Assembly: GCA_902168115.1 (NCBI GenBank)
Contig: CABHPB010000080.1
Location: 1 to 64,000, forward strand
Reading direction: 5' to 3'
From: an uncultured Methylopila sp.
Lineage (GTDB): Bacteria; Pseudomonadota; Alphaproteobacteria; Rhizobiales; Methylopilaceae
DNA: 64,000 nucleotides
Shown: positions 1-64,000 of the stretch, in pieces
How the letters are laid out: the number at the start of each line of letters is the position of its first letter
Position numbering within the stretch: position 1 is the stretch's first letter
Translations under genes and position numbers: made by a program
The notes under the pieces: model-generated
Told to the model about the DNA's origin: nothing
The model's input: only the letters and a program-made list of their open reading frames with translations
Databases searched by the model: none

Positions 1-23
1 TCGTACTGCTTGCGGGTCAACAT
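1..23 (-). CDS. lexA: LexA repressor, N-terminal fragment (runs off the window)
   Basis: Only the first seven and two-thirds codons lie in the window. Read leftward from the ATG at 23-21 they give MLTRKQY followed by the start of a Glu or Asp codon. That matches the conserved N-terminus of LexA, the SOS repressor, which binds DNA through a winged helix and cleaves itself when RecA is activated. The call is supported by position, because lexA commonly follows moeA in Hyphomicrobiales, and by a perfect alphaproteobacterial SOS box 49 bases upstream of the start. The rest of the gene lies outside the window, so its integrity cannot be judged. Confidence 0.8.
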
Positions 24-44
24 GGCCGGCTCCGGGCGTGACCA

Positions 45-59
45 AAACAAATCATGAAC
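45..59 (-). promoter_or_regulatory. Degenerate second LexA half-site pair
   Basis: AAAC-N7-GAAC on the plus strand (GTTC-N7-GTTT on the lexA strand) differs by one base from the SOS direct repeat. It sits between the perfect box and the lexA start. It may be a weaker second operator or a chance match. Confidence 0.4.
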
Positions 60-71
60 ATCTTGGTAGCT

Positions 72-86
72 GTTCTATGTGTGTTC
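72..86 (-). promoter_or_regulatory. LexA (SOS) box, GTTC-N7-GTTC
   Basis: The 15 bases read GTTC, TATGTGT, GTTC on the plus strand, a perfect match to the GTTC-N7-GTTC direct repeat recognised by alphaproteobacterial LexA. It lies just upstream of the lexA start, which implies autoregulation. Confidence 0.85.
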
Positions 87-265
87 CGCAAGGCGTTAAA
101 ATGACGTTGCTGCGCCCGACGCTCTGCGCGGCGGGAATGTATGCGGCTCATCATTCGGCCGACTGAGTGCAAAAGTCGCGCGCGCCCGCGTTCGAACCGT
201 CAGGCGTCGCCGATCAAGTCATTCGGATAAAATGGAAAACGGCCGAGGGCGACGCGCCGATCCGG

Positions 266-1483
266 TCAGTACGGGAACGGCAGCGCGAGGTAGCGGCATG
301 GGTCTCCGGACTTTGCCGCCGGCGCATCGGCCGGACGGACCAGCAGGCATTCGGCGTCGGACATCGGCCGCAGCATCGACGAATCCTGGCGCGGGAAAGC
401 GGCCACGACAGCAACGCCGGACGAATCATGGGTGAGCGCCGCGCGCATGTAGTCTTCGCGCCGGTCGTTCTCCGGCATGTCGCGTCCGAGCACGCCAGCA
501 AGCAGTTCCGGGGCGTGGTCGGCGCCCGTGAGCAGTTTTCGCAGCGCCGGGACGAGGAACAGCAGCGAGCAGACGATCGACGAGACCGGGTTGCCCGGCA
601 GGCCGAGGACCAGCGTCTTCCCGCGGCGGCCGGCCATCATCGGCTTGCCGGGCCGCATCGCGATCTTCCAGAAGCCGAGCGAGACGCCCTCGGCCTCGAG
701 CGCCGGCTTGACGAGGTCGTGGTCGCCGACCGAGGCGCCGCCGAGGGTGACGAGGATGTCGGCGTCTTCCAAGAAAGCGCGGGCGATGGCGGCGCGGATC
801 GCGGCGGGCTCGTCGGGCGCGATGCCGAGGTCGATTGGCGTTCCGCCCTCGCCGGCGACGATGGCCGAGATGGCGTAGCTGTTGGACGCGACGATCTGGT
901 CGGGCCCGATCTCGCCGCCGGGCGAGACCAGTTCGTCGCCGGTGGCGAGGATCGCGACGCGCGGGCGGCGGACGACGTCGAGCGCCGGATGGCCCGCGGC
1001 GGCGGCGAGCGCGAGGTCGCGCGCGCCGAGCTTGCGGCCGGTCTCGAGCAACGTCTCGCCGTCCGCGAAGTCGAGGCCTGCGCGCCGGATGTGGCGGCCG
1101 GCGAGCGCCGCCTCGCGCACGGCGACCGTGTTTCCTTCGCGGTCCGCGTCCTCCTGCAGGAGGATGGCGTCGGCGCCTTGCGGCACCGGCGCGCCGGTGA
1201 AGATCCGCACCGCCTCGCCCGCGCCGACGGCGCCCGCATGGCTGCGGCCGGCGGCCGCTTCCCCGACGACCTCGAGCCGCGCGCCGGCGCCTGCGTCGGC
1301 GGCCCGCACGGCGTAGCCGTCCATGGCGGAGCAGTCCCAGGGCGGCTGGGTCCTCAGCGCCTTGAGCGGGGAGGCCAGCCTGCGGCCGAGCGACTCCGTC
1401 AGCGAGGCGCTTTCGGCGGGAAGCCGAGACAGCCCCGAAAGAATGTTTGCGCGGGCCTCCGGGATGGGCAGGAGACCGCTCAC
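266..1483 (-). CDS. moeA: Molybdopterin molybdenumtransferase MoeA
   Basis: This 405-residue protein is a full-length MoeA, which inserts molybdate into adenylylated molybdopterin in the last step of molybdenum cofactor synthesis. Visible motifs are [43 protein letters not shown] and GLPGNPVSS, the last three belonging to the MoCF-binding domain. The start is a GTG at 1483-1481 that overlaps the moaC stop in a GTGA, so translation is probably coupled. Longer open frames upstream lie inside moaC and are out of phase with it. The gene is the last complete member of a trp-moa-moe transcription unit. The 242 bases between it and lexA hold the lexA operators. Confidence 0.95.
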
Positions 1484-1965
1484 GCGTCGCCGTCCGCGAA
1501 AAAATCGCCGGACCTGCCGCCGGACTTGGCGAGCAGCCGGATCCCCTCGATCCGCATGCCGCGGTCGACCGCCTTGGTCATGTCGTAGACGGTGAGGCAC
1601 GCGACGGAGACGGCGGTCAGCGCCTCCATCTCGACCCCGGTCGGCCCGGTGACGCGCGCCGTCGCGACGACACGCACGCCCGGCAGCGTCTCGTCCGGGG
1701 TCAGCTCGACCGACACCTTCGACAAGGCGAGCGGGTGGCAGAGCGGGATCAGCTCGTGAGTCCGCTTGGCGGCCATGATGCCGGCGATGCGCGCGACCCC
1801 CAGAACATCGCCTTTCTTGGCGTCGCCCGCGACGACGAGGGCGAGCGTCTCCGGCGCCATGACGACGCGGCCTTCCGCCGTGGCCTCGCGCGTGGTGGCG
1901 GGCTTGTCGCCGACGTCGACCATGTTGGCCTCGCCGGAGGCGGACAGGTGGGTGAGCTGCGACAT
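1480..1965 (-). CDS. moaC: Cyclic pyranopterin monophosphate synthase MoaC
   Basis: The protein has 161 residues, normal for MoaC, which together with the radical SAM enzyme MoaA converts GTP into cyclic pyranopterin monophosphate. Family motifs are clear: [18 protein letters not shown] near the N-terminus, [14 protein letters not shown] around residues 70-85, and [23 protein letters not shown] followed by KAVDRGM. The gene overlaps moeA by four bases and starts three bases after the preceding small membrane protein gene ends. MoaA is not encoded in this window. Confidence 0.97.
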
Positions 1966-1968
1966 GCC

Positions 1969-2340
1969 TTACGCCCCGACCTGCTTCATGAGGGCGCTGA
2001 CGACGTCGAAGGCCACGGCGGCGACGACGCCGACGCCGGTCATCGCGAAGCCGATCAGATAGAGCTTCGTCGCGCGGTCGTAGATCTTCTTGGCGAGGCT
2101 CTCCATCGGCAGCAGCAGCGCGAGCGCGCGAACCTGCAGCGCCGCGCCGATGAAGATCGCGACCAGCGGCACGAGGTCGTAGAAGCGCCAGACGCCGGGG
2201 CTCGAGGCCCATTGCGCCAGGAAGCCGAGCGTGAAGGACACGGTGATGCCGAAGGCGGTGATCGTGCCGTTGCGGAAGACGGCCTCGATCCGCTCTTCCT
2301 CCTCGGCGGGAAGCGCCGCCGCGCTCGCGTCTTCCGTCAT
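1969..2340 (-). CDS. Small membrane protein of unknown function
   Basis: The 123-residue protein has a short acidic N-terminus (EEEER) and three predicted hydrophobic segments: about residues 27-46, 53-77 and 93-117. I do not recognise a named family. The gene overlaps the end of the DUF1003 gene by four bases (ATGA) and ends three bases before moaC, so all of these are translated from one message. The two membrane genes sit between trpC and moaC, which I recall as adjacent in many relatives. A role linked to DUF1003 is inferred only from this coupling. Confidence 0.75.
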   Translation of the reverse strand: MTEDASAAALPAEEEERIEAVFRNGTITAFGITVSFTLGFLAQWASSPGVWRFYDLVPLVAIFIGAALQVRALALLLPMESLAKKIYDRATKLYLIGFAMTGVGVVAAVAFDVVSALMKQVGA

Positions 2341-2906
2341 GCCTCGCCCGCCTGTCCCTCGCGCCGCTGCAGCAGCGCCGTCAGCAGCCTGATCTGCTCG
2401 TTCTGCTTGTCGATCAGCTCGGCGAGATGCTCGGTCCGCAGCGTGTCGAGCTTCTCATGCAGCGCCATGATCTCGATCTCCGACTTGAGGTTCACCTCGT
2501 AGTCGAGCTCGGCGTTGTGGCGGTCCTTCGCCGACTGACGGTTCTGGCTCATCATGATGACCGGGGCCTGCAGCGCGGCGAGCATCGAGAGCATCAGGTT
2601 GAGGAAAATGAAGGGGTAGGGATCGAAGGGCGCCGTCAGCAGCCAGACGTTCGCGACCGCCCACAGCACAAGGAACAGCAGAAAAAGGATGATGAAGGTC
2701 CACGAGCCGCCGAAGGTCGCCACCCGGTCGGCGAGCCGTTCGCCGAAGGTCATCGTCCCCTCGTAGGTCTCGTTCGGGTCGCGCGAGGCGATGGTGCGCG
2801 CCTTGGCGTGTCCGAGCGCGCGCTTCTCGGCCTCGTCGAGCGCCTCCAGCGCGCGGCCGAACCATTTTGGCGCGTGGCGCGCGAGAAGCGTGTGCTGCTC
2901 CGTCAT
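2337..2906 (-). CDS. DUF1003 family membrane protein
   Basis: This 189-residue protein matches DUF1003. It has a cytoplasmic N-terminal region of about 65 residues, then two adjacent membrane helices (around SWTFIILFLLFLVLWAVANV and FIFLNLMLSMLAALQAPVIM). The conserved MMSQNRQSAKDRHNAELDYEVN stretch follows, leading into a C-terminal coiled coil (residues about 145-180). The biochemical role of the family is unknown. It is encoded 35 bases after trpC and overlaps the next membrane gene, so it is probably co-transcribed with the tryptophan and molybdopterin genes. Confidence 0.88.
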   Translation of the reverse strand: MTEQHTLLARHAPKWFGRALEALDEAEKRALGHAKARTIASRDPNETYEGTMTFGERLADRVATFGGSWTFIILFLLFLVLWAVANVWLLTAPFDPYPFIFLNLMLSMLAALQAPVIMMSQNRQSAKDRHNAELDYEVNLKSEIEIMALHEKLDTLRTEHLAELIDKQNEQIRLLTALLQRREGQAGEA

Positions 2907-2941
2907 GGCTTTGCGAACTCCGGTCTCGTCCGAAGCTGACC

Positions 2942-3733
2942 TTATGCTGCGAGCAGCGCCTTCGTCGCGGCCGTGACGTCCTGCTGGCGCATCAGGCTTT
3001 CGCCGACGAGCAGCGTGCGGCAGCCGACGGAGGCGAGGCGGGCGACCTCGGCGTTCGTGAAGATGCCGCTCTCGCCGACGATGATGCGATCGGCCGGGAT
3101 CTTCGCCGCCAGCTCCTCGGTGGTCTCGAGCCGCACGTCGAAGGTCCGCAGGTTGCGGTTGTTGACGCCGACCAGCGTCGTGCCGAGCGGCAGCGCGCGA
3201 TCGAGTTCTTGTGCGTCATGCACCTCGACGAGGACGTCCATGCCGAAGTCGCCAGCCGCCGAAACGAGGTCGCGCGCCTGCGCGTCCGTCACCGCCGCCA
3301 TGATGACGAGGATGCAGTCCGCGCCGAGCGCACGGGATTCCGCGACCTGATAGGGCTCGTAAAGAAAATCCTTGCGGATCGCAGGCAGCGAGACCGCGTC
3401 GCGCGCCTCGCCCAGATACTCCGGCGCGCCCTGGAAGGACGGGCCGTCGGTCAGCACCGACAGGCAGGTCGCGCCGCCGGCCGCATAGGCGCGGGCGAGG
3501 GCGGGCGGGTCGAAGTCGGCGCGGATCAAACCCTTCGAGGGGCTCGCCTTCTTGATCTCGGCGATCAGAGCCGGGCGGCCCTCGTCTAGCGTCTGCCGGA
3601 TCGCGCGGACGAAGCCGCGGGGCGGGGAGGCTGCGTCGGCGAGGCGGCGCTGCTCGTCAAAACTGCGCTCGGCCTTGGCGGCCTCGATCTCGCGCCGCTT
3701 GTAGGCGCCGATCTTCTCCAGAATGTCGCTCAT
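2942..3733 (-). CDS. trpC: Indole-3-glycerol phosphate synthase
   Basis: The 263-residue TIM-barrel enzyme closes the indole ring of tryptophan by converting carboxyphenylamino-deoxyribulose phosphate to indole-3-glycerol phosphate. Characteristic segments in order are [13 protein letters not shown] (catalytic lysine), [27 protein letters not shown] (second lysine), [21 protein letters not shown] and IVGESGIF. It is not fused to trpF. The ATG start overlaps the trpD stop by four bases, so trpD and trpC are probably translationally coupled. Confidence 0.97.
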
Positions 3734-4755
3734 GCGGCTTCTTCCCGGGTGGAGACGCGCACGAGCGCGTCGAGCCGCGAATAGGCGGCCCCGCTGTCGA
3801 GCGAGGCGGCGGCCTGCTCGGCCCCTTCGGCGAAGCTGTCCGCGACGCCGGCCACGACGAGCGTCGCCGCGGCGTTGAGGATCGCGACGTCGCGATAGGC
3901 GCCCTTGGCGCCGTCGAGCACCGCGCGCATCGCCGCGGCGTTGTGTTCGGCGTCGCCGCCGGCGAGCGAGCCCATGGGATGCTCGGGCAGGCCGGCGTCA
4001 GCGGGCGAGATCTCGAAGTTTTTCACCGCGCCGTCCTTGAGCTCGGACACGGCGGTCGGGCCGGAGACGGTGATCTCGTCGAGGCCGTCGGAGCCGTGGA
4101 CGACCCAGGCGCGCTCGGAGCCGAGCTGCGCCAGCGCCTCGGCGATCGGCTCGACCCATTTGCGAGCGAAGACGCCGACCATCTGGCGGGTGACGCCCGC
4201 CGGGTTCGCGAGCGGGCCGAGCAGGTTGAAGATGGTGCGGACGCCGAGCTCGGTGCGGGCCGGGCCGACATGGCGCATCGCCGAATGGTGGTTCGGCGCG
4301 AACATGAAGCCGATGCCGGCCTCGGAGATGCACTCGCCGATCCGCTGGGGCGTCAGGTCGACCTCGACGCCGAGCGCCTTCAGCACGTCGGCCGAGCCGG
4401 ACTTCGACGACAGCGCCCGGTTGCCGTGCTTGGCGACGGGCACGCCGCAGCCGGCGACGACGAAGGCGGCGCAGGTCGAGACGTTCACCGAGCCTGCGCC
4501 GTCGCCGCCGGTGCCGACGACATCGACCGCATTGGCGGGCGCCGAGACCGGCGTCATGCGCGCGCGCATCGCGGCGACCGCGCCGGCGATCTCGTCGATG
4601 GTCTCGCCGCGCAGGCGCAGCGCCATCAGGAAGGCGCCGATCTGGGCCGGCGTGGTCTCGCCCGACATGATCTGCCCGAAGGCCGCCTCGGCGTCCGCCC
4701 GCTCGAGGGGGCGGCCCTCGGCGACATGCGCGATGACCTGCTTGAACGTGTCCAC
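3730..4755 (-). CDS. trpD: Anthranilate phosphoribosyltransferase
   Basis: This 341-residue enzyme attaches phosphoribose from PRPP to anthranilate, the second committed step of tryptophan synthesis. The glycine-rich PRPP loop is [16 protein letters not shown]. It is followed by the [17 protein letters not shown] segment, the [17 protein letters not shown] stretch and [13 protein letters not shown], all typical of TrpD. It stands alone, not fused to trpG. trpG ends 14 bases upstream and trpC overlaps its 3' end, giving the order trpG-trpD-trpC. Confidence 0.97.
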
Positions 4756-4769
4756 GGACGGCGGCTCCG

Positions 4770-5390
4770 TCAGCCGGCGCGCGCGGCTACGAGCCGGCGG
4801 CGGTTCGCGTTCCAGTCGGCGGCGTCGCTCAGGAAATTCGAGAAGATCGCCGCGCCGTGCTCGGAAGCGATGCTCTCGGGATGGAACTGGACGCCGTGGA
4901 TCGGGAAGTCGCGATGCGACAGGCCCATGATGAGGCCGTCGTCAGTCTCGGCGGTGACCTCCAGCATCTCCGGAAGGCCGTCGCGGCGCACGACGAGCGA
5001 GTGGTAGCGCGTGGCGCTCAGCGGCCCGTTGATGCCGCGGAACGGCCCGCGCCCGAAATGGGAGATGCGCGCGAGCTTGCCGTGGACCGGCGTCGGGGCG
5101 CGCTCGACGATCCCGCCGAACACCTCGCCGATCGCCTGGTGGCCGAGGCAGACGCCGAAGATCGGCGTCTCGCCGGCGGCGCGACGGATGAGGTCACAGG
5201 AGATCCCGGCCTCGTGCGGCGTGCAGGGGCCGGGCGAGATCACGATGGCGTCAGGGCCTTCGGCCATGACGTCCTCGACGCTCACCTTGTCGTTGCGATG
5301 CACCGTCACCTGCGCGCCGAGCGCGCCGATGGCGTGCACCACGTTCCAGGTGAAGCTGTCGTAGTTGTCGATCAGGGTGACGGCGGTCAT
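4770..5390 (-). CDS. trpG: Anthranilate synthase component II (glutamine amidotransferase)
   Basis: The 206-residue class I glutamine amidotransferase supplies ammonia to TrpE for anthranilate formation. The active-site elbow is [16 protein letters not shown] (nucleophilic cysteine), and the His-Glu pair lies in [14 protein letters not shown]. Other landmarks are DNYDSFTWN at the N-terminus and [14 protein letters not shown]. It heads the trpGDC unit. trpE is not adjacent in this window, as expected where trpE or a trpEG fusion lies elsewhere. A PabA role in folate synthesis cannot be excluded from sequence alone. Confidence 0.93.
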
Positions 5391-5474
5391 CGCTCAATGC
5401 TCAACGCGAGGCAGGCGGCAGAAAGCGCGACGGCGGACGGCGCGTCAAGGGCGAGGGTCAGTCAGGCCGACTGC

Positions 5475-5518
5475 GTCCTTCGAGACGCCGGCCTTGCGGC
5501 CGGCTCCTCAGGATGAGG
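5475..5518. repeat. REP-like palindromic intergenic repeat, copy 1
   Basis: This 44-base element has the layout TTCGAGACGCC, a GC-rich hairpin, then GCTCCTCAGGATGAGG. Elements of this pattern are, from memory, dispersed between genes in many Hyphomicrobiales genomes. It is partnered by an inverted second copy 25 bases away. Confidence 0.75.
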
Positions 5519-5543
5519 AACGTGGGGGCTGGGTCGAAACGGT

Positions 5544-5589
5544 CCTCATGCTGAGGAGCCTCCGCGGGAGCGGAGGCGTCTCGAAGCAC
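5544..5589. repeat. REP-like palindromic intergenic repeat, copy 2 (inverted)
   Basis: Its reverse complement shares TTCGAGACGCC and GCTCCTCAG-ATGAGG with copy 1. The inner hairpin stem is different (CTCCGC/GCGGAG instead of GGCC-rich arms), yet pairing is kept. The two copies together could form a large cruciform between trpG and the DUF2865 gene. Confidence 0.75.
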
Positions 5590-5628
5590 GCAGTTCGCCT
5601 CGGCTTTCTCAGCGGCCCAGCGAACGCC

Positions 5629-6876
5629 TCACCTCAGGTCTGGCGGCGTCTCGAAGCTGCGTTCCTCGAGTGGGGCGCGCTCGACTGGGCGGCGGTCGGC
5701 GCGCGGCTGGTCGAGGATGATGACGTCGTCGGCGGGCGCCTCGCGAGCCGGCGTCGTCGCGCCGGTCTGGTCGCCGCTGTCGGCGGTCGGATCGCGGCGA
5801 CGGCGCTCCTGCGCCTCGGCGGTCCGGGCCGCCTTGGCCTTGGCGATCGCGGCGTCCGCCTTGGCCTTGGCCTCGGCCTGGATCTTGGCCTGCTCCTCTG
5901 GCGTCTTGGCGCGGGCCATCGCCTCGGCGGTCTGCTGGTCGACGACGATGTCGCCCTTCTTGACCGTCTTGTCGTCGACGCCGGACAGCGCCTCCGCCCA
6001 GTTCATGCCCTCGGGCTTGCAGGAGCAGCCGGCGACGAACTCCTTGCGGTAGCGGAAGGCGTTTTCGAGCTTGGCGTAGGGCTGGCCGTCCATGTCGGCC
6101 GCGGCCTCCATCTTGCCGCCGGGATTGCCGTAGGCGAACAGCTTCGCCTCCGCGCCGGGGCAGGTCGCCTGGCAGATCGCCTCGTCGCGTTTGAAGGCGT
6201 TTCGGGTGGTCTGGTACGAGATCGGGAAGAAGAAGCCGTCGCAGGTGCGCACGCAGACGGTGCGGTAGGTCGAGACCCGCGGCGTCTCGCCGGGCGTCAT
6301 CTCGGGCTCGACCACGGTTTCTTCGCGGGTGGTCTCCTGGCCGCCGCCGCCGCCGAACAGCATCTCGAAGAAGCCGCGCTTCTGCTGGGCGGCCGGCTCG
6401 CGCGTCACGACCTTGCGCTCGACCAGCCGGTACTGCGGGCCGCATTTGTTGCGCGCGAGCGCGAACAGCAGCTCGCGGCGGCGCGGATCGACGGTCTGCT
6501 GCCCGGCCTGGTTCCGCTGCGCGATCAGGCGGTCGAGGCTGATCTGCATCTGCTTCATCTTGCCTTCGAGCGGGCCGCATTCGGCGGGCGGCTCGGGCGC
6601 GAAGATGAAGCGGCGGCCGCAGCCGATGCCCTTCGAATAGGCGCTTGTGCGGTCGTAGTCGCTCTGGAGCTTGGCGATCTGCTGCTCGATCTGGCGCGGG
6701 TCCGGGCGCTTGGGCCCACCGCGGTCGAGCGCGGCCAGCTGGGCCTCGAGCCCAAGGCACTGGCTGGCGTTCGGATCGCCGCCCTGCGCGTCCGGATCTT
6801 CCTGCGCGCGCGCGCCGCCGGAAATCGACAGCACGGCGAGCACCGCGAGCGTCAGGAGTCTCGACCTCATGCGCAA
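5629..6876 (-). CDS. Secreted DUF2865 family protein
   Basis: The 415-residue protein begins with a signal peptide (RLLTLAVLAVLSISGGARA, cleavage near residue 24). It carries the cysteine-containing DUF2865 core in its middle: TYRTVCVRTCDGFFFPISY, then CQATCPGAEAKLFAY and FRYRKEFVAGCSCKPEGMNWAEAL. An N-terminal region of about 100 residues may be helical, and the C-terminal 120 residues are rich in Ala, Lys, Arg and Asp and look disordered. It is probably periplasmic or surface exposed with structural disulfides. No function is established for the family as far as I know. It stands between the REP pair and the pqq operon and reads in the same direction as both neighbours. Confidence 0.88.
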   Translation of the reverse strand: MRMRSRLLTLAVLAVLSISGGARAQEDPDAQGGDPNASQCLGLEAQLAALDRGGPKRPDPRQIEQQIAKLQSDYDRTSAYSKGIGCGRRFIFAPEPPAECGPLEGKMKQMQISLDRLIAQRNQAGQQTVDPRRRELLFALARNKCGPQYRLVERKVVTREPAAQQKRGFFEMLFGGGGGQETTREETVVEPEMTPGETPRVSTYRTVCVRTCDGFFFPISYQTTRNAFKRDEAICQATCPGAEAKLFAYGNPGGKMEAAADMDGQPYAKLENAFRYRKEFVAGCSCKPEGMNWAEALSGVDDKTVKKGDIVVDQQTAEAMARAKTPEEQAKIQAEAKAKADAAIAKAKAARTAEAQERRRRDPTADSGDQTGATTPAREAPADDVIILDQPRADRRPVERAPLEERSFETPPDLR

Positions 6877-7006
6877 CTCATAGCCGATTCAGCTGGCGGG
6901 CGCGCCAAGCGGCGCGATCCCGGCCCCGACGAGCTTCTAGCGCGTTCGGGGTCGCGCGCACAGGGCCGTCACAATGGGACGGAAGTGAGATGGGCCGCGC
7001 CCGTCC

Positions 7007-8182
7007 TCAGACCGGCGCGTTGTTGCGGGTGATCTCGACCCGCGCCTGTCCCGGCTTCGCGCCGAAGCGGCGATAGATGTAGTCCGTGCCGTCCTTGGCC
7101 GCCGCCTTCATCGCCAGCGACGTGATCTTGGCGTGGAAGGGCGAGAGCGAGCAGGCGGGGTCGGCGTTGCGCGGATCGCCGGTGATCGCCAGCGCCTGGC
7201 AGCGGCAGCCGCCGAAGTCGATCTCCTTGCGCGGGCAGCTGGTGCAGGGCTCCTTCATCCAGCTGGTGCCGCGATAGGCCTCGAAGGCCGAGCCGTTGGT
7301 CCAGATCTCGGACAGGCTCTTCTCGGTCACGTAGTCGAACTGGAGGTGCTCGATCGTCTCGGCCGCGTGACAGGGCAGGACCTTGCCCTGCGGCGTCACG
7401 TTGAGCGACTGCTTGCCCCAGCCGCCGACGCACGGCTTCGGGCGCCGCGCGTAGTAGTCCGGCACGACGGCGTCGATGACGAGCTTGCCTTCGAGCTCTT
7501 CGCGGAGACGGTCGACCGTCGCCGCGGCGCGCATCACCTGCTCGCGCGTCGGCATCAGCATCTCGCGGTTCTCGAGCGCCCAGCCGTAATACTGGGAATG
7601 CGCGATCTCGACGCGGCGTGCGCCGAACTCGAGCGCCATCGACACAAGCGCCTCGATGTTCTCGATGTTGCCGCGGTGGATGACGGCGTTGATCGTGAGC
7701 GGCAGGCCGAGCTCCAGCACCCAGCCGGCGAAGACGCGCTTCTTCTCGTGCGCGCCCTTGAGGCCGGCGATCTTGTCGGCGTTGTCGGGCAGGGCGTCCT
7801 GGATCGAGAGCTGGACGTGGTCGAGGCCCGCGTCCGCGAGCTCCTCGAGCTTCTCGCGCTGGACGCCGATGCCGGAGGTGATGAGGTTGGTGTAGAGGCC
7901 GACCTTCACCGCATGGGCGGTGAGCTCGACAATGTCCTTGCGCGCGGTCGGCTCGCCGCCGGACAAATGAAGGTGCAGCACGCCCATGCTGGCGGCTTCC
8001 GAGAAGACGCGCTTCCAGGTTTCCGTGTCGAGCTCGCCCGACCGCTTGTCGAGCTCGACAGGGTTCGAGCAGTAGGGGCAGGAGAGCGGGCAGCGGTGGG
8101 TCAGCTCCGCCAGCATGCCGAGCGGCGCCGGCGGCGGCACGCGGGTCGCCTGATCCGGGCTCGGGACCGTCATGTCGTTCAT
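7007..8182 (-). CDS. pqqE: PqqA peptide cyclase PqqE (radical SAM)
   Basis: The 391-residue radical SAM enzyme forms the carbon-carbon crosslink between the conserved Glu and Tyr of the PqqA peptide, the first step of PQQ synthesis. The CxxxCxxC cluster motif is [12 protein letters not shown] near residue 40. The SPASM region holds more cysteines: [35 protein letters not shown] and ADPACS. I place the start at the ATG at 8182-8180, preceded by AAGGAGGA. The open frame runs 25 codons further upstream, but those residues lack family similarity. It is the last gene of the operon, 55 bases after pqqD. Confidence 0.96.
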
Positions 8183-8237
8183 GTCGTCCTCCTTCTCCCC
8201 AGCCCGCCCGACTGCATCGATCAACCGCCCGCCAGAC

Positions 8238-8519
8238 TTACGCCAGGTCGAGCACACGCTTGTTGGCGAGATCCGCCAGCATCTTCTTCACGTCCGTATC
8301 GATCTGCTCGCGGGGCGCGGCGAAGGCGGCGGCGAGCTCGTCGACGATGCCCTCGACCGTGCGCTGGCCGTCGCAGAGCTCCAGCACCTTCACGGCGATG
8401 GCGTCCGGCTTCAGCACCCGCTCCGGCGCGAGCAGCAGCCACTCGTCGCGCACCTCGTCGCGGCGCAGGCGCACCCCGCGCGGCAGTTTCGGCGTCGCGG
8501 TGGAGGCGACTTCGGTCAC
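8238..8519 (-). CDS. pqqD: PqqA-binding chaperone PqqD
   Basis: The 93-residue protein has the PqqD fold, a RiPP precursor recognition element that carries the PqqA peptide to PqqE. Family features are [24 protein letters not shown], then [14 protein letters not shown] and the C-terminal [12 protein letters not shown]. Its ATG overlaps the pqqC stop by four bases. In some Methylobacterium-type genomes pqqC and pqqD are fused; here they are separate but coupled. Confidence 0.95.
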
Positions 8520-9271
8520 TCGGCGGCCTCACGTTTGAGCGGGCCGTCCGCGGGGACGAAGGCGTTCGGCCACGGCCTGGCGTACAGATAGGCGTGCTCC
8601 AGCGCGTCGAGCATGGCCCACAGCATCGAGCACTTGAACTCCAGCGCGCCGATCGCGGCCTGCTGCTGCTCAGGCGTGCGGGCGTGCTCCTTGACGTAGG
8701 CGAGCGCGAAGTCGCTGTCGCGCTTGGCCTGCACCGGGCGCGCGGTGAAATAAGCGAGCGTCTCCGGCGTGATGAAGTCGTAGTTCGCCAGCATTCCCGA
8801 GACGCGGGTCTTGATGACCATCGGCGAGAACAGCTCGGTGAGCGAGGAGGCGATCGCCTCCAGCAGCGACTTGTCCTTCACGAAGGACAGATAGGCGTTG
8901 ACCGCGAACTTCGTCGCGGGGAGGGCGAGCCGGCCCGACATCACCGCCTCGCGGTCGAGGCCGAGGTCGTCGGTCAGCTTAAGCCACTTGGCGATGCCGC
9001 CTTCCCCCTCGCGCTCGCCGTCATGGTCGATGATGCGCTGGCGCCATTCGCGTCGCATCTGCGCGTCTTCCATGCGGGCGAGAATGTGGGAATCCTTCTG
9101 CGGGATGCAGGCCTGGTAGAGGTAGCGGTTCAGCGCCCAGGCCTCGATCTCGCCGCGCGAGCATTCGCCCGACTGCAGGCGCAGCTGGAACGGATGGAGA
9201 TGGTGGTAGCGGGTCTCGCCGACATGGCGCAGCCGCGCCTCGAGCTCGTCGGGAGTGAAAAGGTCAGCCAT
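8516..9271 (-). CDS. pqqC: Pyrroloquinoline-quinone synthase PqqC
   Basis: The 251-residue cofactor-free oxidase carries out the final ring closure and eight-electron oxidation that gives PQQ. Landmarks are RYHHLHPFQLRLQSGECSR, the WALNRYLYQACIPQKD helix, IIDHDGEREGEGGIAKWLKL and FTARPVQAKRDSDFAL, all typical of PqqC. It has the usual length for a single-domain PqqC. It follows pqqB by 18 bases and overlaps pqqD. Confidence 0.97.
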   Translation of the reverse strand: MADLFTPDELEARLRHVGETRYHHLHPFQLRLQSGECSRGEIEAWALNRYLYQACIPQKDSHILARMEDAQMRREWRQRIIDHDGEREGEGGIAKWLKLTDDLGLDREAVMSGRLALPATKFAVNAYLSFVKDKSLLEAIASSLTELFSPMVIKTRVSGMLANYDFITPETLAYFTARPVQAKRDSDFALAYVKEHARTPEQQQAAIGALEFKCSMLWAMLDALEHAYLYARPWPNAFVPADGPLKREAAE

Positions 9272-9289
9272 CGGATCCTCCGCGTCTCT

Positions 9290-10249
9290 TCAGGCCGCGG
9301 TTTGATCGCGGCTCCCGTGTTCGTCTGCGTCTTCGCTTCCCTGGGCGAGGCCTGCGACGACCTCGAGCCCGTCTTCCGAAACCTCCCATCCCGCCGCCTC
9401 GACCGCCTGCCGCTGGGGCGAGCCGTCGATCAGCACCGGGTTGGTGTTGTTGATGTGAATGTAGATCCTGCGACCGACTTTCACACCTTTGAACGCATCC
9501 AGAGAGCCGCCGTCGCCGGACATCGGCACGTGGCCCATGCGCCGGCCTGTCTTCACGCCGACGCCGGCCTTCTCCATCTCGTCGTCCTCGAACACCGTGC
9601 CGTCGAACAGCAGAACGTCCGCGCCCTCGGCCCGCGCGCGGACGTCGTCGTTCACGACGGCGCAGCCGGGGATGTAGACGAGGCGCGTGCCGTCCTTCTC
9701 CATCGTGACGCCGATGGTGTCGCCGGACGTGTCGCCGATCTTGAGGTTCTCCGTCTCCAGATAGAGCGGGACCTTGCCGGGCACGCCGAAAAACTCGATG
9801 CGCGTGTCGTCGATCTCGAACGGCCGGTCGAGCTCGACGACCTTGCGCGCCACCACGTCTTTGGCGAGCACGCCGAAAATCGGGTTGGCGTCGAGCACGG
9901 CGGAGATCTGCGACGTCGCGTGTACCGTCAGCGGGGACCGCTCGCGCAGCGTGATCAGGCCGTCGACATGGTCGACGTCGCCATTGGTCAGCACGACGGC
10001 GCCGATCGGCGTCTCGCGCAGGCCCGTCGGCTGGATCTGCTTCGTCGCGAGGATCTGGGAGCGCAGGTCGGGCGAGGCGTTGAACAGCGTCCAGCGGCCC
10101 TTGCCGGTCTCGACCGCGATCGACGACTGGGTCCGCGGCTTCACGCGCGGGTCGCCGTCCCAAGCGAGCGAGCACACCGGACAGCGGCAGTTCCACTGGG
10201 GGAAGCCGCCGCCGGCGCCCGAACCAAGAACGACCATGCGAAGCGTCAT
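9290..10249 (-). CDS. pqqB: PQQ biosynthesis protein PqqB
   Basis: This 319-residue metallo-beta-lactamase-fold protein is thought to hydroxylate a tyrosine-derived intermediate in PQQ synthesis; an older view was PQQ export. The N-terminal GSGAGGGFPQWNCRCPVC carries the structural zinc cysteines. VLTNGDVDHVDGLITLRE is the metal-site region, where the first histidine of the usual HxHxDH motif is replaced, as is normal in PqqB. It lies 53 bases after pqqA. Confidence 0.96.
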   Translation of the reverse strand: MTLRMVVLGSGAGGGFPQWNCRCPVCSLAWDGDPRVKPRTQSSIAVETGKGRWTLFNASPDLRSQILATKQIQPTGLRETPIGAVVLTNGDVDHVDGLITLRERSPLTVHATSQISAVLDANPIFGVLAKDVVARKVVELDRPFEIDDTRIEFFGVPGKVPLYLETENLKIGDTSGDTIGVTMEKDGTRLVYIPGCAVVNDDVRARAEGADVLLFDGTVFEDDEMEKAGVGVKTGRRMGHVPMSGDGGSLDAFKGVKVGRRIYIHINNTNPVLIDGSPQRQAVEAAGWEVSEDGLEVVAGLAQGSEDADEHGSRDQTAA

Positions 10250-10302
10250 GACGAGTAGCCTTGAGCTGCGCAGGCCGTCCCGAATTCAGTCAACGGATGA
10301 GC

Positions 10303-10380
10303 TCAGAGCTCAGCCGGGGAGTACGAGGTCACTTCGAGACCAACCGGGGTCTCGGAAACGATCGGAGCGGTCCAGGCCAT
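10303..10380 (-). CDS. pqqA: PQQ precursor peptide PqqA
   Basis: The 25-residue peptide starts MAWTAPIVSETPVGLEVTSY and ends SPAEL. Glu16 and Tyr20 in the EVTSY core are the residues that PqqE crosslinks and that become PQQ. The ATG at 10380-10378 follows a strong AAGGAGG ribosome-binding site. It heads the pqqABCDE operon. The 194 bases upstream contain the operon promoter, but I could not assign -35 and -10 boxes with confidence. Confidence 0.97.
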   Translation of the reverse strand: MAWTAPIVSETPVGLEVTSYSPAEL

Positions 10381-10574
10381 GATAGCCTCCTTGGGTTTCA
10401 GGTTTCACGTCCCGCGCCGCCGGCGATCGGTCGACCACCCTCAGCGCCATCGGATAGATAGTGGCGGAATCGGCCCAAGTCGCCTTAATTCTTGGTAATC
10501 CGGGGAGGCGTTCTCTCAAGAGGTTCTTAGAGTTTAGCCCTTGGTCGAATTGTGGCGGACCTCGCCCGCCCGGG

Positions 10575-11558
10575 TCACTGCGGCAGCAGCTCGACCCGGC
10601 GGTTCTTGGCGCGGCCCTCTTCGTCGGCGTTCGAGGCGACCGGGGACAGCAGGCCGACGCCGGCCGGGCGCATGCGGGACGCCGGCACGCCGTAGCCCTT
10701 GGCCAGCGCCGCCACGACGGCGTCGGCGCGCGCCTGGCTGAGCTTCTGGTTGAAGTCGAGGCCGCCGACATTGTCGGTGTGGCCGACGACATGGACCTTC
10801 TGGCCGGGATTGGCCTTCAGGAATCGCGCGATCTCGTCCAGCGTCGGCTTCGATTCGGGCTGCAGCGTCGCCTTGTTGAAGTCGAACAGCAGCCCGTAGA
10901 GCGCGACACGCCCTGAACTGTCGAGCCCCTTGGCGATCTGCTCGGCGGAGACCACGACCATCTGGTTCTTGAGCTCGCCGCTCTCCAGCGCGTCGAGCCG
11001 GACATAGACTTGGCCCTTCACCGGATTGACGACCGGATTGTAGCCGTCGGCGTATTCGACGACGTAGAGCGCGATATGGGTGGTGACCCCGTCCGCCTCC
11101 TTCACGGCGGAGAGATAGCGGGCCTCCTGCTGGCTGTAGCCGAAGACCTGACCGCCGGGACCCTGCTCGATGACGCGCTGGAGCCCGTCGCCGATCTCGC
11201 TCTGCTTCGCCTCGAACAGGATTTTCCAACCCTTGTCGCCAAGCTCCTGTTTGTAGTTGCGGAAGACTTCCGCCGAGGAGGGGCCCTTCGGGACCGAGTA
11301 GACGTTCTGGCTGAGCCTGCCCTCGAGATCGAGCTTTGAGTCGTAGACGCCCTTCTGCGTCCCGTAATCGAAGGCCGGCGTCCGGCCGGTGGCGAGCGTG
11401 TACTCGGCGAACGCCTTTTTCTCGCAGAGCGCGATCGAGGAGCCCTCGAAGCGCTTGAGGCCGGAAAGGTCCTTGCAGCCGCTGGCGTCGGCGGCGACGG
11501 CCGGAGCGGCAAGGCCGAGCGCGAGCAGCGCGCCCAGGACGGTCGAGCGGATGGTCAT
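10575..11558 (-). CDS. DUF4892-OmpA family periplasmic/outer-membrane protein
   Basis: The 327-residue protein has a signal peptide (LGALLALGLAAPAVAADA). An N-terminal domain resembling DUF4892 spans about residues 25-205, with GRLSQNVYSVPKG, VFRNYKQELGDKGWKILFEAKQ and ARYLSAVK as landmarks. A C-terminal OmpA peptidoglycan-binding domain follows from about 220: LLFDFNKATLQPES, HVVGHTDNVGG, LSQARADAVVAAL, AKNRRVELL. The Asp and Arg expected to grip diaminopimelate are present. The start at 11558 is chosen because the signal peptide begins there; the upstream frame belongs to shadow sequence of the next gene. It probably anchors to the cell wall; its partner is unknown. Confidence 0.9.
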   Translation of the reverse strand: MTIRSTVLGALLALGLAAPAVAADASGCKDLSGLKRFEGSSIALCEKKAFAEYTLATGRTPAFDYGTQKGVYDSKLDLEGRLSQNVYSVPKGPSSAEVFRNYKQELGDKGWKILFEAKQSEIGDGLQRVIEQGPGGQVFGYSQQEARYLSAVKEADGVTTHIALYVVEYADGYNPVVNPVKGQVYVRLDALESGELKNQMVVVSAEQIAKGLDSSGRVALYGLLFDFNKATLQPESKPTLDEIARFLKANPGQKVHVVGHTDNVGGLDFNQKLSQARADAVVAALAKGYGVPASRMRPAGVGLLSPVASNADEEGRAKNRRVELLPQ

Positions 11559-11584
11559 CGGCGTTCTCGTGTCGGAGCGAGGGG

Positions 11585-12088
11585 TCAGTTCATCGGCGCT
11601 TTGAAGTCGCCGTACTCGAAGGTCATCGCCATGCCGCCCGGCATGTCCATCCGTCGCGGCAGGCCGTCGGCGGCGCCGATCAGGATGCGCCCGGAGGCCT
11701 TGTCGCCCGGCTTCATCGGGTTGGCCTGGCTGTAGGAATAGACGTCGACCGCCACGCCATCGACCGCTTCGCCGCCGGCCCGCTCGCAGGCGCTGAGCGG
11801 CAGCACCTTGAGCCCGGCCTCGGCCATGACGCGCCGTTTCCCGGCGTCGATCGGGGCCTTGATCCAGGCCTTTGACGCGTTTTCCTTCAGGTACATCGCG
11901 TCCTTCAGCAAGATCGAGGTCGGCCCGGCCTCGTTGGGGCCGAGCGTCACGACCTGACGCACGGCGGGCTGGTCCGGAACCGCGAGCATCGCCTTTGCGA
12001 TGGCGTCGCATTCTGCCTGGCCGGCGAGCGCCGCCGTCGGCGACAGGAGAGCGGCGGCGATGACCGCCCGGACGAGTAAATTCGGCAT
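11585..12088 (-). CDS. Small secreted protein of unknown function
   Basis: The 167-residue protein starts at the ATG 12088-12086 behind GGAG and has a signal peptide (LLVRAVIAAALLSPTAALAGQ). The mature part has two cysteines (ECDAIAK and SACERAG). It ends in a beta-rich segment, SGRILIGAADGLPRRMDMPG and AMTFEYGDF, which resembles the strand pattern of LolA/LppX-like carriers. That resemblance is weak. The gene is 26 bases upstream of the DUF4892-OmpA gene on the same strand, so both are probably one unit acting in the periplasm. Confidence 0.75.
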   Translation of the reverse strand: MPNLLVRAVIAAALLSPTAALAGQAECDAIAKAMLAVPDQPAVRQVVTLGPNEAGPTSILLKDAMYLKENASKAWIKAPIDAGKRRVMAEAGLKVLPLSACERAGGEAVDGVAVDVYSYSQANPMKPGDKASGRILIGAADGLPRRMDMPGGMAMTFEYGDFKAPMN

Positions 12089-12292
12089 GGCGACGTCTCC
12101 AAAAGCGATCCGGACGGCGGCGGCCGAGGGAGCGTCGCCCTCGATCCGCCTGTTGAGCACGGATCTTCGTCGCCGCATGTCGCGCCGAGGTTCAAGCAGA
12201 TTGGATCGTTTTTGGTCTTAAGTCGCCATCGATTTTGTGGACCGCGGGCGGACGCCGGTCGCCTCGGGCGCGAGGCGCCGCCGCCCGACCGC

Positions 12293-12320
12293 GTCATCGG
12301 CGCCGATCGGCGCCGATGAC
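12293..12320. repeat. Perfect 28-base palindrome downstream of the CHRD gene
   Basis: Fourteen bases beginning GTCATCGGCGCC are followed directly by their exact reverse complement, with no loop. It lies 30 bases beyond the stop codon of the CHRD gene and could form a cruciform, an RNA hairpin or a dimeric protein site. Confidence 0.7.
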
Positions 12321-12331
12321 CGTTCGCAGGA

Positions 12332-12347
12332 ACCGCCGTGCGGCGGT
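12332..12347 (-). terminator. Hairpin just after the CHRD gene
   Basis: ACCGCCG and CGGCGGT pair around a two-base loop immediately downstream of the CHRD stop codon. There is no following run of T, so termination strength is uncertain; it may protect the 3' end. Confidence 0.4.
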
Positions 12348-12350
12348 CGG

Positions 12351-12788
12351 TCAGAACAACTGGCCGCGGATCGCGCCTCCGGGGAAGTCGGAGGTGTGGA
12401 CGTTGACGTAGAACGAATAGGGGTTCGTCCGGATCTCGTTGTAGAGCGTCGACGAGATCGTCACGCATTCGTTCGTGCCGCCGGGATTGCCGGCGGGCGG
12501 CGCAGTCAGCGGAACCACGATCGGGCCGTTCACGCTGCCGAAGCCGCGGTGGATGTGCGCCATGGTCGGCGTCCCGATCCGCGACACCAGAATCGAGATG
12601 CACAGCGACGCCGTGCTCTGGAACTGCAGGGCGACGGTGCCGTAGCCGTCCGGATCGCCGCCGCCGACTTCATTGCCGCCGACAAGCGTCGCGTGGAGGT
12701 GGATGCCCTGGGCCTTGGCCTGGGACGTCCCCCCGATCGCCGCCGCGATCATGACGGCGGCTGCAAAGAGGTAATGCGAAACCTTCAT
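12351..12788 (-). CDS. Secreted CHRD domain protein
   Basis: The 145-residue protein has a signal peptide (YLFAAAVMIAAAIGGTSQAKA) and then a single CHRD domain, named after chordin. Landmarks are LHATLVGGNEVGGGDPDGYG, TMAHIHRGFGSVNGPIVVPL and the C-terminal YVNVHTSDFPGGAIRGQLF, which is almost diagnostic. CHRD domains in bacteria occur in secreted proteins of unknown role. The start is placed at the ATG 12788-12786 behind GGGGAG; an ATG four codons earlier is possible. It faces away from cysS and is followed by two hairpins, so it is probably transcribed alone. Confidence 0.9.
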   Translation of the reverse strand: MKVSHYLFAAAVMIAAAIGGTSQAKAQGIHLHATLVGGNEVGGGDPDGYGTVALQFQSTASLCISILVSRIGTPTMAHIHRGFGSVNGPIVVPLTAPPAGNPGGTNECVTISSTLYNEIRTNPYSFYVNVHTSDFPGGAIRGQLF

Positions 12789-12854
12789 GTTGCTCCCCAT
12801 CGGTTTTTATTTTTGAATTGACGATGAAATACGCAACTGAACCTAGAAAGGACC

Positions 12855-12899
12855 AGAATTCGCGGGTGGCAACGCAAATGTTCGCGTCGCGCGAATTCT
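12855..12899. repeat. Inverted repeat upstream of the CHRD gene
   Basis: AGAATTCGCG at 12855-12864 is matched by its exact reverse complement CGCGAATTCT at 12890-12899, 25 bases apart. It lies in the 294-base divergent region between the CHRD gene and cysS. It may be a binding site or a looped operator. No regulator is encoded nearby. Confidence 0.45.
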
Positions 12900-12917
12900 T
12901 GGCGGTCGACAGGGCGC

Positions 12918-12946
12918 TTGACGCCGGCGGGCGGGATGGACAATGT
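12918..12946 (+). promoter_or_regulatory. Possible sigma-70 promoter of cysS
   Basis: TTGACG and CAATGT are separated by 17 bases, about 135 bases upstream of the cysS start. The -35 match is good and the -10 match is weak. This is a visual prediction only. Confidence 0.35.
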
Positions 12947-13082
12947 CCCGCGCCATGACCGCGGCGGCGCTCCGAACTGACCGGATCGGGACCATCTGCG
13001 CCTGAGCTGAAAGGCCGGCGGCGGTTTTTTCTTGATTTTTTCGAGATAAGCGCGACACCCCGGCCAACGAGGAGGATCGGGC

Positions 13083-14437
<1,355 letters not shown>

Positions 14438-14441
<4 letters not shown>

Positions 14442-16033
14442 AGGAGCGCCTCTACCTGTTCGACACCACGCTGCGCGACGGCGCGCAGACGGCCGGGGTC
14501 GACTTCACGCTCGACGACAAGATCGCGGTCGCCGCGATGCTCGACGGGCTCGGCGTCGACTATGTCGAGGGCGGCTATCCGGGCGCGAACCCGACCGACA
14601 CGGAGTTCTTCGCCAGGCGGCGGACGAAGCGCGCGGTCTTCACCGCCTTCGGCATGACCAAGCGGGCAGGGCGCTCGGCCGCCAACGATCCCGGGCTGCA
14701 GGGCGTGCTTCAGGCGGACGCCGGCGCCTGCTGCTTCGTCGCAAAGAGCTGGGACTTCCATGTCGAGAACGCGCTCGGCGTGACGCTGGACGAAAACCTC
14801 GAGTCGATCCGCGAGACCGTGGCAGCCTCGGTCGCCGCCGGCCGGGAGACGCTGGTCGACTGCGAGCACTTCTTCGACGGCTACAAGGCCAATCCCGGCT
14901 ACGCGATCGCCTGCGCGAAGGCGGCGCGCGAGGCCGGGGCGCGCTGGGTCGTGCTCTGCGACACCAATGGCGGGACGACGCCGGAGGAGGTCGCTGCGAT
15001 CGTCTCCGCGGTGGCCGGGGTGGTGCCGGGCGCCAATCTCGGCGTCCACGCCCATGACGACATGGGCCTTGCGGTCGCGAACTCGCTCGCGGCGGTTCAG
15101 GCCGGCGCGCGGCAGATCCAGGGCACGCTGAACGGCCTCGGCGAGCGCTGCGGCAACGCCAACCTGACGACGCTGATCCCGACGCTCAAGCTGAAGCCGG
15201 ACTTCTCCGACCGGTTCGAGGTCGGCGTGTCCGACGAGGCGCTGGCCGGCCTGTCGGCGCTGTCGCGCGCCTTCGACGAGCTGATCAACCGGCCGTCCAA
15301 CCGCTACGCGCCGTACGTCGGCGCCAACGCCTTCGCGACAAAGGCCGGCATCCACGCCTCCGCGATCCTGAAGGACCCGCGCACCTACGAGCATGTGTCG
15401 CCCGACAATGTCGGCAACCACCGCCGGCTTCTGGTCTCGGACCAGGGCGGCAAGTCGAACCTGCTGTCCGAGCTCGCGCGCGTCGGCGTCGAGGTCGACA
15501 AGTCGGATCCGCGGCTCGACCGGCTGCTCGGCGAGGTGAAGACGCGCGAGGCGCAAGGCTACGCCTATGAGGGCGCGGAAGCCTCCTTCGCGCTGCTCGC
15601 CAAGCGCGCGCTCGGCCGCGTTCCGGACTTCTTCACCGTCGAGAGTTTTCGCGTGATGGTCTCGCGGCGGCGCGATCCGCAGGGCGGCCAGATCACCATT
15701 TCCGAGGCGGTGGTGAAGGTGACCGTGGACGGCGAGCCGCTGATCACGGCGGCCGAGGGCATCGGCCCGGTCAACGCGCTCGACCTCGCGCTGCGCAAGG
15801 ATCTCGGCCGCTACCAGCCCTTCATCGCCGAGCTGCGCCTCACCGACTACAAGGTGCGGATCCTCAACGGCGGCACCGACGCCATCACCCGCGTGCTGAT
15901 CGAATCGACGGACGGCGACGGCGAGGTCTGGACCACCGTCGGCGTGTCGCCGAATGTCGTCGACGCCTCCTTCGAGGCGCTGGTGGATAGCCTGACCTAC
16001 AGGCTTCTGAAGGCGAACGCCCCAGCGCCGTAG
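14438..16033 (+). CDS. cimA: Citramalate synthase CimA
   Basis: The 531-residue protein is a member of the isopropylmalate/homocitrate/citramalate synthase family, of the CimA subtype. It condenses pyruvate and acetyl-CoA to (R)-citramalate, a threonine-independent route to isoleucine. Motifs are [49 protein letters not shown] (metal-binding HxH), [13 protein letters not shown] and a C-terminal regulatory LeuA-dimer domain from about residue 385. The GTG start lies within the cysS stop. The length and the C-terminal domain argue for CimA rather than LeuA. A neighbouring sequence with the same reading direction (sulfatase) is separated by 146 bases. Confidence 0.93.
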
Positions 16034-16102
16034 TTTTTGCGCGACGATTCCAGTCGGGAGAACAGAGACTTAAACCGGCCGCATGGTCGGTGCGACATTA
16101 AT

Positions 16103-16121
16103 GTCTATAAAGTTTATAGAC
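16103..16121. promoter_or_regulatory. AT-rich perfect palindrome, likely operator of the sulfatase gene
   Basis: GTCTATAAAGTTTATAGAC is a perfect 9+1+9 inverted repeat in an otherwise GC-rich region, 58 bases upstream of the sulfatase start. Its size and symmetry are those of a dimeric repressor or activator site. The cognate regulator is not in the window. Confidence 0.6.
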
Positions 16122-16179
16122 AAGATGGATTCAGCGATGTTTTCTCCGCCGTCCGAGCAACGAGCAAGTCGGGGGCGAC

Positions 16180-17700
16180 ATGGCCGGACGAATCACGCGG
16201 CGCGGCGTGCTGAGAACGAGCCTTCAGGCGGCGGGCGTCGCCATGGCGGCGGGGGCGCTGGGGCGTCCGATCGAGACGCTGGCGGCGCCGGCGGTCGCGA
16301 AGGACGGGCGCCGTCCGAACGTCCTGTTCATCCCGATCGACGACATGAATGACTGGAACGGGTGGCTCGGCGGCTATCCGGGCGTGAAGACGCCCAACCT
16401 CGACCGCCTCTCGCGCCTCGTCACCGGCTTTCGCCGCGCCTACACGCCCTCGCCTGCCTGCCAGTCGGCGCGGGCCTCGATCCTGTTCGGGATCGAGCCG
16501 TACCGCAGCGGCGTCTACACCAACAAGACCGGCAACTGGCCCGACACCATGCTGCGCCAGCGTCCCTCGATCGTCCGCTGGTTCAAGGACGCGGGCTACA
16601 AGACGGTCGGGACCGGCAAGATCTTCCACGGCGGCTGGCGCGGGGAGGGCGATGGCGACCCCAAGGCCAACGATCCCAAGGCCTGGACCGACTTCGAATA
16701 TCTCGCCGACCTGCGCGAGAACGGCAAGGAAACCCTCGAGTGGGGTCCGAGCGGCAAGCAGACCTCCGAGACCGAGGACGTCGCGCGGGCGCGCTGGATG
16801 GTCAAGAACGTCCTGTCGAAGCGTCACGACAAGCCGTTCTTCGCGGCGCTCGGCATCCGCAAGCCGCACATGCCGTGGATCGTTCCGCAGAAGTGGTTCG
16901 ACGAGTACCCGATCGACAGGATCCGCTATCCGCTCGGCGCGCTCGACACCGAGAACACGTCGGTCGGGACCAACAGGGACGACCGGGACCTGCCGACCGG
17001 CGGCAAGGAGATGGTCCGGCAATATGTCGAGGACCATCGCAAGATCATCGCCGGAAAGGGCTGGAAGTCGGCCATCCAGGCGTACCTAGCGGCGATCTCG
17101 CTCGCGGACGAGGCCGTGGGCGTCCTGCTCGACGGCCTGCTCGAGGGGCCGAACGCGTCCGACACCATCATCTGCGTCTGGTCGGACCATGGCTGGCAGC
17201 TCGGCGAGAAGCTGGCCTGGCGCAAGTTCACGCTGTGGGAGCGCGCGACCCATGTGCCGCTGCTGATCGGCGGGGAGGGGCGGCGATCCGGGCCGACGGA
17301 CTCGCTGATCTCGTCGCTCGACATCTACCCGACGCTCGCCAGGCTCGCGACCGGCGACGTCCCCGACGGGCTCGACGGCGTGTCCTTCGCCGACAAGCTC
17401 AAGGGCAGGGGCGGCGAGCCGCGCGACCATGTGCTGTCGACCTGGGCGCTCGACGTCGGCGAGGGCAAGGGCGGCGACCGCGACAAGCACTTCGCCGTCC
17501 GCACCGACACGCACCGGCTGATCGTCTATGGCAACGGCGATCGCGAGCTCTATGACGAGCGGTCAGACCCCTGGGAATGGAACAATCTCTACCACAAGCC
17601 GGACAAGGGGACGGAGGCGCTCGGCGAGCGGCTTGCGGCCTACATCCCCCGGCGCGCGGCCGACAACGCCCCGAAGCCCGAAGCCGAGGCGATCGACTGA
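16180..17700 (+). CDS. Tat-exported sulfatase-family hydrolase
   Basis: The 506-residue protein has a twin-arginine signal (TRRGVLRTSLQAAGVAMAAG) and an alkaline-phosphatase-superfamily sulfatase domain most like iduronate-2-sulfatase-type members. Visible landmarks are NVLFIPIDDMNDWNGWLGG (metal Asp pair, residues 54-55), the nucleophile region TPSPACQSARASILFG (Cys94), GTGKIFHGG, KPFFAALGIRKPHMPW and WSDHGWQLGEKLAW. The formylglycine motif is CQSAR instead of CxPxR, so maturation is questionable. It is probably periplasmic. It is monocistronic, preceded by a palindromic operator. The substrate cannot be read from sequence, and a phosphonate or phosphate ester hydrolase is possible. Confidence 0.88.
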   Translation: MAGRITRRGVLRTSLQAAGVAMAAGALGRPIETLAAPAVAKDGRRPNVLFIPIDDMNDWNGWLGGYPGVKTPNLDRLSRLVTGFRRAYTPSPACQSARASILFGIEPYRSGVYTNKTGNWPDTMLRQRPSIVRWFKDAGYKTVGTGKIFHGGWRGEGDGDPKANDPKAWTDFEYLADLRENGKETLEWGPSGKQTSETEDVARARWMVKNVLSKRHDKPFFAALGIRKPHMPWIVPQKWFDEYPIDRIRYPLGALDTENTSVGTNRDDRDLPTGGKEMVRQYVEDHRKIIAGKGWKSAIQAYLAAISLADEAVGVLLDGLLEGPNASDTIICVWSDHGWQLGEKLAWRKFTLWERATHVPLLIGGEGRRSGPTDSLISSLDIYPTLARLATGDVPDGLDGVSFADKLKGRGGEPRDHVLSTWALDVGEGKGGDRDKHFAVRTDTHRLIVYGNGDRELYDERSDPWEWNNLYHKPDKGTEALGERLAAYIPRRAADNAPKPEAEAID

Positions 17701-17778
17701 CGCGACGCCCGTTTCGTCGTCGTCCTTCGGCTCGACCGGAGGCCCCACGTGTCACGCAGAGCTCGACGTCGGGCGTGG

Positions 17779-17801
17779 ATGGTCCGGTCAAGCCGGACCA
17801 T
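17779..17801. repeat. REP-like hairpin between convergent genes
   Basis: ATGGTCCGG and CCGGACCAT flank the five-base loop TCAAG. The surrounding GTGGATGG...CCATGACGG layout resembles a dispersed repeat seen, from memory, in many alphaproteobacteria. It sits between the sulfatase and DUF599 genes and may also act as a bidirectional terminator. Confidence 0.65.
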
Positions 17802-17825
17802 GACGGCGCCACTGGATGGCGCGAC

Positions 17826-18506
17826 CTAGTCCCCGTAGGAGGCCGCGCTCACCGGCTCCGAGGCGAACTGGCGGCGGTAGAGCACGACGCCCACCATCAG
17901 GCTCCCGGCGATCAGCACATAGGGGCTGACGAACCAGCCGAGATAGGCGAGCACGAAGAACAGCGCGCGCAGGCCGCGGTTGAAGTGGCGGCCAGCCTCG
18001 ATGTTCATGCGCGCCGCCCGCTCGATCGCGACCGCCATCTCGGGCGTGTCGGCCTCCTCGTAGGGCGGCGCCGACACGACCAGGATCGAGCAGTAGTTGA
18101 ACAGCCGGTAGGCCCAGACGAACTTGAAGAAGGCGTAGACGAAGATCGCCGAGAAGCCGAGCGCCTTGACGTCGTAGAGCTGGACGGTCGTCTCGATGCC
18201 GAAGGGCAGCGAGGCGAACACCTGCACCGCCTGGTCGCTCGCGCGCAGCGCCGCGAGCCCGCCGCCGATCGCGATCAGCGAGGTCGAGGCGAAGAAGGCC
18301 GCGCCGTTCTGCAGACCCTGCATGGCGATCGAATCCGGCATCCGGACCTCGCGCCGCGCCATCCGCTCCATCCAGCTGCGCCGGCGCTTGGCCATGATCG
18401 CGTTGAGGCTCTTCGGCGAATTCTCCGCATGGAAGTGATGGCCGATCCAGGCGGCGAGGAAGACGCCCACGGCGACGAGGTCGATCGGGGAAAAGATGCT
18501 GATCAT
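17826..18506 (-). CDS. DUF599 family membrane protein
   Basis: The 226-residue protein has about four hydrophobic segments: IDLVAVGVFLAAWIGHH near the N-terminus, FFASTSLIAIGGGLAAL, FSAIFVYAFFKFVWAYRLF and FVLAYLGWFVSPYVLIAGSL. The FNYCSILV and NIEAGRHFNRGLRALFF stretches are typical of DUF599. The function of the family is unknown. It is the last gene of a minus-strand run that begins with bamE, 29 bases after the DUF1489 gene. Confidence 0.9.
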   Translation of the reverse strand: MISIFSPIDLVAVGVFLAAWIGHHFHAENSPKSLNAIMAKRRRSWMERMARREVRMPDSIAMQGLQNGAAFFASTSLIAIGGGLAALRASDQAVQVFASLPFGIETTVQLYDVKALGFSAIFVYAFFKFVWAYRLFNYCSILVVSAPPYEEADTPEMAVAIERAARMNIEAGRHFNRGLRALFFVLAYLGWFVSPYVLIAGSLMVGVVLYRRQFASEPVSAASYGD

Positions 18507-18535
18507 CGCGCCAACCTAGCGCGCCTGCCAGGACT

Positions 18536-18973
18536 TCACATCAGCCCGAGCGAGCGCAGTTCGGCGACGAGATGGGCGGGCAGGCCCGGCGCGAGCTTCT
18601 CGTCCTCGGCGAGGTCCGCCGGGGCCTCGTTCGCCGGCAGGTAGCGCCAGCCCTGGAACGGCCGCCGCGGCGTCGGCCGCACCGGGATCAGCTCGGGGAC
18701 CATCACGATCGCGCAGCGGTCGGTCCCGTCGGCGTCCTTCACCGCGCGAAGCTCGCTGATCTTCTGCCGGACGAGGATCGTGCCCTTGATCACCCAGTAG
18801 AGCGAGCCGCCGTCGAGCACGTCGGCGGCGCGCTTCGGCATGGTCCGGGTGACGTGCGCATGCTGCTCGGGCGCGCCGCGCCGGCGCCTGTCGGCCATGC
18901 GCTCGTCGATCCAGGCGCGCAGCTCCTCCGGCGAATCGCAGCCGACGCACAGCTTCTGGAGATGAAGGGCCAT
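18536..18973 (-). CDS. DUF1489 family protein
   Basis: The 145-residue soluble protein matches DUF1489, a small family common in alphaproteobacteria. Recognisable parts are LHLQKLCVGCDSPEELRAWI, TRTMPKRAADVLDGGSLYWV, IKGTILVRQ and RRPFQGWRYL. No activity is known for the family. It lies 13 bases downstream of the DsrE-like gene in the bamE run. Confidence 0.92.
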   Translation of the reverse strand: MALHLQKLCVGCDSPEELRAWIDERMADRRRRGAPEQHAHVTRTMPKRAADVLDGGSLYWVIKGTILVRQKISELRAVKDADGTDRCAIVMVPELIPVRPTPRRPFQGWRYLPANEAPADLAEDEKLAPGLPAHLVAELRSLGLM

Positions 18974-18986
18974 CCCGCCTGTCCGC

Positions 18987-19424
18987 TCAGATGCCGGGCG
19001 CGACCTGCCAGCCGGCGACGTTCATCTTGTTGCGCAGGCTCGCGCACGCATGGACGCTGATTCCGGGCAGCGTCGGGATGCGGCGGCGGTTGGCCTTCGA
19101 CAGGGCGTCGATCGATTCCTTGCAGGCGAAGACCTGCACCCCGCCGACCCGCGACTTCATGTAGTCGCGCTGGACGGTGGAAGTGCCGGGGATCGCGATG
19201 ATCACCCCGGCGCCGGCGAGGATGATGCGGAAGGTCCGGCCGCGGCCGCCCTTCACGAAGTCCGCGCCGGCTCTCAGCGCGCGCAGGAAGGCCGACGGGT
19301 CGTGGCTGACGATCGTCACATATTGCTGGTCGCCGGGCGCGGCCGCGGCGCCGGCCAGCGGCGGCAGCGCGAAGGCCGCCGCCGTCAGGGCGCCGAGGAG
19401 CCGGGATCTTGCGAGCCGCGTCAC
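18987..19424 (-). CDS. Periplasmic DsrE-like family protein
   Basis: The 145-residue protein has a signal peptide (LLGALTAAAFALPPLAGAAAA). A domain follows that resembles DsrE/DsrF-type alpha/beta proteins: YVTIVSHDPSAFLRALRAG, FRIILAGAGVIIA, VQVFACKESIDAL and ISVHACASLRNKM. Two mature cysteines (FAC, HAC) are spaced as in members that handle sulfur or redox chemistry. That role is inferred only. It overlaps the end of bamE by four bases. Confidence 0.72.
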   Translation of the reverse strand: MTRLARSRLLGALTAAAFALPPLAGAAAAPGDQQYVTIVSHDPSAFLRALRAGADFVKGGRGRTFRIILAGAGVIIAIPGTSTVQRDYMKSRVGGVQVFACKESIDALSKANRRRIPTLPGISVHACASLRNKMNVAGWQVAPGI

Positions 19425-19870
19425 TCGTCGTTCGAGAGCAGGCCCCGGAACATGTGCTCGATGAAGTTGCGCTCTTCGCCGGCGGTCGGGGTGGTGTTGG
19501 TGTTGTAGTCGATGAGCCGGCCGTCCTGCACGCCGTAATTGGCGACGCGCTGCACCTTCCGGTTCTGGTCGAAATAGACGGCGACCACCTGCTGGTCGGT
19601 GATCTTCGGGTTCATGAAGGCCACCTGACGGTGGGTCTTCTGGCTGATGTAGTAGTAGACCTCGCCCTTGAGCGTCGCGGTGGTCGACGGCGTGCCGAGC
19701 ACGACCAGCACCTGCTCCTGGCTCGAGCCGACCGGAACCTGCTGGAGCGCGTTGGGGGCCATCACGTAGCCCTTGGTCTGGTCCTCGGCGCAGCCGGCGA
19801 GCGCGAGCCCTCCGGCTGTTGCGGCCAGAAGCGCCGCGGAGCGGACGGTCAGCTTGGTCTTCACTCTCAT
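19421..19870 (-). CDS. bamE: Outer membrane assembly lipoprotein BamE (SmpA/OmlA)
   Basis: The 149-residue lipoprotein has the lipobox LALAGC, with lipidated Cys about residue 27. A SmpA/OmlA domain follows: NALQQVPVGSSQEQVLVVLG, TPSTTATLKGEVYYYIS, and QQVVAVYFDQNRKVQRVANYG. BamE is a subunit of the BAM complex that folds outer-membrane proteins. As is usual in Rhizobiales it faces away from the ubiquinol-cytochrome c chaperone gene. It heads a four-gene run of envelope and unknown proteins. Confidence 0.93.
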   Translation of the reverse strand: MRVKTKLTVRSAALLAATAGGLALAGCAEDQTKGYVMAPNALQQVPVGSSQEQVLVVLGTPSTTATLKGEVYYYISQKTHRQVAFMNPKITDQQVVAVYFDQNRKVQRVANYGVQDGRLIDYNTNTTPTAGEERNFIEHMFRGLLSNDE

Positions 19871-20057
19871 CTCCGGACGTCCTCCCGAAACGCTGAACGC
19901 TCAGTCAGCCCGCCGCGTGGCGCCCACCCGCGGCCGGGCCGTCGGCGAAGGCCTCGTCCCCGCAAGGCTTGCCCCTTCGCCGGCCATGGCGTAACCCGCA
20001 GGCCGCCGCAGTTCAACTGGCGGCTGGATCACGACGCGCCGCGGGCGCGAAAGCCGG

Positions 20058-20609
20058 ATGTTCGCGGGACTTTTCAACAAGCGCGCCGCCAGACCGACGG
20101 ACGACCGGGGCGAAGCCGTCTACGCCGCGATCGTGGCGGCGGCGCGACGGCCCGAGCTCTATCGCGACGGCGGCGCGCCCGACACGCTCCCTGGCCGATT
20201 CGAGCTGATCGTCCTGCATGCGACGCTGGCGCTGCGGCGGCTGCGGCGCGAGACGACCGCGGGCGCCGACGATCTCGGACAGGCGACGTTCGACGCCATG
20301 ATCCGCGCGCTCGACGCCAATCTGCGCGAAATCGGCGTCGGCGACCTGTCTGTGCCGAAGCGGATGAAGGCGATGGCGCAATCGTTCTACGACGGCGCGA
20401 GGGCCTATGACGGGGCGCTCGACGCGGGAGACGAAGAGATGCTCGCCAAGGCGCTCGACAAGAACGTCTTCGGCGGATCGTCGTCCGGCGGCGCGCTGCG
20501 TCTCGCCCGCTACGCCGTCCGCGCGGACGCGCATCTGGCCAGCCTGCCCGTGACCGGCCCCGGCTCGGACTGGCCGGCGTTCCCGCCGATCGAGGAGGCG
20601 CATCCATGA
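20058..20609 (+). CDS. Ubiquinol-cytochrome c chaperone family protein
   Basis: The 183-residue protein belongs to the CBP3/UQCC1 family, which helps cytochrome b folding and bc1 complex assembly. Family-like stretches are YAAIVAAARRPELYRDGGAPD, TLPGRFELIVLHATLALRR, DLGQATFDAMIRALDANLRE and IGVGDLSVPKRMKAMAQSF. The region KALDKNVFGG is also typical. The gene overlaps the DUF177 gene by four bases. A 187-base divergent region separates it from bamE and holds an inverted repeat (CGGCGAAGG at 19943, CCTTCGCCG at 19974). Confidence 0.9.
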   Translation: MFAGLFNKRAARPTDDRGEAVYAAIVAAARRPELYRDGGAPDTLPGRFELIVLHATLALRRLRRETTAGADDLGQATFDAMIRALDANLREIGVGDLSVPKRMKAMAQSFYDGARAYDGALDAGDEEMLAKALDKNVFGGSSSGGALRLARYAVRADAHLASLPVTGPGSDWPAFPPIEEAHP

Positions 20610-21112
20610 CCGTTCCGCCGCTGTCCCGACCGCTTGTCGTCGCCAAGGTTCCGTCGCAGGGCGAGACGATCGAGGTCGTCGCCGACGAGCGCGAACGCGC
20701 GGCCGTCGCCGCCGAGAACGAGGTCGAAAGCATCGAGCGGCTGGTCGCACGCCTCGACGTGCGCCCGGCCGGCAAGGACGGCCTTTCCGTTCGCGGGCGC
20801 GTCGAGGCGCTGACGACGCGGATCTGCGTCGTGACGCTCGATCCGTTCGTCGAAGCGGTCGACGAGGAGATCGACGTGCGATTCGCGCCGGAGACCGAAA
20901 GCGCCGCCGCCGAGGCGCTCGAGGACGGCGAGGACACGCTAGACCCGATCGTCGACGGCGTCGTGGATCTCGGCGCGGTCGTCGCGGAATTCTTCACGCT
21001 CGGGCTGGACCCCCATCCCCGCAAGCCGGGCGCGAGCTTCGACGACGCCGTCGAGGACGCGGGGGCGGCCTCGCCGTTCGCCGCGCTTCGCGGCCTCAAG
21101 CGCGACGAATGA
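20606..21112 (+). CDS. DUF177 (YceD-like) protein
   Basis: The 168-residue acidic protein matches the DUF177/YceD family linked to 23S rRNA processing or ribosomal large-subunit accumulation. Landmarks are [20 protein letters not shown], then [23 protein letters not shown], which is the most conserved segment. The C-terminus ends in NP-like [13 protein letters not shown]. It sits directly before plsX, a common order, without rpmF between. The start overlaps the preceding chaperone gene. Confidence 0.92.
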
Positions 21113-21254
21113 GAACCCTTCCGGGGTCGGCGCGTTCTGGTCTTGCCACCACGGCGTCGCACGTTATGGTCCCGCGCCCGAACCGCCGCCCATCCGAGCG
21201 GCGCCCCCCGCGCCTCGTCATCGTCACGCGGCGAGCTCTCCCGGCCCAGGACGA

Positions 21255-22319
21255 ATGACTGACAAGGTCCGCATCGCACTCGACGCCATGGGCGGGGACC
21301 ATGGGCCGGAAGTCGTCGCGCCGGGCGCGTCGATCGCCCTGTCCCGCAAGCCCGACCTGAGCTTCCTGTTCGTCGGCGACGAGGCCCGCATCCGTCCGCT
21401 GCTGGACGCCGACCCGGCGCTTCGCGCCGTGTCCGAGATCCAGCACACTGACGTCTCGGTGGCGATGGACGACAAGCCAAGCGTCGCGCTGCGCAAGGGC
21501 CGCTACAAGTCGTCGATGTGGCTCGCGCTCGAGGCGGTGAAGGCCCGCAGGGTCGACGCCGCGATCTCGGCGGGCAACACCGGCGCGCTGATGGCGATGT
21601 CGCGTCTGTGCGTGCGCATGACGCCCGGCGTCGAGCGTCCGGCGATCGCCGCGATCTGGCCGACGGTGCGCGGCGAGTCGATCGTGCTCGACGTCGGCGC
21701 GACGATCGGCGCGGACGCCAACCAGCTGGTCAGCTTCGCCGTCATGGGCGCCGCGATGGCGCGCATCCTGTTCGACATCGACCGTCCGACCGTCGGCCTG
21801 CTCAACATCGGCGTCGAGGAGGTCAAGGGCGTCGAGCAGGTCAAGGAGGCCGCGATCCTGCTGCGCGCAGGCGACTTCCCGCGCCTCGACTTCCGCGGCT
21901 TCGTCGAGGGCAACGACATCGGCAAGGGCTCGGTCGACGTCGTGGTGACGGAGGGCTTCTCCGGCAACATCGCCCTCAAGACCGCCGAAGGCACCGCCAA
22001 GCAGATCGGCGAGTATCTTCGCTCGGCCATCAGCCGGACCCTGATGTCGAAGATCGGCTACGTGCTCGCCAAGCACGCCTTCGACACGCTCCGGGAGAAG
22101 ATGGATCCCCGCAAAGTCAACGGCGGCGTGTTTCTCGGCCTCGACGGCGTCGTCATCAAGAGCCACGGCGGCACCGACGCCGAGGGCTTCGCATCGGCCG
22201 TGGAGCTCGGCTACGACATGGCCCGATACGACCTGATGGAAAAGATTCACCAGGGCTTCGCATCGGATGCGAGCGCCCCGCAGCCGGCGGCGCCGGCGCT
22301 GGTCGGAGCCGCCTCGTGA
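21255..22319 (+). CDS. plsX: Phosphate acyltransferase PlsX
   Basis: The 354-residue enzyme converts acyl-ACP to acyl phosphate for PlsY, starting phospholipid synthesis. Motifs are [49 protein letters not shown] and [18 protein letters not shown]. The C-terminal [21 protein letters not shown] is also typical. The stop codon overlaps the GTG start of fabH. Its partner plsY is encoded at 52416-53051. Confidence 0.97.
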
Positions 22320-23290
22320 GCCTGATCCGGTCCGTGGTACGCGGCTGCGGCAGCTATCTGCCGCCGGACGTGCTGACGAACGAGGATCTCGCCCGGCAGG
22401 TCGACACCTCCGACGACTGGATCGTCCAGCGCACGGGCATACGGCAGCGCCACGTGGCCTCGGCCGGCGAGATGACGTCCGATCTCGCGCTCGCCGCCGC
22501 GCGCGCCGCTCTGGCCGACGCCGGGATGGCGGCGGACGAGATCGACCTGATCGTGCTGGCCACCTCGACGCCCGACAACACGTTCCCGGCGAGCGCGGTC
22601 TCGGTGCAGGCGGGGCTCGGCATCACCCGCGGTTTCGCCTTCGACGTGCAGGCGGTCTGCTCCGGCTTCGTCTATGCGCTGGCGGTCGCCGACAAGTTCC
22701 TCGTGTCCGGCCAGCACAAGAAGGCGCTCGTCATCGGCGCCGAGACCATGTCGCGCATTCTCGACTGGACCGATCGCACCACCTGCGTGCTGTTCGGCGA
22801 CGGAGCCGGCGCGGTGGTGCTCGAGGCCGTCACCGAGGCGGACGCCGCGGGCAGGGGGGTCCTGACCACCCATCTGAGGTCCGACGGGCGCCACAAGGGC
22901 AAGCTGTTCGTCGACGGCGGACCATCCTCGACCGGCACGGTCGGCCATCTGCGCATGGAGGGCCGCGAGGTCTTCCGCCACGCCGTCGGCATGATCACGG
23001 ACGTCATCCGCGACGCCTTCGCGGCGACCGGCGAGTCGGCCGAGTCGATCGACTGGTTCGTGCCGCATCAGGCGAACCGCCGGATCATCGACGCGAGCGC
23101 CCAGAAGCTCGGGATCGCCCCCGAGAAGGTGGTCGTCACAGTCGACGGGCACGGAAACACTTCGGCGGCTTCCATTCCGCTAGCGCTCGCCGCGGCGCGC
23201 GCCGACGGGCGCATCAAGCGCGGCGATCTCGTCCTGCTCGAAGCCATGGGCGGCGGATTCACATGGGGATCGGCGCTGGTCCGCTGGTGA
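22316..23290 (+). CDS. fabH: Beta-ketoacyl-ACP synthase III
   Basis: The 324-residue enzyme condenses acetyl-CoA with malonyl-ACP to start fatty acid synthesis. The catalytic triad is visible as Cys in [14 protein letters not shown], His in [13 protein letters not shown] and Asn in [18 protein letters not shown]. The N-terminus has [18 protein letters not shown]. The start is GTG at 22316, inside the plsX stop, and the reading frame extends further upstream only as shadow sequence. It ends 135 bases before ihfA. Confidence 0.97.
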
Positions 23291-23331
23291 TTTTTCTCGC
23301 TTTTACAGGGTCTCGCCGGGCTTTCCGATCA

Positions 23332-23360
23332 TTGACCCGCGCGGGCTTGCCCAATAGCTT
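23332..23360 (+). promoter_or_regulatory. Possible sigma-70 promoter of ihfA
   Basis: TTGACC and TAGCTT are separated by 17 bases in the 135-base gap before ihfA. The -35 box is strong and the -10 box weak. Visual prediction. Confidence 0.4.
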
Positions 23361-23425
23361 CGTTCCGAGGGGACGAAGGTCACAAGATCGCGCTCGACGC
23401 GGCGGGGCTTTGGGGAGACGACTGA

Positions 23426-23743
23426 ATGGCGGGGCGAACAGTCACGCGGGCGGACCTCTGCGAGGCCGTCTATCAGAAGGTCGGGCTGTCCCGGACCGAA
23501 TCCGCCGCTCTCGTCGAGATGGTGCTGTCGGAGATCGGCGACTGCCTGGAACGGGGCGAGACCGTCAAGCTCTCCTCGTTCGGCTCGTTCGTCGTGCGCG
23601 ACAAGGGGCAGCGCGTCGGCCGCAATCCCAAGAGCGGACAGGAAGTGCCTATTCCTCCGCGACGCGTGATGGTTTTTCGGCCATCCAATATCCTCAAGAG
23701 CCGTATCAACGGCGAGGAGCATCTGGAGAACGGATCGGCGTGA
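23426..23743 (+). CDS. ihfA: Integration host factor subunit alpha
   Basis: The 105-residue DNA-bending protein pairs with IHF-beta. It has the HU/IHF fold with [20 protein letters not shown], the conserved [20 protein letters not shown] signature and the beta-arm segment [20 protein letters not shown]. The arm sequence [13 protein letters not shown] is of the alpha subunit type. Its stop overlaps the GTG start of the MerR-family gene, a pairing common in proteobacteria. Confidence 0.96.
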
Positions 23744-24330
23744 GCTTCGAGACGGGGGACGAACCGAGGGACGTCGGCGGCAAGGGACCCGACGCCTTCC
23801 GCACGATCAGCGAGGTCGCGGAAGAGCTCGGCCTGCCCCAGCACGTCCTCCGCTTCTGGGAGACCCGGTTTCCCCAGATCAAGCCGATCAAGCGCGGTGG
23901 CGGTCGCCGGTACTACCGGCCTGGCGACGTCGACCTGCTGCGCGGCGTCAAGCAGCTTCTCTATGGCGAAGGCTACACGATCCGGGGCGTGCAGCGGATC
24001 CTGCGCGAGCAGGGCGGACGCAAGCTGGCGCAGTCCGCCGGGTCCGCCGGGTCCGCCGCGGTCGAGACGCCGGGCTCCGACGAGGGGCCGTCGCTCTACG
24101 CCCCGCGCCGCCAGGAGCCGGTGTTCGAGCTCGAGGCGGAGGAATCCGAGCCCGTCGCGCCCACGCCGGCCGAGGACGACGCCGAACCGGATTTTCGTCG
24201 CGTGGACGATGCGCGGATCGATCAGCCCGCGCCCGTCAGGTCCGGCCTGACGGACGCACAGACGCGCCGTTTGGCCGCGGCGCTGGACGATCTCACCGAG
24301 TGCCGCCGTATTCTTGACGGTTGGTCCTGA
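23740..24330 (+). CDS. MerR family transcriptional regulator
   Basis: The 196-residue protein has a MerR winged-helix domain at residues about 20-90: [64 protein letters not shown]. After this comes a low-complexity acidic and proline-rich linker and a short C-terminal helix ([20 protein letters not shown]). It has no metal-binding cysteine cluster, so it is unlikely to be a metal sensor. The GTG start is coupled to the ihfA stop. The target genes are unknown. Confidence 0.92.
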
Positions 24331-24411
24331 ACGCGGCGCCATAGTCGCGACGTTGCAATCCCCGGTTATCCAAACGACAAAGGGGTAGCTGGATGATGGA
24401 AGCGGGCGGGT

Positions 24412-26364
24412 ATGGCGGCGTTGCGTAGGCTCAGACACGGCTTTCCGTCGCCAAGACTGTTGGTGGCCGGAGCCGTTTGCGCGCTGGTCGCCGCCGCTCA
24501 CGCCCAGCCGGCGCCGGACGGCCCGCCTCCTGCCGCAGCCGCGGCGGTTCCGGGCGTTTCCTATGTCACCAGCTTCCAGGTCGACGGCGCCGACAAGGAC
24601 GTCGAGAAGATCGCGACCGAGACCTCCTCGCTGAAGACGCTCGAGAAGGAGCCGCCGCCCGGCCCGCCCGGTCTGGTCGGCCGCGCCAAGGCCGACATCG
24701 AGCGAATCTCGGCGGCGCTGTCCGCCACGGGGCGCTACGGCGCGATCGTCGACGTCACCGTCGGCGGCGTTTCCGCGACGTCGCAGAGCGCGCCGGACGC
24801 CGCGCAGCGTTCGCGCAAGCCGGTGCCGGTGGTCGTGGTCGTCCATCAAGGGCCGGTGTTCACCTTCGGCTCCGTGCGCGTGCAGCCGCTCGACGGGCCG
24901 TCGTCCCGCATCGACTACAATCTGCGAAAAGCCGGTCTCGAACCCGGCAAGCCGGCGCCGTCCGCCGTGATCTTCGCGGCCGAAGGCCGGATCGTCGACC
25001 AGCTCCGCGCCGACGGCTACCCCTTCGCCGCCACCAAGGGCCGCGACGCGACCGCCGACCACACGCGCAAGCAGCTCGATCTCGTCATCAAGGTCGCCGC
25101 CGGCCCGCGCGCGCCCTTCGGCGAGGTGACGGTCTCGGGCACGAAGGAGGTCGACCCGCGCGTCGTGCGCGGCCGCGTGCCGTTCAGGCCGGGCGACCAG
25201 TACGATCCGGAAAAGGTGCGCGAGCTCCGCGAGGAGATCGCCAAGCTCGACGTGTTCTCCTCCATCCGCATCCGCGAGGCGGAGAAGCCGGACGCGTCCG
25301 GCCGGGTGCCGATCACTGTCGAGGTCGAGGAGAAGAAGTTCCGCTACGTCGGCGCGGCCGCCAAGTGGGACTCGATCGACGGCGCCGGCGTCAACGCCTA
25401 TTGGGGCCACCGCAACCTGTTTGGCGGCGCCGAGAAGCTGAGGCTCGACGCGGGCGTCGGACGGCTGATCACCAACAAGCCGGCCGAATACGAGTACCAG
25501 CTGCGGGCGCAGTTCGAGAAGCCGGGCGTCATCACCGGCTTCACTGACTTCCTGGCCGAGGTCGAGGCGCTGCGCGAGCGCACCGACGCCTACTGGCGCG
25601 ACGGCATCCGCGGCCAGGTCGCGCTCCGCCAGCGCGTCACCAGCGACCTGTCGATCCAGGGCGGCCTCGAGGTCGAGGCCTCCGACATCCGCGACACCAT
25701 CGGCCAGAAGACCTACCTGCTCGCCGGCGTGCCGTTGAGCGCGACCTTCGACAACACCGACAACAAGCTCAATCCGAGCGAGGGCGTGAAGCTGACGGTC
25801 GCGGCCGCGCCCTATTTCAACGCGCAGGGCGACCAGAAGTCGCTCAACATCTTCAAGGCGCAGATCTCGTCCTACTTCGCCTTCGACGAGGACGGCCGCT
25901 TCATCCTCGCCGGCAAGATCGGCGCGGGCTCGATCGTCGGCCCGAGCACGACCGCGGACGTCCCGGCCAACAGGCGCTTCTTCGCGGGCGGCGGCGGCTC
26001 GGTGCGCGGCTTCGCCTACCAGAGCGCCAGCCCGTCCTGCAAAGAGAAGTTCCCGGTCCCAAGCCACGCCCTGACCTGCAACGACGACCAGCCGTTCGGC
26101 GGCCGCAGCCTGCTCGAAAGCTCGATCGAGGCGCGCATCAAGATCACCGACACGATCGGCATCGTGCCCTTCGTTGACGCCGGCGCCGCCTTCGACAAGA
26201 CCTATCCCGACTTCAAGGAAGACATCCGCGTCGGCGCGGGCGTCGGGCTGCGCTACTACACCAGCATCGGCCCGATCCGCTTCGACGTCGCGACGCCGGT
26301 CATGGGCCGCACGAGCAACGATCCGCGCGTGGCCTTCTATGTGTCGATCGGGCAGTCGTTCTGA
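24412..26364 (+). CDS. tamA: Translocation and assembly module TamA (BamA/Omp85 family)
   Basis: The 650-residue outer-membrane protein has a signal peptide (LLVAGAVCALVAAAHA). Three POTRA-like domains cover about residues 45-320. The Omp85 beta-barrel follows from about 330, with FAGGGGSVRGFAYQS (the conserved RGF loop) and FVDAGAAFDKTYPD. It ends in a C-terminal phenylalanine, as barrel substrates of BAM do. With TamB it forms an envelope-spanning complex for barrel assembly and lipid transport. The stop codon overlaps the tamB ATG by one base. The start at 24412 is preferred because an upstream ATG in another frame stops at once. Confidence 0.95.
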   Translation: MAALRRLRHGFPSPRLLVAGAVCALVAAAHAQPAPDGPPPAAAAAVPGVSYVTSFQVDGADKDVEKIATETSSLKTLEKEPPPGPPGLVGRAKADIERISAALSATGRYGAIVDVTVGGVSATSQSAPDAAQRSRKPVPVVVVVHQGPVFTFGSVRVQPLDGPSSRIDYNLRKAGLEPGKPAPSAVIFAAEGRIVDQLRADGYPFAATKGRDATADHTRKQLDLVIKVAAGPRAPFGEVTVSGTKEVDPRVVRGRVPFRPGDQYDPEKVRELREEIAKLDVFSSIRIREAEKPDASGRVPITVEVEEKKFRYVGAAAKWDSIDGAGVNAYWGHRNLFGGAEKLRLDAGVGRLITNKPAEYEYQLRAQFEKPGVITGFTDFLAEVEALRERTDAYWRDGIRGQVALRQRVTSDLSIQGGLEVEASDIRDTIGQKTYLLAGVPLSATFDNTDNKLNPSEGVKLTVAAAPYFNAQGDQKSLNIFKAQISSYFAFDEDGRFILAGKIGAGSIVGPSTTADVPANRRFFAGGGGSVRGFAYQSASPSCKEKFPVPSHALTCNDDQPFGGRSLLESSIEARIKITDTIGIVPFVDAGAAFDKTYPDFKEDIRVGAGVGLRYYTSIGPIRFDVATPVMGRTSNDPRVAFYVSIGQSF

Positions 26365-29300
26365 TGGCGATCCTCAAGCGCGCCCTGATCGTCCTCGCGA
26401 TCCTGCTGCTGATCCCGGTGGTCGTGCTGGCCGCCGCTTTCGCCTACATGACGACCGCGCACGGCCTGTCGACGATCGCCTCGGTCGCGTCGAAATACGC
26501 CAGCTCCGACGACACCAAGATCGCGATCGGCGACATTGAGGGATCGTTTCCCTACGACCTGACGCTGAGGGACGTGAAGCTCTCGGACCGCAAGGGCGAG
26601 TGGCTGACGGTCGACCGGGCGCGCGTGGTGTGGTCCCCGCTCCAGCTCTACTCGCGCAAGCTCACCGTCGACCTGGTCGACGTCGGCAGGGTCGAGGTCG
26701 CGCGCCAGCCCGACTATCCGGAAGCGAACGAGCCGGTCGCGCCGCCAGATCCCAACGCGCCGCTGTTTCCGCAGCTGCCGATCGAGATCAAGCTCGAAAA
26801 ATTCCTGCTGGCGGACCTCGGCCTTGCCGAGCCGGTGATCGGGACCGCCGCCCGGCTGACCGCGAGCGCGGCGGCGACCGTTCGCCAACCCAAGGACGGC
26901 GTCTCGGCCGAGTTCGACGTCCGCCGCACCGACGGCACGAAGGGCCAGTTCGCCGGCCGCGCCCGCTTCGTCCCGGCGACCAACGGCGTCGAGATCTCGC
27001 TGCGCGGTTCCGAGCCCGCCGGCGGCCTCGTCGCGCGCATGGCGAACATTCCGGGCCTGCCGCCGGTCGATATCGGCATGGACGGCGCGGGCACGCTCGA
27101 CGCGCTCCGCACCCAGCTCGTCGTCACGGCCGGCACGCAGGGGCGGATCGACGGCGCGGCGGAGGTCAAGAGGGAAGGGCAGGGCCGGCGCGTCACGCTC
27201 GACCTCAACGGCTCGCTCGCCGGGCTCGTCCAGCCGGACGTCGCGCCGCTGGTCGACGGCATGAGCAAGGTCTCGGCCGAGGGCGTCGTGCCCGACAAGG
27301 GACCGATCCAGATCGTCCGCGCCGACGTCGGTGTCCCCGCCGCGCGGCTGAGCGCGCGCGGCAGCGTCGACACCGAGGCCGAGACGCTCGACGTCTCCTA
27401 CGACCTCACCGCCGGGGACGCTGCGCGCTTCGCCAGACTGCTGCCGGGCGTTTCCTGGGTTTCGGCGAGCGGACGGGGAACCGCGAAGGGTCCGATCGAC
27501 CATCCCGAGATCCGCGCCAGCGTCGACGCCGGCGGGCTCGTCGTTCCGCAGGGCTCGTTCCAGACCGCGAAGGTCGATCTGACCGCGATGCCCGACGGGC
27601 CGCTGTCGCAGGACACGACCAAGGTGAAGGCGCTCGTGACGGGCGAGGCCGACGGCGTGAAGTTCGCCGACGACCGCATCTTCGCAGGCGGCCGCAAGTT
27701 CACCCTCGCGCTCGACGCCACCAGCAGCCTCAAAGGCGAGGCGGACATCCGCAAGGCCGACGTCAGCCTTGCCGACGTGCGCGCGAGCTTCGTCGGGCAG
27801 GCCTCGCCGGAGGCCGTGAAGGGCAAGGCGACGGTCAACGCCGCCGATCTGTCGACGCTCGCGCCGGCCGCCGGCATGCCGCTCGCGGGCGCGCTGGATC
27901 TCGCCGCCGATCTCGATGTCGCCCTCGACATGTCGCGGCTGAACCTTTCCGCCAACGGCACGGGCTCGGGCCTTGCCACGGGCGTTCCTCAGGTCGACGC
28001 GCTAACCGGCGGCGACCTTGCGATCAAGGGCGGCGTGACCCGCGCCGAGGACGGCTCGATCGTCTTCCGCGACTTCGATGCGCGCGGGGAGCACATCGTC
28101 GTCACCGCGAACGGCGCGGTCACAGACGCGCGGGCCGACGCCAAGATCCTCGCCGAGATCGACGACCTGTCGAAGGTCGACGGGCGCGCCGCAGGCGCCG
28201 CCAAGGTCACGGCCGATCTCACCGGCAAGCTCGACGACCTCGGCCTCAAGGCGGTGGTCTCGATCCCCGAGGGCAAGGCGCTCGACAAGACGCTCAAGGA
28301 CATCGAGGTCAAGGTCGACGCGACCGATGTCACCGGCTCGATCGCCGGGACGCTCGCGCTCGCGGGTTCGCTCGACGGCAAGGCGGTGAAGGGCGGCGGC
28401 CGGCTGCGGACGGACGGCGAGGTGCGGCGGATCGAGGGTCTCGACCTTGCGATCGCGCAGACGACCGTGACCGGCGACGTCGCGGTCGCGCCAAAGGGTC
28501 TCGCCGACGGCAAGCTCGCCTTCGCCTCGCCGGACCTCTCCGAGATCGGCGCGCTCGCGCTCACCGAACTCGCCGGCAAGGTCAGCGGCGACGTCGCGCT
28601 GTCGTCCGAGGGCGGCGTGCAGCGCGCGATCGTCAAGCTGCAGGGGACGGACATCGCAGCGCCGGGCGTGACGCTCGGCTCCATCGACGCAAACGTCACC
28701 GCCGTCGACCCGGCGGGCAAGCTGACCCTGGACGGCACGATCAACGGCCGCTCGATCGCCGCCGGCGGCCAGGCGATCGACGATCTCGCGGTCGTCGCCA
28801 AGGGCGCGCCCGACGGGATGGACGTCAATCTCGACATGGCGTCGAGGGCGCTGGGCTCGTCCGCCAAGGCGGACGCCCGCGTCGTCTACGCGCCGAGCGA
28901 GACCCGCATCGAACTCCGCAAGCTCGACCTCGCCGGCGGCGGCAAGACCGCCTCTCTGACCGGGCTCGCGCCGGCCGAGATCCGGCTCGCCGACAAGACC
29001 GTCCGGATCACCGGCTTCTCGCTGAGGTCGGGCGAGGGCGGCGTGCTCGACATCTCCGGCGAGGCGGGCGAGCAGCTGAACCTGAACCTCGGCCTGCGCG
29101 ACCTGCCGCTCGCGCTCGGCAACGCCTTCACGCCGGGCCTTGGCCTCTCGGGCGCGGCCGGCGGCGACGCGCTCGTCACCGGCCGTGCGGACGATCCCAA
29201 GGTCGCCTTCAACCTCTCGGTCGCGGAGCTGACCGTCGACAAGCTGAAGAACGCCAAGGTCCCGCCGCTGACCGTCGTGACAAAGGGCCTGCTCGAAGGC

Positions 29301-32300
29301 GGCCGCGTCGGCACGACCACGACCGTCACCGGCGCCAACGGCATCGACGCCGTGATCGATGGTTCGGCGCCGCTCGGCGACGGCGACCTCGACATGAATG
29401 TCCGCGTCCGCAACCTGCCGCTCGCGCTCGCCAACGTGGTCCAGCCCGAACTCGGCTTCGGCGGGCGGATGGAGGCCGACGCGCGCGTCACCGGCTCCGT
29501 GCGGGAGCCGAACGGGACCTATCGCGCGAAGGTGTTCGACTTCACCTCGACCAATGCGCGCGGCGTGCCGCCCATCCTGCTCGACGCCAAGGGCGAACTG
29601 CAGGGCAAGCGCGTCACCACCGACGCCCGCATCTCGGGCGGCGGCGGCCTTGGCTTCGCGATCGAAGGCTCCGTCCCGATCGCGCAGAACGCCGGCGACA
29701 TTGATCTCGCGGTCGCGATCCGCGAGCTGCCGCTGGCGCTCGCCAACGCCTTCGCTCCCGACCTCGCGCTCGCCGGCATGGCGCGCGGCGACGTGCGCGT
29801 CAGCGGACCGGTCGACGCCCCGCGCGGCAACTACAACCTCCGGGTGACCGGCCTGTCGGGCGCGCCGCTGAAGGGGCTGCCGGCGCTGCAGATCGACACG
29901 CGCGGCGCCCTACAGGGCCGCAGCGTGACGACGCAGACGACGGTCGTCGGCGGCGGCATCGACGTCGCTGCCAATGGCGTCGCGCCGCTCGGCGACGGCG
30001 ACCTCGACATGACCGTCGCGATCCGCGACCTCCCGCTCAAGCTCGCCGACGCCTTCCTGCCGGAGGCCGCGCTCGGCGGCGGACTGCGCGGCACGGCCCG
30101 TATCACCGGACCGGTGAAGACGCCGAGCGGGACCTACGACCTCACCGTCTCCGACCTCACCTCGGCCCGCGCCCGCGGCGTGCCGGCGCTGAACGTGGTC
30201 GCGCGCGGCGAGCTCCAGCCGAAGGCGGTGACGACCGACGCGTTGGTCACCGGCGGCGGCGGCATCGAGGCGACCGCCAAGGGCTCCGCGCCGATCGGCG
30301 AGGGCGACCTCGACATAACGGTCGGCCTCAAGTCATTCCCGCTCGCGCTCGCCAACGCCTTCGCGCCGGACCTCGGCCTCGACGGCGTGGCGCAGGGGAC
30401 CGCGAAGATCGCCGGCCCCGTGAAGACGCCGCGCGGCGCCTACGACCTCGCCGTCTCCGGGCTGAAGACCGCCAAGGCCAAGGACGCGCCGCCGCTGCAG
30501 GTGCTGGCGCGCGGCGAGCTTCAGGGGACGCGCGTCACCACCGACACCTCGGTCACCGGCGCCGGCGGCCTCAACGTCTTCGCCAAGGGCTCCGCGCCGC
30601 TCGGCGACGGCGACCTCGATCTTGGGGTCACGATCCGCGAACTGCCGCTCACGCTGGCGAACGCGGTCAAGCCGGAGCTGGGTCTCGGCGGCGTCATGCG
30701 CGGCGACGTGACCCTCAAGGGCCCGGCGAAGCGGCCGATCGGGTCCTACAACCTCACCGTCGCCGACCTCGTCGCGGCGCAGGCCAAGTCCGTGCCGCCG
30801 CTGCAGGTCGCGGCGAAGGGCGATCTGCTGGGCGAGCGCGTGACGACGGACGCCTCCGTCACCGGGCAGGGCGGGATCAGCGTGACGGCCAAGGGTTCGG
30901 CGCCGATCGGCGAGGGCGATCTCGACATGGCGGTGGCCATCCGCGAGCTGCCGCTCGCGCTCGCCAACGGCTTCAAGCCGGAGCTCGGCCTCGCCGGAAC
31001 GCTGCGCGGCGACGCCAAGGTCAACGGCCCTGTCTCGGCCCCGCAGGGAACCTACGACCTCACCATCGCCGACCTGACCGCGACGCCCGCGCGCGGCGTG
31101 CCGGCGCTCCAGATCGCGACCAAGGGCGCGCTCGAAGGAACCCGCGTCACAACCGACACCAACGTCACCGGCGGCGGCGGCATCCAGCTGTCCGCCAAGG
31201 GCTCGGCGCCGATCGGCGAGGGCGACCTCGACATGGCGGTCGCGATCCGCGAACTGCCGCTTGCGCTCGCCAACGCTTTCAAGCCGGAACTCGGCCTCGC
31301 CGGGACCCTGCGCGGCGACGCAAAGGTGGCCGGGCCGCTCAGCGCGCCGCGCGGAACCTACGACCTCAGCGTCACCGGCCTCACGGCGGCGCAGGCCAAG
31401 GGCGTGCCGGCTCTCGAGATCGTCACCAAAGGCGCGCTCGAAGGCGACCGCGTCACGACCGACACGAGCCTGAGCGGCGGCGGGGGCGTCAACCTGACCG
31501 CCAAGGGCTCGGCTCCGCTCGGCAAGGGCGACGTCGACATGGCGGTCGCGATCCGCGAGGTGCCGCTCGCCATCGCCAACGCCTTCGCCCCCTCGCTGGG
31601 CCTCGGCGGCAAGCTCAGGGGCGACGTGAAGGTCGCCGGACAAGTGACCGCGCCGCAGGGGACTTACGACCTGACCGTCGAGGACTTGACAGCCGCGCAG
31701 GCCAAGGGCGTGCCCGCGCTGCAGATCGTCTCGAAGGGCACGATGGAAGGCCAGCGGGTGACGACCGACACCGCCGTCACGGGCGGCGGCGGGGTGCGCC
31801 TCACCGCCAAGGGCGCAGCGCCGATCGGACAGGGCGACCTCGACATGGCGGTCGACATCGCCGAGGTCCCGCTCGCCATCGCCAACGGGTTCTCGCCGGG
31901 CCTCGGGCTGACGGGCAAGCTCGCGGGCAATGCGAAGGTCACCGGCCCGATCTCGGCCCCGGCCGGAAACTACGACCTGCGCGTCACCGGCCTCACCGCC
32001 GCCGCGGCGAAGGGCGTGCCAGCGCTCCAGGTGGTCTCGAAGGGCGATCTCGGCGGCGGCCGCGTCACCACCGACACCAACGTCACCGGCGGCGGCGGCA
32101 TGCGCGTCGTCGCCAACGGCTCCGCGCCGCTCGGCGAGGGGCCGCTCGACGTCTCGGTGCAGATCCGTAGCGTGCCGTTGTCGCTCGCCAACGGCTTTTC
32201 GCCGGGCCTCGGCGCCAACGGGACGCTGCAGGGCGACGCCAAGATCGGCGGCACCGTCGCTGCGCCGGCCGGAACCTACACGCTCAAGGTCACGGGTCTG

Positions 32301-33776
32301 TCGACGCAGGCGACCCGCGGCGCCGGCGTGCCGGCGGCCGCGATCGACTCCAAGGGCCGGCTCGAAGGCAAGCGCGTGTTCACCGACACGGTCGTCACCG
32401 CCCCGAGCGGGATGCGCGTGACGGCGAACGGCTCGGCGCCGCTCGGCGCGGGCGACCTCGACCTCAAGGTCGCGGGCCGCGCGCCGCTCGGTTTCCTGAA
32501 CGACACGCTGTCGGTGTCCGGCGACCGGGTCGACGGGACGGTCAACTTCGACGTCAAGGTCGGCGGCGCGACCTCGAGCCCGCGGATCAACGGGACCGGC
32601 AACCTCGCCAACGCCTCCTACTTCAACCGCGCGGCCAACCTGCAGCTGAAGGGCATGGCGGCCTCCGTCTCGGCTAACGGCACGAACATCGACGTGTCGA
32701 GCTTCCGCGCGACAACCCGCAACGGCGGCTCGCTGTCGGGCTCGGGACGGGTGGCGGTTGATCCGGCCCGCGGCTTCCCCGGCCAGATCAACTTCAAGGC
32801 CTCGAACGCCGAGGTGATCGGCACCGACATCGTGACCGCGATCACTGACGCGGACCTCAGGCTAGAAGGGCCGCTCGCCCGCCGGCCGGTGGTCAACGGC
32901 ACGATCCGCACCCGCTCGATCGAGATCCAGATCCCGGACCGCATCCCGGCGGCCTATACGCCGCTGCCGGAGGTGAGGCACAGGAACGCGCCGCCGGCGG
33001 TCATTCGCCAGACCAAGGTGCTCGACGCCGGCAAGGGCAAGGGCGGCGGCGACGCCGACGCCTTCCTCGCGACGCTGAACATCGACGTGCAGGCCGAGAA
33101 TCGCATCTTCATCCGCGGCATGGGCATGCAGGCCGAGGCCGGCGGCCAGATCAAGATCACCGGCACGTCCGCCAAGCCGATCCCGATCGGCGCCTTCGAC
33201 CTCCGCTCCGGGCGGAGCTCGATCACTGTGATCGGAAAGCGGCTGAACTTCACCCGCGGGCAGGTCGGCTTCGCGGGCGATCTCGACCCGACGCTCGACT
33301 TCCTCGCCGAGACGCCGGCGACCGGGCTGACGGCGCAGGTCGTCATTACCGGCAACGCGTCGCGGCCGAAGATCGAGTTCACCTCGAACCCGGTCGTGCC
33401 GCAGGACGAGGTGCTGTCGCGCCTGCTGTTCAACAAGTCGTCCGGCGAGCTCTCGACCAGCCAGGCGCTGACGATCGCCCAGGCCGTCGCGCAGTACAGC
33501 GGCGTCGGCGGCGGCGGGGCCGGGCCTCTCGAGGGGCTGAGGAAGGGCCTTGGCGTCGACACGCTCGACATCGCCGCCGGCGACGGCGGGGGCGCCGGGC
33601 TCGGGGTCGGAAAGTATATTTCCGACAACATCTATCTGGGCGTAAGGTCGGGGACGACGCCCGAAAACACGGGAGTGACGGTCGACATCGACCTCACCAA
33701 GAACATCAAGGCGCAGGGGATGGCTGGCGCGGCGGGCAACACGTCGGCTGGCGTCGCCGTCGAGTGGGACTACTGA
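26364..33776 (+). CDS. tamB: Translocation and assembly module TamB, repeat-expanded
   Basis: The 2470-residue protein is an AsmA-like bridging protein with an N-terminal membrane anchor (ALIVLAILLLIPVVVLAAAF). A long beta-rich body runs to about residue 2200. The C-terminal TamB/DUF490 domain has NRIFIRGMGMQAEAGGQIKI, RGQVGFAGDLDPTLDFLAE, VVITGNASRPKIEFTS and DEVLSRLLFNKSSGELS. Residues about 911-2037 form eleven consecutive copies of a unit of 101-104 residues. TamB proteins I know are roughly 1250-1500 residues, so this one is far longer. It should span the periplasm as a hydrophobic groove joined to TamA, which is encoded immediately upstream. Confidence 0.95.
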   Translation: MAILKRALIVLAILLLIPVVVLAAAFAYMTTAHGLSTIASVASKYASSDDTKIAIGDIEGSFPYDLTLRDVKLSDRKGEWLTVDRARVVWSPLQLYSRKLTVDLVDVGRVEVARQPDYPEANEPVAPPDPNAPLFPQLPIEIKLEKFLLADLGLAEPVIGTAARLTASAAATVRQPKDGVSAEFDVRRTDGTKGQFAGRARFVPATNGVEISLRGSEPAGGLVARMANIPGLPPVDIGMDGAGTLDALRTQLVVTAGTQGRIDGAAEVKREGQGRRVTLDLNGSLAGLVQPDVAPLVDGMSKVSAEGVVPDKGPIQIVRADVGVPAARLSARGSVDTEAETLDVSYDLTAGDAARFARLLPGVSWVSASGRGTAKGPIDHPEIRASVDAGGLVVPQGSFQTAKVDLTAMPDGPLSQDTTKVKALVTGEADGVKFADDRIFAGGRKFTLALDATSSLKGEADIRKADVSLADVRASFVGQASPEAVKGKATVNAADLSTLAPAAGMPLAGALDLAADLDVALDMSRLNLSANGTGSGLATGVPQVDALTGGDLAIKGGVTRAEDGSIVFRDFDARGEHIVVTANGAVTDARADAKILAEIDDLSKVDGRAAGAAKVTADLTGKLDDLGLKAVVSIPEGKALDKTLKDIEVKVDATDVTGSIAGTLALAGSLDGKAVKGGGRLRTDGEVRRIEGLDLAIAQTTVTGDVAVAPKGLADGKLAFASPDLSEIGALALTELAGKVSGDVALSSEGGVQRAIVKLQGTDIAAPGVTLGSIDANVTAVDPAGKLTLDGTINGRSIAAGGQAIDDLAVVAKGAPDGMDVNLDMASRALGSSAKADARVVYAPSETRIELRKLDLAGGGKTASLTGLAPAEIRLADKTVRITGFSLRSGEGGVLDISGEAGEQLNLNLGLRDLPLALGNAFTPGLGLSGAAGGDALVTGRADDPKVAFNLSVAELTVDKLKNAKVPPLTVVTKGLLEGGRVGTTTTVTGANGIDAVIDGSAPLGDGDLDMNVRVRNLPLALANVVQPELGFGGRMEADARVTGSVREPNGTYRAKVFDFTSTNARGVPPILLDAKGELQGKRVTTDARISGGGGLGFAIEGSVPIAQNAGDIDLAVAIRELPLALANAFAPDLALAGMARGDVRVSGPVDAPRGNYNLRVTGLSGAPLKGLPALQIDTRGALQGRSVTTQTTVVGGGIDVAANGVAPLGDGDLDMTVAIRDLPLKLADAFLPEAALGGGLRGTARITGPVKTPSGTYDLTVSDLTSARARGVPALNVVARGELQPKAVTTDALVTGGGGIEATAKGSAPIGEGDLDITVGLKSFPLALANAFAPDLGLDGVAQGTAKIAGPVKTPRGAYDLAVSGLKTAKAKDAPPLQVLARGELQGTRVTTDTSVTGAGGLNVFAKGSAPLGDGDLDLGVTIRELPLTLANAVKPELGLGGVMRGDVTLKGPAKRPIGSYNLTVADLVAAQAKSVPPLQVAAKGDLLGERVTTDASVTGQGGISVTAKGSAPIGEGDLDMAVAIRELPLALANGFKPELGLAGTLRGDAKVNGPVSAPQGTYDLTIADLTATPARGVPALQIATKGALEGTRVTTDTNVTGGGGIQLSAKGSAPIGEGDLDMAVAIRELPLALANAFKPELGLAGTLRGDAKVAGPLSAPRGTYDLSVTGLTAAQAKGVPALEIVTKGALEGDRVTTDTSLSGGGGVNLTAKGSAPLGKGDVDMAVAIREVPLAIANAFAPSLGLGGKLRGDVKVAGQVTAPQGTYDLTVEDLTAAQAKGVPALQIVSKGTMEGQRVTTDTAVTGGGGVRLTAKGAAPIGQGDLDMAVDIAEVPLAIANGFSPGLGLTGKLAGNAKVTGPISAPAGNYDLRVTGLTAAAAKGVPALQVVSKGDLGGGRVTTDTNVTGGGGMRVVANGSAPLGEGPLDVSVQIRSVPLSLANGFSPGLGANGTLQGDAKIGGTVAAPAGTYTLKVTGLSTQATRGAGVPAAAIDSKGRLEGKRVFTDTVVTAPSGMRVTANGSAPLGAGDLDLKVAGRAPLGFLNDTLSVSGDRVDGTVNFDVKVGGATSSPRINGTGNLANASYFNRAANLQLKGMAASVSANGTNIDVSSFRATTRNGGSLSGSGRVAVDPARGFPGQINFKASNAEVIGTDIVTAITDADLRLEGPLARRPVVNGTIRTRSIEIQIPDRIPAAYTPLPEVRHRNAPPAVIRQTKVLDAGKGKGGGDADAFLATLNIDVQAENRIFIRGMGMQAEAGGQIKITGTSAKPIPIGAFDLRSGRSSITVIGKRLNFTRGQVGFAGDLDPTLDFLAETPATGLTAQVVITGNASRPKIEFTSNPVVPQDEVLSRLLFNKSSGELSTSQALTIAQAVAQYSGVGGGGAGPLEGLRKGLGVDTLDIAAGDGGGAGLGVGKYISDNIYLGVRSGTTPENTGVTVDIDLTKNIKAQGMAGAAGNTSAGVAVEWDY
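29094..32474 (+). repeat. Eleven tandem repeats of about 306 bases inside tamB
   Basis: Units begin at 29094, 29406, 29718, 30021, 30327, 30633, 30939, 31245, 31551, 31857 and 32163, with eight of ten spacings exactly 306 bases except two of 312 and one of 303. Each starts with a variant of IRELPLALANAF and contains GTYDLTV, KGVPALQ, RVTTDT, VTGGGG and KGSAPIGEGDLDM. Units 6-9 are most alike. Many differences between neighbouring units fall at third codon positions, so the protein pattern is conserved more than the DNA. Confidence 0.93.
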
Positions 33777-33811
33777 AGGCTCCGCAGGGAGCAGACGACA
33801 GGTGGCATGGC

Positions 33812-34168
33812 ATGAGCGGAGCGCTGGACCCGGAGCGTCTGGCCGCGACCGAGCGGATCGCGCAGGTTCGCGCGCGCTTCCTCGAAAAGCTCCCCGCGCG
33901 TCTTGAGGGTCTCGTCGCGCTCGCGGCGAAGGCCGGCGGAGACGCCGACGATGCCCCCGATGCGCGGGAGGCGCTCCGGATCGGGCTGCACAACCTCTCC
34001 GGCTCCGCCCCGACGCTCGGCCTCGTCGAGATCGGCCGCCGCGCCGGCGAGATCGAGCGGCGCGTCATCTCCAGGCAACTGCCGAACGGCGCGCTCGCGC
34101 CCACGGTCGCCTCCGAGGTCGCGCGCGACATCTCGGTGCTCGCGGACGCGGCGCCACGGTCTTCCTGA
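33812..34168 (+). CDS. Histidine phosphotransfer (Hpt) domain protein
   Basis: The 118-residue protein looks like a single Hpt domain: a helical bundle with IGLHNLSGSAPTLGLVEIG, where His60 is the likely phosphoryl acceptor. The usual HxLKGSS reads HNLSGSA, so the lysine after the histidine is replaced by serine. ARRAGEIERRV-like helix (residues about 78-90) follows. I chose the ATG at 33812; a GTG at 33764 overlapping tamB would add 16 residues. Its kinase and receiver are not adjacent, although divK and pleD lie 6 kb away. Function inferred from the motif only. Confidence 0.72.
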   Translation: MSGALDPERLAATERIAQVRARFLEKLPARLEGLVALAAKAGGDADDAPDAREALRIGLHNLSGSAPTLGLVEIGRRAGEIERRVISRQLPNGALAPTVASEVARDISVLADAAPRSS

Positions 34169-34280
34169 CGTTGACATTTCGCGAATCATGCAACTTGCGC
34201 GCGCTCTGAATTGAGTCAGAATGCGCGGCAAGCGGCCGCGGTAACCAGCTCTGGCCGCCATCCTGATCGGGGGACGGGAT

Positions 34281-35090
34281 GTGAGGCGGCTTCGGGCCGT
34301 CCGGGCGGCTTTCGTGGCGTGGTGTGTCGCGGCGGTTCCGCTGAACGAGGCGGCGGGCGGCGCCTTCACCCTCGAACCCGGCGAAACCAAGATGTTCCTG
34401 ACCGGCGTGTTCAACGCCGGCGACCATTACTTCGACTCCGACGGCCGCCTCAGGAAGCGCGAGACCTACCGGAAATACGACCTCCAGCTCTATGCCGAGC
34501 ACGGCCTGAAGGACGGTCTGACCGCCTTCGGCTCCGCCGGCCTTCAACGCATCCGCGCCAAGGACGGCGCGACCTTCGAGCGCGAAGGCCTCGGCCGCAC
34601 GGAGCTCGGTTTGCGGCAGCGAATTTTTGAGCGCGACGGATGGATCGTCTCGGCGCAGGGCTCGGCGGTGATCGCCGGCGCGAAGAAGGGGCCGAGCGTC
34701 GCCGTCGTCGGCGAGACCGACGACCAGCTCGACGGACGGTTGCTGATCGCAAAGAGCTTCGAGGTCTTCGGCAAGCCGGGCTTTCTCGATCTCGCCGGCG
34801 GCTACCGGCTGCGCGGCGGCGATCCGGCCGACGAGATCAGGGTCGACGCCACGCTCGGGGTTAGGATCGCGCCGCGCTGGCTGCTGATGGCGCAGAGCTT
34901 CAACACCATCGGGACCGGGACATGGTCGGGCCGGTATCGGCTGCGCCAGCGGATCTACAAGGCGCAGGCCTCCGCGATCTTCGACCTGACCGAGCGCTGG
35001 TCGCTGATCGGCGCGGCCTTCGTCACGCCGGCCGGAGAGGACGCGCTCGACGAGCGCGGCGCAACGCTCGGCGTCGGGCTGCGCTTCTGA
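34281..35090 (+). CDS. Putative outer-membrane beta-barrel protein
   Basis: The 269-residue protein begins at GTG with a signal peptide (RAVRAAFVAWCVAAVPLNEAAGG). The mature region consists of alternating polar and hydrophobic strands, for example KYDLQLYAEHGLKDGLTAFG, LGLRQRIFERDGWIVSAQGS, LLIAKSFEVFGKPGFLDLAG and ATLGVRIAPRWLLMAQSF. It ends with a Phe (VGLRF), the hallmark of barrels folded by BAM. I do not recognise the family. It follows tamB and the Hpt gene on the same strand and is convergent with the glycerophosphodiesterase gene, three bases away. Confidence 0.75.
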   Translation: MRRLRAVRAAFVAWCVAAVPLNEAAGGAFTLEPGETKMFLTGVFNAGDHYFDSDGRLRKRETYRKYDLQLYAEHGLKDGLTAFGSAGLQRIRAKDGATFEREGLGRTELGLRQRIFERDGWIVSAQGSAVIAGAKKGPSVAVVGETDDQLDGRLLIAKSFEVFGKPGFLDLAGGYRLRGGDPADEIRVDATLGVRIAPRWLLMAQSFNTIGTGTWSGRYRLRQRIYKAQASAIFDLTERWSLIGAAFVTPAGEDALDERGATLGVGLRF

Positions 35091-35093
35091 GCC

Positions 35094-35846
35094 TCACGGC
35101 AGAAATCCCTCGAACACCATCTGGTCGGCCATCAGGCCCGCGCGCGCCTGCTGCTGGGGGGTGCGCACCGTCCATGTGGTCACGGGCACGCCGGCCGCCC
35201 GCGCCACGCGGACGGGGCGGCGCGAAAGGTCGCCGACGTCCCAGGACAGGAAGTCTGGCCGCGTCGCCGGCCAGTGGATGAGCGTGCGGGCCGCGAGCCG
35301 TTGGCGGCGGGTGAGGCCCGCCCAATAGGGATCGGTGTCCGCGAAGGCCTCGCCGACGATCCCGCGGGGAACGTTCGGCGCGACGAGCCGCAGCTCCCGC
35401 ACGACGAGCGGATCGAAGGATTCGGCCACGACCGGCCCGCCCCGGCGCGCGAGAACGGCGCCGACGCGTCGCGCGAGCCTGAGGTCACGGTCGAAGCCGG
35501 ACTTGATCTCGACGACGAGCGCCTGTCGATCGCGGACGAGGTCGAGGCATTCGTCGAGCGTCCAGATGCGGTCGTTCGTCGCCCTGAAGGCGACGCGCCT
35601 GAGCTCGTCGAGCGCAAGCGCCGAGACCGGGCCGGTCGCCTCTGTCAGTCGGTCGAGCGTCGCGTCGTGGAACACGACGGCCTCGCCGTCCGCCGAGAGC
35701 TGGACGTCGATCTCGGCGCCGTAGCCGCGCTCCATGGCGCGGGCGACGGCGGAGGGCGTGTTCTCCACGACGCCGGCGGCCGCGTCATGCAGCCCGCGAT
35801 GGGCGATCGGCCGGGCGACGAGCCAGTCGAGCCGCCCCATCGTCAC
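35094..35846 (-). CDS. Glycerophosphodiester phosphodiesterase
   Basis: The 250-residue TIM-barrel GDPD enzyme hydrolyses glycerophosphodiesters to glycerol-3-phosphate and an alcohol. The first catalytic histidine is in RPIAHRGLHD. Metal-binding Glu and Asp are in GYGAEIDVQLSADG, and the second histidine is in VVFHDATLDRLT. VVEIKSGFD and VTTWTVRTPQQ complete the signature. There is no signal peptide, so it is cytoplasmic. It starts four bases after the RidA gene ends, and the two are probably co-transcribed. Confidence 0.93.
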   Translation of the reverse strand: MTMGRLDWLVARPIAHRGLHDAAAGVVENTPSAVARAMERGYGAEIDVQLSADGEAVVFHDATLDRLTEATGPVSALALDELRRVAFRATNDRIWTLDECLDLVRDRQALVVEIKSGFDRDLRLARRVGAVLARRGGPVVAESFDPLVVRELRLVAPNVPRGIVGEAFADTDPYWAGLTRRQRLAARTLIHWPATRPDFLSWDVGDLSRRPVRVARAAGVPVTTWTVRTPQQQARAGLMADQMVFEGFLP

Positions 35847-35850
35847 GGCC

Positions 35851-36312
35851 TCAGGCGATCTCGATCACCGCATCGATCTCGACCGCGACGCCGAGCGGCA
35901 GCGCGGCGACGCCGACGGCCGAGCGCGCATGGCGCCCCTTGTCGCCGAGAACCTCGACGAAGAAGTCGGAGGCGCCGTTCACCACCTTGGGCTGGTCGTA
36001 GAAGTCCGGCGCCGAGGCGACGAAGGCGGTGAGCCTCACGACGCGCGCGATGCGGTCGAGATCGCCGAGCGCGGCCTTGGCCTGGGCGAGGATGTTGATG
36101 GCGCAGAGCTTCGCGGCCTGCTGGCCGGTTTCCACGTCGGTCCCGTCGCCGAGGCGGCCCTTCACCAGACCGTCGGGGCCGTTCGGCAGCTGACCGGAGA
36201 CGTAGAGCAGGCCCTGCGAGATCAGGGTAGGGACATAGTTGGCGGCCGGGGCCGGCGCGTCGGGCAGGGTGACGCCGAGCGCCGCAAGGCGCGTTTCGAT
36301 CTGGCCGGCCAT
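35851..36312 (-). CDS. RidA/YjgF family enamine/imine deaminase
   Basis: The 153-residue protein is of the RidA superfamily, longer subgroup (YjgF-like, TIGR-type with N-terminal extension). Landmarks are LLYVSGQLPNGPDG, QQAAKLCAINILAQAKAALG, RVVRLTAFVASAPDFYDQP and the C-terminal RSAVGVAALPLGVAVEIDAV. The arginine typical of active RidA (in the CxxR-like site) is replaced by RSAVG with Arg retained. It probably removes reactive enamines such as 2-aminoacrylate. It heads a two-gene unit with the GDPD. Confidence 0.9.
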   Translation of the reverse strand: MAGQIETRLAALGVTLPDAPAPAANYVPTLISQGLLYVSGQLPNGPDGLVKGRLGDGTDVETGQQAAKLCAINILAQAKAALGDLDRIARVVRLTAFVASAPDFYDQPKVVNGASDFFVEVLGDKGRHARSAVGVAALPLGVAVEIDAVIEIA

Positions 36313-36459
36313 AATTCTCTCCGCATGCGGTCGCTAGACGGGGTCTGCTTTGGCGCAGGGCCCGCCGGACTGCAAGGGCCGAAGGCCGGCTGCGGCGACG
36401 GCGCAGTTGCCTTTGCCGCCTGCAGGCGCACATTTGGTCCAGGTCATGGACGAGGATAG

Positions 36460-37302
36460 ATGAAGACGACGAAGCTCCGCCTCCTCAGCGCGCCCGCCGC
36501 GCTCGCGATCGCCGCCGTCGGCGCGAACGCCGCCGAAGCCAATGTCCGGCTCGCGCCGCACCGCGCGGTCTACGAGCTGAACCTTACCGAGAACCGGGGC
36601 GGCAGCGGCGTCGAGCAGGTGAGGGGGCGCATCGTCTACGAGTTCAAGGGCGACGCCTGCGACGGCTACCAGCTGAACTTCCGGCAGGTGACCGAGATCG
36701 GCAGCGGCGAAGGCCAGACCAACCGCTCGGACCTCCGGTCCGAAAGCTGGGAGGAGGGCTCCGGCAAGTCGTTCAAGTTCACCGCCCGCAACTTCCTCAA
36801 CGACCAGCTCGACCGCGACACCGACGGCAAGGCTGAGAAGGCAACGGACGCCACCAAGGTGACGCTGAAGAAGCCGAAATCGCTGCAGAGCGCCTATGAG
36901 GCCGGGATGCTGTTCCCGACCGAGCATCTGGTGAAGATCATCGAGGCCGCCCAGCGCCGCCAGACGCTGCTGCAGGCCTCGGTCTATGACGGCTCCGAAG
37001 CCGGCGACAAAACCTACGACACCCTCACCGTCATAGGGAAACAGTCCGACGGGCCTCCCGCAGACATCGAACCGCCGGCGAAGAAGCCGGAGCTCGACAA
37101 GGAGGCGTCCTGGCCCGTCGCCGTCAGCTATTTCGAGCGCGGCAAGAAGCTGACCGGCGAGCAGACGCCCGACTACCAGATGAGCTTCGACCTCTACGCC
37201 AACGGCGTCAGCCGGGATCTGCGAATCGACTACGGCTCCTTCGTGCTGACCGGCGCGCTGAAGGAGCTGGAGTTCCTGAAGCCGACCGCCTGCAAGCGAT
37301 AG
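36460..37302 (+). CDS. eipB: Cell envelope integrity protein EipB (DUF1849)
   Basis: The 280-residue periplasmic protein has a signal peptide (LLSAPAALAIAAVGANA). The DUF1849/EipB fold shows LAPHRAVYELNLTENRGGSG, GRIVYEFKGDACDGYQLNF and YEAGMLFPTEHLVKIIEAA. Two conserved cysteines (GDACDG and the C-terminal TACKR) match the disulfide that stabilises Brucella EipB, a beta-spiral protein needed for envelope integrity. The gene stands alone on the plus strand and ends six bases from the convergent M15 peptidase gene. Confidence 0.92.
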   Translation: MKTTKLRLLSAPAALAIAAVGANAAEANVRLAPHRAVYELNLTENRGGSGVEQVRGRIVYEFKGDACDGYQLNFRQVTEIGSGEGQTNRSDLRSESWEEGSGKSFKFTARNFLNDQLDRDTDGKAEKATDATKVTLKKPKSLQSAYEAGMLFPTEHLVKIIEAAQRRQTLLQASVYDGSEAGDKTYDTLTVIGKQSDGPPADIEPPAKKPELDKEASWPVAVSYFERGKKLTGEQTPDYQMSFDLYANGVSRDLRIDYGSFVLTGALKELEFLKPTACKR

Positions 37303-37308
37303 CGCGCG

Positions 37309-38055
37309 TCACCGGTCGGGGAACAGCTCCGGCCGGTACTCGAAATGCATCGTGTCGAAGTGGGCCCACTTGCCGCCCCAGATGAAGCCGTGGCGCTCGA
37401 ACACGGCGACCACCTCGGCCGGGATGCGGTTGCGCCAGCCGACCTTGGACCAGCGCCAGTAATCTGAAAACGCCGTGTTGAGGTCGATCGCGATCCCGTA
37501 GCCGTGGGCGCTCGGCTGGCGCGTGCCGGCGATGGCGCGGCAGTTGTAGGTGCCCGCCGACGGGATCAGATAGCGGATCAGCGGCTCGGGCAGCGCGTCG
37601 AGCTCCGCCGAGACCGCCGCCAGCTTCCTGTCGACGCCGTTGATCCGGTTGATCGAGACTCGGCCGCCCTTGTGGCGCGGCAGCCAGTCGACCTGGACGA
37701 GATTCTTCGAGACGCCGCCGGCGGCGCAGTCACCGTACATCTTCGCGAAGAACGCGGCGTTGCGGATGCGTCCCGGATCGGTCTGCGGCGGGGCGGCCGG
37801 GAAGGCGGACGGGTAGGCGTAGGCGAACATGTCGTCGACGTCTGGATTTTCGAGCAGCTCGTCCGCCGACTTGCCCTTGATCCCGTCGTCGATCCTCATG
37901 CGCGTCCCGTCCTTCCAGACGAGGTCGTTGCCGTCCCGGCGCTCGAGATGGTCGAGATAGGCGCGGATGAGCCGGTCAACGTCGTCCTGCGCCGTGGCTG
38001 GGCCGGCGAAGCAGGCGAAGCCCATGACGGCGAGCAGGGCCGCGGCGGTTCTCAT
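37309..38055 (-). CDS. M15 family D-Ala-D-Ala carboxypeptidase-like peptidase
   Basis: The 248-residue protein has a signal peptide (TAAALLAVMGFACFAGPATA) and a VanY-like M15 metallopeptidase domain. Zinc ligands are in QPSAHGYGIAIDLN (His and Asp of HxxxxxxD) and WAHFDTMHFEYRPEL (final His). It probably trims peptidoglycan peptides in the periplasm. It starts at the end of dinB with one base of overlap (TAATG), so the two share a transcript although their functions differ. Confidence 0.9.
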   Translation of the reverse strand: MRTAAALLAVMGFACFAGPATAQDDVDRLIRAYLDHLERRDGNDLVWKDGTRMRIDDGIKGKSADELLENPDVDDMFAYAYPSAFPAAPPQTDPGRIRNAAFFAKMYGDCAAGGVSKNLVQVDWLPRHKGGRVSINRINGVDRKLAAVSAELDALPEPLIRYLIPSAGTYNCRAIAGTRQPSAHGYGIAIDLNTAFSDYWRWSKVGWRNRIPAEVVAVFERHGFIWGGKWAHFDTMHFEYRPELFPDR

Positions 38056-39371
38056 TATTGGCGTTCTCCGCGTGGCGGGCGCCGCGCGAACGCCCGGTCG
38101 ACGGCGCCAGCCCCGTAGCGCGCCCTGAGGTCGGCGACCGCAGTCTCGATCGCGTCGAGGCGGGCGTTGCGGCGTTCGAGGTCCGGCGGGTCGGCCTCGA
38201 TCGCCGGGCCAAGCTCGGAGACCGACACGCCGATCAGCCGGAACGCCGTGCCGTCCGCCTCGCGCTTCAGCATCGCGCGGGCGGCGTCGAAGATCCGGGC
38301 GGCGAGCCGCGTCGGCGTAGGCAGGGCGTGGGCGCGGGTCCGGATGCGGAAATCGGTGGTCTTGAGCTTGAGCGTCACGACCGATCCGGCGATCTCGCTC
38401 TCGCGCAGCCGCCCGGCGACCTTTTCGCTGAGTCGGTAAAGCCTTGCGGCGAGTTCTTCAGGATCCCTGATATCGTCCTCGAAGGTCGACTCCGCGCCGA
38501 CGCTCTTGCGATCCCGGTTCGGCTCGACCTTGCGGTCGTCCTTGCCGAAGGCGAGGCGCGCGAGCCTCAGGCCTCCGTCGCCATGCCGGCGCGCGAGGTC
38601 GCGCGGTTCGGCGCGTTGAAGATCGGCGATGGTGCGCAGCCCATCGCGGGCGAGCGAGGCCGCAAAGGCCGGGCCGACGCCCCACAGGAACGAGATCGGC
38701 TTCGGCGCGAGGAAGGCCGGCGCCTCCTCGATCGAGAGCGTCGCGAAGCCGCGCGGCTTGTCGAGCTCGGAGGCGATCTTGGCGAGGAACTTGTTCGAGG
38801 CGAGCCCGATGGAGACCGTGATGCCGATGTCGCGCTCGACCTCCTGCGCGAAGCGCGCGAGCGCGGCCGCGGGGACGGCGTGATGCAGCCGCTCGGTGCC
38901 GGACAGGTCGAGGAAGGCCTCGTCGATCGACAGCGACTCCACGAGCGGGGTGAGCGCCAGCATCTTGGCCTTCACCGCGTGGCTCGCCTCGACATATTTG
39001 GCGAAGTTCGGCTTCACGACGACCGCGTCCGGGCAGAGCTTCAGCGCCTGGAACATCGGCATGGCCGACTTCACGCCGCGGATGCGCGCGACGTAGCAGG
39101 CGGTCGACACCACGCCCCGGCGCCCGCCGCCGACAATGACCGGCTTGTCGGTCAGCGAAGGGTCGTCGCGCTTCTCGATCGTGGCGAAGAAGGCGTCGCA
39201 GTCGACATGCGCGACGGTCATCGTGCGAAGTTGCGGATGACGAGCGATCCTCGGGCCGCCGCAGCGCGTACAGCGCGCGCCGCGGACGTCCTCGGCGAAG
39301 CAGTCGCGGCAGAGCCCCGGCGCGGCGGCGGTCATATTCGGGAAAGGGGCGCGCTCGTCCCCATGATTCAC
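38055..39371 (-). CDS. dinB: DNA polymerase IV with N-terminal zinc-ribbon-like extension
   Basis: The 438-residue Y-family polymerase performs translesion synthesis. Catalytic motifs are VAHVDCDAFFATIEKRDDP, VVSTACYVARIRGVKSAMP and LSIDEAFLDLSG. The little-finger domain is at the C-terminus. Before the palm there is a 35-residue extension with GLCRDCFAEDVRGARCTRCG, a CxxC-CxxC pair that could bind zinc; this occurs in alphaproteobacterial DinB. No C-terminal QLxLF-type clamp motif is obvious. The GTG start overlaps the DUF3572 stop; an ATG 12 codons later is possible. No LexA box was found upstream. Confidence 0.94.
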   Translation of the reverse strand: MNHGDERAPFPNMTAAAPGLCRDCFAEDVRGARCTRCGGPRIARHPQLRTMTVAHVDCDAFFATIEKRDDPSLTDKPVIVGGGRRGVVSTACYVARIRGVKSAMPMFQALKLCPDAVVVKPNFAKYVEASHAVKAKMLALTPLVESLSIDEAFLDLSGTERLHHAVPAAALARFAQEVERDIGITVSIGLASNKFLAKIASELDKPRGFATLSIEEAPAFLAPKPISFLWGVGPAFAASLARDGLRTIADLQRAEPRDLARRHGDGGLRLARLAFGKDDRKVEPNRDRKSVGAESTFEDDIRDPEELAARLYRLSEKVAGRLRESEIAGSVVTLKLKTTDFRIRTRAHALPTPTRLAARIFDAARAMLKREADGTAFRLIGVSVSELGPAIEADPPDLERRNARLDAIETAVADLRARYGAGAVDRAFARRPPRGERQ

Positions 39372-39655
39372 CGGTCCCTGTGCGAAAACGCGGCCCGCGT
39401 CTCGGCGATCGTCTCCGGGCGGATGTTTTCGCTTTCGGCGAAAGCGATCAGCAACCTGTCGTCCGTCATCAGGTGGTCCAGAACGGACGGCAGGAAGTTC
39501 GGATTCCGGGAGGCCGAGCGTATGTTGGACGGGTCGAGGCCGGAGGTCGCGAGGAACCTGCCGAGGCGTTCGGGATCGGCCGCCAGGAAGGCGAGGGCGC
39601 TGGTCGCCAGGGCTTCCGGATCAATCGAATACCCTCGCCTTTTGAGCATCGGCAT
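39368..39655 (-). CDS. DUF3572 family protein
   Basis: The 95-residue helical protein matches DUF3572: DPEALATSALAFLAADPERL, GRFLATSGLDPSNIR, LPSVLDHLMTDDRLLIAFAE. This small family is typically encoded next to divK and pleD in Rhizobiales, divergently from divK as here. Function unknown. It overlaps the dinB start by four bases. The 154 bases to divK are a divergent promoter region in which I could not fix boxes or a full CtrA site. Confidence 0.9.
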   Translation of the reverse strand: MPMLKRRGYSIDPEALATSALAFLAADPERLGRFLATSGLDPSNIRSASRNPNFLPSVLDHLMTDDRLLIAFAESENIRPETIAETRAAFSHRDR

Positions 39656-39809
39656 GCGCCTTTCTTAAGGAATGAACGGGTAGGATTTGTCGACAAAGAA
39701 AGAGATCGTCCGTCGCAGACCGTTAAGGATATTGTTCCGGAGGCGCGACCCCAAGATCCGGACGGAGTCGGATTGCGTGCGTATCGCGCAAGGAGGAGCG
39801 TAACCCCTC

Positions 39810-40181
39810 ATGCCCAAGACCGTCCTGATCGTGGAGGACAACGAGCTTAACATGAAGCTCTTCCACGACCTTTTGGAAGCGCATGGCTACGCGACGATCG
39901 AAACCCGCAACGGCGTCGAGGCGCTGGAGCTCGCGCGCACGCACATGCCGGACCTGATCCTGATGGACATCCAGCTGCCGGAAGTGTCGGGCCTCGACGT
40001 CACCAAGTGGCTCAAGGAAGACGAGCGGACGAGGCCGATCCCGGTCATCGCCGTGACGGCCTTCGCGATGAAGGGCGACGAGGAGCGCATCCGCGGCGGC
40101 GGCTGCGAGGCCTACCTGTCGAAGCCCATCTCGGTCTCGAAGTTCCTCGAGACCGTCCGGCACTATCTCGGCGAAGGCTGA
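39810..40181 (+). CDS. divK: Cell-cycle response regulator DivK
   Basis: The 123-residue single receiver domain protein controls cell division and polarity through DivL, DivJ and PleC in alphaproteobacteria. It has the acidic pair in [13 protein letters not shown], phosphoacceptor Asp53 in [30 protein letters not shown] and the lysine in YLSKPISV. There is no output domain. The gene is 12 bases upstream of pleD, the canonical divK-pleD operon. Confidence 0.97.
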
Positions 40182-40193
40182 TCGGGGAGACGG

Positions 40194-41567
40194 ATGACCG
40201 CGCGCATTCTCGTCGTCGACGACGTCGAAACCAACCTTCGGCTGCTCGAGGCGCGGCTGACGGCTGAGTATTTCGACGTCATCACCGCGCAGGACGGCCC
40301 GACGGCGCTCGACATCTGCGCGCGCGCACAGTGCGACATCGTGCTGCTCGACGTCGTGATGCCGGGCCTGGACGGCTTCGAGGTCTGCCGGCGGCTGAAG
40401 GCCGACCCGAAGACCCACCACATCCCCGTCGTCATCATCACCGCGCTCGACCATCCGTCCGACCGCGTGCGCGGCCTCGAGGCCGGCGCCGACGACTTCC
40501 TGACCAAGCCTGTCGCGGACGTCGCCCTGCTCGCCCGCGTGCGCTCGCTCGCCCGTCTCAAGATGCTCGGCGACGAGCTGCGCCTGCGCGCCCAGACGAC
40601 GCGGGACATCGGCATGTCCGACGCGCTGGCCGACGCCATCGCGGACACGGGCGATGGCGGCCGGGTTCTGCTGGTCGACGATCGCGAAAGCTCCCACGAG
40701 CGCATCAAGGCGGCGCTGTCGGGCAGCCAGACGGTCGAGATCGAGCCCGAGCCGCACGAGGCGCTGTTCCGGGCCGCGGAAGAGGATTTCGACGTCCTGA
40801 TCGTCAGCCTGTCGCTCGAGGGTTTCGACGCGCTGCGGCTGTGCGCGCAGGTGCGCTCGCTGGAGCGCACGCGCACGTTGCCGGTCGTGCTGGTCGCCGA
40901 TCCGGACGACCACCAGCGCGTGCTCCGCGGGCTCGACGTCGGCGTCAACGACTATCTGATGCGGCCGCTCGATCCGAACGAGCTGATCGCGCGCGTGCGC
41001 ACCCAGGTCCGCCGCCGCCGCTACACCGAGAGGCTGCGCAACAACCTGCAGGTCTCGATGGAGTTGGCGGTCACCGACGACCTGACCGGCCTGCACAACC
41101 GGCGCTACATGGAGATGCATCTCCAGGCCCTGTTCGACCAGGCGGCCGCGCGCGGGCGCACACTGTCCGCGCTCGTGGTCGACATCGACTTCTTCAAGGG
41201 CGTCAACGACCGCTACGGCCATGACGCCGGCGACGAGGTGCTGCGCGAGTTCTCCAAGCGCCTCAAGGCGAGCGTGCGCGGCATCGATCTCGCGGTCCGG
41301 CTCGGCGGCGAGGAGTTCGTGGTGATCATGCCGGAGACGGACGCGGCGGTCGCCCGGCTGGTCGCCGAACGCATCCGGGCCAAGGTCGCGGCCAAGCCGT
41401 TCTCGCTGGGGCTCGGGCGCGGCGCGATCGAGGTCACCGTCTCCGTCGGCGTCTCGACCTATCTCGGCGGCGAGGACGACGGCGCGGCCCTGCTCAAGCG
41501 CGCCGACGTCGCGCTCTACCGGGCGAAGTCCGACGGCCGCAACCGGGTCGTGGCCGACGCCGCCTGA
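40194..41567 (+). CDS. pleD: Diguanylate cyclase response regulator PleD
   Basis: The 457-residue protein makes cyclic di-GMP and drives polar development. It has a first receiver with Asp53 (DIVLLDVVMPGLDGFE). A second, adaptor receiver has the phospho-site Asp replaced (FDVLIVSLSLEGF). The GGDEF domain has DDLTGLHNRRYM and active site GGEEF at residues 371-375. An RxxD inhibitory site (Arg362-Asp365, RGID) lies just upstream, so product inhibition is expected. This is the standard PleD layout. Confidence 0.96.
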   Translation: MTARILVVDDVETNLRLLEARLTAEYFDVITAQDGPTALDICARAQCDIVLLDVVMPGLDGFEVCRRLKADPKTHHIPVVIITALDHPSDRVRGLEAGADDFLTKPVADVALLARVRSLARLKMLGDELRLRAQTTRDIGMSDALADAIADTGDGGRVLLVDDRESSHERIKAALSGSQTVEIEPEPHEALFRAAEEDFDVLIVSLSLEGFDALRLCAQVRSLERTRTLPVVLVADPDDHQRVLRGLDVGVNDYLMRPLDPNELIARVRTQVRRRRYTERLRNNLQVSMELAVTDDLTGLHNRRYMEMHLQALFDQAAARGRTLSALVVDIDFFKGVNDRYGHDAGDEVLREFSKRLKASVRGIDLAVRLGGEEFVVIMPETDAAVARLVAERIRAKVAAKPFSLGLGRGAIEVTVSVGVSTYLGGEDDGAALLKRADVALYRAKSDGRNRVVADAA

Positions 41568-41751
41568 GGCCGGTTCGCGGCGGGCGTCGCGAAAAGACCA
41601 AAACTGATCCAAAAACACTTGTCGAAGCCGACCTCGCCGGGCACAGTATTCCGGTAAGCGTCGCCGTGCGTAGGATCCGCCCTCGGGACGGCGAGCTTCG
41701 CCCGCGCCCCTCGCGCCGATCGTCTCCACGGCCGCATGAGGGGGCAAGAAA

Positions 41752-43011
41752 ATGACAAACACCCGATCGATCGCGCTCGCCTGCAGCGCGGCGCTCGCCT
41801 GCGCCTTTCTCGGTTCGCCGGCGACCGCGGCGGTCAAGAAGCAGTCCAAGACCGTCAACGGCGTGAAGGTCGATCTCTACACGTGGAAGGACAGCGCCGG
41901 CTTCAAGCGCTCGGTCGCGCTGAAGAAGCAGGGCGAGGGCAATCCGGGCAACGGCGGCTACGCCGTCCAGATGACCTATGACGACGTCGGCGGCGTGCAG
42001 AAGGCCAACGCGCCGAAGGGCGACGGCTTCGGCTACTTCGTCTCGCACGAGCGCTACCGCGCCTTCACGGACGGCGAGTCGAACACCATCGCCGGCAAGA
42101 TCTTCAAGACCGACGACTCGCCGCTCGGCCGCAACGTCCCGGTCACGACGACCTACGGCGCGAACGCAAAGACGTTCAAAAGCGTCAGCTTCGCGACCGT
42201 CTACGGCCGCTACGGCACCAAGAAGCCAGGCGGGATCGACACCGACACCGGCGAGGACTCGCCGAAGATCGGGACGAAGAAGAAGCTGTTCGAGCGCTAC
42301 GACATCCCGGTGAAGCTGACCTGGTACTTCGAGGACGGAAAGACCTATCCGCGGCTCAGGGTCGAGGTCGACCTCAGCAAGACGCCCGGGCCGGACCATG
42401 TCAGCTTCGACCTGCGCGCGCCCTACGGGAAGCTGGACTTCGACGGCGGCGACAACGCGATCCAGTACGTGACCTGGGGCGACCGATTCAAGTTCCAGAA
42501 CCTGGACGCGCCGATCACCCGCAATTCGCGCTGGTCGTGGAACGTCTCGAACACCGCCGCGGCCCGATACAACGCCCTCGTCTCGAACGGCAAGGAGATG
42601 GGAATGGTGGAGCCGCGGCCCTTCGCGACCTCCGCGCTCAACGACGGCTTCGCCTTCGGCCGTGGCAAGACCTACCAGACTCATGACGCGGCGGCCGCCG
42701 GATGCCCGGGGCAGGAACTGCCCTGCGACTACGAATGGGCCTACCAGTCCTCGCAGTACGAGCTGTCGCCGGTAAACTTCAACGAGCCGACCACCTCGGA
42801 GAAGATCGCCTGGGGCTCGGCGCCGTTCTACGGGATGAAGGCGGTCCCGGCGACCTATGACGGCGTGACGTCGGTCCCGTTCAACGGCTTCCCGAAGAAA
42901 AAGAAGATCGTCTACGACGTCTGCGTGGTCTTCGGGCCGCATGTCGTCGGCGGCCTCGCGCGCTCGCTCGCGGAGGGAGGCGGCGACTACGACTGCGCCC
43001 GAGGCGACTGA
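41752..43011 (+). CDS. Secreted protein of unknown function
   Basis: The 419-residue protein has a clear signal peptide (RSIALACSAALACAFLGSPATA, cleavage about residue 27). The mature part is lysine-, glycine- and tyrosine-rich and probably all beta, with strands such as VKLTWYFEDGKTYPRLRVEV and VSFDLRAPYGKLDFDGGDN. It has exactly four mature cysteines (318, 325, 391, 415), enough for two disulfides. A repeated FGYF/AFGRG style is visible but no catalytic motif. I do not recognise the family. It lies 184 bases after pleD and is closed by a strong bidirectional terminator before rpmG. Confidence 0.8.
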   Translation: MTNTRSIALACSAALACAFLGSPATAAVKKQSKTVNGVKVDLYTWKDSAGFKRSVALKKQGEGNPGNGGYAVQMTYDDVGGVQKANAPKGDGFGYFVSHERYRAFTDGESNTIAGKIFKTDDSPLGRNVPVTTTYGANAKTFKSVSFATVYGRYGTKKPGGIDTDTGEDSPKIGTKKKLFERYDIPVKLTWYFEDGKTYPRLRVEVDLSKTPGPDHVSFDLRAPYGKLDFDGGDNAIQYVTWGDRFKFQNLDAPITRNSRWSWNVSNTAAARYNALVSNGKEMGMVEPRPFATSALNDGFAFGRGKTYQTHDAAAAGCPGQELPCDYEWAYQSSQYELSPVNFNEPTTSEKIAWGSAPFYGMKAVPATYDGVTSVPFNGFPKKKKIVYDVCVVFGPHVVGGLARSLAEGGGDYDCARGD

Positions 43012-43050
43012 GGGCGGACTGAGTCGGCCTCCGCCGAACCGCAGGCAAAG

Positions 43051-43083
43051 AAAAAGGGGCGCTCCGGGGAGCGCCCCTTTTTT
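43051..43083. terminator. Strong bidirectional rho-independent terminator
   Basis: AAAAAGGGGCGCTCC pairs with GGAGCGCCCCTTTTT around a two-base loop, giving a 15-bp stem with A and T tracts on both sides. It serves both the secreted protein gene and the convergent rpmG. Confidence 0.93.
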
Positions 43084-43101
43084 CGTCCGGAGACCCTCAG
43101 A

Positions 43102-43269
43102 TCACTTGATCTTGGTTTCCTTGAACTCGACGTGCTTGCGCGCGATCGGGTCGTACTTCTTAAGCAGCATCTTCTCGGTCTTGGTGCGCGAGTTCTTGCT
43201 CGTCACGTAGAAGAAGCCGGTGTCGGCGGTGCTCAGCAGCTTGATCTTGATGTTGGCGGCCTTCGCCAT
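43102..43269 (-). CDS. rpmG: 50S ribosomal protein L33
   Basis: The 55-residue protein begins [20 protein letters not shown] and ends [11 protein letters not shown]. It has the L33 pattern [14 protein letters not shown] and [12 protein letters not shown]. It lacks the zinc-binding cysteines, so it is the C-minus form usual in proteobacteria. It lies in its conserved place near pleD and is followed by the shared terminator. An upstream 82-base gap separates it from the MFS gene. Confidence 0.96.
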
Positions 43270-43351
43270 GGCGAAATTCCCTGGAACGGGCGGACGTCGC
43301 GCCCGCTAGCTTGATCTGGAGCGGCGCAACCTACTGAGGCGCGCCCGGAAG

Positions 43352-44518
43352 TCAAGACGACGCGGCGGGTCGGGTCCGCGTCAAAGCGATCACGGCGTAG
43401 AGCGCGAGCATGATCGCGGTCGCCACCGGCACGCCATGCGGGTTCCAGAGGTCGATGCTGACGCCGATGATCGGCGGGCCGCCCAGCATGCCGGCGGCGT
43501 ACATCACCACGAAGGCTGCGTTGGCCGTGGCGAGGTCCACGCCGGAGAACCGCTCGCCCAGCAGCGCGAGCCCGACCGTGTACAGCCCGGTGATGATGCT
43601 GCCCCAAACGACGCAGAGCGCGAAGAAGGCGAACGGAGAGGCGGAGGCGAGCGGCATGAGCGCGGCCCCCACGGCGCACAGCGCGGCGATGCCGATCAGC
43701 AGCAGGCGTCGGTCGCAGCGGTCGCTCAGCATGCCGAGCGGGATCTGGGAGAGGACGTTGCCGAGCGACACGGCCGAGCCGAGCAGGGTCGCGGAGGTCG
43801 CGTCGAGACCGACACGGACGCCGTAGAGCGGCAGGAAGGTGAAGGCGCCGGTCTCGATCGCGCCGAAGGTGAAGGCGGCGAGCGTCGCGACCGGGGCGAG
43901 GCGGATGAAGAACATGACGCCGCGCCCTTGCTCCGGAGGGTCGATCCGGGGCGCCTGGTCGCCGATCAGCGCGATCGGCACGACGGCAAGGCCGAACAGG
44001 GCGGCGCCGACCACGAAGGGCGCGAAACCATGTGCGCCGATCGCCGCGAGAATCGCCGGGCCCGCCGCGAAGCCGAGCGACAGCGCGGTGACGTAGAGCC
44101 CCATCACCAGCCCGCGCGAGCGGGGCGGGGCGAGCGAGGTGATCCAGAACTCCGACAGCACGAACATCGCGCCGAGCGCGACCCCGAGCATGAAGCGGAG
44201 CGGGAACCAGAGCCACAGCGGCTCGATCGCGGCGAATCCGATCATCGAGGCGGCGCCGAGGACGAGCGCGCCGAACAGCAGCGGGCGGACCCCGACGGCC
44301 GCTGCGGCGCGCGGAATGAGCGGCGTCGCGACCAGGACCGCGATCCCGCCCATGGCGGTGTTCGCGCCGATGAACAGGCCGGAGGCGCCGCGGGCCTCCA
44401 TGGCGAAGGCAAGCAGGGGCACGGACAGCGCGAGGCTGACGCCCGCGATGGTGATGCAGGCGACCGCGGCCGCGATGCCCGGCGCGCGGCCGGAGGCTCT
44501 GATTTCGGCGATGCTCAT
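43352..44518 (-). CDS. MFS transporter (YcaD-like)
   Basis: The 388-residue protein has about twelve hydrophobic segments. It carries typical MFS loop motifs, for example LGMLSDRCDRRLLLIG between helices 8 and 9 (major facilitator motif A-like) and RFMLGVALGAMFVLSEFWI. It most resembles the YcaD/CynX-type drug or unknown-substrate transporters. The ATG at 44518 is chosen as the start; a frame start nine codons earlier is possible. The substrate cannot be inferred. It lies between rpmG and the NUDIX gene on the minus strand. Confidence 0.88.
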   Translation of the reverse strand: MSIAEIRASGRAPGIAAAVACITIAGVSLALSVPLLAFAMEARGASGLFIGANTAMGGIAVLVATPLIPRAAAAVGVRPLLFGALVLGAASMIGFAAIEPLWLWFPLRFMLGVALGAMFVLSEFWITSLAPPRSRGLVMGLYVTALSLGFAAGPAILAAIGAHGFAPFVVGAALFGLAVVPIALIGDQAPRIDPPEQGRGVMFFIRLAPVATLAAFTFGAIETGAFTFLPLYGVRVGLDATSATLLGSAVSLGNVLSQIPLGMLSDRCDRRLLLIGIAALCAVGAALMPLASASPFAFFALCVVWGSIITGLYTVGLALLGERFSGVDLATANAAFVVMYAAGMLGGPPIIGVSIDLWNPHGVPVATAIMLALYAVIALTRTRPAASS

Positions 44519-44588
44519 GGCGTGGCAGGCAAGAGCACGCCGCAAGGCCTAAAGCCAGAGGCGTTTGCGCAAGTTCAGATCAACAGGA

Positions 44589-45308
44589 TCAGATCAACTC
44601 GCGCGCGGAGGCCGAGCCGCCCCGGTAGAACGGAACCGGCGCGTCGCTCTCGAGGCCCGATTCGAGGCGCTCGGAGAGCTCCTTGAGGACCAGCCGCGTG
44701 ATGGCGGGAAGGTCGAGCTCGCGGGCGTCGTCCAGCGAGGTCCAGACCAGCTCCACCAGTTCGGCCTCGGGCGACACGATGCCCTCGACGCGATGGGCGA
44801 CGAGGCCGGCGTCGGCCGCGAAGAACCGGGTGTCGAACCGCCGAGGGCGGCCGGGCGGGGTGATGGCGCGCGCGACGAACCACAGGCCCTCGAGGCTCGG
44901 GAACACGCCGGCTTCGCCGAAGGGTCCCCAGCCTTCGCCGTCCGCCGCGAACGGACCGGACTCGCGGTCGCCGAGCAGCAGGCCGGTCTCCTCCGCAAGC
45001 TCGCGGATGGCGGCGAGCCCATAGGCGCGGGCGCGGGTGATCGAGGGCCGCCGAACCTGCTCCATCAGCCGCCGCTCGACATGGGAGGAATAGGTCCCGG
45101 CGATGTTGACCCGTCCGTCCGCCGGCTCGACGCGGCCACCCGGAAACACGAACTTTCCCGGCATGAAGCGCACGCCTTCGTGGCGCCGGCCCATCAGCAC
45201 CTTCGGCGTCGCGCCGGTCCGGTCGAGGACGATGAGCGTCGCGGCGTCGCGGATTGGCTGCCGCGCCGGTTTTGCGGACTCGCTCGCGGCCTGTTCGACG
45301 GCGCTCAC
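44589..45308 (-). CDS. NUDIX hydrolase
   Basis: The 239-residue protein has a NUDIX fold with MPGKFVFPGGRVEPADGRV and the NUDIX box core AAIRELAEETGLLLG. An insert of about 40 residues separates the Gly-rich strand from the box, as in the CoA-pyrophosphatase or NUDT19-like subgroup. It would hydrolyse a nucleoside diphosphate-linked substrate, perhaps acyl-CoA derivatives; the substrate is unknown. The GTG start overlaps the DUF983 stop (GTGA), linking it to the DUF983-rnr unit. Confidence 0.92.
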   Translation of the reverse strand: MSAVEQAASESAKPARQPIRDAATLIVLDRTGATPKVLMGRRHEGVRFMPGKFVFPGGRVEPADGRVNIAGTYSSHVERRLMEQVRRPSITRARAYGLAAIRELAEETGLLLGDRESGPFAADGEGWGPFGEAGVFPSLEGLWFVARAITPPGRPRRFDTRFFAADAGLVAHRVEGIVSPEAELVELVWTSLDDARELDLPAITRLVLKELSERLESGLESDAPVPFYRGGSASARELI

Positions 45309-45748
45309 GGACGCGGTTCCGGCTTCAGTCCGCCGTCGGGCGCGTCGTCGGGATCGCCGTCGCCGAAGCCGTGCATCCGAAGCGCCCATTGCAGACCGAT
45401 GAGCGCGCCCTTCACTGGCGGCAGCAGCGCCAGCGACAGGACGATGGTCAGCGGCAGCCAGATCGCCATGTGCACCCACACGGGCGGCTGGCGTGCGACC
45501 TCCAGCCAGAGCAGGCCGCCGATGACGACGTGCGCGACGATGGTGATGACGACGTAGGGCGGGGCGTCGTCGGCGCGCTGGTGATGCAGCTCCTCGCCGC
45601 ACGACGCGCAGGCGTCGACGGGCTTGAGATAGGCGCGGTAGAGGCGCCCTTGCCCGCAGGCCGGACAGCGGCAGGCGAGGCCGCGGAACAGCGACCCGAA
45701 GATCGGGCGCTCCGCTCCCGCCGGCGCGGTCTGACTGGTTTCCATCAT
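45305..45748 (-). CDS. DUF983 family membrane protein
   Basis: The 147-residue protein has an N-terminal zinc-ribbon-like part (CRCPACGQGRLYRAYLK and DACASCGEELHHQRADDAPPY) and two transmembrane helices (VVITIVAHVVIGGLLWLEVA, WLPLTIVLSLALLPPVKGAL). This is the DUF983 pattern, always near rnr in Rhizobiales. Function unknown. It overlaps rnr (ATGA) and the NUDIX gene at its two ends. Confidence 0.93.
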   Translation of the reverse strand: MMETSQTAPAGAERPIFGSLFRGLACRCPACGQGRLYRAYLKPVDACASCGEELHHQRADDAPPYVVITIVAHVVIGGLLWLEVARQPPVWVHMAIWLPLTIVLSLALLPPVKGALIGLQWALRMHGFGDGDPDDAPDGGLKPEPRP

Positions 45749-48108
45749 CGACGGCTCTTCTTGCCCCGGCCCTTGTTGCCTTGGCCCTTGGCCTTGGCCG
45801 GACTTCTAGCCTCGAAGCCGGGGGATTTCGAGGCCGCCGCGCGTCGCATGCCGCGCTTGCCGCGACCGGCGGGACGGCCCGCGCGCCCTTCCGACAGCAT
45901 CTCGAACTTCAGCGCGCCCGCGACCGGGGCCGCGTCCACCAGCTTGACCTCGACATGGTCGCCGAGCCGGTAGGTCTCCCCGGTGCGCGTGCCGATCAGC
46001 GCGCGCTGGCCTTCGTCATGGGCGTAATAGTCGTCGCCGAGCGTCCCGATCGGGATGAAGCCGTCGGCCCCGGTCTCGTCGAGCTTCACGAACAGGCCCG
46101 AGCGCGTGACGCCCGCGATGCGCCCGAAGAAGGTCGCGCCGACGCGGTCGGCGAGGTGATGGGCGATCAGCCGGTCGGTCGTCTCGCGCTCGGCCACCAT
46201 CGCCCGGCGCTCGGAGGCGGAGATCCGCACGCCCACCTCAGCGAGCTGCTCGACGGTCGTCGTCGGCGACAGGCCGTCCGATCCGAGGTCGAGCGCGCGG
46301 ATCAGCCCGCGATGGACGATGAGGTCCGCATAGCGGCGGATCGGCGAGGTGAAGTGGGCGTATTTGCGCAGGTTCAGACCGAAATGGCCGTAGTTCTCCG
46401 GCGCGTATTCCGCCTGCGCCTGGGTGCGCAGCACGACCTCGTTGACGAGGCTGGCGCTGTCGGTGCCCTCGACGCGCGACAGGATCTTGTTGAAGTGCGA
46501 GGGCCTGAGGTTGCCCGACTTGGCGAGCTCGATGTCGAGCGTCTTCAGGAGCTCGCGCAGCGCCTCGAGCTTCTCCAGCGAAGGCGTGTCGTGCACCCGG
46601 TACACCAGCGGCGTGCGCTTGGCCTCGAGCGTCTCGGCGGCCGCGACGTTCGCCTGGATCATGAACTCCTCGATCAGCCGGTGGGCCTCCAGCCGCGGCG
46701 GCACGATCACGCGGTCGACCGTGCCCTCGGGGGTCAGGATGAGCTTGCGCTCCGGCAGGTCGAGGTCGAGCGGGCCACGCGCGTCGCGGGCCTTGGAGAG
46801 CGCCCGATAGGCCGCCCAGAGCGGCTTCAGCACAGGATCGAGCAGAGGCCCCGTCGCGTCGTCCGGCGCGCCGTCGATCGCTGCCTGCGCCTGGCTGTAG
46901 GAGAGCTTCGCCGCCGAGCGGATCATGACGCGGTGGAAGGTGTGGCGGAGCTTGCGGCCGTCCTTGTCGAAGACCATGCGGACCGCGAGCGAGGGGCGGT
47001 TCTCCTTCTCCCTCAGCGAGCAGAGGTCGTTGGAGATCCGCTCCGGCAGCATCGGGACGACGCGGTCGGGGAAATAGACGGAGTTGCCGCGGTCGAGCGC
47101 GTCGCGGTCGAGCGGAGAGCCGGGGCGGACATAGGCGGCGACGTCGGCGATCGCGACGATGACGACATGGCCGCCGGGATTGTCGGGACTCGCGTCGGGC
47201 TCGGCGAAGACGGCGTCGTCGTGGTCCTTGGCGTCGGCCGGATCGATCGTGACCAGCGGGACCTGCCGCCAGTCCTCGCGGCCCTTCATCGTCGCGGGTT
47301 TCGCCGCCTCCGCTTCCGCCAGCGCGTCGCGCGAAAAGGTGTGCGGGATGGCGTGGGCGTGGATGGCGATCAGGCTTACCGCCTTCTCGCTCTTCAGCGA
47401 TCCGAGTTTTTCGCGCACTCGTGCGGTTGGCAGGCCATAGTGCTTGCGGGACTTCAGCACCTCGACCGCGATGAGGTCGCCGTCTTTGGCCCCGTCCGAA
47501 TCGTCCTTCGTGATCGTCAGCTCGTGGCCGGCGTGGCGCTTGTCGACCGGCACGAGCCGGCCCGAACCGTCCGGCAGGCCCCGGAAGATCCCGAGCACGC
47601 GGGCGGACGGCTTCGACAGAACCTTGATGACGCGGCCCTGATGGGTCGGTCCGTCCGCCTCGACGTCGTCGAGCGGCTCGACGCGGATCAGGACCCGGTC
47701 GCCGACGCCTGGCGCGATTCCCGGCTTGCGGCCGCGCGAGGAGGTGACGACCAGGATGCGCGGGGAGGGGCCGTGCTCGTCCTCGTCCCAGTCGGCGGGC
47801 AAAGCGATCAGGTCGCCGTCGGCGTCGCGGCCGGAGACGTCCGCGAGCGTGACGTCCGGCAGGCGCCCGGCGCGGCCGAGCGTCTTGCCGCGGCGCTCCA
47901 CGACGCCCGCGTCCTCGAGGCCGTGCAGCATCCGCTTCAGCTCGACCCTGTCGCCGCCCTTCAGCTGGAACGCGCGCGCGATCTCGCGCTTGCCGGCTTT
48001 CCCGCCGGAGTTCTCGATGAAAGCGACGAGATCCTCGCGCGACGGAAGGCCGGGCTCGGTTTTCGCGGCGGCCTTGGCTTTGCGGTCGGATCGGCGGGCA
48101 GGGGACAA
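45745..48108 (-). CDS. rnr: Ribonuclease R
   Basis: The 787-residue 3'-5' exoribonuclease degrades structured RNA. It has an N-terminal helix-turn-helix region, cold-shock OB folds, the RNB catalytic domain (DAKDHDDAVFAEPDASPDN, with metal-binding aspartates, and ISNDLCSLREKENRPSLAVRM), and an S1 domain near residue 690. A basic Arg/Gly/Lys tail follows (GKRGMRRAAASKS, GKGRGKKSRR). The earliest possible start in frame is a TTG at 48108, a rare codon. No alternative is obvious within the next tens of codons. It lies 125 bases downstream of topA. Confidence 0.95.
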   Translation of the reverse strand: MSPARRSDRKAKAAAKTEPGLPSREDLVAFIENSGGKAGKREIARAFQLKGGDRVELKRMLHGLEDAGVVERRGKTLGRAGRLPDVTLADVSGRDADGDLIALPADWDEDEHGPSPRILVVTSSRGRKPGIAPGVGDRVLIRVEPLDDVEADGPTHQGRVIKVLSKPSARVLGIFRGLPDGSGRLVPVDKRHAGHELTITKDDSDGAKDGDLIAVEVLKSRKHYGLPTARVREKLGSLKSEKAVSLIAIHAHAIPHTFSRDALAEAEAAKPATMKGREDWRQVPLVTIDPADAKDHDDAVFAEPDASPDNPGGHVVIVAIADVAAYVRPGSPLDRDALDRGNSVYFPDRVVPMLPERISNDLCSLREKENRPSLAVRMVFDKDGRKLRHTFHRVMIRSAAKLSYSQAQAAIDGAPDDATGPLLDPVLKPLWAAYRALSKARDARGPLDLDLPERKLILTPEGTVDRVIVPPRLEAHRLIEEFMIQANVAAAETLEAKRTPLVYRVHDTPSLEKLEALRELLKTLDIELAKSGNLRPSHFNKILSRVEGTDSASLVNEVVLRTQAQAEYAPENYGHFGLNLRKYAHFTSPIRRYADLIVHRGLIRALDLGSDGLSPTTTVEQLAEVGVRISASERRAMVAERETTDRLIAHHLADRVGATFFGRIAGVTRSGLFVKLDETGADGFIPIGTLGDDYYAHDEGQRALIGTRTGETYRLGDHVEVKLVDAAPVAGALKFEMLSEGRAGRPAGRGKRGMRRAAASKSPGFEARSPAKAKGQGNKGRGKKSRR

Positions 48109-48233
48109 GAGCGGGCTTTCGGCGGATGGGATTCGCGCGAGCTTAGCGCCGCGAAGCCGCGGGCGCCTCAGGACAATGGGAGCGCAGCCCGCGATCGCAA
48201 GGGAGCCGCGAAGAGGCGCATCGCCGCCGGGCG

Positions 48234-50891
48234 TTACTCGGCGGCGCGCTTGACGGGCTTGGCGGCCGCCTGCTTTTTGACCGCGGGCTTCTTCGCAGGG
48301 GCCTTCTTGGCGGGGGCCTTCTTCGCCGTGGAAGCGGCCTTTCGGGCCGGCTTCCTGCCTCCGCCGCCCTGCGCGGCCTTGGCGTCGACGATCTTGACCG
48401 CCTCGTCCAGCGCCAGCGTTTCGGGATCGACGCCCTTCGGCAGCGTGGCGTTGACCTTGCCGTGCTTGACGTAGGGACCGTAGCGGCCGGCATGGACCGT
48501 CACCGGTCCGCCGTCGGGATGGTCTCCGATCGTCCGGCCGGCCGGCGCGCCGCCGCGACCGCCGCCGCGCTTGGCGAGCTTGTCGGCGATCACCGCCACG
48601 GCCCGGTTAAGGCCGACGGTGAACACCTCCTCGGCGCTCTCGAGGTTCGCGTAGACCTTGTCGTGGCTCACATAAGGGCCGTAGCGGCCAATATTGGCTT
48701 CGATCGGCTTGCCGGTTTCCGGATGCATGCCGACGAGCCGCGGCAGCTGAAGCAGCTTTAACGCCCCTTCGAGGTCGAGCTCGGTCGCCGACCAGCCCTT
48801 CGGGATGGTGGCGCGCTTGGGCTTTTCCTTCTCGACCGGCTCGCCGAGCTGGACATAGGCGCCGAAGCGCCCGTCGCGCAGCGTGACGTCGAGGCCGGTC
48901 TCGGGGTCCTTACCGAGGACCTTCACGCCGTCCGGCCCCGCCGCCGAGCCTTCCTCGCCGTTGAGCTCGGAGCCGAGCGGGCGCGTGTAGCGGCATTCCG
49001 GATAGTTCGAGCAGCCGACGAACGAGCCGAACTTGCCGAGCTTCAGCGACAGCTGGCCGTTCCCGCAGGTCGGGCAGACGCGCGGGTCGGAGCCGTCCGC
49101 CTTCGCCGGGAAGACATAGGGGCCCAGGATGTCGTTCAGCGCATCGAGGACCTGCGCGACGCGCAGCTCCTTGGTCGCGTCGACAGCGCCGGCGAATTCC
49201 TTCCAGAAGCGCCGGAGCACTTCCTTCCAGTCGAGCTCGTGGTTGGAGATCTTGTCGAGCTGCTCCTCGAGGCTCGCCGTGAAGTCGTACTCCACGTAGC
49301 GGTCGAAGAAGCTCTCGAGGAAGGCGGTGACGAGCCGGCCCTTGTCCTGCGGGACGAGGCGCTTCTTGTCGAGTTCGACGTACTCGCGGTCACGCAGCAC
49401 CCCGAGCGTCGCGGCGTAGGTGGACGGACGCCCGATGCCGAGCTCCTCCATGCGCTTGACCAGCGCCGCCTCGGAATAACGGGGCGGCGGCTCGGTGAAG
49501 TGCTGGGTCGAGGCGACCGGGCCGACGCGCTTCAGCGGATCGCCGGCCGACATGGCCGGCAGGCGGCCGTCCTCGTCGTCCCCCTCGTCGTCTCGCCCTT
49601 CCTGATAGAGCTTCAGGAAGCCGTCGAAGGTGATGACCGTTCCGGTCGCGCGCAGCTCGACCGGGCGGCTGGAGCCGGTCGCCGTGATGTCGACGGTGGT
49701 GCGTTCGACCTCGGCCGATTCCATCTGGCTCGCGACTGTGCGCTTCCAGATCAGCTCGTAGAGCCGCGCCTGATCGTCGTCGAGCCGGCGCGCCATCTCG
49801 CGCGGCGTGCGGCGCGGGTCGGTCGGGCGGATAGCCTCGTGGGCCTCCTGCGCATTCTTGGCCTTGACCGAATACTTGCGCGGGACGCCCGGCACATAGC
49901 GGGAGCCGTACTCGGAACCGATCAGCGAGCGGACGGCCGAGACCGCGCCCGGATCCATGTCGACGCCGTCGGTCCGCATATAGGTGATGAGGCCGGTGGT
50001 CTCGCCGCCGATGTCGATGCCCTCGTAGAGACGCTGGGCGATCTGCATGGTGCGGTTCGGCGCGAGGCCGAGCTTGCGCGAGGCCTCCTGCTGCAGCGTC
50101 GAGGTCGTGAAGGGCGGCTGCGGATGGCGACGCCCGGGCTTCGCCTCGACGTCCCGGACCTTGAGGTCCGAGGATTCGATCGCGCTCTTGACGGCGGTCG
50201 CCGTCGCCTCGTCGGGGATGTCGAGGCGGCCGATCTTCTTGCCGTCGACCATCGAGACCCGCGCCTCGAATTCGTCGCCCTTCGGCGTCGCGAGCTTGGC
50301 GACCAGCGACCAGTATTCGCGCGGGACGAACCGCTCGATCTCCATCTCGCGGTCGCAGACCAGCCGCAGCGCGACCGACTGCACGCGGCCGGCCGACCGC
50401 GCGCCGGGGAGCTTGCGCCACAGCACCGGTGAGAGCGTGAAGCCGACGAGGTAGTCCAGCGCGCGGCGGGCGAGATAGGCGTCGACCAGCGCGACGTCGA
50501 TCTCGCGCGGTTTCTTCATCGCGTCGAGAATCGACTGCTTGGTGATGGAGTTGAAGACGACGCGCTCGACCGGCTGGTCCTTCAGCGCCTTCTTCTGCCG
50601 CAGCACCTCGAGCACGTGCCACGAGATCGCCTCGCCTTCGCGATCAGGGTCGGTCGCGAGGATCAGCTTGTCGGCGCCCTTCACGGCGCGCGCGATCTCG
50701 TTCAGACGCTGGCTGGCCTTGCCGTCGACCTCCCACAGCATGTGGAAGTCCTGCTCGGGGTCGACGGAGCCGTCCTTCGCCGGAAGGTCGCGCACGTGGC
50801 CGTACGACGCGAGCACGTCGTAGCCGGCGCCAAGATACTTGCTGATCGTCTTCGCCTTGGCGGGCGATTCGACGATGACGAGGCTTTGCAT
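48234..50891 (-). CDS. topA: DNA topoisomerase I
   Basis: The 885-residue type IA enzyme relaxes negative supercoils. It starts at the ATG 50891-50889 (MQSLVIVESPAKAKTISKYL, the Toprim entry). The catalytic tyrosine is in TTGLITYMRTDGVDMDPGA. One zinc finger is visible (CPTCGNGQLSLKLGKFGS followed by GCSNYPEC). The C-terminus has repeated GRYGPYVSHD/GRYGPYVKHG motifs and ends in a Lys-Ala-Pro tail (KKAPAKKAPAKKPAVKKQ), typical of alphaproteobacteria. The open frame extends 53 codons further upstream without similarity. It is followed by rnr. Confidence 0.97.
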   Translation of the reverse strand: MQSLVIVESPAKAKTISKYLGAGYDVLASYGHVRDLPAKDGSVDPEQDFHMLWEVDGKASQRLNEIARAVKGADKLILATDPDREGEAISWHVLEVLRQKKALKDQPVERVVFNSITKQSILDAMKKPREIDVALVDAYLARRALDYLVGFTLSPVLWRKLPGARSAGRVQSVALRLVCDREMEIERFVPREYWSLVAKLATPKGDEFEARVSMVDGKKIGRLDIPDEATATAVKSAIESSDLKVRDVEAKPGRRHPQPPFTTSTLQQEASRKLGLAPNRTMQIAQRLYEGIDIGGETTGLITYMRTDGVDMDPGAVSAVRSLIGSEYGSRYVPGVPRKYSVKAKNAQEAHEAIRPTDPRRTPREMARRLDDDQARLYELIWKRTVASQMESAEVERTTVDITATGSSRPVELRATGTVITFDGFLKLYQEGRDDEGDDEDGRLPAMSAGDPLKRVGPVASTQHFTEPPPRYSEAALVKRMEELGIGRPSTYAATLGVLRDREYVELDKKRLVPQDKGRLVTAFLESFFDRYVEYDFTASLEEQLDKISNHELDWKEVLRRFWKEFAGAVDATKELRVAQVLDALNDILGPYVFPAKADGSDPRVCPTCGNGQLSLKLGKFGSFVGCSNYPECRYTRPLGSELNGEEGSAAGPDGVKVLGKDPETGLDVTLRDGRFGAYVQLGEPVEKEKPKRATIPKGWSATELDLEGALKLLQLPRLVGMHPETGKPIEANIGRYGPYVSHDKVYANLESAEEVFTVGLNRAVAVIADKLAKRGGGRGGAPAGRTIGDHPDGGPVTVHAGRYGPYVKHGKVNATLPKGVDPETLALDEAVKIVDAKAAQGGGGRKPARKAASTAKKAPAKKAPAKKPAVKKQAAAKPVKRAAE

Positions 50892-51013
50892 TCGATGAGG
50901 GCCCTTCGCCTGCCGGTCCCGGTCGGCGGCGCGGCGGAACATGGGAGAGCGGCATTCGGCTGTCAAATGCCTTGCCCGCCCGTCGTGTTCGGCGGCCGTC
51001 CGGACCGGAAAGG

Positions 51014-51035
51014 TTGCATCTTGAGACAAATGCAA
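51014..51035. promoter_or_regulatory. Possible operator in the topA divergent region
   Basis: TTGCAT and ATGCAA are inverted with ten bases between them. This is near an imperfect direct repeat, TGCATCTTGAG/TGCAATCTTAAG, in the 186-base divergent region between topA and the small ORF. It could bind a regulator. The match is short and may be chance. Confidence 0.3.
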
Positions 51036-51077
51036 TCTTAAGTTACGCAAAGGGCTGGCGACAACCGGGAGGATGCG

Positions 51078-51308
51078 GTGGACGGGCGCCGACGGACGCA
51101 GCGGAATCCCTCAGGCGCAGGCGGGACGGATCGCAGCGAGGTCGCGAACTATGTCGCGAGCCTTGCGGCCGACCTCAGCGAGATGTCGCGCCGGCAGGGG
51201 CTCTCGACGCTGGCCTATCTGCTCGACATGGCGCGGCTCGAGGCCGAGGGCGCCGCGCGCGCGGCTCCGGCCGACAGCCCGTCAGCCACAGGCGTCGACG
51301 CTCTTTAG
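51078..51308 (+). CDS. Small conserved-type hypothetical protein
   Basis: The 76-residue protein begins at GTG and has a helical core VANYVASLAADLSEMSRRQG, then LSTLAYLLDMARLEAEGAAR. This core resembles small proteins encoded near topA in other Rhizobiales (recalled, not searched). No signal peptide or membrane segment. Its 3' end overlaps the convergent dprA 3' end by 27 bases. Function unknown. Confidence 0.65.
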   Translation: MDGRRRTQRNPSGAGGTDRSEVANYVASLAADLSEMSRRQGLSTLAYLLDMARLEAEGAARAAPADSPSATGVDAL

Positions 51309-52409
51309 GCAGACCGCGCCGTTCGCCCTGCGCTCCAGCCGGCCCGCGAGTTCGAGCTCTAGCAGGACGACGAGAACCGTGCGGGAATCGCAGCCCGACT
51401 GCCTGACGATCTCGTCGATCGCCGCGGGCGACGGGCCGAGCAGCTCCAGCACGCGCCCACGTTCGTCCTCGGCCGGGTCCGCGGCGACGAATCCCGCCGA
51501 CTCCGCCTGCGCGAGGCTGATCGGCGGCGGGGAGGGCGGTCCGCGGTCGATCAGCGGCGCCAGCGCCTCGATGACGTGATCGGAGCGGGTGATCAGCGTC
51601 GCGCCCTCGCGCAGCAGTCCGTTCGAGCCCTCGCAGCGCGGGTCGAGCGGCGAACCGGGCGCGGCCATCACCTCGCGCCCGATTTCCGTCGCTAGGTGGG
51701 CGGTGATCAACGAGCCGGACCGCACCGCGGCCTCCACGACCACCACGCCGAGCGACATGCCCGCGATGATGCGGTTGCGCCTCGGAAAGTCCCGCCCCCG
51801 GGGCTGCCAGCCCATCGGCATCTCCGAGACCAGCGCGCCGTCGCCGACGATGCGGCTCGCGAGATCGGCGTGCTCTGGTGGATAGACGCAGTCGAGGCCG
51901 CCGGCGAAGACCGCGACCGTTCCGGACTCGATCGAGGCGGCGTGGGCGGCGGCGTCGACGCCGCGCGCGAGGCCCGAGACGATCAGCCAGCCGACGCCGC
52001 CGAGTTCGCTCGCGAGCCGCGTCGCGAAGCTGCGGCCGGCCGAGGAGGCGTTGCGCGCGCCGACGATCGCGACGGCGGGTCGATGAAAGACGGAGAGGTC
52101 GCCTGCGACCGCGATCAGCGGCGGCGCGCCGTCCGCCGCCGCAAGCGCCGCCGGATAGCCCTGCTCGCCGAGCGCGACGAAACGGACGCCCCGGCGCTCG
52201 GCCTCCGCGAGTTCGTCCTCGGCCTCGGCGCGCGAGCAGACGCGCACGCGCCTGCCGCCGCGTCTTGCCAGTTCAGGCAGCGCCTCGATCGCTGCGGCCG
52301 CCCCCCCGAAATGATTGACGAGGCTGCGGAAGGTGTGGGGGCCGACGTTTTCGGAACGGATGAGGCGGAGCCAGGCGAGGCGCTGTTCGGAAGACAGGCC
52401 GCCGGGCAT
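51282..52409 (-). CDS. dprA: DNA-processing protein DprA
   Basis: The 375-residue protein loads RecA on incoming single-stranded DNA during transformation. It has an N-terminal helical (SAM-like) region (QRLAWLRLIRSENVGPHTFR) and the Rossmann-like DprA domain (VAIVGARNASSAGRSFATRL, SGLARGVDAAAHAASIESG, FPRRNRIIAGMS). A C-terminal winged-helix DML1-type domain follows (VLELLGPSPAAIDEIVRQSG). It follows plsY by six bases. dprA is widely kept even in bacteria not known to be competent. Confidence 0.95.
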   Translation of the reverse strand: MPGGLSSEQRLAWLRLIRSENVGPHTFRSLVNHFGGAAAAIEALPELARRGGRRVRVCSRAEAEDELAEAERRGVRFVALGEQGYPAALAAADGAPPLIAVAGDLSVFHRPAVAIVGARNASSAGRSFATRLASELGGVGWLIVSGLARGVDAAAHAASIESGTVAVFAGGLDCVYPPEHADLASRIVGDGALVSEMPMGWQPRGRDFPRRNRIIAGMSLGVVVVEAAVRSGSLITAHLATEIGREVMAAPGSPLDPRCEGSNGLLREGATLITRSDHVIEALAPLIDRGPPSPPPISLAQAESAGFVAADPAEDERGRVLELLGPSPAAIDEIVRQSGCDSRTVLVVLLELELAGRLERRANGAVCLKSVDACG

Positions 52410-52415
52410 CGGCGG

Positions 52416-53051
52416 TCAGCCTTCGACGCCGGAGGCGGGGCCGGCCGCAGATTTCTGCCCGATCCGGCTTTCCTTGCCGGCGAGCAGGCGGCCGATGTTC
52501 TCGTGATGGAGCAGCCAGAGCGCCGCGGACAGCCCGGCGAAGACGAGGGCCGCGGGAGCCGCCTGATAGAGCGCCGCGAGCAGGATCGGCGCGGCGAGGC
52601 TCGCGGCGAGCGCCGAGGCGGACGAGTAGCGCGTGATTGCGGCGACGCCGATCCAGATCGCCGCGAAGGCGAGCGCCACTGGCCAGAACACGCCGATCAG
52701 CGCGCCGAGATAGGTCGCGACGCCCTTGCCGCCCTTGAAGCGCAGCCAGACGGGAAACACGTGCCCGAAGAACGCGGCGGCGCCGGCGATCAATCCCGCC
52801 GCCTCGCCCCAGAAGTGGCGCGCGACCAGCACGGCGACCGTCGCCTTCAGCATGTCGCCGATGAGCGTCGCGGCGGCGAGCTCCTTGCGGCCGGTGCGCA
52901 GCACGTTGGTGGTGCCGATGTTGCCCGAGCCGATCTTGCGCAGGTCGCCCGCGCCGGCGAGGCGCGTGACGATCACCCCGAAAGGGATCGAGCCGAGCAG
53001 GTAACCGAGGGCGGCAGCTGCAAGAAGGGCGACAAGCTGGGCGGTCGGCAT
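52416..53051 (-). CDS. plsY: Glycerol-3-phosphate acyltransferase PlsY
   Basis: The 211-residue membrane enzyme uses PlsX-made acyl phosphate to acylate glycerol-3-phosphate. Motifs are [50 protein letters not shown] and [13 protein letters not shown], with about six membrane helices. The ATG at 53051 is preferred over an open frame 21 codons longer. It lies between the dihydroorotase-like gene and dprA on one strand. The partner gene plsX is at 21255-22319. Confidence 0.96.
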
Positions 53052-53082
53052 AGGTCGAGTCGTCCCGTCGCGCGGAATAGGC

Positions 53083-54387
53083 TCAAGGGTAGGCGTAAGC
53101 CGTGCGGCCCGCAACGACCGTGCGGAGCACCCGGCCCTGCAGGCGCGCCTGGTCGAACGGCGTGTTCTTCGACTTCGACTTCAGCTTCGCCGCGTCGAGC
53201 ACCCAGGGCGCGTCCGGATCGAACAGGATGAGGTCGGCGGGCGAACCCGGCTCGAGCGTCCCGCCCGGAAGGCCGAGCAGCCGGGCCGGCCGGGTCGACA
53301 TGGCGCCGAGCAGGGTCGCGAGCGGGACCTCGCCGGAATGAACCAGCCTCAAGCCTGCCGCGAGCATCGTCTCCAGCCCGATGGCGCCGTCATCGGCTTC
53401 GGCGAAGGGCCGGCGCTTGGTCTCGACGTCCTGAGGGTCGTGCGCCGAGCAGACCACGTCGATCAGCCCGTCGGCCAGAGCCTGCACGAGCGCCAGCCGA
53501 TCATCCTCGTGGCGCAGGGGCGGCGCGAGCTTGAAGAAGGTGCGGTACTCGCCGACGTCGTTCTCGTTGAGCGTCAGATGCGCGATCGAAGCGCCGCAGG
53601 TGACCGCCGTCCCGGCCGCCTTCGCGCGGGCGACGACCTCGAGGCTCGGCGCGCAGGTGACGAGGTTCGCGTGGTAGCGGCAGCCGGTCAGCGCGGCGAG
53701 GCGCACGTCGCGCTCAAGCACAAGGGTCTCGGCGGCGGGCGGCCGGCCGGGCAGGCCGAGGCGCGAGGCGAACTCGCCCTCGTTCATGGCGCCGCCCGAG
53801 GCGAGCTCGGCGTCTTCGGTGTGGCAACAGACCAGCGCGCCGAAGTCGCGGGCGTAGGTCATGATCCGCCGCATCACGCGGGCGCTCGCCACCGAATGCG
53901 GCCCGTCCGAGAAGGCGACCGCGCCCGCGTCGAGCAGCAGGCCCATCTCGGTCATCTCGCCGCCGGCGACGCCCTTGGTCAGCGCCGCCATCGGATGGAC
54001 ATGGACGCTCGCCGTGTCGCGCGCCCGGCGCTTCAGGTAGTCGACGATCTCGGGCGCATCGACCGGCGGGGTCGTGTCGGGGCGGGTGACGATGGTCGTC
54101 ACGCCGCCGGCCGCCGCCGCGAGGCTCGCGGTCTCGATCGTCTCGCGATGCTCCGCGCCGGGCTCGCCGACGAAGGCGCCCATGTCGACCAGGCCCGGCG
54201 CGAGCACGGCGCCGCGGCACTCGACGACGTCCGCGCGCGTCGCGGGCGGGACCTTCGGGCCGACCTCGGCGATGACGCCGCCGTCGACCAGCAGCGAGCC
54301 GATCTCGTCGCGGCCCGTCGCCGGGCAGATGAGGCGCGCGTTGGCGAAGTAGGTCGGCCGCGGCTCGGAGGGCTGGAACTCACGCAT
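53083..54387 (-). CDS. pyrX: Dihydroorotase-like protein, probably PyrX-type (metal ligands missing)
   Basis: The 434-residue amidohydrolase-superfamily protein is clearly homologous to class I dihydroorotase: [21 protein letters not shown], then [42 protein letters not shown] and [10 protein letters not shown]. The expected DxHxH metal site, however, reads DMGAF, with Gly70 and Phe72 in place of both histidines. The later TDHAPH motif is SAHDPQD. This is the pattern of non-catalytic PyrX (PyrC') subunits that support aspartate transcarbamoylase. It starts eight bases inside the end of pyrB. A true pyrC should lie elsewhere. Confidence 0.85.
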
Positions 54388-55333
54388 TGGGCAGGTGCCT
54401 GGCGAGCGCTTCGAGGACGGCCATGCGCACGGCGACGCCCATCTCGACCTGGTCGCGGATCAGCGAGCGCGGGCCGTCTGCGACTTCCGAGGCGATCTCG
54501 ACGCCGCGGTTCATGGGACCTGGATGCATCACGACGGCGTCGGGCTTGGCGTAGGCGAGCTTCGCCGCGTCGAGGCCGAAGCGCGCAAAATACTCCTTCA
54601 CCGACGGCACGAAGGAGCCGTTCATCCGCTCGAGCTGCAGGCGCAGCATCATGACGACGTCGACGCCCTCGAGCCCGGCCTTCATGTCCCGGTAGGCTGT
54701 GACGCCAAGACGCTCGACGCCCGCGGGAAGGAGGGTCGAGGGCGCGACGACCCTGACCTCGGCGCCGAGCGCGTTGAGCAGGATGATGTTGGAGCGCGCC
54801 ACGCGGCTGTGGAGCACGTCGCCGCAGATCGCGACCTTCAGGCCCTCGATCCGGCCCTTGGCGCGGCGGATCGTCAGCGCATCGAGCAGCGCCTGCGTCG
54901 GGTGCTCGTGCGCGCCGTCGCCAGCGTTCACCACCGAGCAGTCGACCTTCTGGGCGAGCAGCGCCACGGCGCCCGCCGCGTGATGACGCACGACGATGAT
55001 GTCCGGGCGCATCGCGTTCAGCGTCGCCGCCGTGTCGAGCACCGTCTCGCCCTTCTTGAGCGAGGAGGAGGCGACCGACATGTTCATCACGTCGGCGCCG
55101 AGGCGCTTGCCGGCGATCTCGAAGGACGACTGGGTCCGGGTCGAGGCCTCGAAGAACAGGTTGATCTGGGTGCGGCCGCGCAGCGAGGCGCGCTTCTTCT
55201 CGACCTGCCGCGACAGGGCGACGTCCTGCTCGGCGGCCGCGAGCAGCCCCTCGATGTCGGACGGGGACAGTCCCGCGATCCCGAGCAGGTGCCGGTGCGG
55301 GAACGCGAACGGGTGGTCCGGTTCGGGGCTCAT
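54380..55333 (-). CDS. pyrB: Aspartate carbamoyltransferase catalytic subunit
   Basis: The 317-residue enzyme makes carbamoyl aspartate in pyrimidine synthesis. The carbamoyl phosphate motif is [20 protein letters not shown]. Others are [26 protein letters not shown] and [14 protein letters not shown]. The ATG at 55333 (MSPEPDHPF) gives a normal PyrB length; the frame is open 109 codons further upstream without similarity. No pyrI is present, consistent with a PyrB-PyrX type complex. It heads pyrB-pyrX-plsY-dprA. Confidence 0.95.
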
Positions 55334-55526
55334 CAAGGCCGCTCTCTTAAGGCCCAGCGCGCGGCTTCCGCAAGTCCGCCATGGGGTTGTCCACTTTGCG
55401 CGCGACCTTATCTCCCTTGAGGGACGAAGATCCGGCTTCGGCGGCCGAAAACCGCAGGGTCGGGTCCCGTGCGACGTGAAAATCGTCGCGTGTGGTGGGG
55501 CGCACCGCTCGCCAGGAGGCATCAAC

Positions 55527-56027
55527 ATGAAGTCGCTTAACACCGCCCTGATCGTCGGCGCATGCGCGCTCGGCGTGGCGGCGACGCCCGCGTCGGCCGA
55601 GTCCGGCCAGCGGAGCAAGCCGTCGACCAATTCGGTCGCCGGCATTTCGATGAAGGACATCCAGGAAGTCGGTCGCGGCTGGGGCGGCGGCGGCCGCGGG
55701 TTCAGCGGTCGCGGCTGGGGCGGCCGGGGCTACGCCGGTCGCGGCTGGGGCTACCGCAGCGCCGGCTGGCGCGGACGCGGCTGGGGCTACCGGCGCGGCT
55801 ATGGCTACCGCCGTGGTTACGGCTGGGGTCCGTATGTCGCGGGCGCGGCGATCGCCGGCGTCGCCGTCGGCGCAGCCGCCGCGAGCCCGTACTACTACGA
55901 CGACGACTACTACGATGAGGGCTACTCTCCCCGTCGCGTCTATCGCGGCGCCGAGTGCCAGGTCATCAGCCGTCGCCACGACGTCGACGGCCGGCCGGTC
56001 AAGGTGATCCGCTACCGGCCCTGCTGA
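55527..56027 (+). CDS. Secreted Gly/Arg/Trp/Tyr-rich repeat protein
   Basis: The 166-residue protein starts at ATG behind AGGAGG and has a signal peptide ([17 protein letters not shown]). Residues about 50-105 are short repeats of the type [16 protein letters not shown] and [14 protein letters not shown] hydrophobic segment ([20 protein letters not shown]) and a DDDYYDEGY stretch follow, and the C-terminus has two cysteines ([12 protein letters not shown]). This resembles small glycine-rich secreted proteins of Rhizobiales, often with a BA14K-like or YXXXD tail. Function unknown. Confidence 0.82.
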
Positions 56028-56033
56028 GGACCG

Positions 56034-56963
56034 CTAGACGGCCCCGACGAGCCACAGAACGACCGGAAGGGTCGCCATCGCGGCGACCGTCTGGACCGTG
56101 ATGATGGCGGACATCAAAGGCGCGTCGCCCCCGAGGCGGCGCGCCAGCAGGTAGGCGTTGCTCGCGGTCGGCACCGCGCTCGAGATCGCGACGACGTTGA
56201 GCGCGGTTCCGGAGACGCCGAACAGCTTTGCGAAGCCGATCATCAGCGCCGGCATAGCCGCCAGCTTGACGATCGAGATCGCCGCAAGGTCGATCCGCGG
56301 CGACAGCGAGCGCAGGCTGAGGCCCGCGCCCACGCACAGTACGCCGACGCCGAGCGCGCCCTTGCCGAGCAGGTCGACCGCCGTCGTGACGGGGCCGTAG
56401 ATGCTGGCGCCGGCGAGATTGAGCGCCGCCCCGGCCGCCACCGAGATGATCAGCGGGTTGCGGAATATCTCGAGCAGGATCTGTCCGAGGCTCGGCCGTT
56501 CTCCATCGCCGTTCGCCACGACCGCGAAAACCGACAGGATGTTGAGCAGCGGGATCATCGCCGCCACGCTGATCGCGCCGAGTGCAAGGCCTTCGACGCC
56601 GAACAGGTCCGACGCCAGCGCCAGCGCCACCGAGGTCTGCCAGCGCACCGCCCCCTGGAAGTGCGAGCTGAAGGACGGGCCGCCGCCGCCGCTCATCCTC
56701 ATCCAGAAGGGCCGGGTCGCGACCATGAAGCCGGCGACGATCACGATCGACAGGATCATCGCGCCGCCGATGGGGACGACTGGCGCGTTCGACAGATCCG
56801 CCCAGAGCATGGTCAGGAACAGGATCGCCGGGAACAGCACGTAGTAGTTGAGCCGTTCGATCCCCTCCCACATCGGCCGCGCGAAGGTCTCCGTCTGCGA
56901 AAGCGCCCAACCGAGCGCGATCAGCAGGAAGAACGGCAGAAGCGCCTCGAAGGCCGCGATCAC
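56034..56963 (-). CDS. AEC family (auxin efflux carrier-like) transporter
   Basis: The 309-residue membrane protein has about ten helices in the AEC/membrane transport protein pattern: LLPFFLLIALGWALSQT, LNYYVLFPAILFLTMLWADL, NPLIISVAAGAALNLAG, LLGKGALGVGVLCVGAGLSL and SAVPTASNAYLLARRLGGDA. It probably transports an organic acid or similar solute; the substrate is not known. The GTG start lies within the ruvX stop (GTGA), so it is coupled to ruvX. Confidence 0.9.
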   Translation of the reverse strand: MIAAFEALLPFFLLIALGWALSQTETFARPMWEGIERLNYYVLFPAILFLTMLWADLSNAPVVPIGGAMILSIVIVAGFMVATRPFWMRMSGGGGPSFSSHFQGAVRWQTSVALALASDLFGVEGLALGAISVAAMIPLLNILSVFAVVANGDGERPSLGQILLEIFRNPLIISVAAGAALNLAGASIYGPVTTAVDLLGKGALGVGVLCVGAGLSLRSLSPRIDLAAISIVKLAAMPALMIGFAKLFGVSGTALNVVAISSAVPTASNAYLLARRLGGDAPLMSAIITVQTVAAMATLPVVLWLVGAV

Positions 56964-57460
56964 CGAGCGTCGTCCGCCTGCGCCGCCCGCCGGATCGCGG
57001 CGATCCTGTCCAGCGCGCCCTGGAGGATGTAGGCGGCCGCGAGCTTGTCCACGACCTCGTCGCGGCGTTTGCGGCTGGTGTCGAACGAGATCAGCATCTT
57101 CTCGACGGCGGAGGTCGACAGGCGCTCGTCCCAGAAGCCGATCGGCAGGTCGGTCAGGCCGGACAGGCTTCGCGCGAAGGCGCGCGTGGACTGGCAGCGC
57201 GGCCCTTCGGTCCCGTCCATGTTGACCGGGAGCCCCAGCACGACGCCGACCGTCCTTCGGCTCGCCGCGAGATCGAGCAGCCGGTGCGCGTCCGGCGTGA
57301 ACTTCTTGCGCATGATCGTCTCGAGCGGAGACGCCACCATCCGCGCCGGATCCGACACCGCGACCCCGATCGTCTTCGTGCCGAGATCGAGCCCGACGAG
57401 GGACCCCGAAGCGGGCATGGCGGCGAGGAAGGATTCGAAGTCGTCGAAGATCGCGGGCAT
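56960..57460 (-). CDS. ruvX: Putative Holliday junction resolvase / pre-16S rRNA nuclease YqgF
   Basis: The 166-residue protein has the RNase H-like YqgF fold: SLVGLDLGTKTIGVAVSDPA (catalytic Asp), VGVVLGLPVNMDGTEGPRC, IGFWDERLSTSAVEKML and DEVVDKLAAAYILQGALD. YqgF is best supported as processing the 5' end of 16S rRNA; the RuvX name reflects an early prediction. It faces away from the UPF0173 hydrolase gene. It lies in its usual Rhizobiales position between pyrB and the gat genes. Confidence 0.95.
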   Translation of the reverse strand: MPAIFDDFESFLAAMPASGSLVGLDLGTKTIGVAVSDPARMVASPLETIMRKKFTPDAHRLLDLAASRRTVGVVLGLPVNMDGTEGPRCQSTRAFARSLSGLTDLPIGFWDERLSTSAVEKMLISFDTSRKRRDEVVDKLAAAYILQGALDRIAAIRRAAQADDAR

Positions 57461-57573
57461 GGGCCACCCGCTAGCACGCCCGATCTCGTATGCGCCATCG
57501 CGCTTGCCCTGAAGGGTCCGGTTCCTATTCTCCCGGCCGACAGATTCCCCCGGACAAGGACGTCGCGACCCCC

Positions 57574-58287
57574 ATGCGCATCACCTGGTACGGCCATTCC
57601 GCCTTCAAGCTGGTCTTCGGCTCGTCCGTCGTCCTGATCGATCCCTTCCTCGACAACGGCGTCTTCGAGGGCGACCAGAAGGCGGCGACCGAGGGCGCCA
57701 CGCATATTCTCCTCACCCACGGCCATTTCGATCACGTCGGAGAGACGGTCGAGATCGCCAGGCGCACCGGCGCGACGCTGGTCGCCGACTTCGACCTTGC
57801 CCAGTGGCTGAACAGCCAGGGCGTCGAGAAGCTCGAGCCGATGAACACCGGCGGCTCGATCAAGCTCGACGGCTTCCGGGTCACGATGACCCAGGCCTTC
57901 CACTCCTCCGCCAAGCTGCTCGACAACGGCATGTCGATCGACCTCGGCGATCCGCACGGGCTGATCGTCGCGCCGGACGGCGAGGACGAGCCGGTGGTCT
58001 ACGCCATGGGCGACACCGGGATCTTCGGCGACATGAAGCTCATCAACGAGCTCTACGCCCCGACCGTCGGCCTGGTGCCGATCGGCGACCGCTTCACCAT
58101 GGGCGCCAAGACCGCCGCCTACGCCTGCCGTCACTTCTTCGACTTCGACCTGGTGGTGCCCTGCCACTACGGCACCTTCCCGATCATCGACGAGAGCGCC
58201 GACCGCTTCGTCGAGCTGATGGATTCCCTGCGCGGCACGACCGTGAAGGTCCCGGCGATCGGCGAGGAGTTCGAAGCGGAAGGCTGA
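57574..58287 (+). CDS. UPF0173 metal-dependent hydrolase
   Basis: The 237-residue protein is a metallo-beta-lactamase-fold hydrolase of the UPF0173 family. It shows ITWYGHSAFKLVFGSSVVLIDPF, the metal motif HILLTHGHFDHVGETV, AMGDTGIFGDMKL and VPCHYGTFPIIDES. The ATG at 57574 is chosen because the family conservation begins at once there. An open frame 28 codons longer exists. Its substrate is unknown. It lies convergent to nothing and is 136 bases before the RTX gene. Confidence 0.94.
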   Translation: MRITWYGHSAFKLVFGSSVVLIDPFLDNGVFEGDQKAATEGATHILLTHGHFDHVGETVEIARRTGATLVADFDLAQWLNSQGVEKLEPMNTGGSIKLDGFRVTMTQAFHSSAKLLDNGMSIDLGDPHGLIVAPDGEDEPVVYAMGDTGIFGDMKLINELYAPTVGLVPIGDRFTMGAKTAAYACRHFFDFDLVVPCHYGTFPIIDESADRFVELMDSLRGTTVKVPAIGEEFEAEG

Positions 58288-58423
58288 CCGACCAGAAATC
58301 TCCGGTCAGTCGCCCGCACGCGACTGTGATCAGACCGCTGCGTCCCGGCGGGCTCTACGCGGGTAGGGCCCTACGGGAGCACGCCGCTCCCCAAGACGTC
58401 GACGTCATGCAGGGAGAACGGCA

Positions 58424-59986
58424 GTGGCGAACATCACGGGCTCGAAACGCGACGACTTCATCCACATCCGCGGCGACGGCAGGACGCCGCCAGAGGGCGC
58501 CAAGAACATCGCCCAGGCGACCGAGGGCGACGACAGGATCGCCGGCGGACGCGGCGACGACACGATCTTCGGCGGCGGCGGGGACGACGTCGCCAGCCTC
58601 AACATCCTGAAGCATGGCGCGGACGCGATCGATCTCGGCTCGGGATCGGACGTGATCGAGGTCGACGCCGGCAAGCCGACCGAGGTCCGGCTCACCTTCA
58701 CCTCAGCGGAAGTCGGCAACGGCTCGGCGACCGACTCTGGAACGCTCGCCAACCAGGACGGCGGGCTGGCGGTCCGGATGCAGGCCGAGAACGCCGCGGG
58801 CGAGCTCAAGGGTCCGATCGCGCGCACTGACGACGAGGGCGTCACCTTCGTCGCGGACGAGGGGATGACCTTCGACGTCCGGGATCTGGTCTCAGGCGTC
58901 GAGAGAGGCGCCGAGTTCGAGGTGGTCACGCTCGGCACGCAGGCCGGCGAGGAACTGACCGCGGTGGAGGGCAAGCGGCCCTACTACATCAACGCCGGGC
59001 AGGGCGACGACACGGTGACGGGCGGCGTCGCCAACGACTTCCTCGTCGGCGGCGCGGGCCTCGACATGCTGAGCGGCGGCAAGGGCGACGATTCCTTCAT
59101 CGGCGGCGGCGGCGACGACAGGATCTTCGGCGGGCGCGGTGCCGACAACGCGATCTTCGCCAACATCGCGACCGACGGCGCCGACAGGGTCAATCTTGGC
59201 TCCGGCGCCGACACCGTCACGGTGAACGCGGCGGCGCCGACCGAAGTGCGGCTGACCTTCACCTCCGCCGAGATCGGCAACGGCGTCGTCGACGATTCCG
59301 GAACGCTGGCCAACCAGGACGGCGGCCTCGCGGTCCGCATGCAGGCCGAGGACGGCTCGGACGGCCTGACCGGACCGGTCAGTCGGATCGAGGACGAGGG
59401 CGTCACCTTCGTGGCCGGCGCTGGGGTCAAGTTCGACGTCCGCGACCTCGTCTCCGGAACAGCGCGCGGCGACGACTTCGAGGTCGTGACGCTCGGCTCC
59501 AAGAACGACGATGCGCTTGAAGCGCGCGACGACGCCCGCCCGACCTACATCAACGCCGGGATGGGCGACGATACGGTGACCGGCGGTGACGTCGCCGACT
59601 TCCTCGTCGGCGGCGCCGGCGACGACGTGCTCGATGGCGGAAAGGGCGCCGACAGCTTCATCGGCGGCGTCGGGTCCGACAGCTTCAATTTCTCGACGAA
59701 GCTCGGCGCGGACAACGTCGATACGATCGTGGACTTCGCCGTGGTCGACGACACGATCGGTCTCGACGCCAAGGTGTTCGAGGGCCTGGACAAGGGCGCG
59801 CTGGACGCCGACGCCTTCGTCATCGGAACGGAGGCGACGGACGAAGACCACCGGATCATCTACGACGACGCGACCGGAAACCTGCTATTCGACCGCGACG
59901 GCTCCGGCGGCAAGTTCGACGCGGTCGCCTTCGCCAAGCTCGGCGCCGGCCTTGCCGTGACCGAGGAGGATTTCCTGATCGCCTGA
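58424..59986 (+). CDS. RTX-type calcium-binding repeat protein with internal duplication
   Basis: The 520-residue protein has hemolysin-type nonapeptides (GGRGDDTIFGGGGDD, GGKGDDSFIGGGGDD, GGAGDDVLDGGKGAD) expected to bind calcium outside the cell. There is no N-terminal signal, and the C-terminal 90 residues (ADNVDTIVDFAVVDDTIGLD, LLFDRDGSGGKFDAVAFAKL) are like those of type I secreted proteins. Residues 36-230 and 231-417 are two copies of one module that contains LTFTSAE(V/I)GNG and LANQDGGLAVRMQAE. The start is GTG. No HlyB/HlyD/TolC genes are nearby. A hairpin terminator follows. Confidence 0.9.
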   Translation: MANITGSKRDDFIHIRGDGRTPPEGAKNIAQATEGDDRIAGGRGDDTIFGGGGDDVASLNILKHGADAIDLGSGSDVIEVDAGKPTEVRLTFTSAEVGNGSATDSGTLANQDGGLAVRMQAENAAGELKGPIARTDDEGVTFVADEGMTFDVRDLVSGVERGAEFEVVTLGTQAGEELTAVEGKRPYYINAGQGDDTVTGGVANDFLVGGAGLDMLSGGKGDDSFIGGGGDDRIFGGRGADNAIFANIATDGADRVNLGSGADTVTVNAAAPTEVRLTFTSAEIGNGVVDDSGTLANQDGGLAVRMQAEDGSDGLTGPVSRIEDEGVTFVAGAGVKFDVRDLVSGTARGDDFEVVTLGSKNDDALEARDDARPTYINAGMGDDTVTGGDVADFLVGGAGDDVLDGGKGADSFIGGVGSDSFNFSTKLGADNVDTIVDFAVVDDTIGLDAKVFEGLDKGALDADAFVIGTEATDEDHRIIYDDATGNLLFDRDGSGGKFDAVAFAKLGAGLAVTEEDFLIA

Positions 59987-60013
59987 GCCTCGGCACCCGG
60001 CATGAGGTAAAAG

Positions 60014-60037
60014 GGGCCGGACACGTTCCGGCCCTTT
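60014..60037 (+). terminator. Rho-independent terminator after the RTX gene
   Basis: GGGCCGGA and TCCGGCCC pair around a five-base loop and are followed by TTT, 28 bases after the RTX stop codon. The T tract is short. Confidence 0.7.
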
Positions 60038-60140
60038 CGTTCGTTCGGCCTCCCGGCGTTGCCGCTCGGCGGGGCGCCATGCTAAGCCCCGCCGCGCCCG
60101 AGGGCCGTGCGGCGGCTCGGGAAAAGCAGGACGCTCGTAC

Positions 60141-60428
60141 ATGTCTGTCGACGAAAACACGGTTCGCCGCGTCGCGCGGCTCGCGCGCATCGCGGTCGCC
60201 GACGGCGAGGTCGCCAAGCTGAAGGGCGAGCTCGACGCGATCCTGTCCTTCGTCGAGGAGTTGTCGGCGCTCGACGTCGAGGGCGTGCCGCCGATGACCA
60301 GCGTCATCCCGGCGACGGCGCGGCTGCGCGAGGATGTCGTCAACGACGGCGAGGACGCCGAGAAGGTTCTCCGGAACGCGCCTGCGCGCGAGGCCGACTT
60401 CTACGTCGTGCCCAAGGTCGTCGAATGA
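60141..60428 (+). CDS. gatC: Asp-tRNA(Asn)/Glu-tRNA(Gln) amidotransferase subunit C
   Basis: The 95-residue subunit stabilises GatA in the GatCAB complex, which amidates mischarged Glu-tRNA(Gln) and Asp-tRNA(Asn). It shows [20 protein letters not shown] and [21 protein letters not shown], with the C-terminal [13 protein letters not shown] typical of GatC. It is 48 bases before gatA. The terminator of the RTX gene lies upstream, so it starts a new transcription unit. Confidence 0.96.
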
Positions 60429-60476
60429 GCGCGGCGCAAACCGCCCGCCGATCCGCCTGAGCCGTCACGGAACACA

Positions 60477-61952
60477 ATGACCGACCTTCTCGATTTCACC
60501 TTCGCCGAAGCCCGCAAGAAGCTGCTGGCGAAAGAATTTTCGGCCGTCGAGCTGAACCGCGCCTATCTGGGCGCGATGGAGGCGGCGCGGGGCCTCAACG
60601 CCTATGTGCTGGAGACGCCGGAGATCGCGCTCGAGCGCGCCGCGGAGTCCGACGCCCGCATCGCCAAGGGCGAGGCGGGGCCGCTCGAGGGCCTGCCGCT
60701 CGGCGTGAAGGACCTCTACTGCACCGAAGGCGTGCGGACGACCGCCTGCTCGAAGATCCTCGGCGAGTTCACCCCGCCCTATGAGAGCTTCGTCACGGCG
60801 AAGATGCGCGCCGACGGCGCCGTGATGCTCGGCAAGCTGAACAATGACGAGTTCGCCATGGGCTCGTCCAACGAGACCTCGGCCTTCGGCGTCGTCGTCA
60901 ATCCGTGGCGCCGGCAGGGCTCGGACGCAGCGCTCGTGGCCGGCGGCTCCTCGGGCGGCTCCTCCGCCGCGGTCGCGGCGCGCATCGCGCTCGGCGCCAC
61001 CGCGACCGACACGGGCGGCTCGATCCGGCAGCCGGCGGCCTTCACCGGCACCGTTGGGGTCAAGCCGACCTATGGCCGCTGCTCGCGCTGGGGCATCGTC
61101 GCCTTCGCATCCTCGCTCGACCAGGCCGGCCCGATCGCCCGCGACGTCCGCGACGCCGCGATCCTGATGCGCTCGATGGCCGGTTACGACAAGCGCGACT
61201 CGACCTCGGTCGACCGCGAGGTGCCGGACTACGAGGCCGCCGTCGGCCGCTCCGTGAAGGGCCTCAGGATCGGCGTGCCGAAGGAATACCGCGTCGACGG
61301 CATGCCGGCCGAGATCGAGAAGCTCTGGTCGGACGGCGCGGAGCGCCTGAAGGCGGCGGGCGCGGAGATCGTCGAGGTCTCGCTGCCGCACACGAAATAC
61401 GCGCTGCCGGCCTACTACATCGTGGCGCCGGCCGAGGCCTCGTCCAACCTCGCCCGCTATGACGGCGTGCGCTACGGCGCGCGGGTCGCCGGGCGCGACG
61501 TCACCGACATGTACGAGAACACTCGCGCCGCCGGCTTCGGCCCGGAAGTGCGTCGCCGCATCATGATCGGCGCCTATGTGCTCTCTGCCGGCTATTACGA
61601 CGCCTATTACGTCCGCGCCCAGAAGGTGCGCACGCTGATCAAGCGCGACTTCGAGACCGTGTTCGACGCCGGCGTCGACGCGATCCTGACGCCCGCGACG
61701 CCCTCCGCGGCGTTCGGCGTCGGCGAGATGGCCAACGCCTCGCCGGTCGAGATGTACCTGAACGACGTCTTCACCGTGACGGTGAACATGGCGGGCCTTC
61801 CGGGCATCGCAGTTCCGGCTGGCCTCTCCAGCGAGGGCCTGCCGCTCGCGCTGCAGCTGATCGGCCGGCCGTTCGACGAGGAGACCCTGTTCGCGACCGG
61901 CGCGGTGATCGAGGACTCGTTCGGCCGCTTCAGCCCCGAGCGCTGGTGGTGA
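60477..61952 (+). CDS. gatA: Asp-tRNA(Asn)/Glu-tRNA(Gln) amidotransferase subunit A
   Basis: The 491-residue amidase-signature enzyme hydrolyses glutamine to feed ammonia to GatB. The catalytic lysine is in [13 protein letters not shown]. The Ser-cis-Ser part is [48 protein letters not shown] and [14 protein letters not shown] are also typical. The stop codon overlaps the chorismate mutase GTG start by four bases. gatB is not next, being separated by two genes. Confidence 0.97.
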
Positions 61953-62251
61953 GCTCCCGGCCGACCTACGCCTCGATGGACGAGGTGCGCGCGGCGATCG
62001 ACGCGCTCGACGAGCAGTTGATGCCGCTGATGGCGGCGCGCGCCCATTGCATCGCCGAGGCGGCCCGAATTAAGGGCGATCCGGATGAGGCGCTGGTGCA
62101 GTGGCGCGTCGACGAGGTCGCGGCCCATGCGCGCGAACTGGCCGAAGGGCAGGGCATGGACCCCGACCTCGCCGAAAAGCTCTGGCGCGCGATGATGCGC
62201 GAGTTCATCGCCCATGAGCGCACGCTGATGGAGCAGGCCTCGGGAAGCTGA
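61949..62251 (+). CDS. Chorismate mutase (type II, AroQ)
   Basis: The 100-residue helical protein matches AroQ-type chorismate mutase, which turns chorismate into prephenate for Phe and Tyr synthesis. It shows [23 protein letters not shown], the [22 protein letters not shown] segment and [17 protein letters not shown]. The start is the GTG at 61949 in the GTGA overlap with gatA; another GTG one codon earlier is possible. The gene is convergent with the DHFR-like gene and probably co-transcribed with gatCA. Confidence 0.88.
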
Positions 62252-62297
62252 GGCCCAGACGACTGTCGCGGACAATCCGGCCTGACGGGTCCGGCCG

Positions 62298-62846
62298 CTA
62301 CCGTCTCGGCTCGTAACGCGTCGCCACAGCCCCCGAACGGAGTTCGAACCGCTCCAGCGGCTTGAGGTCGAGCGGTGTGGCGAGCCCGGCGAAAAGGTAT
62401 GGCCCGTGGCCAGCCACCCTCGGGTGAACCACGAACTCGTATTCGTCGATCAGTCCAAGCTCCGCCAGCGCCATCGGCAGCTTCACGCCGCCGGTGAACA
62501 GCCCCTTGCCCGGCTCCTGCTTCAACCGCCGGACGGCGTCCGCAAGGTCTCCGCGCACCAGCGCCGCGTTCCAGTCGGCACGGTCCAGCGTGCTCGACAC
62601 GACGTATTTCTTCGCCGCGTCGATCGTCTGCGCGAACGGGTCCAACGAGGCCGGCAAAGCTTGCGCGCCCGCGGCCGGCCGGAACGCCGCCTCCATCATC
62701 TCGTAGGTCACGCGCCCGAACAGCAGGGCGTCGGCCCGTTCCAGGATTTCGGCTGCGCGGACATGCAGCTCCTCGTCCGCCTCGACGGCGTTGTGATCGC
62801 AGCATCCGTCCAGCGTCACGTTGATGGAATAGCGAAGAGGCCGCAT
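62298..62846 (-). CDS. DHFR/RibD C-terminal domain family protein
   Basis: The 182-residue protein matches the dihydrofolate reductase-like RibD_C family: MRPLRYSINVTLDGCCDHNA, ADALLFGRVTYEMMEAAFRPA, AAKKYVVSSTLDRADWNAALV, LFTGGVKLPMALAELGLIDE and the C-terminal LKPLERFELRSGAVATRYEPR. Many of these single-domain proteins are of unknown substrate and are not true folate enzymes. It lies on the opposite strand between chorismate mutase and gatB, interrupting the gat cluster. The ATG start is at 62846. Confidence 0.9.
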   Translation of the reverse strand: MRPLRYSINVTLDGCCDHNAVEADEELHVRAAEILERADALLFGRVTYEMMEAAFRPAAGAQALPASLDPFAQTIDAAKKYVVSSTLDRADWNAALVRGDLADAVRRLKQEPGKGLFTGGVKLPMALAELGLIDEYEFVVHPRVAGHGPYLFAGLATPLDLKPLERFELRSGAVATRYEPRR

Positions 62847-62981
62847 CGCTCGTTCCCTTATCGAAGCCGGATGCCGCCCTCCGCGACCGGCGACGTGGCG
62901 GGCTGCGTCCTGCCGTTGTTCTCGGGATGACATGCGGCTAGTTAGGTCCGAACGACCGTCGCGGAAAGCAAGCCTCGTCCC

Positions 62982-64000
<1,019 letters not shown>

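Follow-up and report, generated by a model that had tools for sequence, protein, structure and literature searches.

What sets the length of a lipid conduit that bridges two membranes, and how such conduits evolve, are questions that concern bacteria and eukaryotes alike. The locus described here lies in a stretch of 64,000 nucleotides from an uncultured Methylopila sp. (the window, i.e., the whole stretch of DNA that was analysed). Its tamB gene encodes a protein about twice as long as TamB of E. coli, which has 1259 aa (PMC8912898), and 11 tandem copies of one module can be recognised in it. It may be asked, then, how this protein has grown, and whether its length reflects the width of the envelope or is a trait of TamB itself.

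It is considered fairly probable that the locus encodes a TamA/TamB-type pair in which TamB alone has become longer, its inter-membrane groove having been extended through repeated duplication of a central module of about 102 aa. The readings weighed below, and the likelihoods attached to them, are not mutually exclusive.

The tamA-tamB pair and its tandem units

The features of the locus are the following:

24412..26364 (+): TamA-like Omp85 protein, 650 aa, POTRA and Omp85 barrel (PF01103, E 4.6e-50; PF07244, E 1.7e-17)
26364..33776 (+): tamB, ORF of 2470 aa, PF04357 at aa 2114-2469
26364..29087 (+): TamB aa 1-908, outside the array; predicted N-terminal helix at aa 2-30, then beta-rich (AlphaFold, mean pLDDT 55)
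29088..29399 (+): unit 1, aa 909-1012; unit-1 type in 12/12 genomes with an unbroken gene
29400..29711 (+): unit 2, aa 1013-1116 (unit HMM)
29712..30014 (+): unit 3, aa 1117-1217 (unit HMM)
30015..30320 (+): unit 4, aa 1218-1319 (unit HMM)
30321..30626 (+): unit 5, aa 1320-1421 (unit HMM)
30627..30932 (+): unit 6, aa 1422-1523 (unit HMM)
30933..31238 (+): unit 7, aa 1524-1625 (unit HMM)
31239..31544 (+): unit 8, aa 1626-1727; six strands and a helix in the model
31545..31850 (+): unit 9, aa 1728-1829; six strands and a helix in the model
31851..32156 (+): unit 10, penultimate type, aa 1830-1931; six strands and a helix in the model
32157..32468 (+): unit 11, last type, aa 1932-2035; type found in 13/13 genomes; six strands, a helix and a second short helix in the model
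32469..33773 (+): C-terminal 435 aa including the TamB (DUF490) domain, ending in Y (Pfam and unit HMM)

The tamB reading frame runs without interruption across 26364-33776, and its start codon overlaps by one base the stop codon of the tamA-like gene directly upstream. The match to PF04357 (TamB; Pfam) reaches E 8.5e-51 and 173.8 bits against a cut-off of 22.4 and, together with the overlapping Omp85/POTRA gene, it bears out the TamB family membership proposed in a preliminary description of this DNA. An aromatic residue at or near the C-terminus has been given as a TamB trait (PMC4494059), and the protein ends in VEWDY. The score against NF047952, the NCBI equivalog 'autotransporter assembly complex protein TamB', is 196.3 bits, below the curated cut-off of 825, and the protein is therefore filed as a member of the TamB family and not as that equivalog. 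The TamA-like protein likewise falls below both NCBIfam cut-offs, with 122.9 bits for TamA (cut-off 625) and 164.4 bits for BamA (cut-off 297). A TamA homologue is present within the sequence of the tamB locus in 40/40 relatives, a count made per locus and not as adjacency. In the N-terminal part of TamB, the AsmA match lies below the Pfam cut-off, and the predicted helix at aa 2-30, a candidate for the inner-membrane signal anchor of TamB, has ten-residue pLDDT means of just 46-60; a Pfam scan of the 2470-aa protein revealed no extra domain. On the 3' side of tamB, at 34281-35090 (+), there is an ORF of 269 aa for which neither Pfam nor NCBIfam gave a match under the thresholds applied.

A unit HMM built from the 11 copies places eleven adjacent units at aa 909-2035 (nt 29088-32468), with lengths, in order, of 104, 104, 101, 102 (seven times) and 104 aa, seven of the 11 measuring exactly 306 nt. 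Thus, the eleven head-to-tail units with a mostly 306-base period that had been read from the sequence are confirmed, and the array lies where it had been placed (29094-32474) except for a shift of 6 bases. A whole-genome run of a separate unit profile likewise gives 11 units, Tandem Repeats Finder reports 29709-32213 with a period of 306, 8.2 copies and 71% matches, and ungapped repeat families are spaced 306 bases apart in the DNA. The self-comparison of the protein that had been suggested as a check was run as an offset scan, whose best self-match, at 102 aa, scores 341, while 5 shuffles never exceeded 40, so that the array is not due to chance. Self-BLAST of the TamB proteins returned no internal match; pairwise identity between units is 37-77% in aa and 57-81% in nt.

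The structure of the units was approached with AlphaFold models resting on alignments of 5-6 rows. In the model of aa 1626-2470 (units 8-11 and the C-terminal part; 6-row alignment), ten-residue pLDDT means are 74-94 across units 8-11 and become poor, mostly <50, past about model residue 560. For 4/4 of these units the prediction is of six strands, with a short helix where the PLALANAF motif stands, and the same pattern is repeated by units 1-2 in the N-terminal model (aa 1-1116), which is weak (mean pLDDT 55). The opening 'IRELPLALANAF', previously described as one strand, appears in the model as the end of a strand followed by a short helix, and GEGDLDMAVA, proposed as the closing motif, is a common form of the unit ending, but one form only and not that of all units. 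The alternation of apolar and polar residues along the strands has a mean of 2.87, which 0/500 shuffles reach, compared with 1.52 in shuffled strands. This alternation is general and not universal, because 6/33 strands (3/24 in units 8-11) alternate less well than over half of their shuffles. A Foldseek search against the PDB gave one match with E <= 0.001, ApoB at 1.8e-4; the others were mostly weak, to ApoB and beta-barrels, and TamAB (9xdc_B) ranked 29 with E 0.13.

Unit number among relatives and history of the array

A search with PF04357 found TamB in 13/13 genomes of the window's genus, with stop-to-stop frames of 1478-2771 aa, and TamB proteins of 1281 and 1444 aa in the two other genera of the family (18 family genomes in all). 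When the unit HMM was applied to 41 TamB proteins (40 relatives and that of the window), 12/13 genus genomes gave the series 4, 4, 4, 6, 6, 9, 10, 11, 11, 11, 11 and 12: twelve units in G012; 11 in G000, G001, G007 and G010; 10 in G005; 9 in G006; 6 in G003 and G011; and 4 in G002, G008 and G009. A separate profile, which covered 11 of the genus genomes, agreed with the HMM count in every one of them. The gene of the thirteenth genome, G004 (Chenggangzhangella methanolivorans; L021, 3998-11076), is split across several frames; two of its units are complete, another spans a frame change and there are seven others, which makes about 10. This genome is 88% complete and in one contig, so that sequencing errors may be more likely here than a genuine pseudogene. 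In the sister genera, represented by one genome each (G013 and G016), there is one clear unit. Three of the four genomes of sister genus g3 (G014, G015 and G017) show no PF04357 match, though they are 96-99% complete, their TamB being either lost or too diverged. The idea that the unit is a new domain was discarded, as it occurs in single copy in relatives, with one unit in both sister genera.

Beyond the family, a unit profile built from 15 rows was used, which counts matches wherever they lie in a genome and scores no more than 12 or 16 candidates. Among the matches listed, the unit was found in 157/297 genomes of the order. Eleven of them belong to the genus (4-11 matches), and the other 146 comprise 128 with one or two matches, 5 with three and 13 with at least four, namely 8 genomes of f18 g61 (4-7), 3 of f24 g26 (7-8), G143 (8) and G044 (4). 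In G143, the unit HMM recognises only three strong adjacent units in TamB, against the 8 profile matches. In the class, a match was obtained in 55/385 genomes, and more than two only in the window's own, although distant arrays may be missed there because the profile is tuned to the order. TamB frames >2300 aa occur, among the matches listed, in the window's genus only, other long ones reaching up to 2205 aa; the length was thus rightly described as unusual, about 2400 aa with such a unit count not being the standard of the order. TamB has also been lengthened in other ways: in L068 and L069 (G239 and G120; f24 g64) a block of about 622 residues, rather than single units, has been duplicated, while in L071, L072 and L073 (G036, G237 and G228) it reaches 1983-2053 aa without strong internal repeats. 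In these last three, the sole strong unit begins at aa 1447-1516, compared with 899 in G218, so that the extra length lies N-terminal of the unit.

The possibility that the array is an artefact of assembly or sequencing has in its favour that the genome is a draft of 154 contigs. However, DNA divergence between the copies amounts to 19-43%, a gene with 11 units is present also in G010 and in the single-contig G007, and arrays of at least 4 units are present in 13/13 genus genomes. An assembly artefact was rejected on these grounds, the wide differences between copies and the occurrence of arrays throughout the genus making it so very unlikely as to be practically negligible. As for copy number, which according to the preliminary description might vary between strains, it changes from one species to another (4-12), but close relatives, where compared, have equal numbers: 11 in G000, G010 and G007, 4 in G002, G008 and G009, and 6 in G003 and G011.

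The history of the units was followed in a tree that included 106 units from the genus and 5 from the outgroup, with few columns, unsettled bootstrap values and several middle units that do not resolve. The genus units form one clade against the outgroup units (100/98), and most of them group by position, not by genome. The unit-1 clade contains 12 rows, one per unbroken gene, from 12 genomes (97/99); the last-unit clade includes 13/13 genomes (100/99); and the penultimate-type units of both subclades join (99/91), among which unit 10 is placed beside units 3 and 5 of the species with 4 and 6 units. Species with 6 units have their units 3 and 5 alongside unit 3 of those with 4 (96/73); their units 2 and 4 belong to the clade of unit 2 of the latter (99/92), although within it unit 4 is closer to the unit 2 of the other subclade (weak, 85/74). 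Such an arrangement could be the outcome of a two-unit block duplication or, alternatively, of a loss. Since clades of unit types are common to both subclades, at least four types are older than the split between them, and the additional copies arose between the ends. A species tree from TamA and the non-array parts of TamB separates the clade with 4-6 units from that with 9-12 units.

In a wider tree of 91 units, likewise with few columns, unsettled bootstrap values and middle units that do not resolve, those of the genus again constitute one clade (97/97) and those of f24 g26 another (78/78, weak). The units of f18 g61 fall elsewhere and not as one clade, three of their five types being together (82/89) and the others near units of f11 and f14; part of this array may be an older duplication shared with f11 and f14. 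Given that the units of these three groups are separate in the wider tree, the module has probably been amplified in at least three lineages.

With regard to selection, the dN/dS of the array is 0.102 for G000/G010, 0.209 for G000/G007 and 0.219 for G010/G007; for the same pairs, the N-terminal part gives 0.138, 0.296 and 0.293, and the C-terminal part 0.058, 0.098 and 0.116. Among the 4-unit genomes, the array yields 0.046, 0.062 and 0.074, and in 6/6 pairs its value is lower than that of the N-terminal part and higher than that of the C-terminal part. Neighbouring units of the window show dS of 0.35-0.75, compared with 0.31 for the array between G000 and G010, and each pair of adjacent units has 11-30 aligned positions at which one residue is encoded by different codons. 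The orthology of units across species and the array dN/dS of 0.10-0.22 agree with the earlier proposal that the array is old and has been maintained by selection acting on the protein. A recent or hypervariable array was rejected in view of the positions conserved between species and of purifying selection. As judged from these sequence comparisons, the array is a clade-specific amplification of an ordinary single module, whose copies are old and under purifying selection.

Bridge length, envelope width and the readings compared

The spacing between strands is about 4.8 Å, and six strands per unit would thus give a rise of at most 29 Å, a figure estimated from this general spacing. E. coli TamB has been assigned a length of 178 Å when modelled and 246 Å when stretched, for a periplasm of about 260 Å (PMC11014939). 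Crude scaling from that protein leads to 14-20 Å per unit and to about 350-480 Å for 2470 aa. Because this scaled length exceeds 260 Å, the 11-unit TamB would be longer than an E. coli-like periplasm and hence bent, coiled or slack; the curved bridge contemplated in the preliminary description is close to the reading favoured here.

That description had also considered a generally thicker periplasm. If the envelope of the whole genus were thicker, TamB length would track periplasm width, and bridge length and gap width are indeed expected to match in principle, an idea offered in the literature for VPS13, in which the number of domains might be related to how wide the contact is (PMC7613979). 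However, TamA measures 629-704 aa across the 40 relatives, with 650-693 aa for the genus, whatever the length of TamB, and the second large AsmA protein of the family measures 1198-1272 aa from stop to stop in 16/18 genomes, while TamB goes from 1276 to 2670 aa, bearing in mind that the AsmA protein may not span the periplasm. The exceptions are G003, with 1402 aa, and G000, where the protein is in two pieces apparently cut by contig ends; in G007, the 1240-aa ORF matches AsmA, its YhdP match being below the cut-off. Since neither TamA nor AsmA lengthens as TamB grows, a generally thicker periplasm is not supported and was rejected as the leading reading; we regard it as improbable, and the length would be a TamB-specific trait rather than the mark of a thicker envelope.

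The favoured reading, of a groove lengthened in TamB alone, begins with what the sequences show: the sister genera have the ordinary, single-module state, further copies were inserted between end units that are conserved, and this growth from the middle has led to 4-12 units according to the species. Each modelled unit is predicted to contribute a short helix and six strands, most of them amphipathic, and the modules would continue the hydrophobic lipid groove, each adding roughly 1.4-2.9 nm. The 11-unit TamB, about twice the ordinary length, would therefore run bent, coiled or slack between the inner membrane and TamA. In E. coli, the periplasmic part of TamB is reported to bind phospholipid and TamAB to form one complex (PMC12800296). 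The extra modules would prolong the lipid groove, lipid transfer itself resting on E. coli work.

What the additional modules would be for is a more tentative matter. It is possible, with somewhat less than even likelihood, that TamB is a modular device of tunable length, acting as a conduit that bends or coils, or else at particular sites of greater width, in which the number of modules, and not the width of the envelope, sets lipid load, flexibility or reach. A serious rival, compatible with the groove reading as far as the anatomy is concerned and judged rather unlikely, is that the extra length is nearly neutral slack: TamB would already reach beyond the gap, additional modules would cost little and, on the same rather unlikely footing, unequal crossing-over would shift their number while purifying selection would only prevent misfolding or opening of the groove. 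The differences in copy number between species of one genus would fit this rival, as would the arrays in more than one lineage, the block of about 622 residues that lengthens TamB in another way in f24 g64, and a TamA that does not co-vary. On the other hand, counts are equal in close groups (11/11/11, 4/4/4 and 6/6), with an array dS of 0.31-0.51 in the first two, and many units hold their positional identity across species. A role outside the groove, in which the array would give each bridge additional sites for lipids, peptidoglycan or client proteins, is thought quite improbable: more units would presumably give more lipid or client sites, and TamB has been linked also to outer-membrane protein assembly (PMC12800296, PMC11014939), but the units are predicted as mostly amphipathic strands and no extra domain was detected by Pfam.

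Related systems and other repeats in the window

The pair resembles TamA and TamB of E. coli in its Omp85 partner, the predicted N-terminal helix, the beta-rich middle and the C-terminal DUF490 domain with an aromatic end. The YhdP/AsmA proteins belong to the same AsmA-like superfamily; unlike TamB, the large AsmA protein is of nearly constant length in 16/18 genomes. The domain of VPS13 and of the repeating beta groove superfamily consists of five strands and a crossing loop, whereas the TamB unit has six strands and a helix in the model and does not show the five-strand plus loop arrangement. TamB is compared with that superfamily for its way of working and is not assigned to it. The likeness to VPS13 lies in how the lipid bridge has grown: in VPS13, central domains situated between end types are considered to have been duplicated repeatedly (PMC7613979). 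Those events are mostly very old, while here intermediate copy numbers are alive in one bacterial genus.

TamB has been described as of relatively consistent length, with a few very long exceptions (PMC4494059, 2015), for which the portion of that article considered here gives no cause; tandem amplification of a module is described here for one group. In a literature search on TamB repeats, Methylopila TamB, bridge length and variation in the length of TamB, the array was unreported as judged from titles and the beginnings of abstracts, subscription journals lying mostly outside its scope. Here, species of the same genus carry 4, 6, 9, 10, 11 and 12 copies of a module, with largely traceable orthology, while the sister genera carry one. 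Together they would represent a living 1-4-6-9-10-11-12 series of the growth of a bridge from its middle, and this series of species makes possible a direct test of bridge length against periplasm width; no paper combining Hansschlegelia, electron microscopy and periplasm was found.

Elsewhere in the window, two further repetitive regions were observed. An ORF at 54996-56027 contains, at 55689-55926 (+), short repeats rich in Gly, Arg and Tyr (e.g., GRGW). At 58424-59986 (+), an ORF of 520 aa carries glycine/aspartate-rich nonapeptide-like repeats, which we take to resemble RTX calcium-binding repeats, and inside it DNA repeats of period 27 occur between 58526 and 59640.
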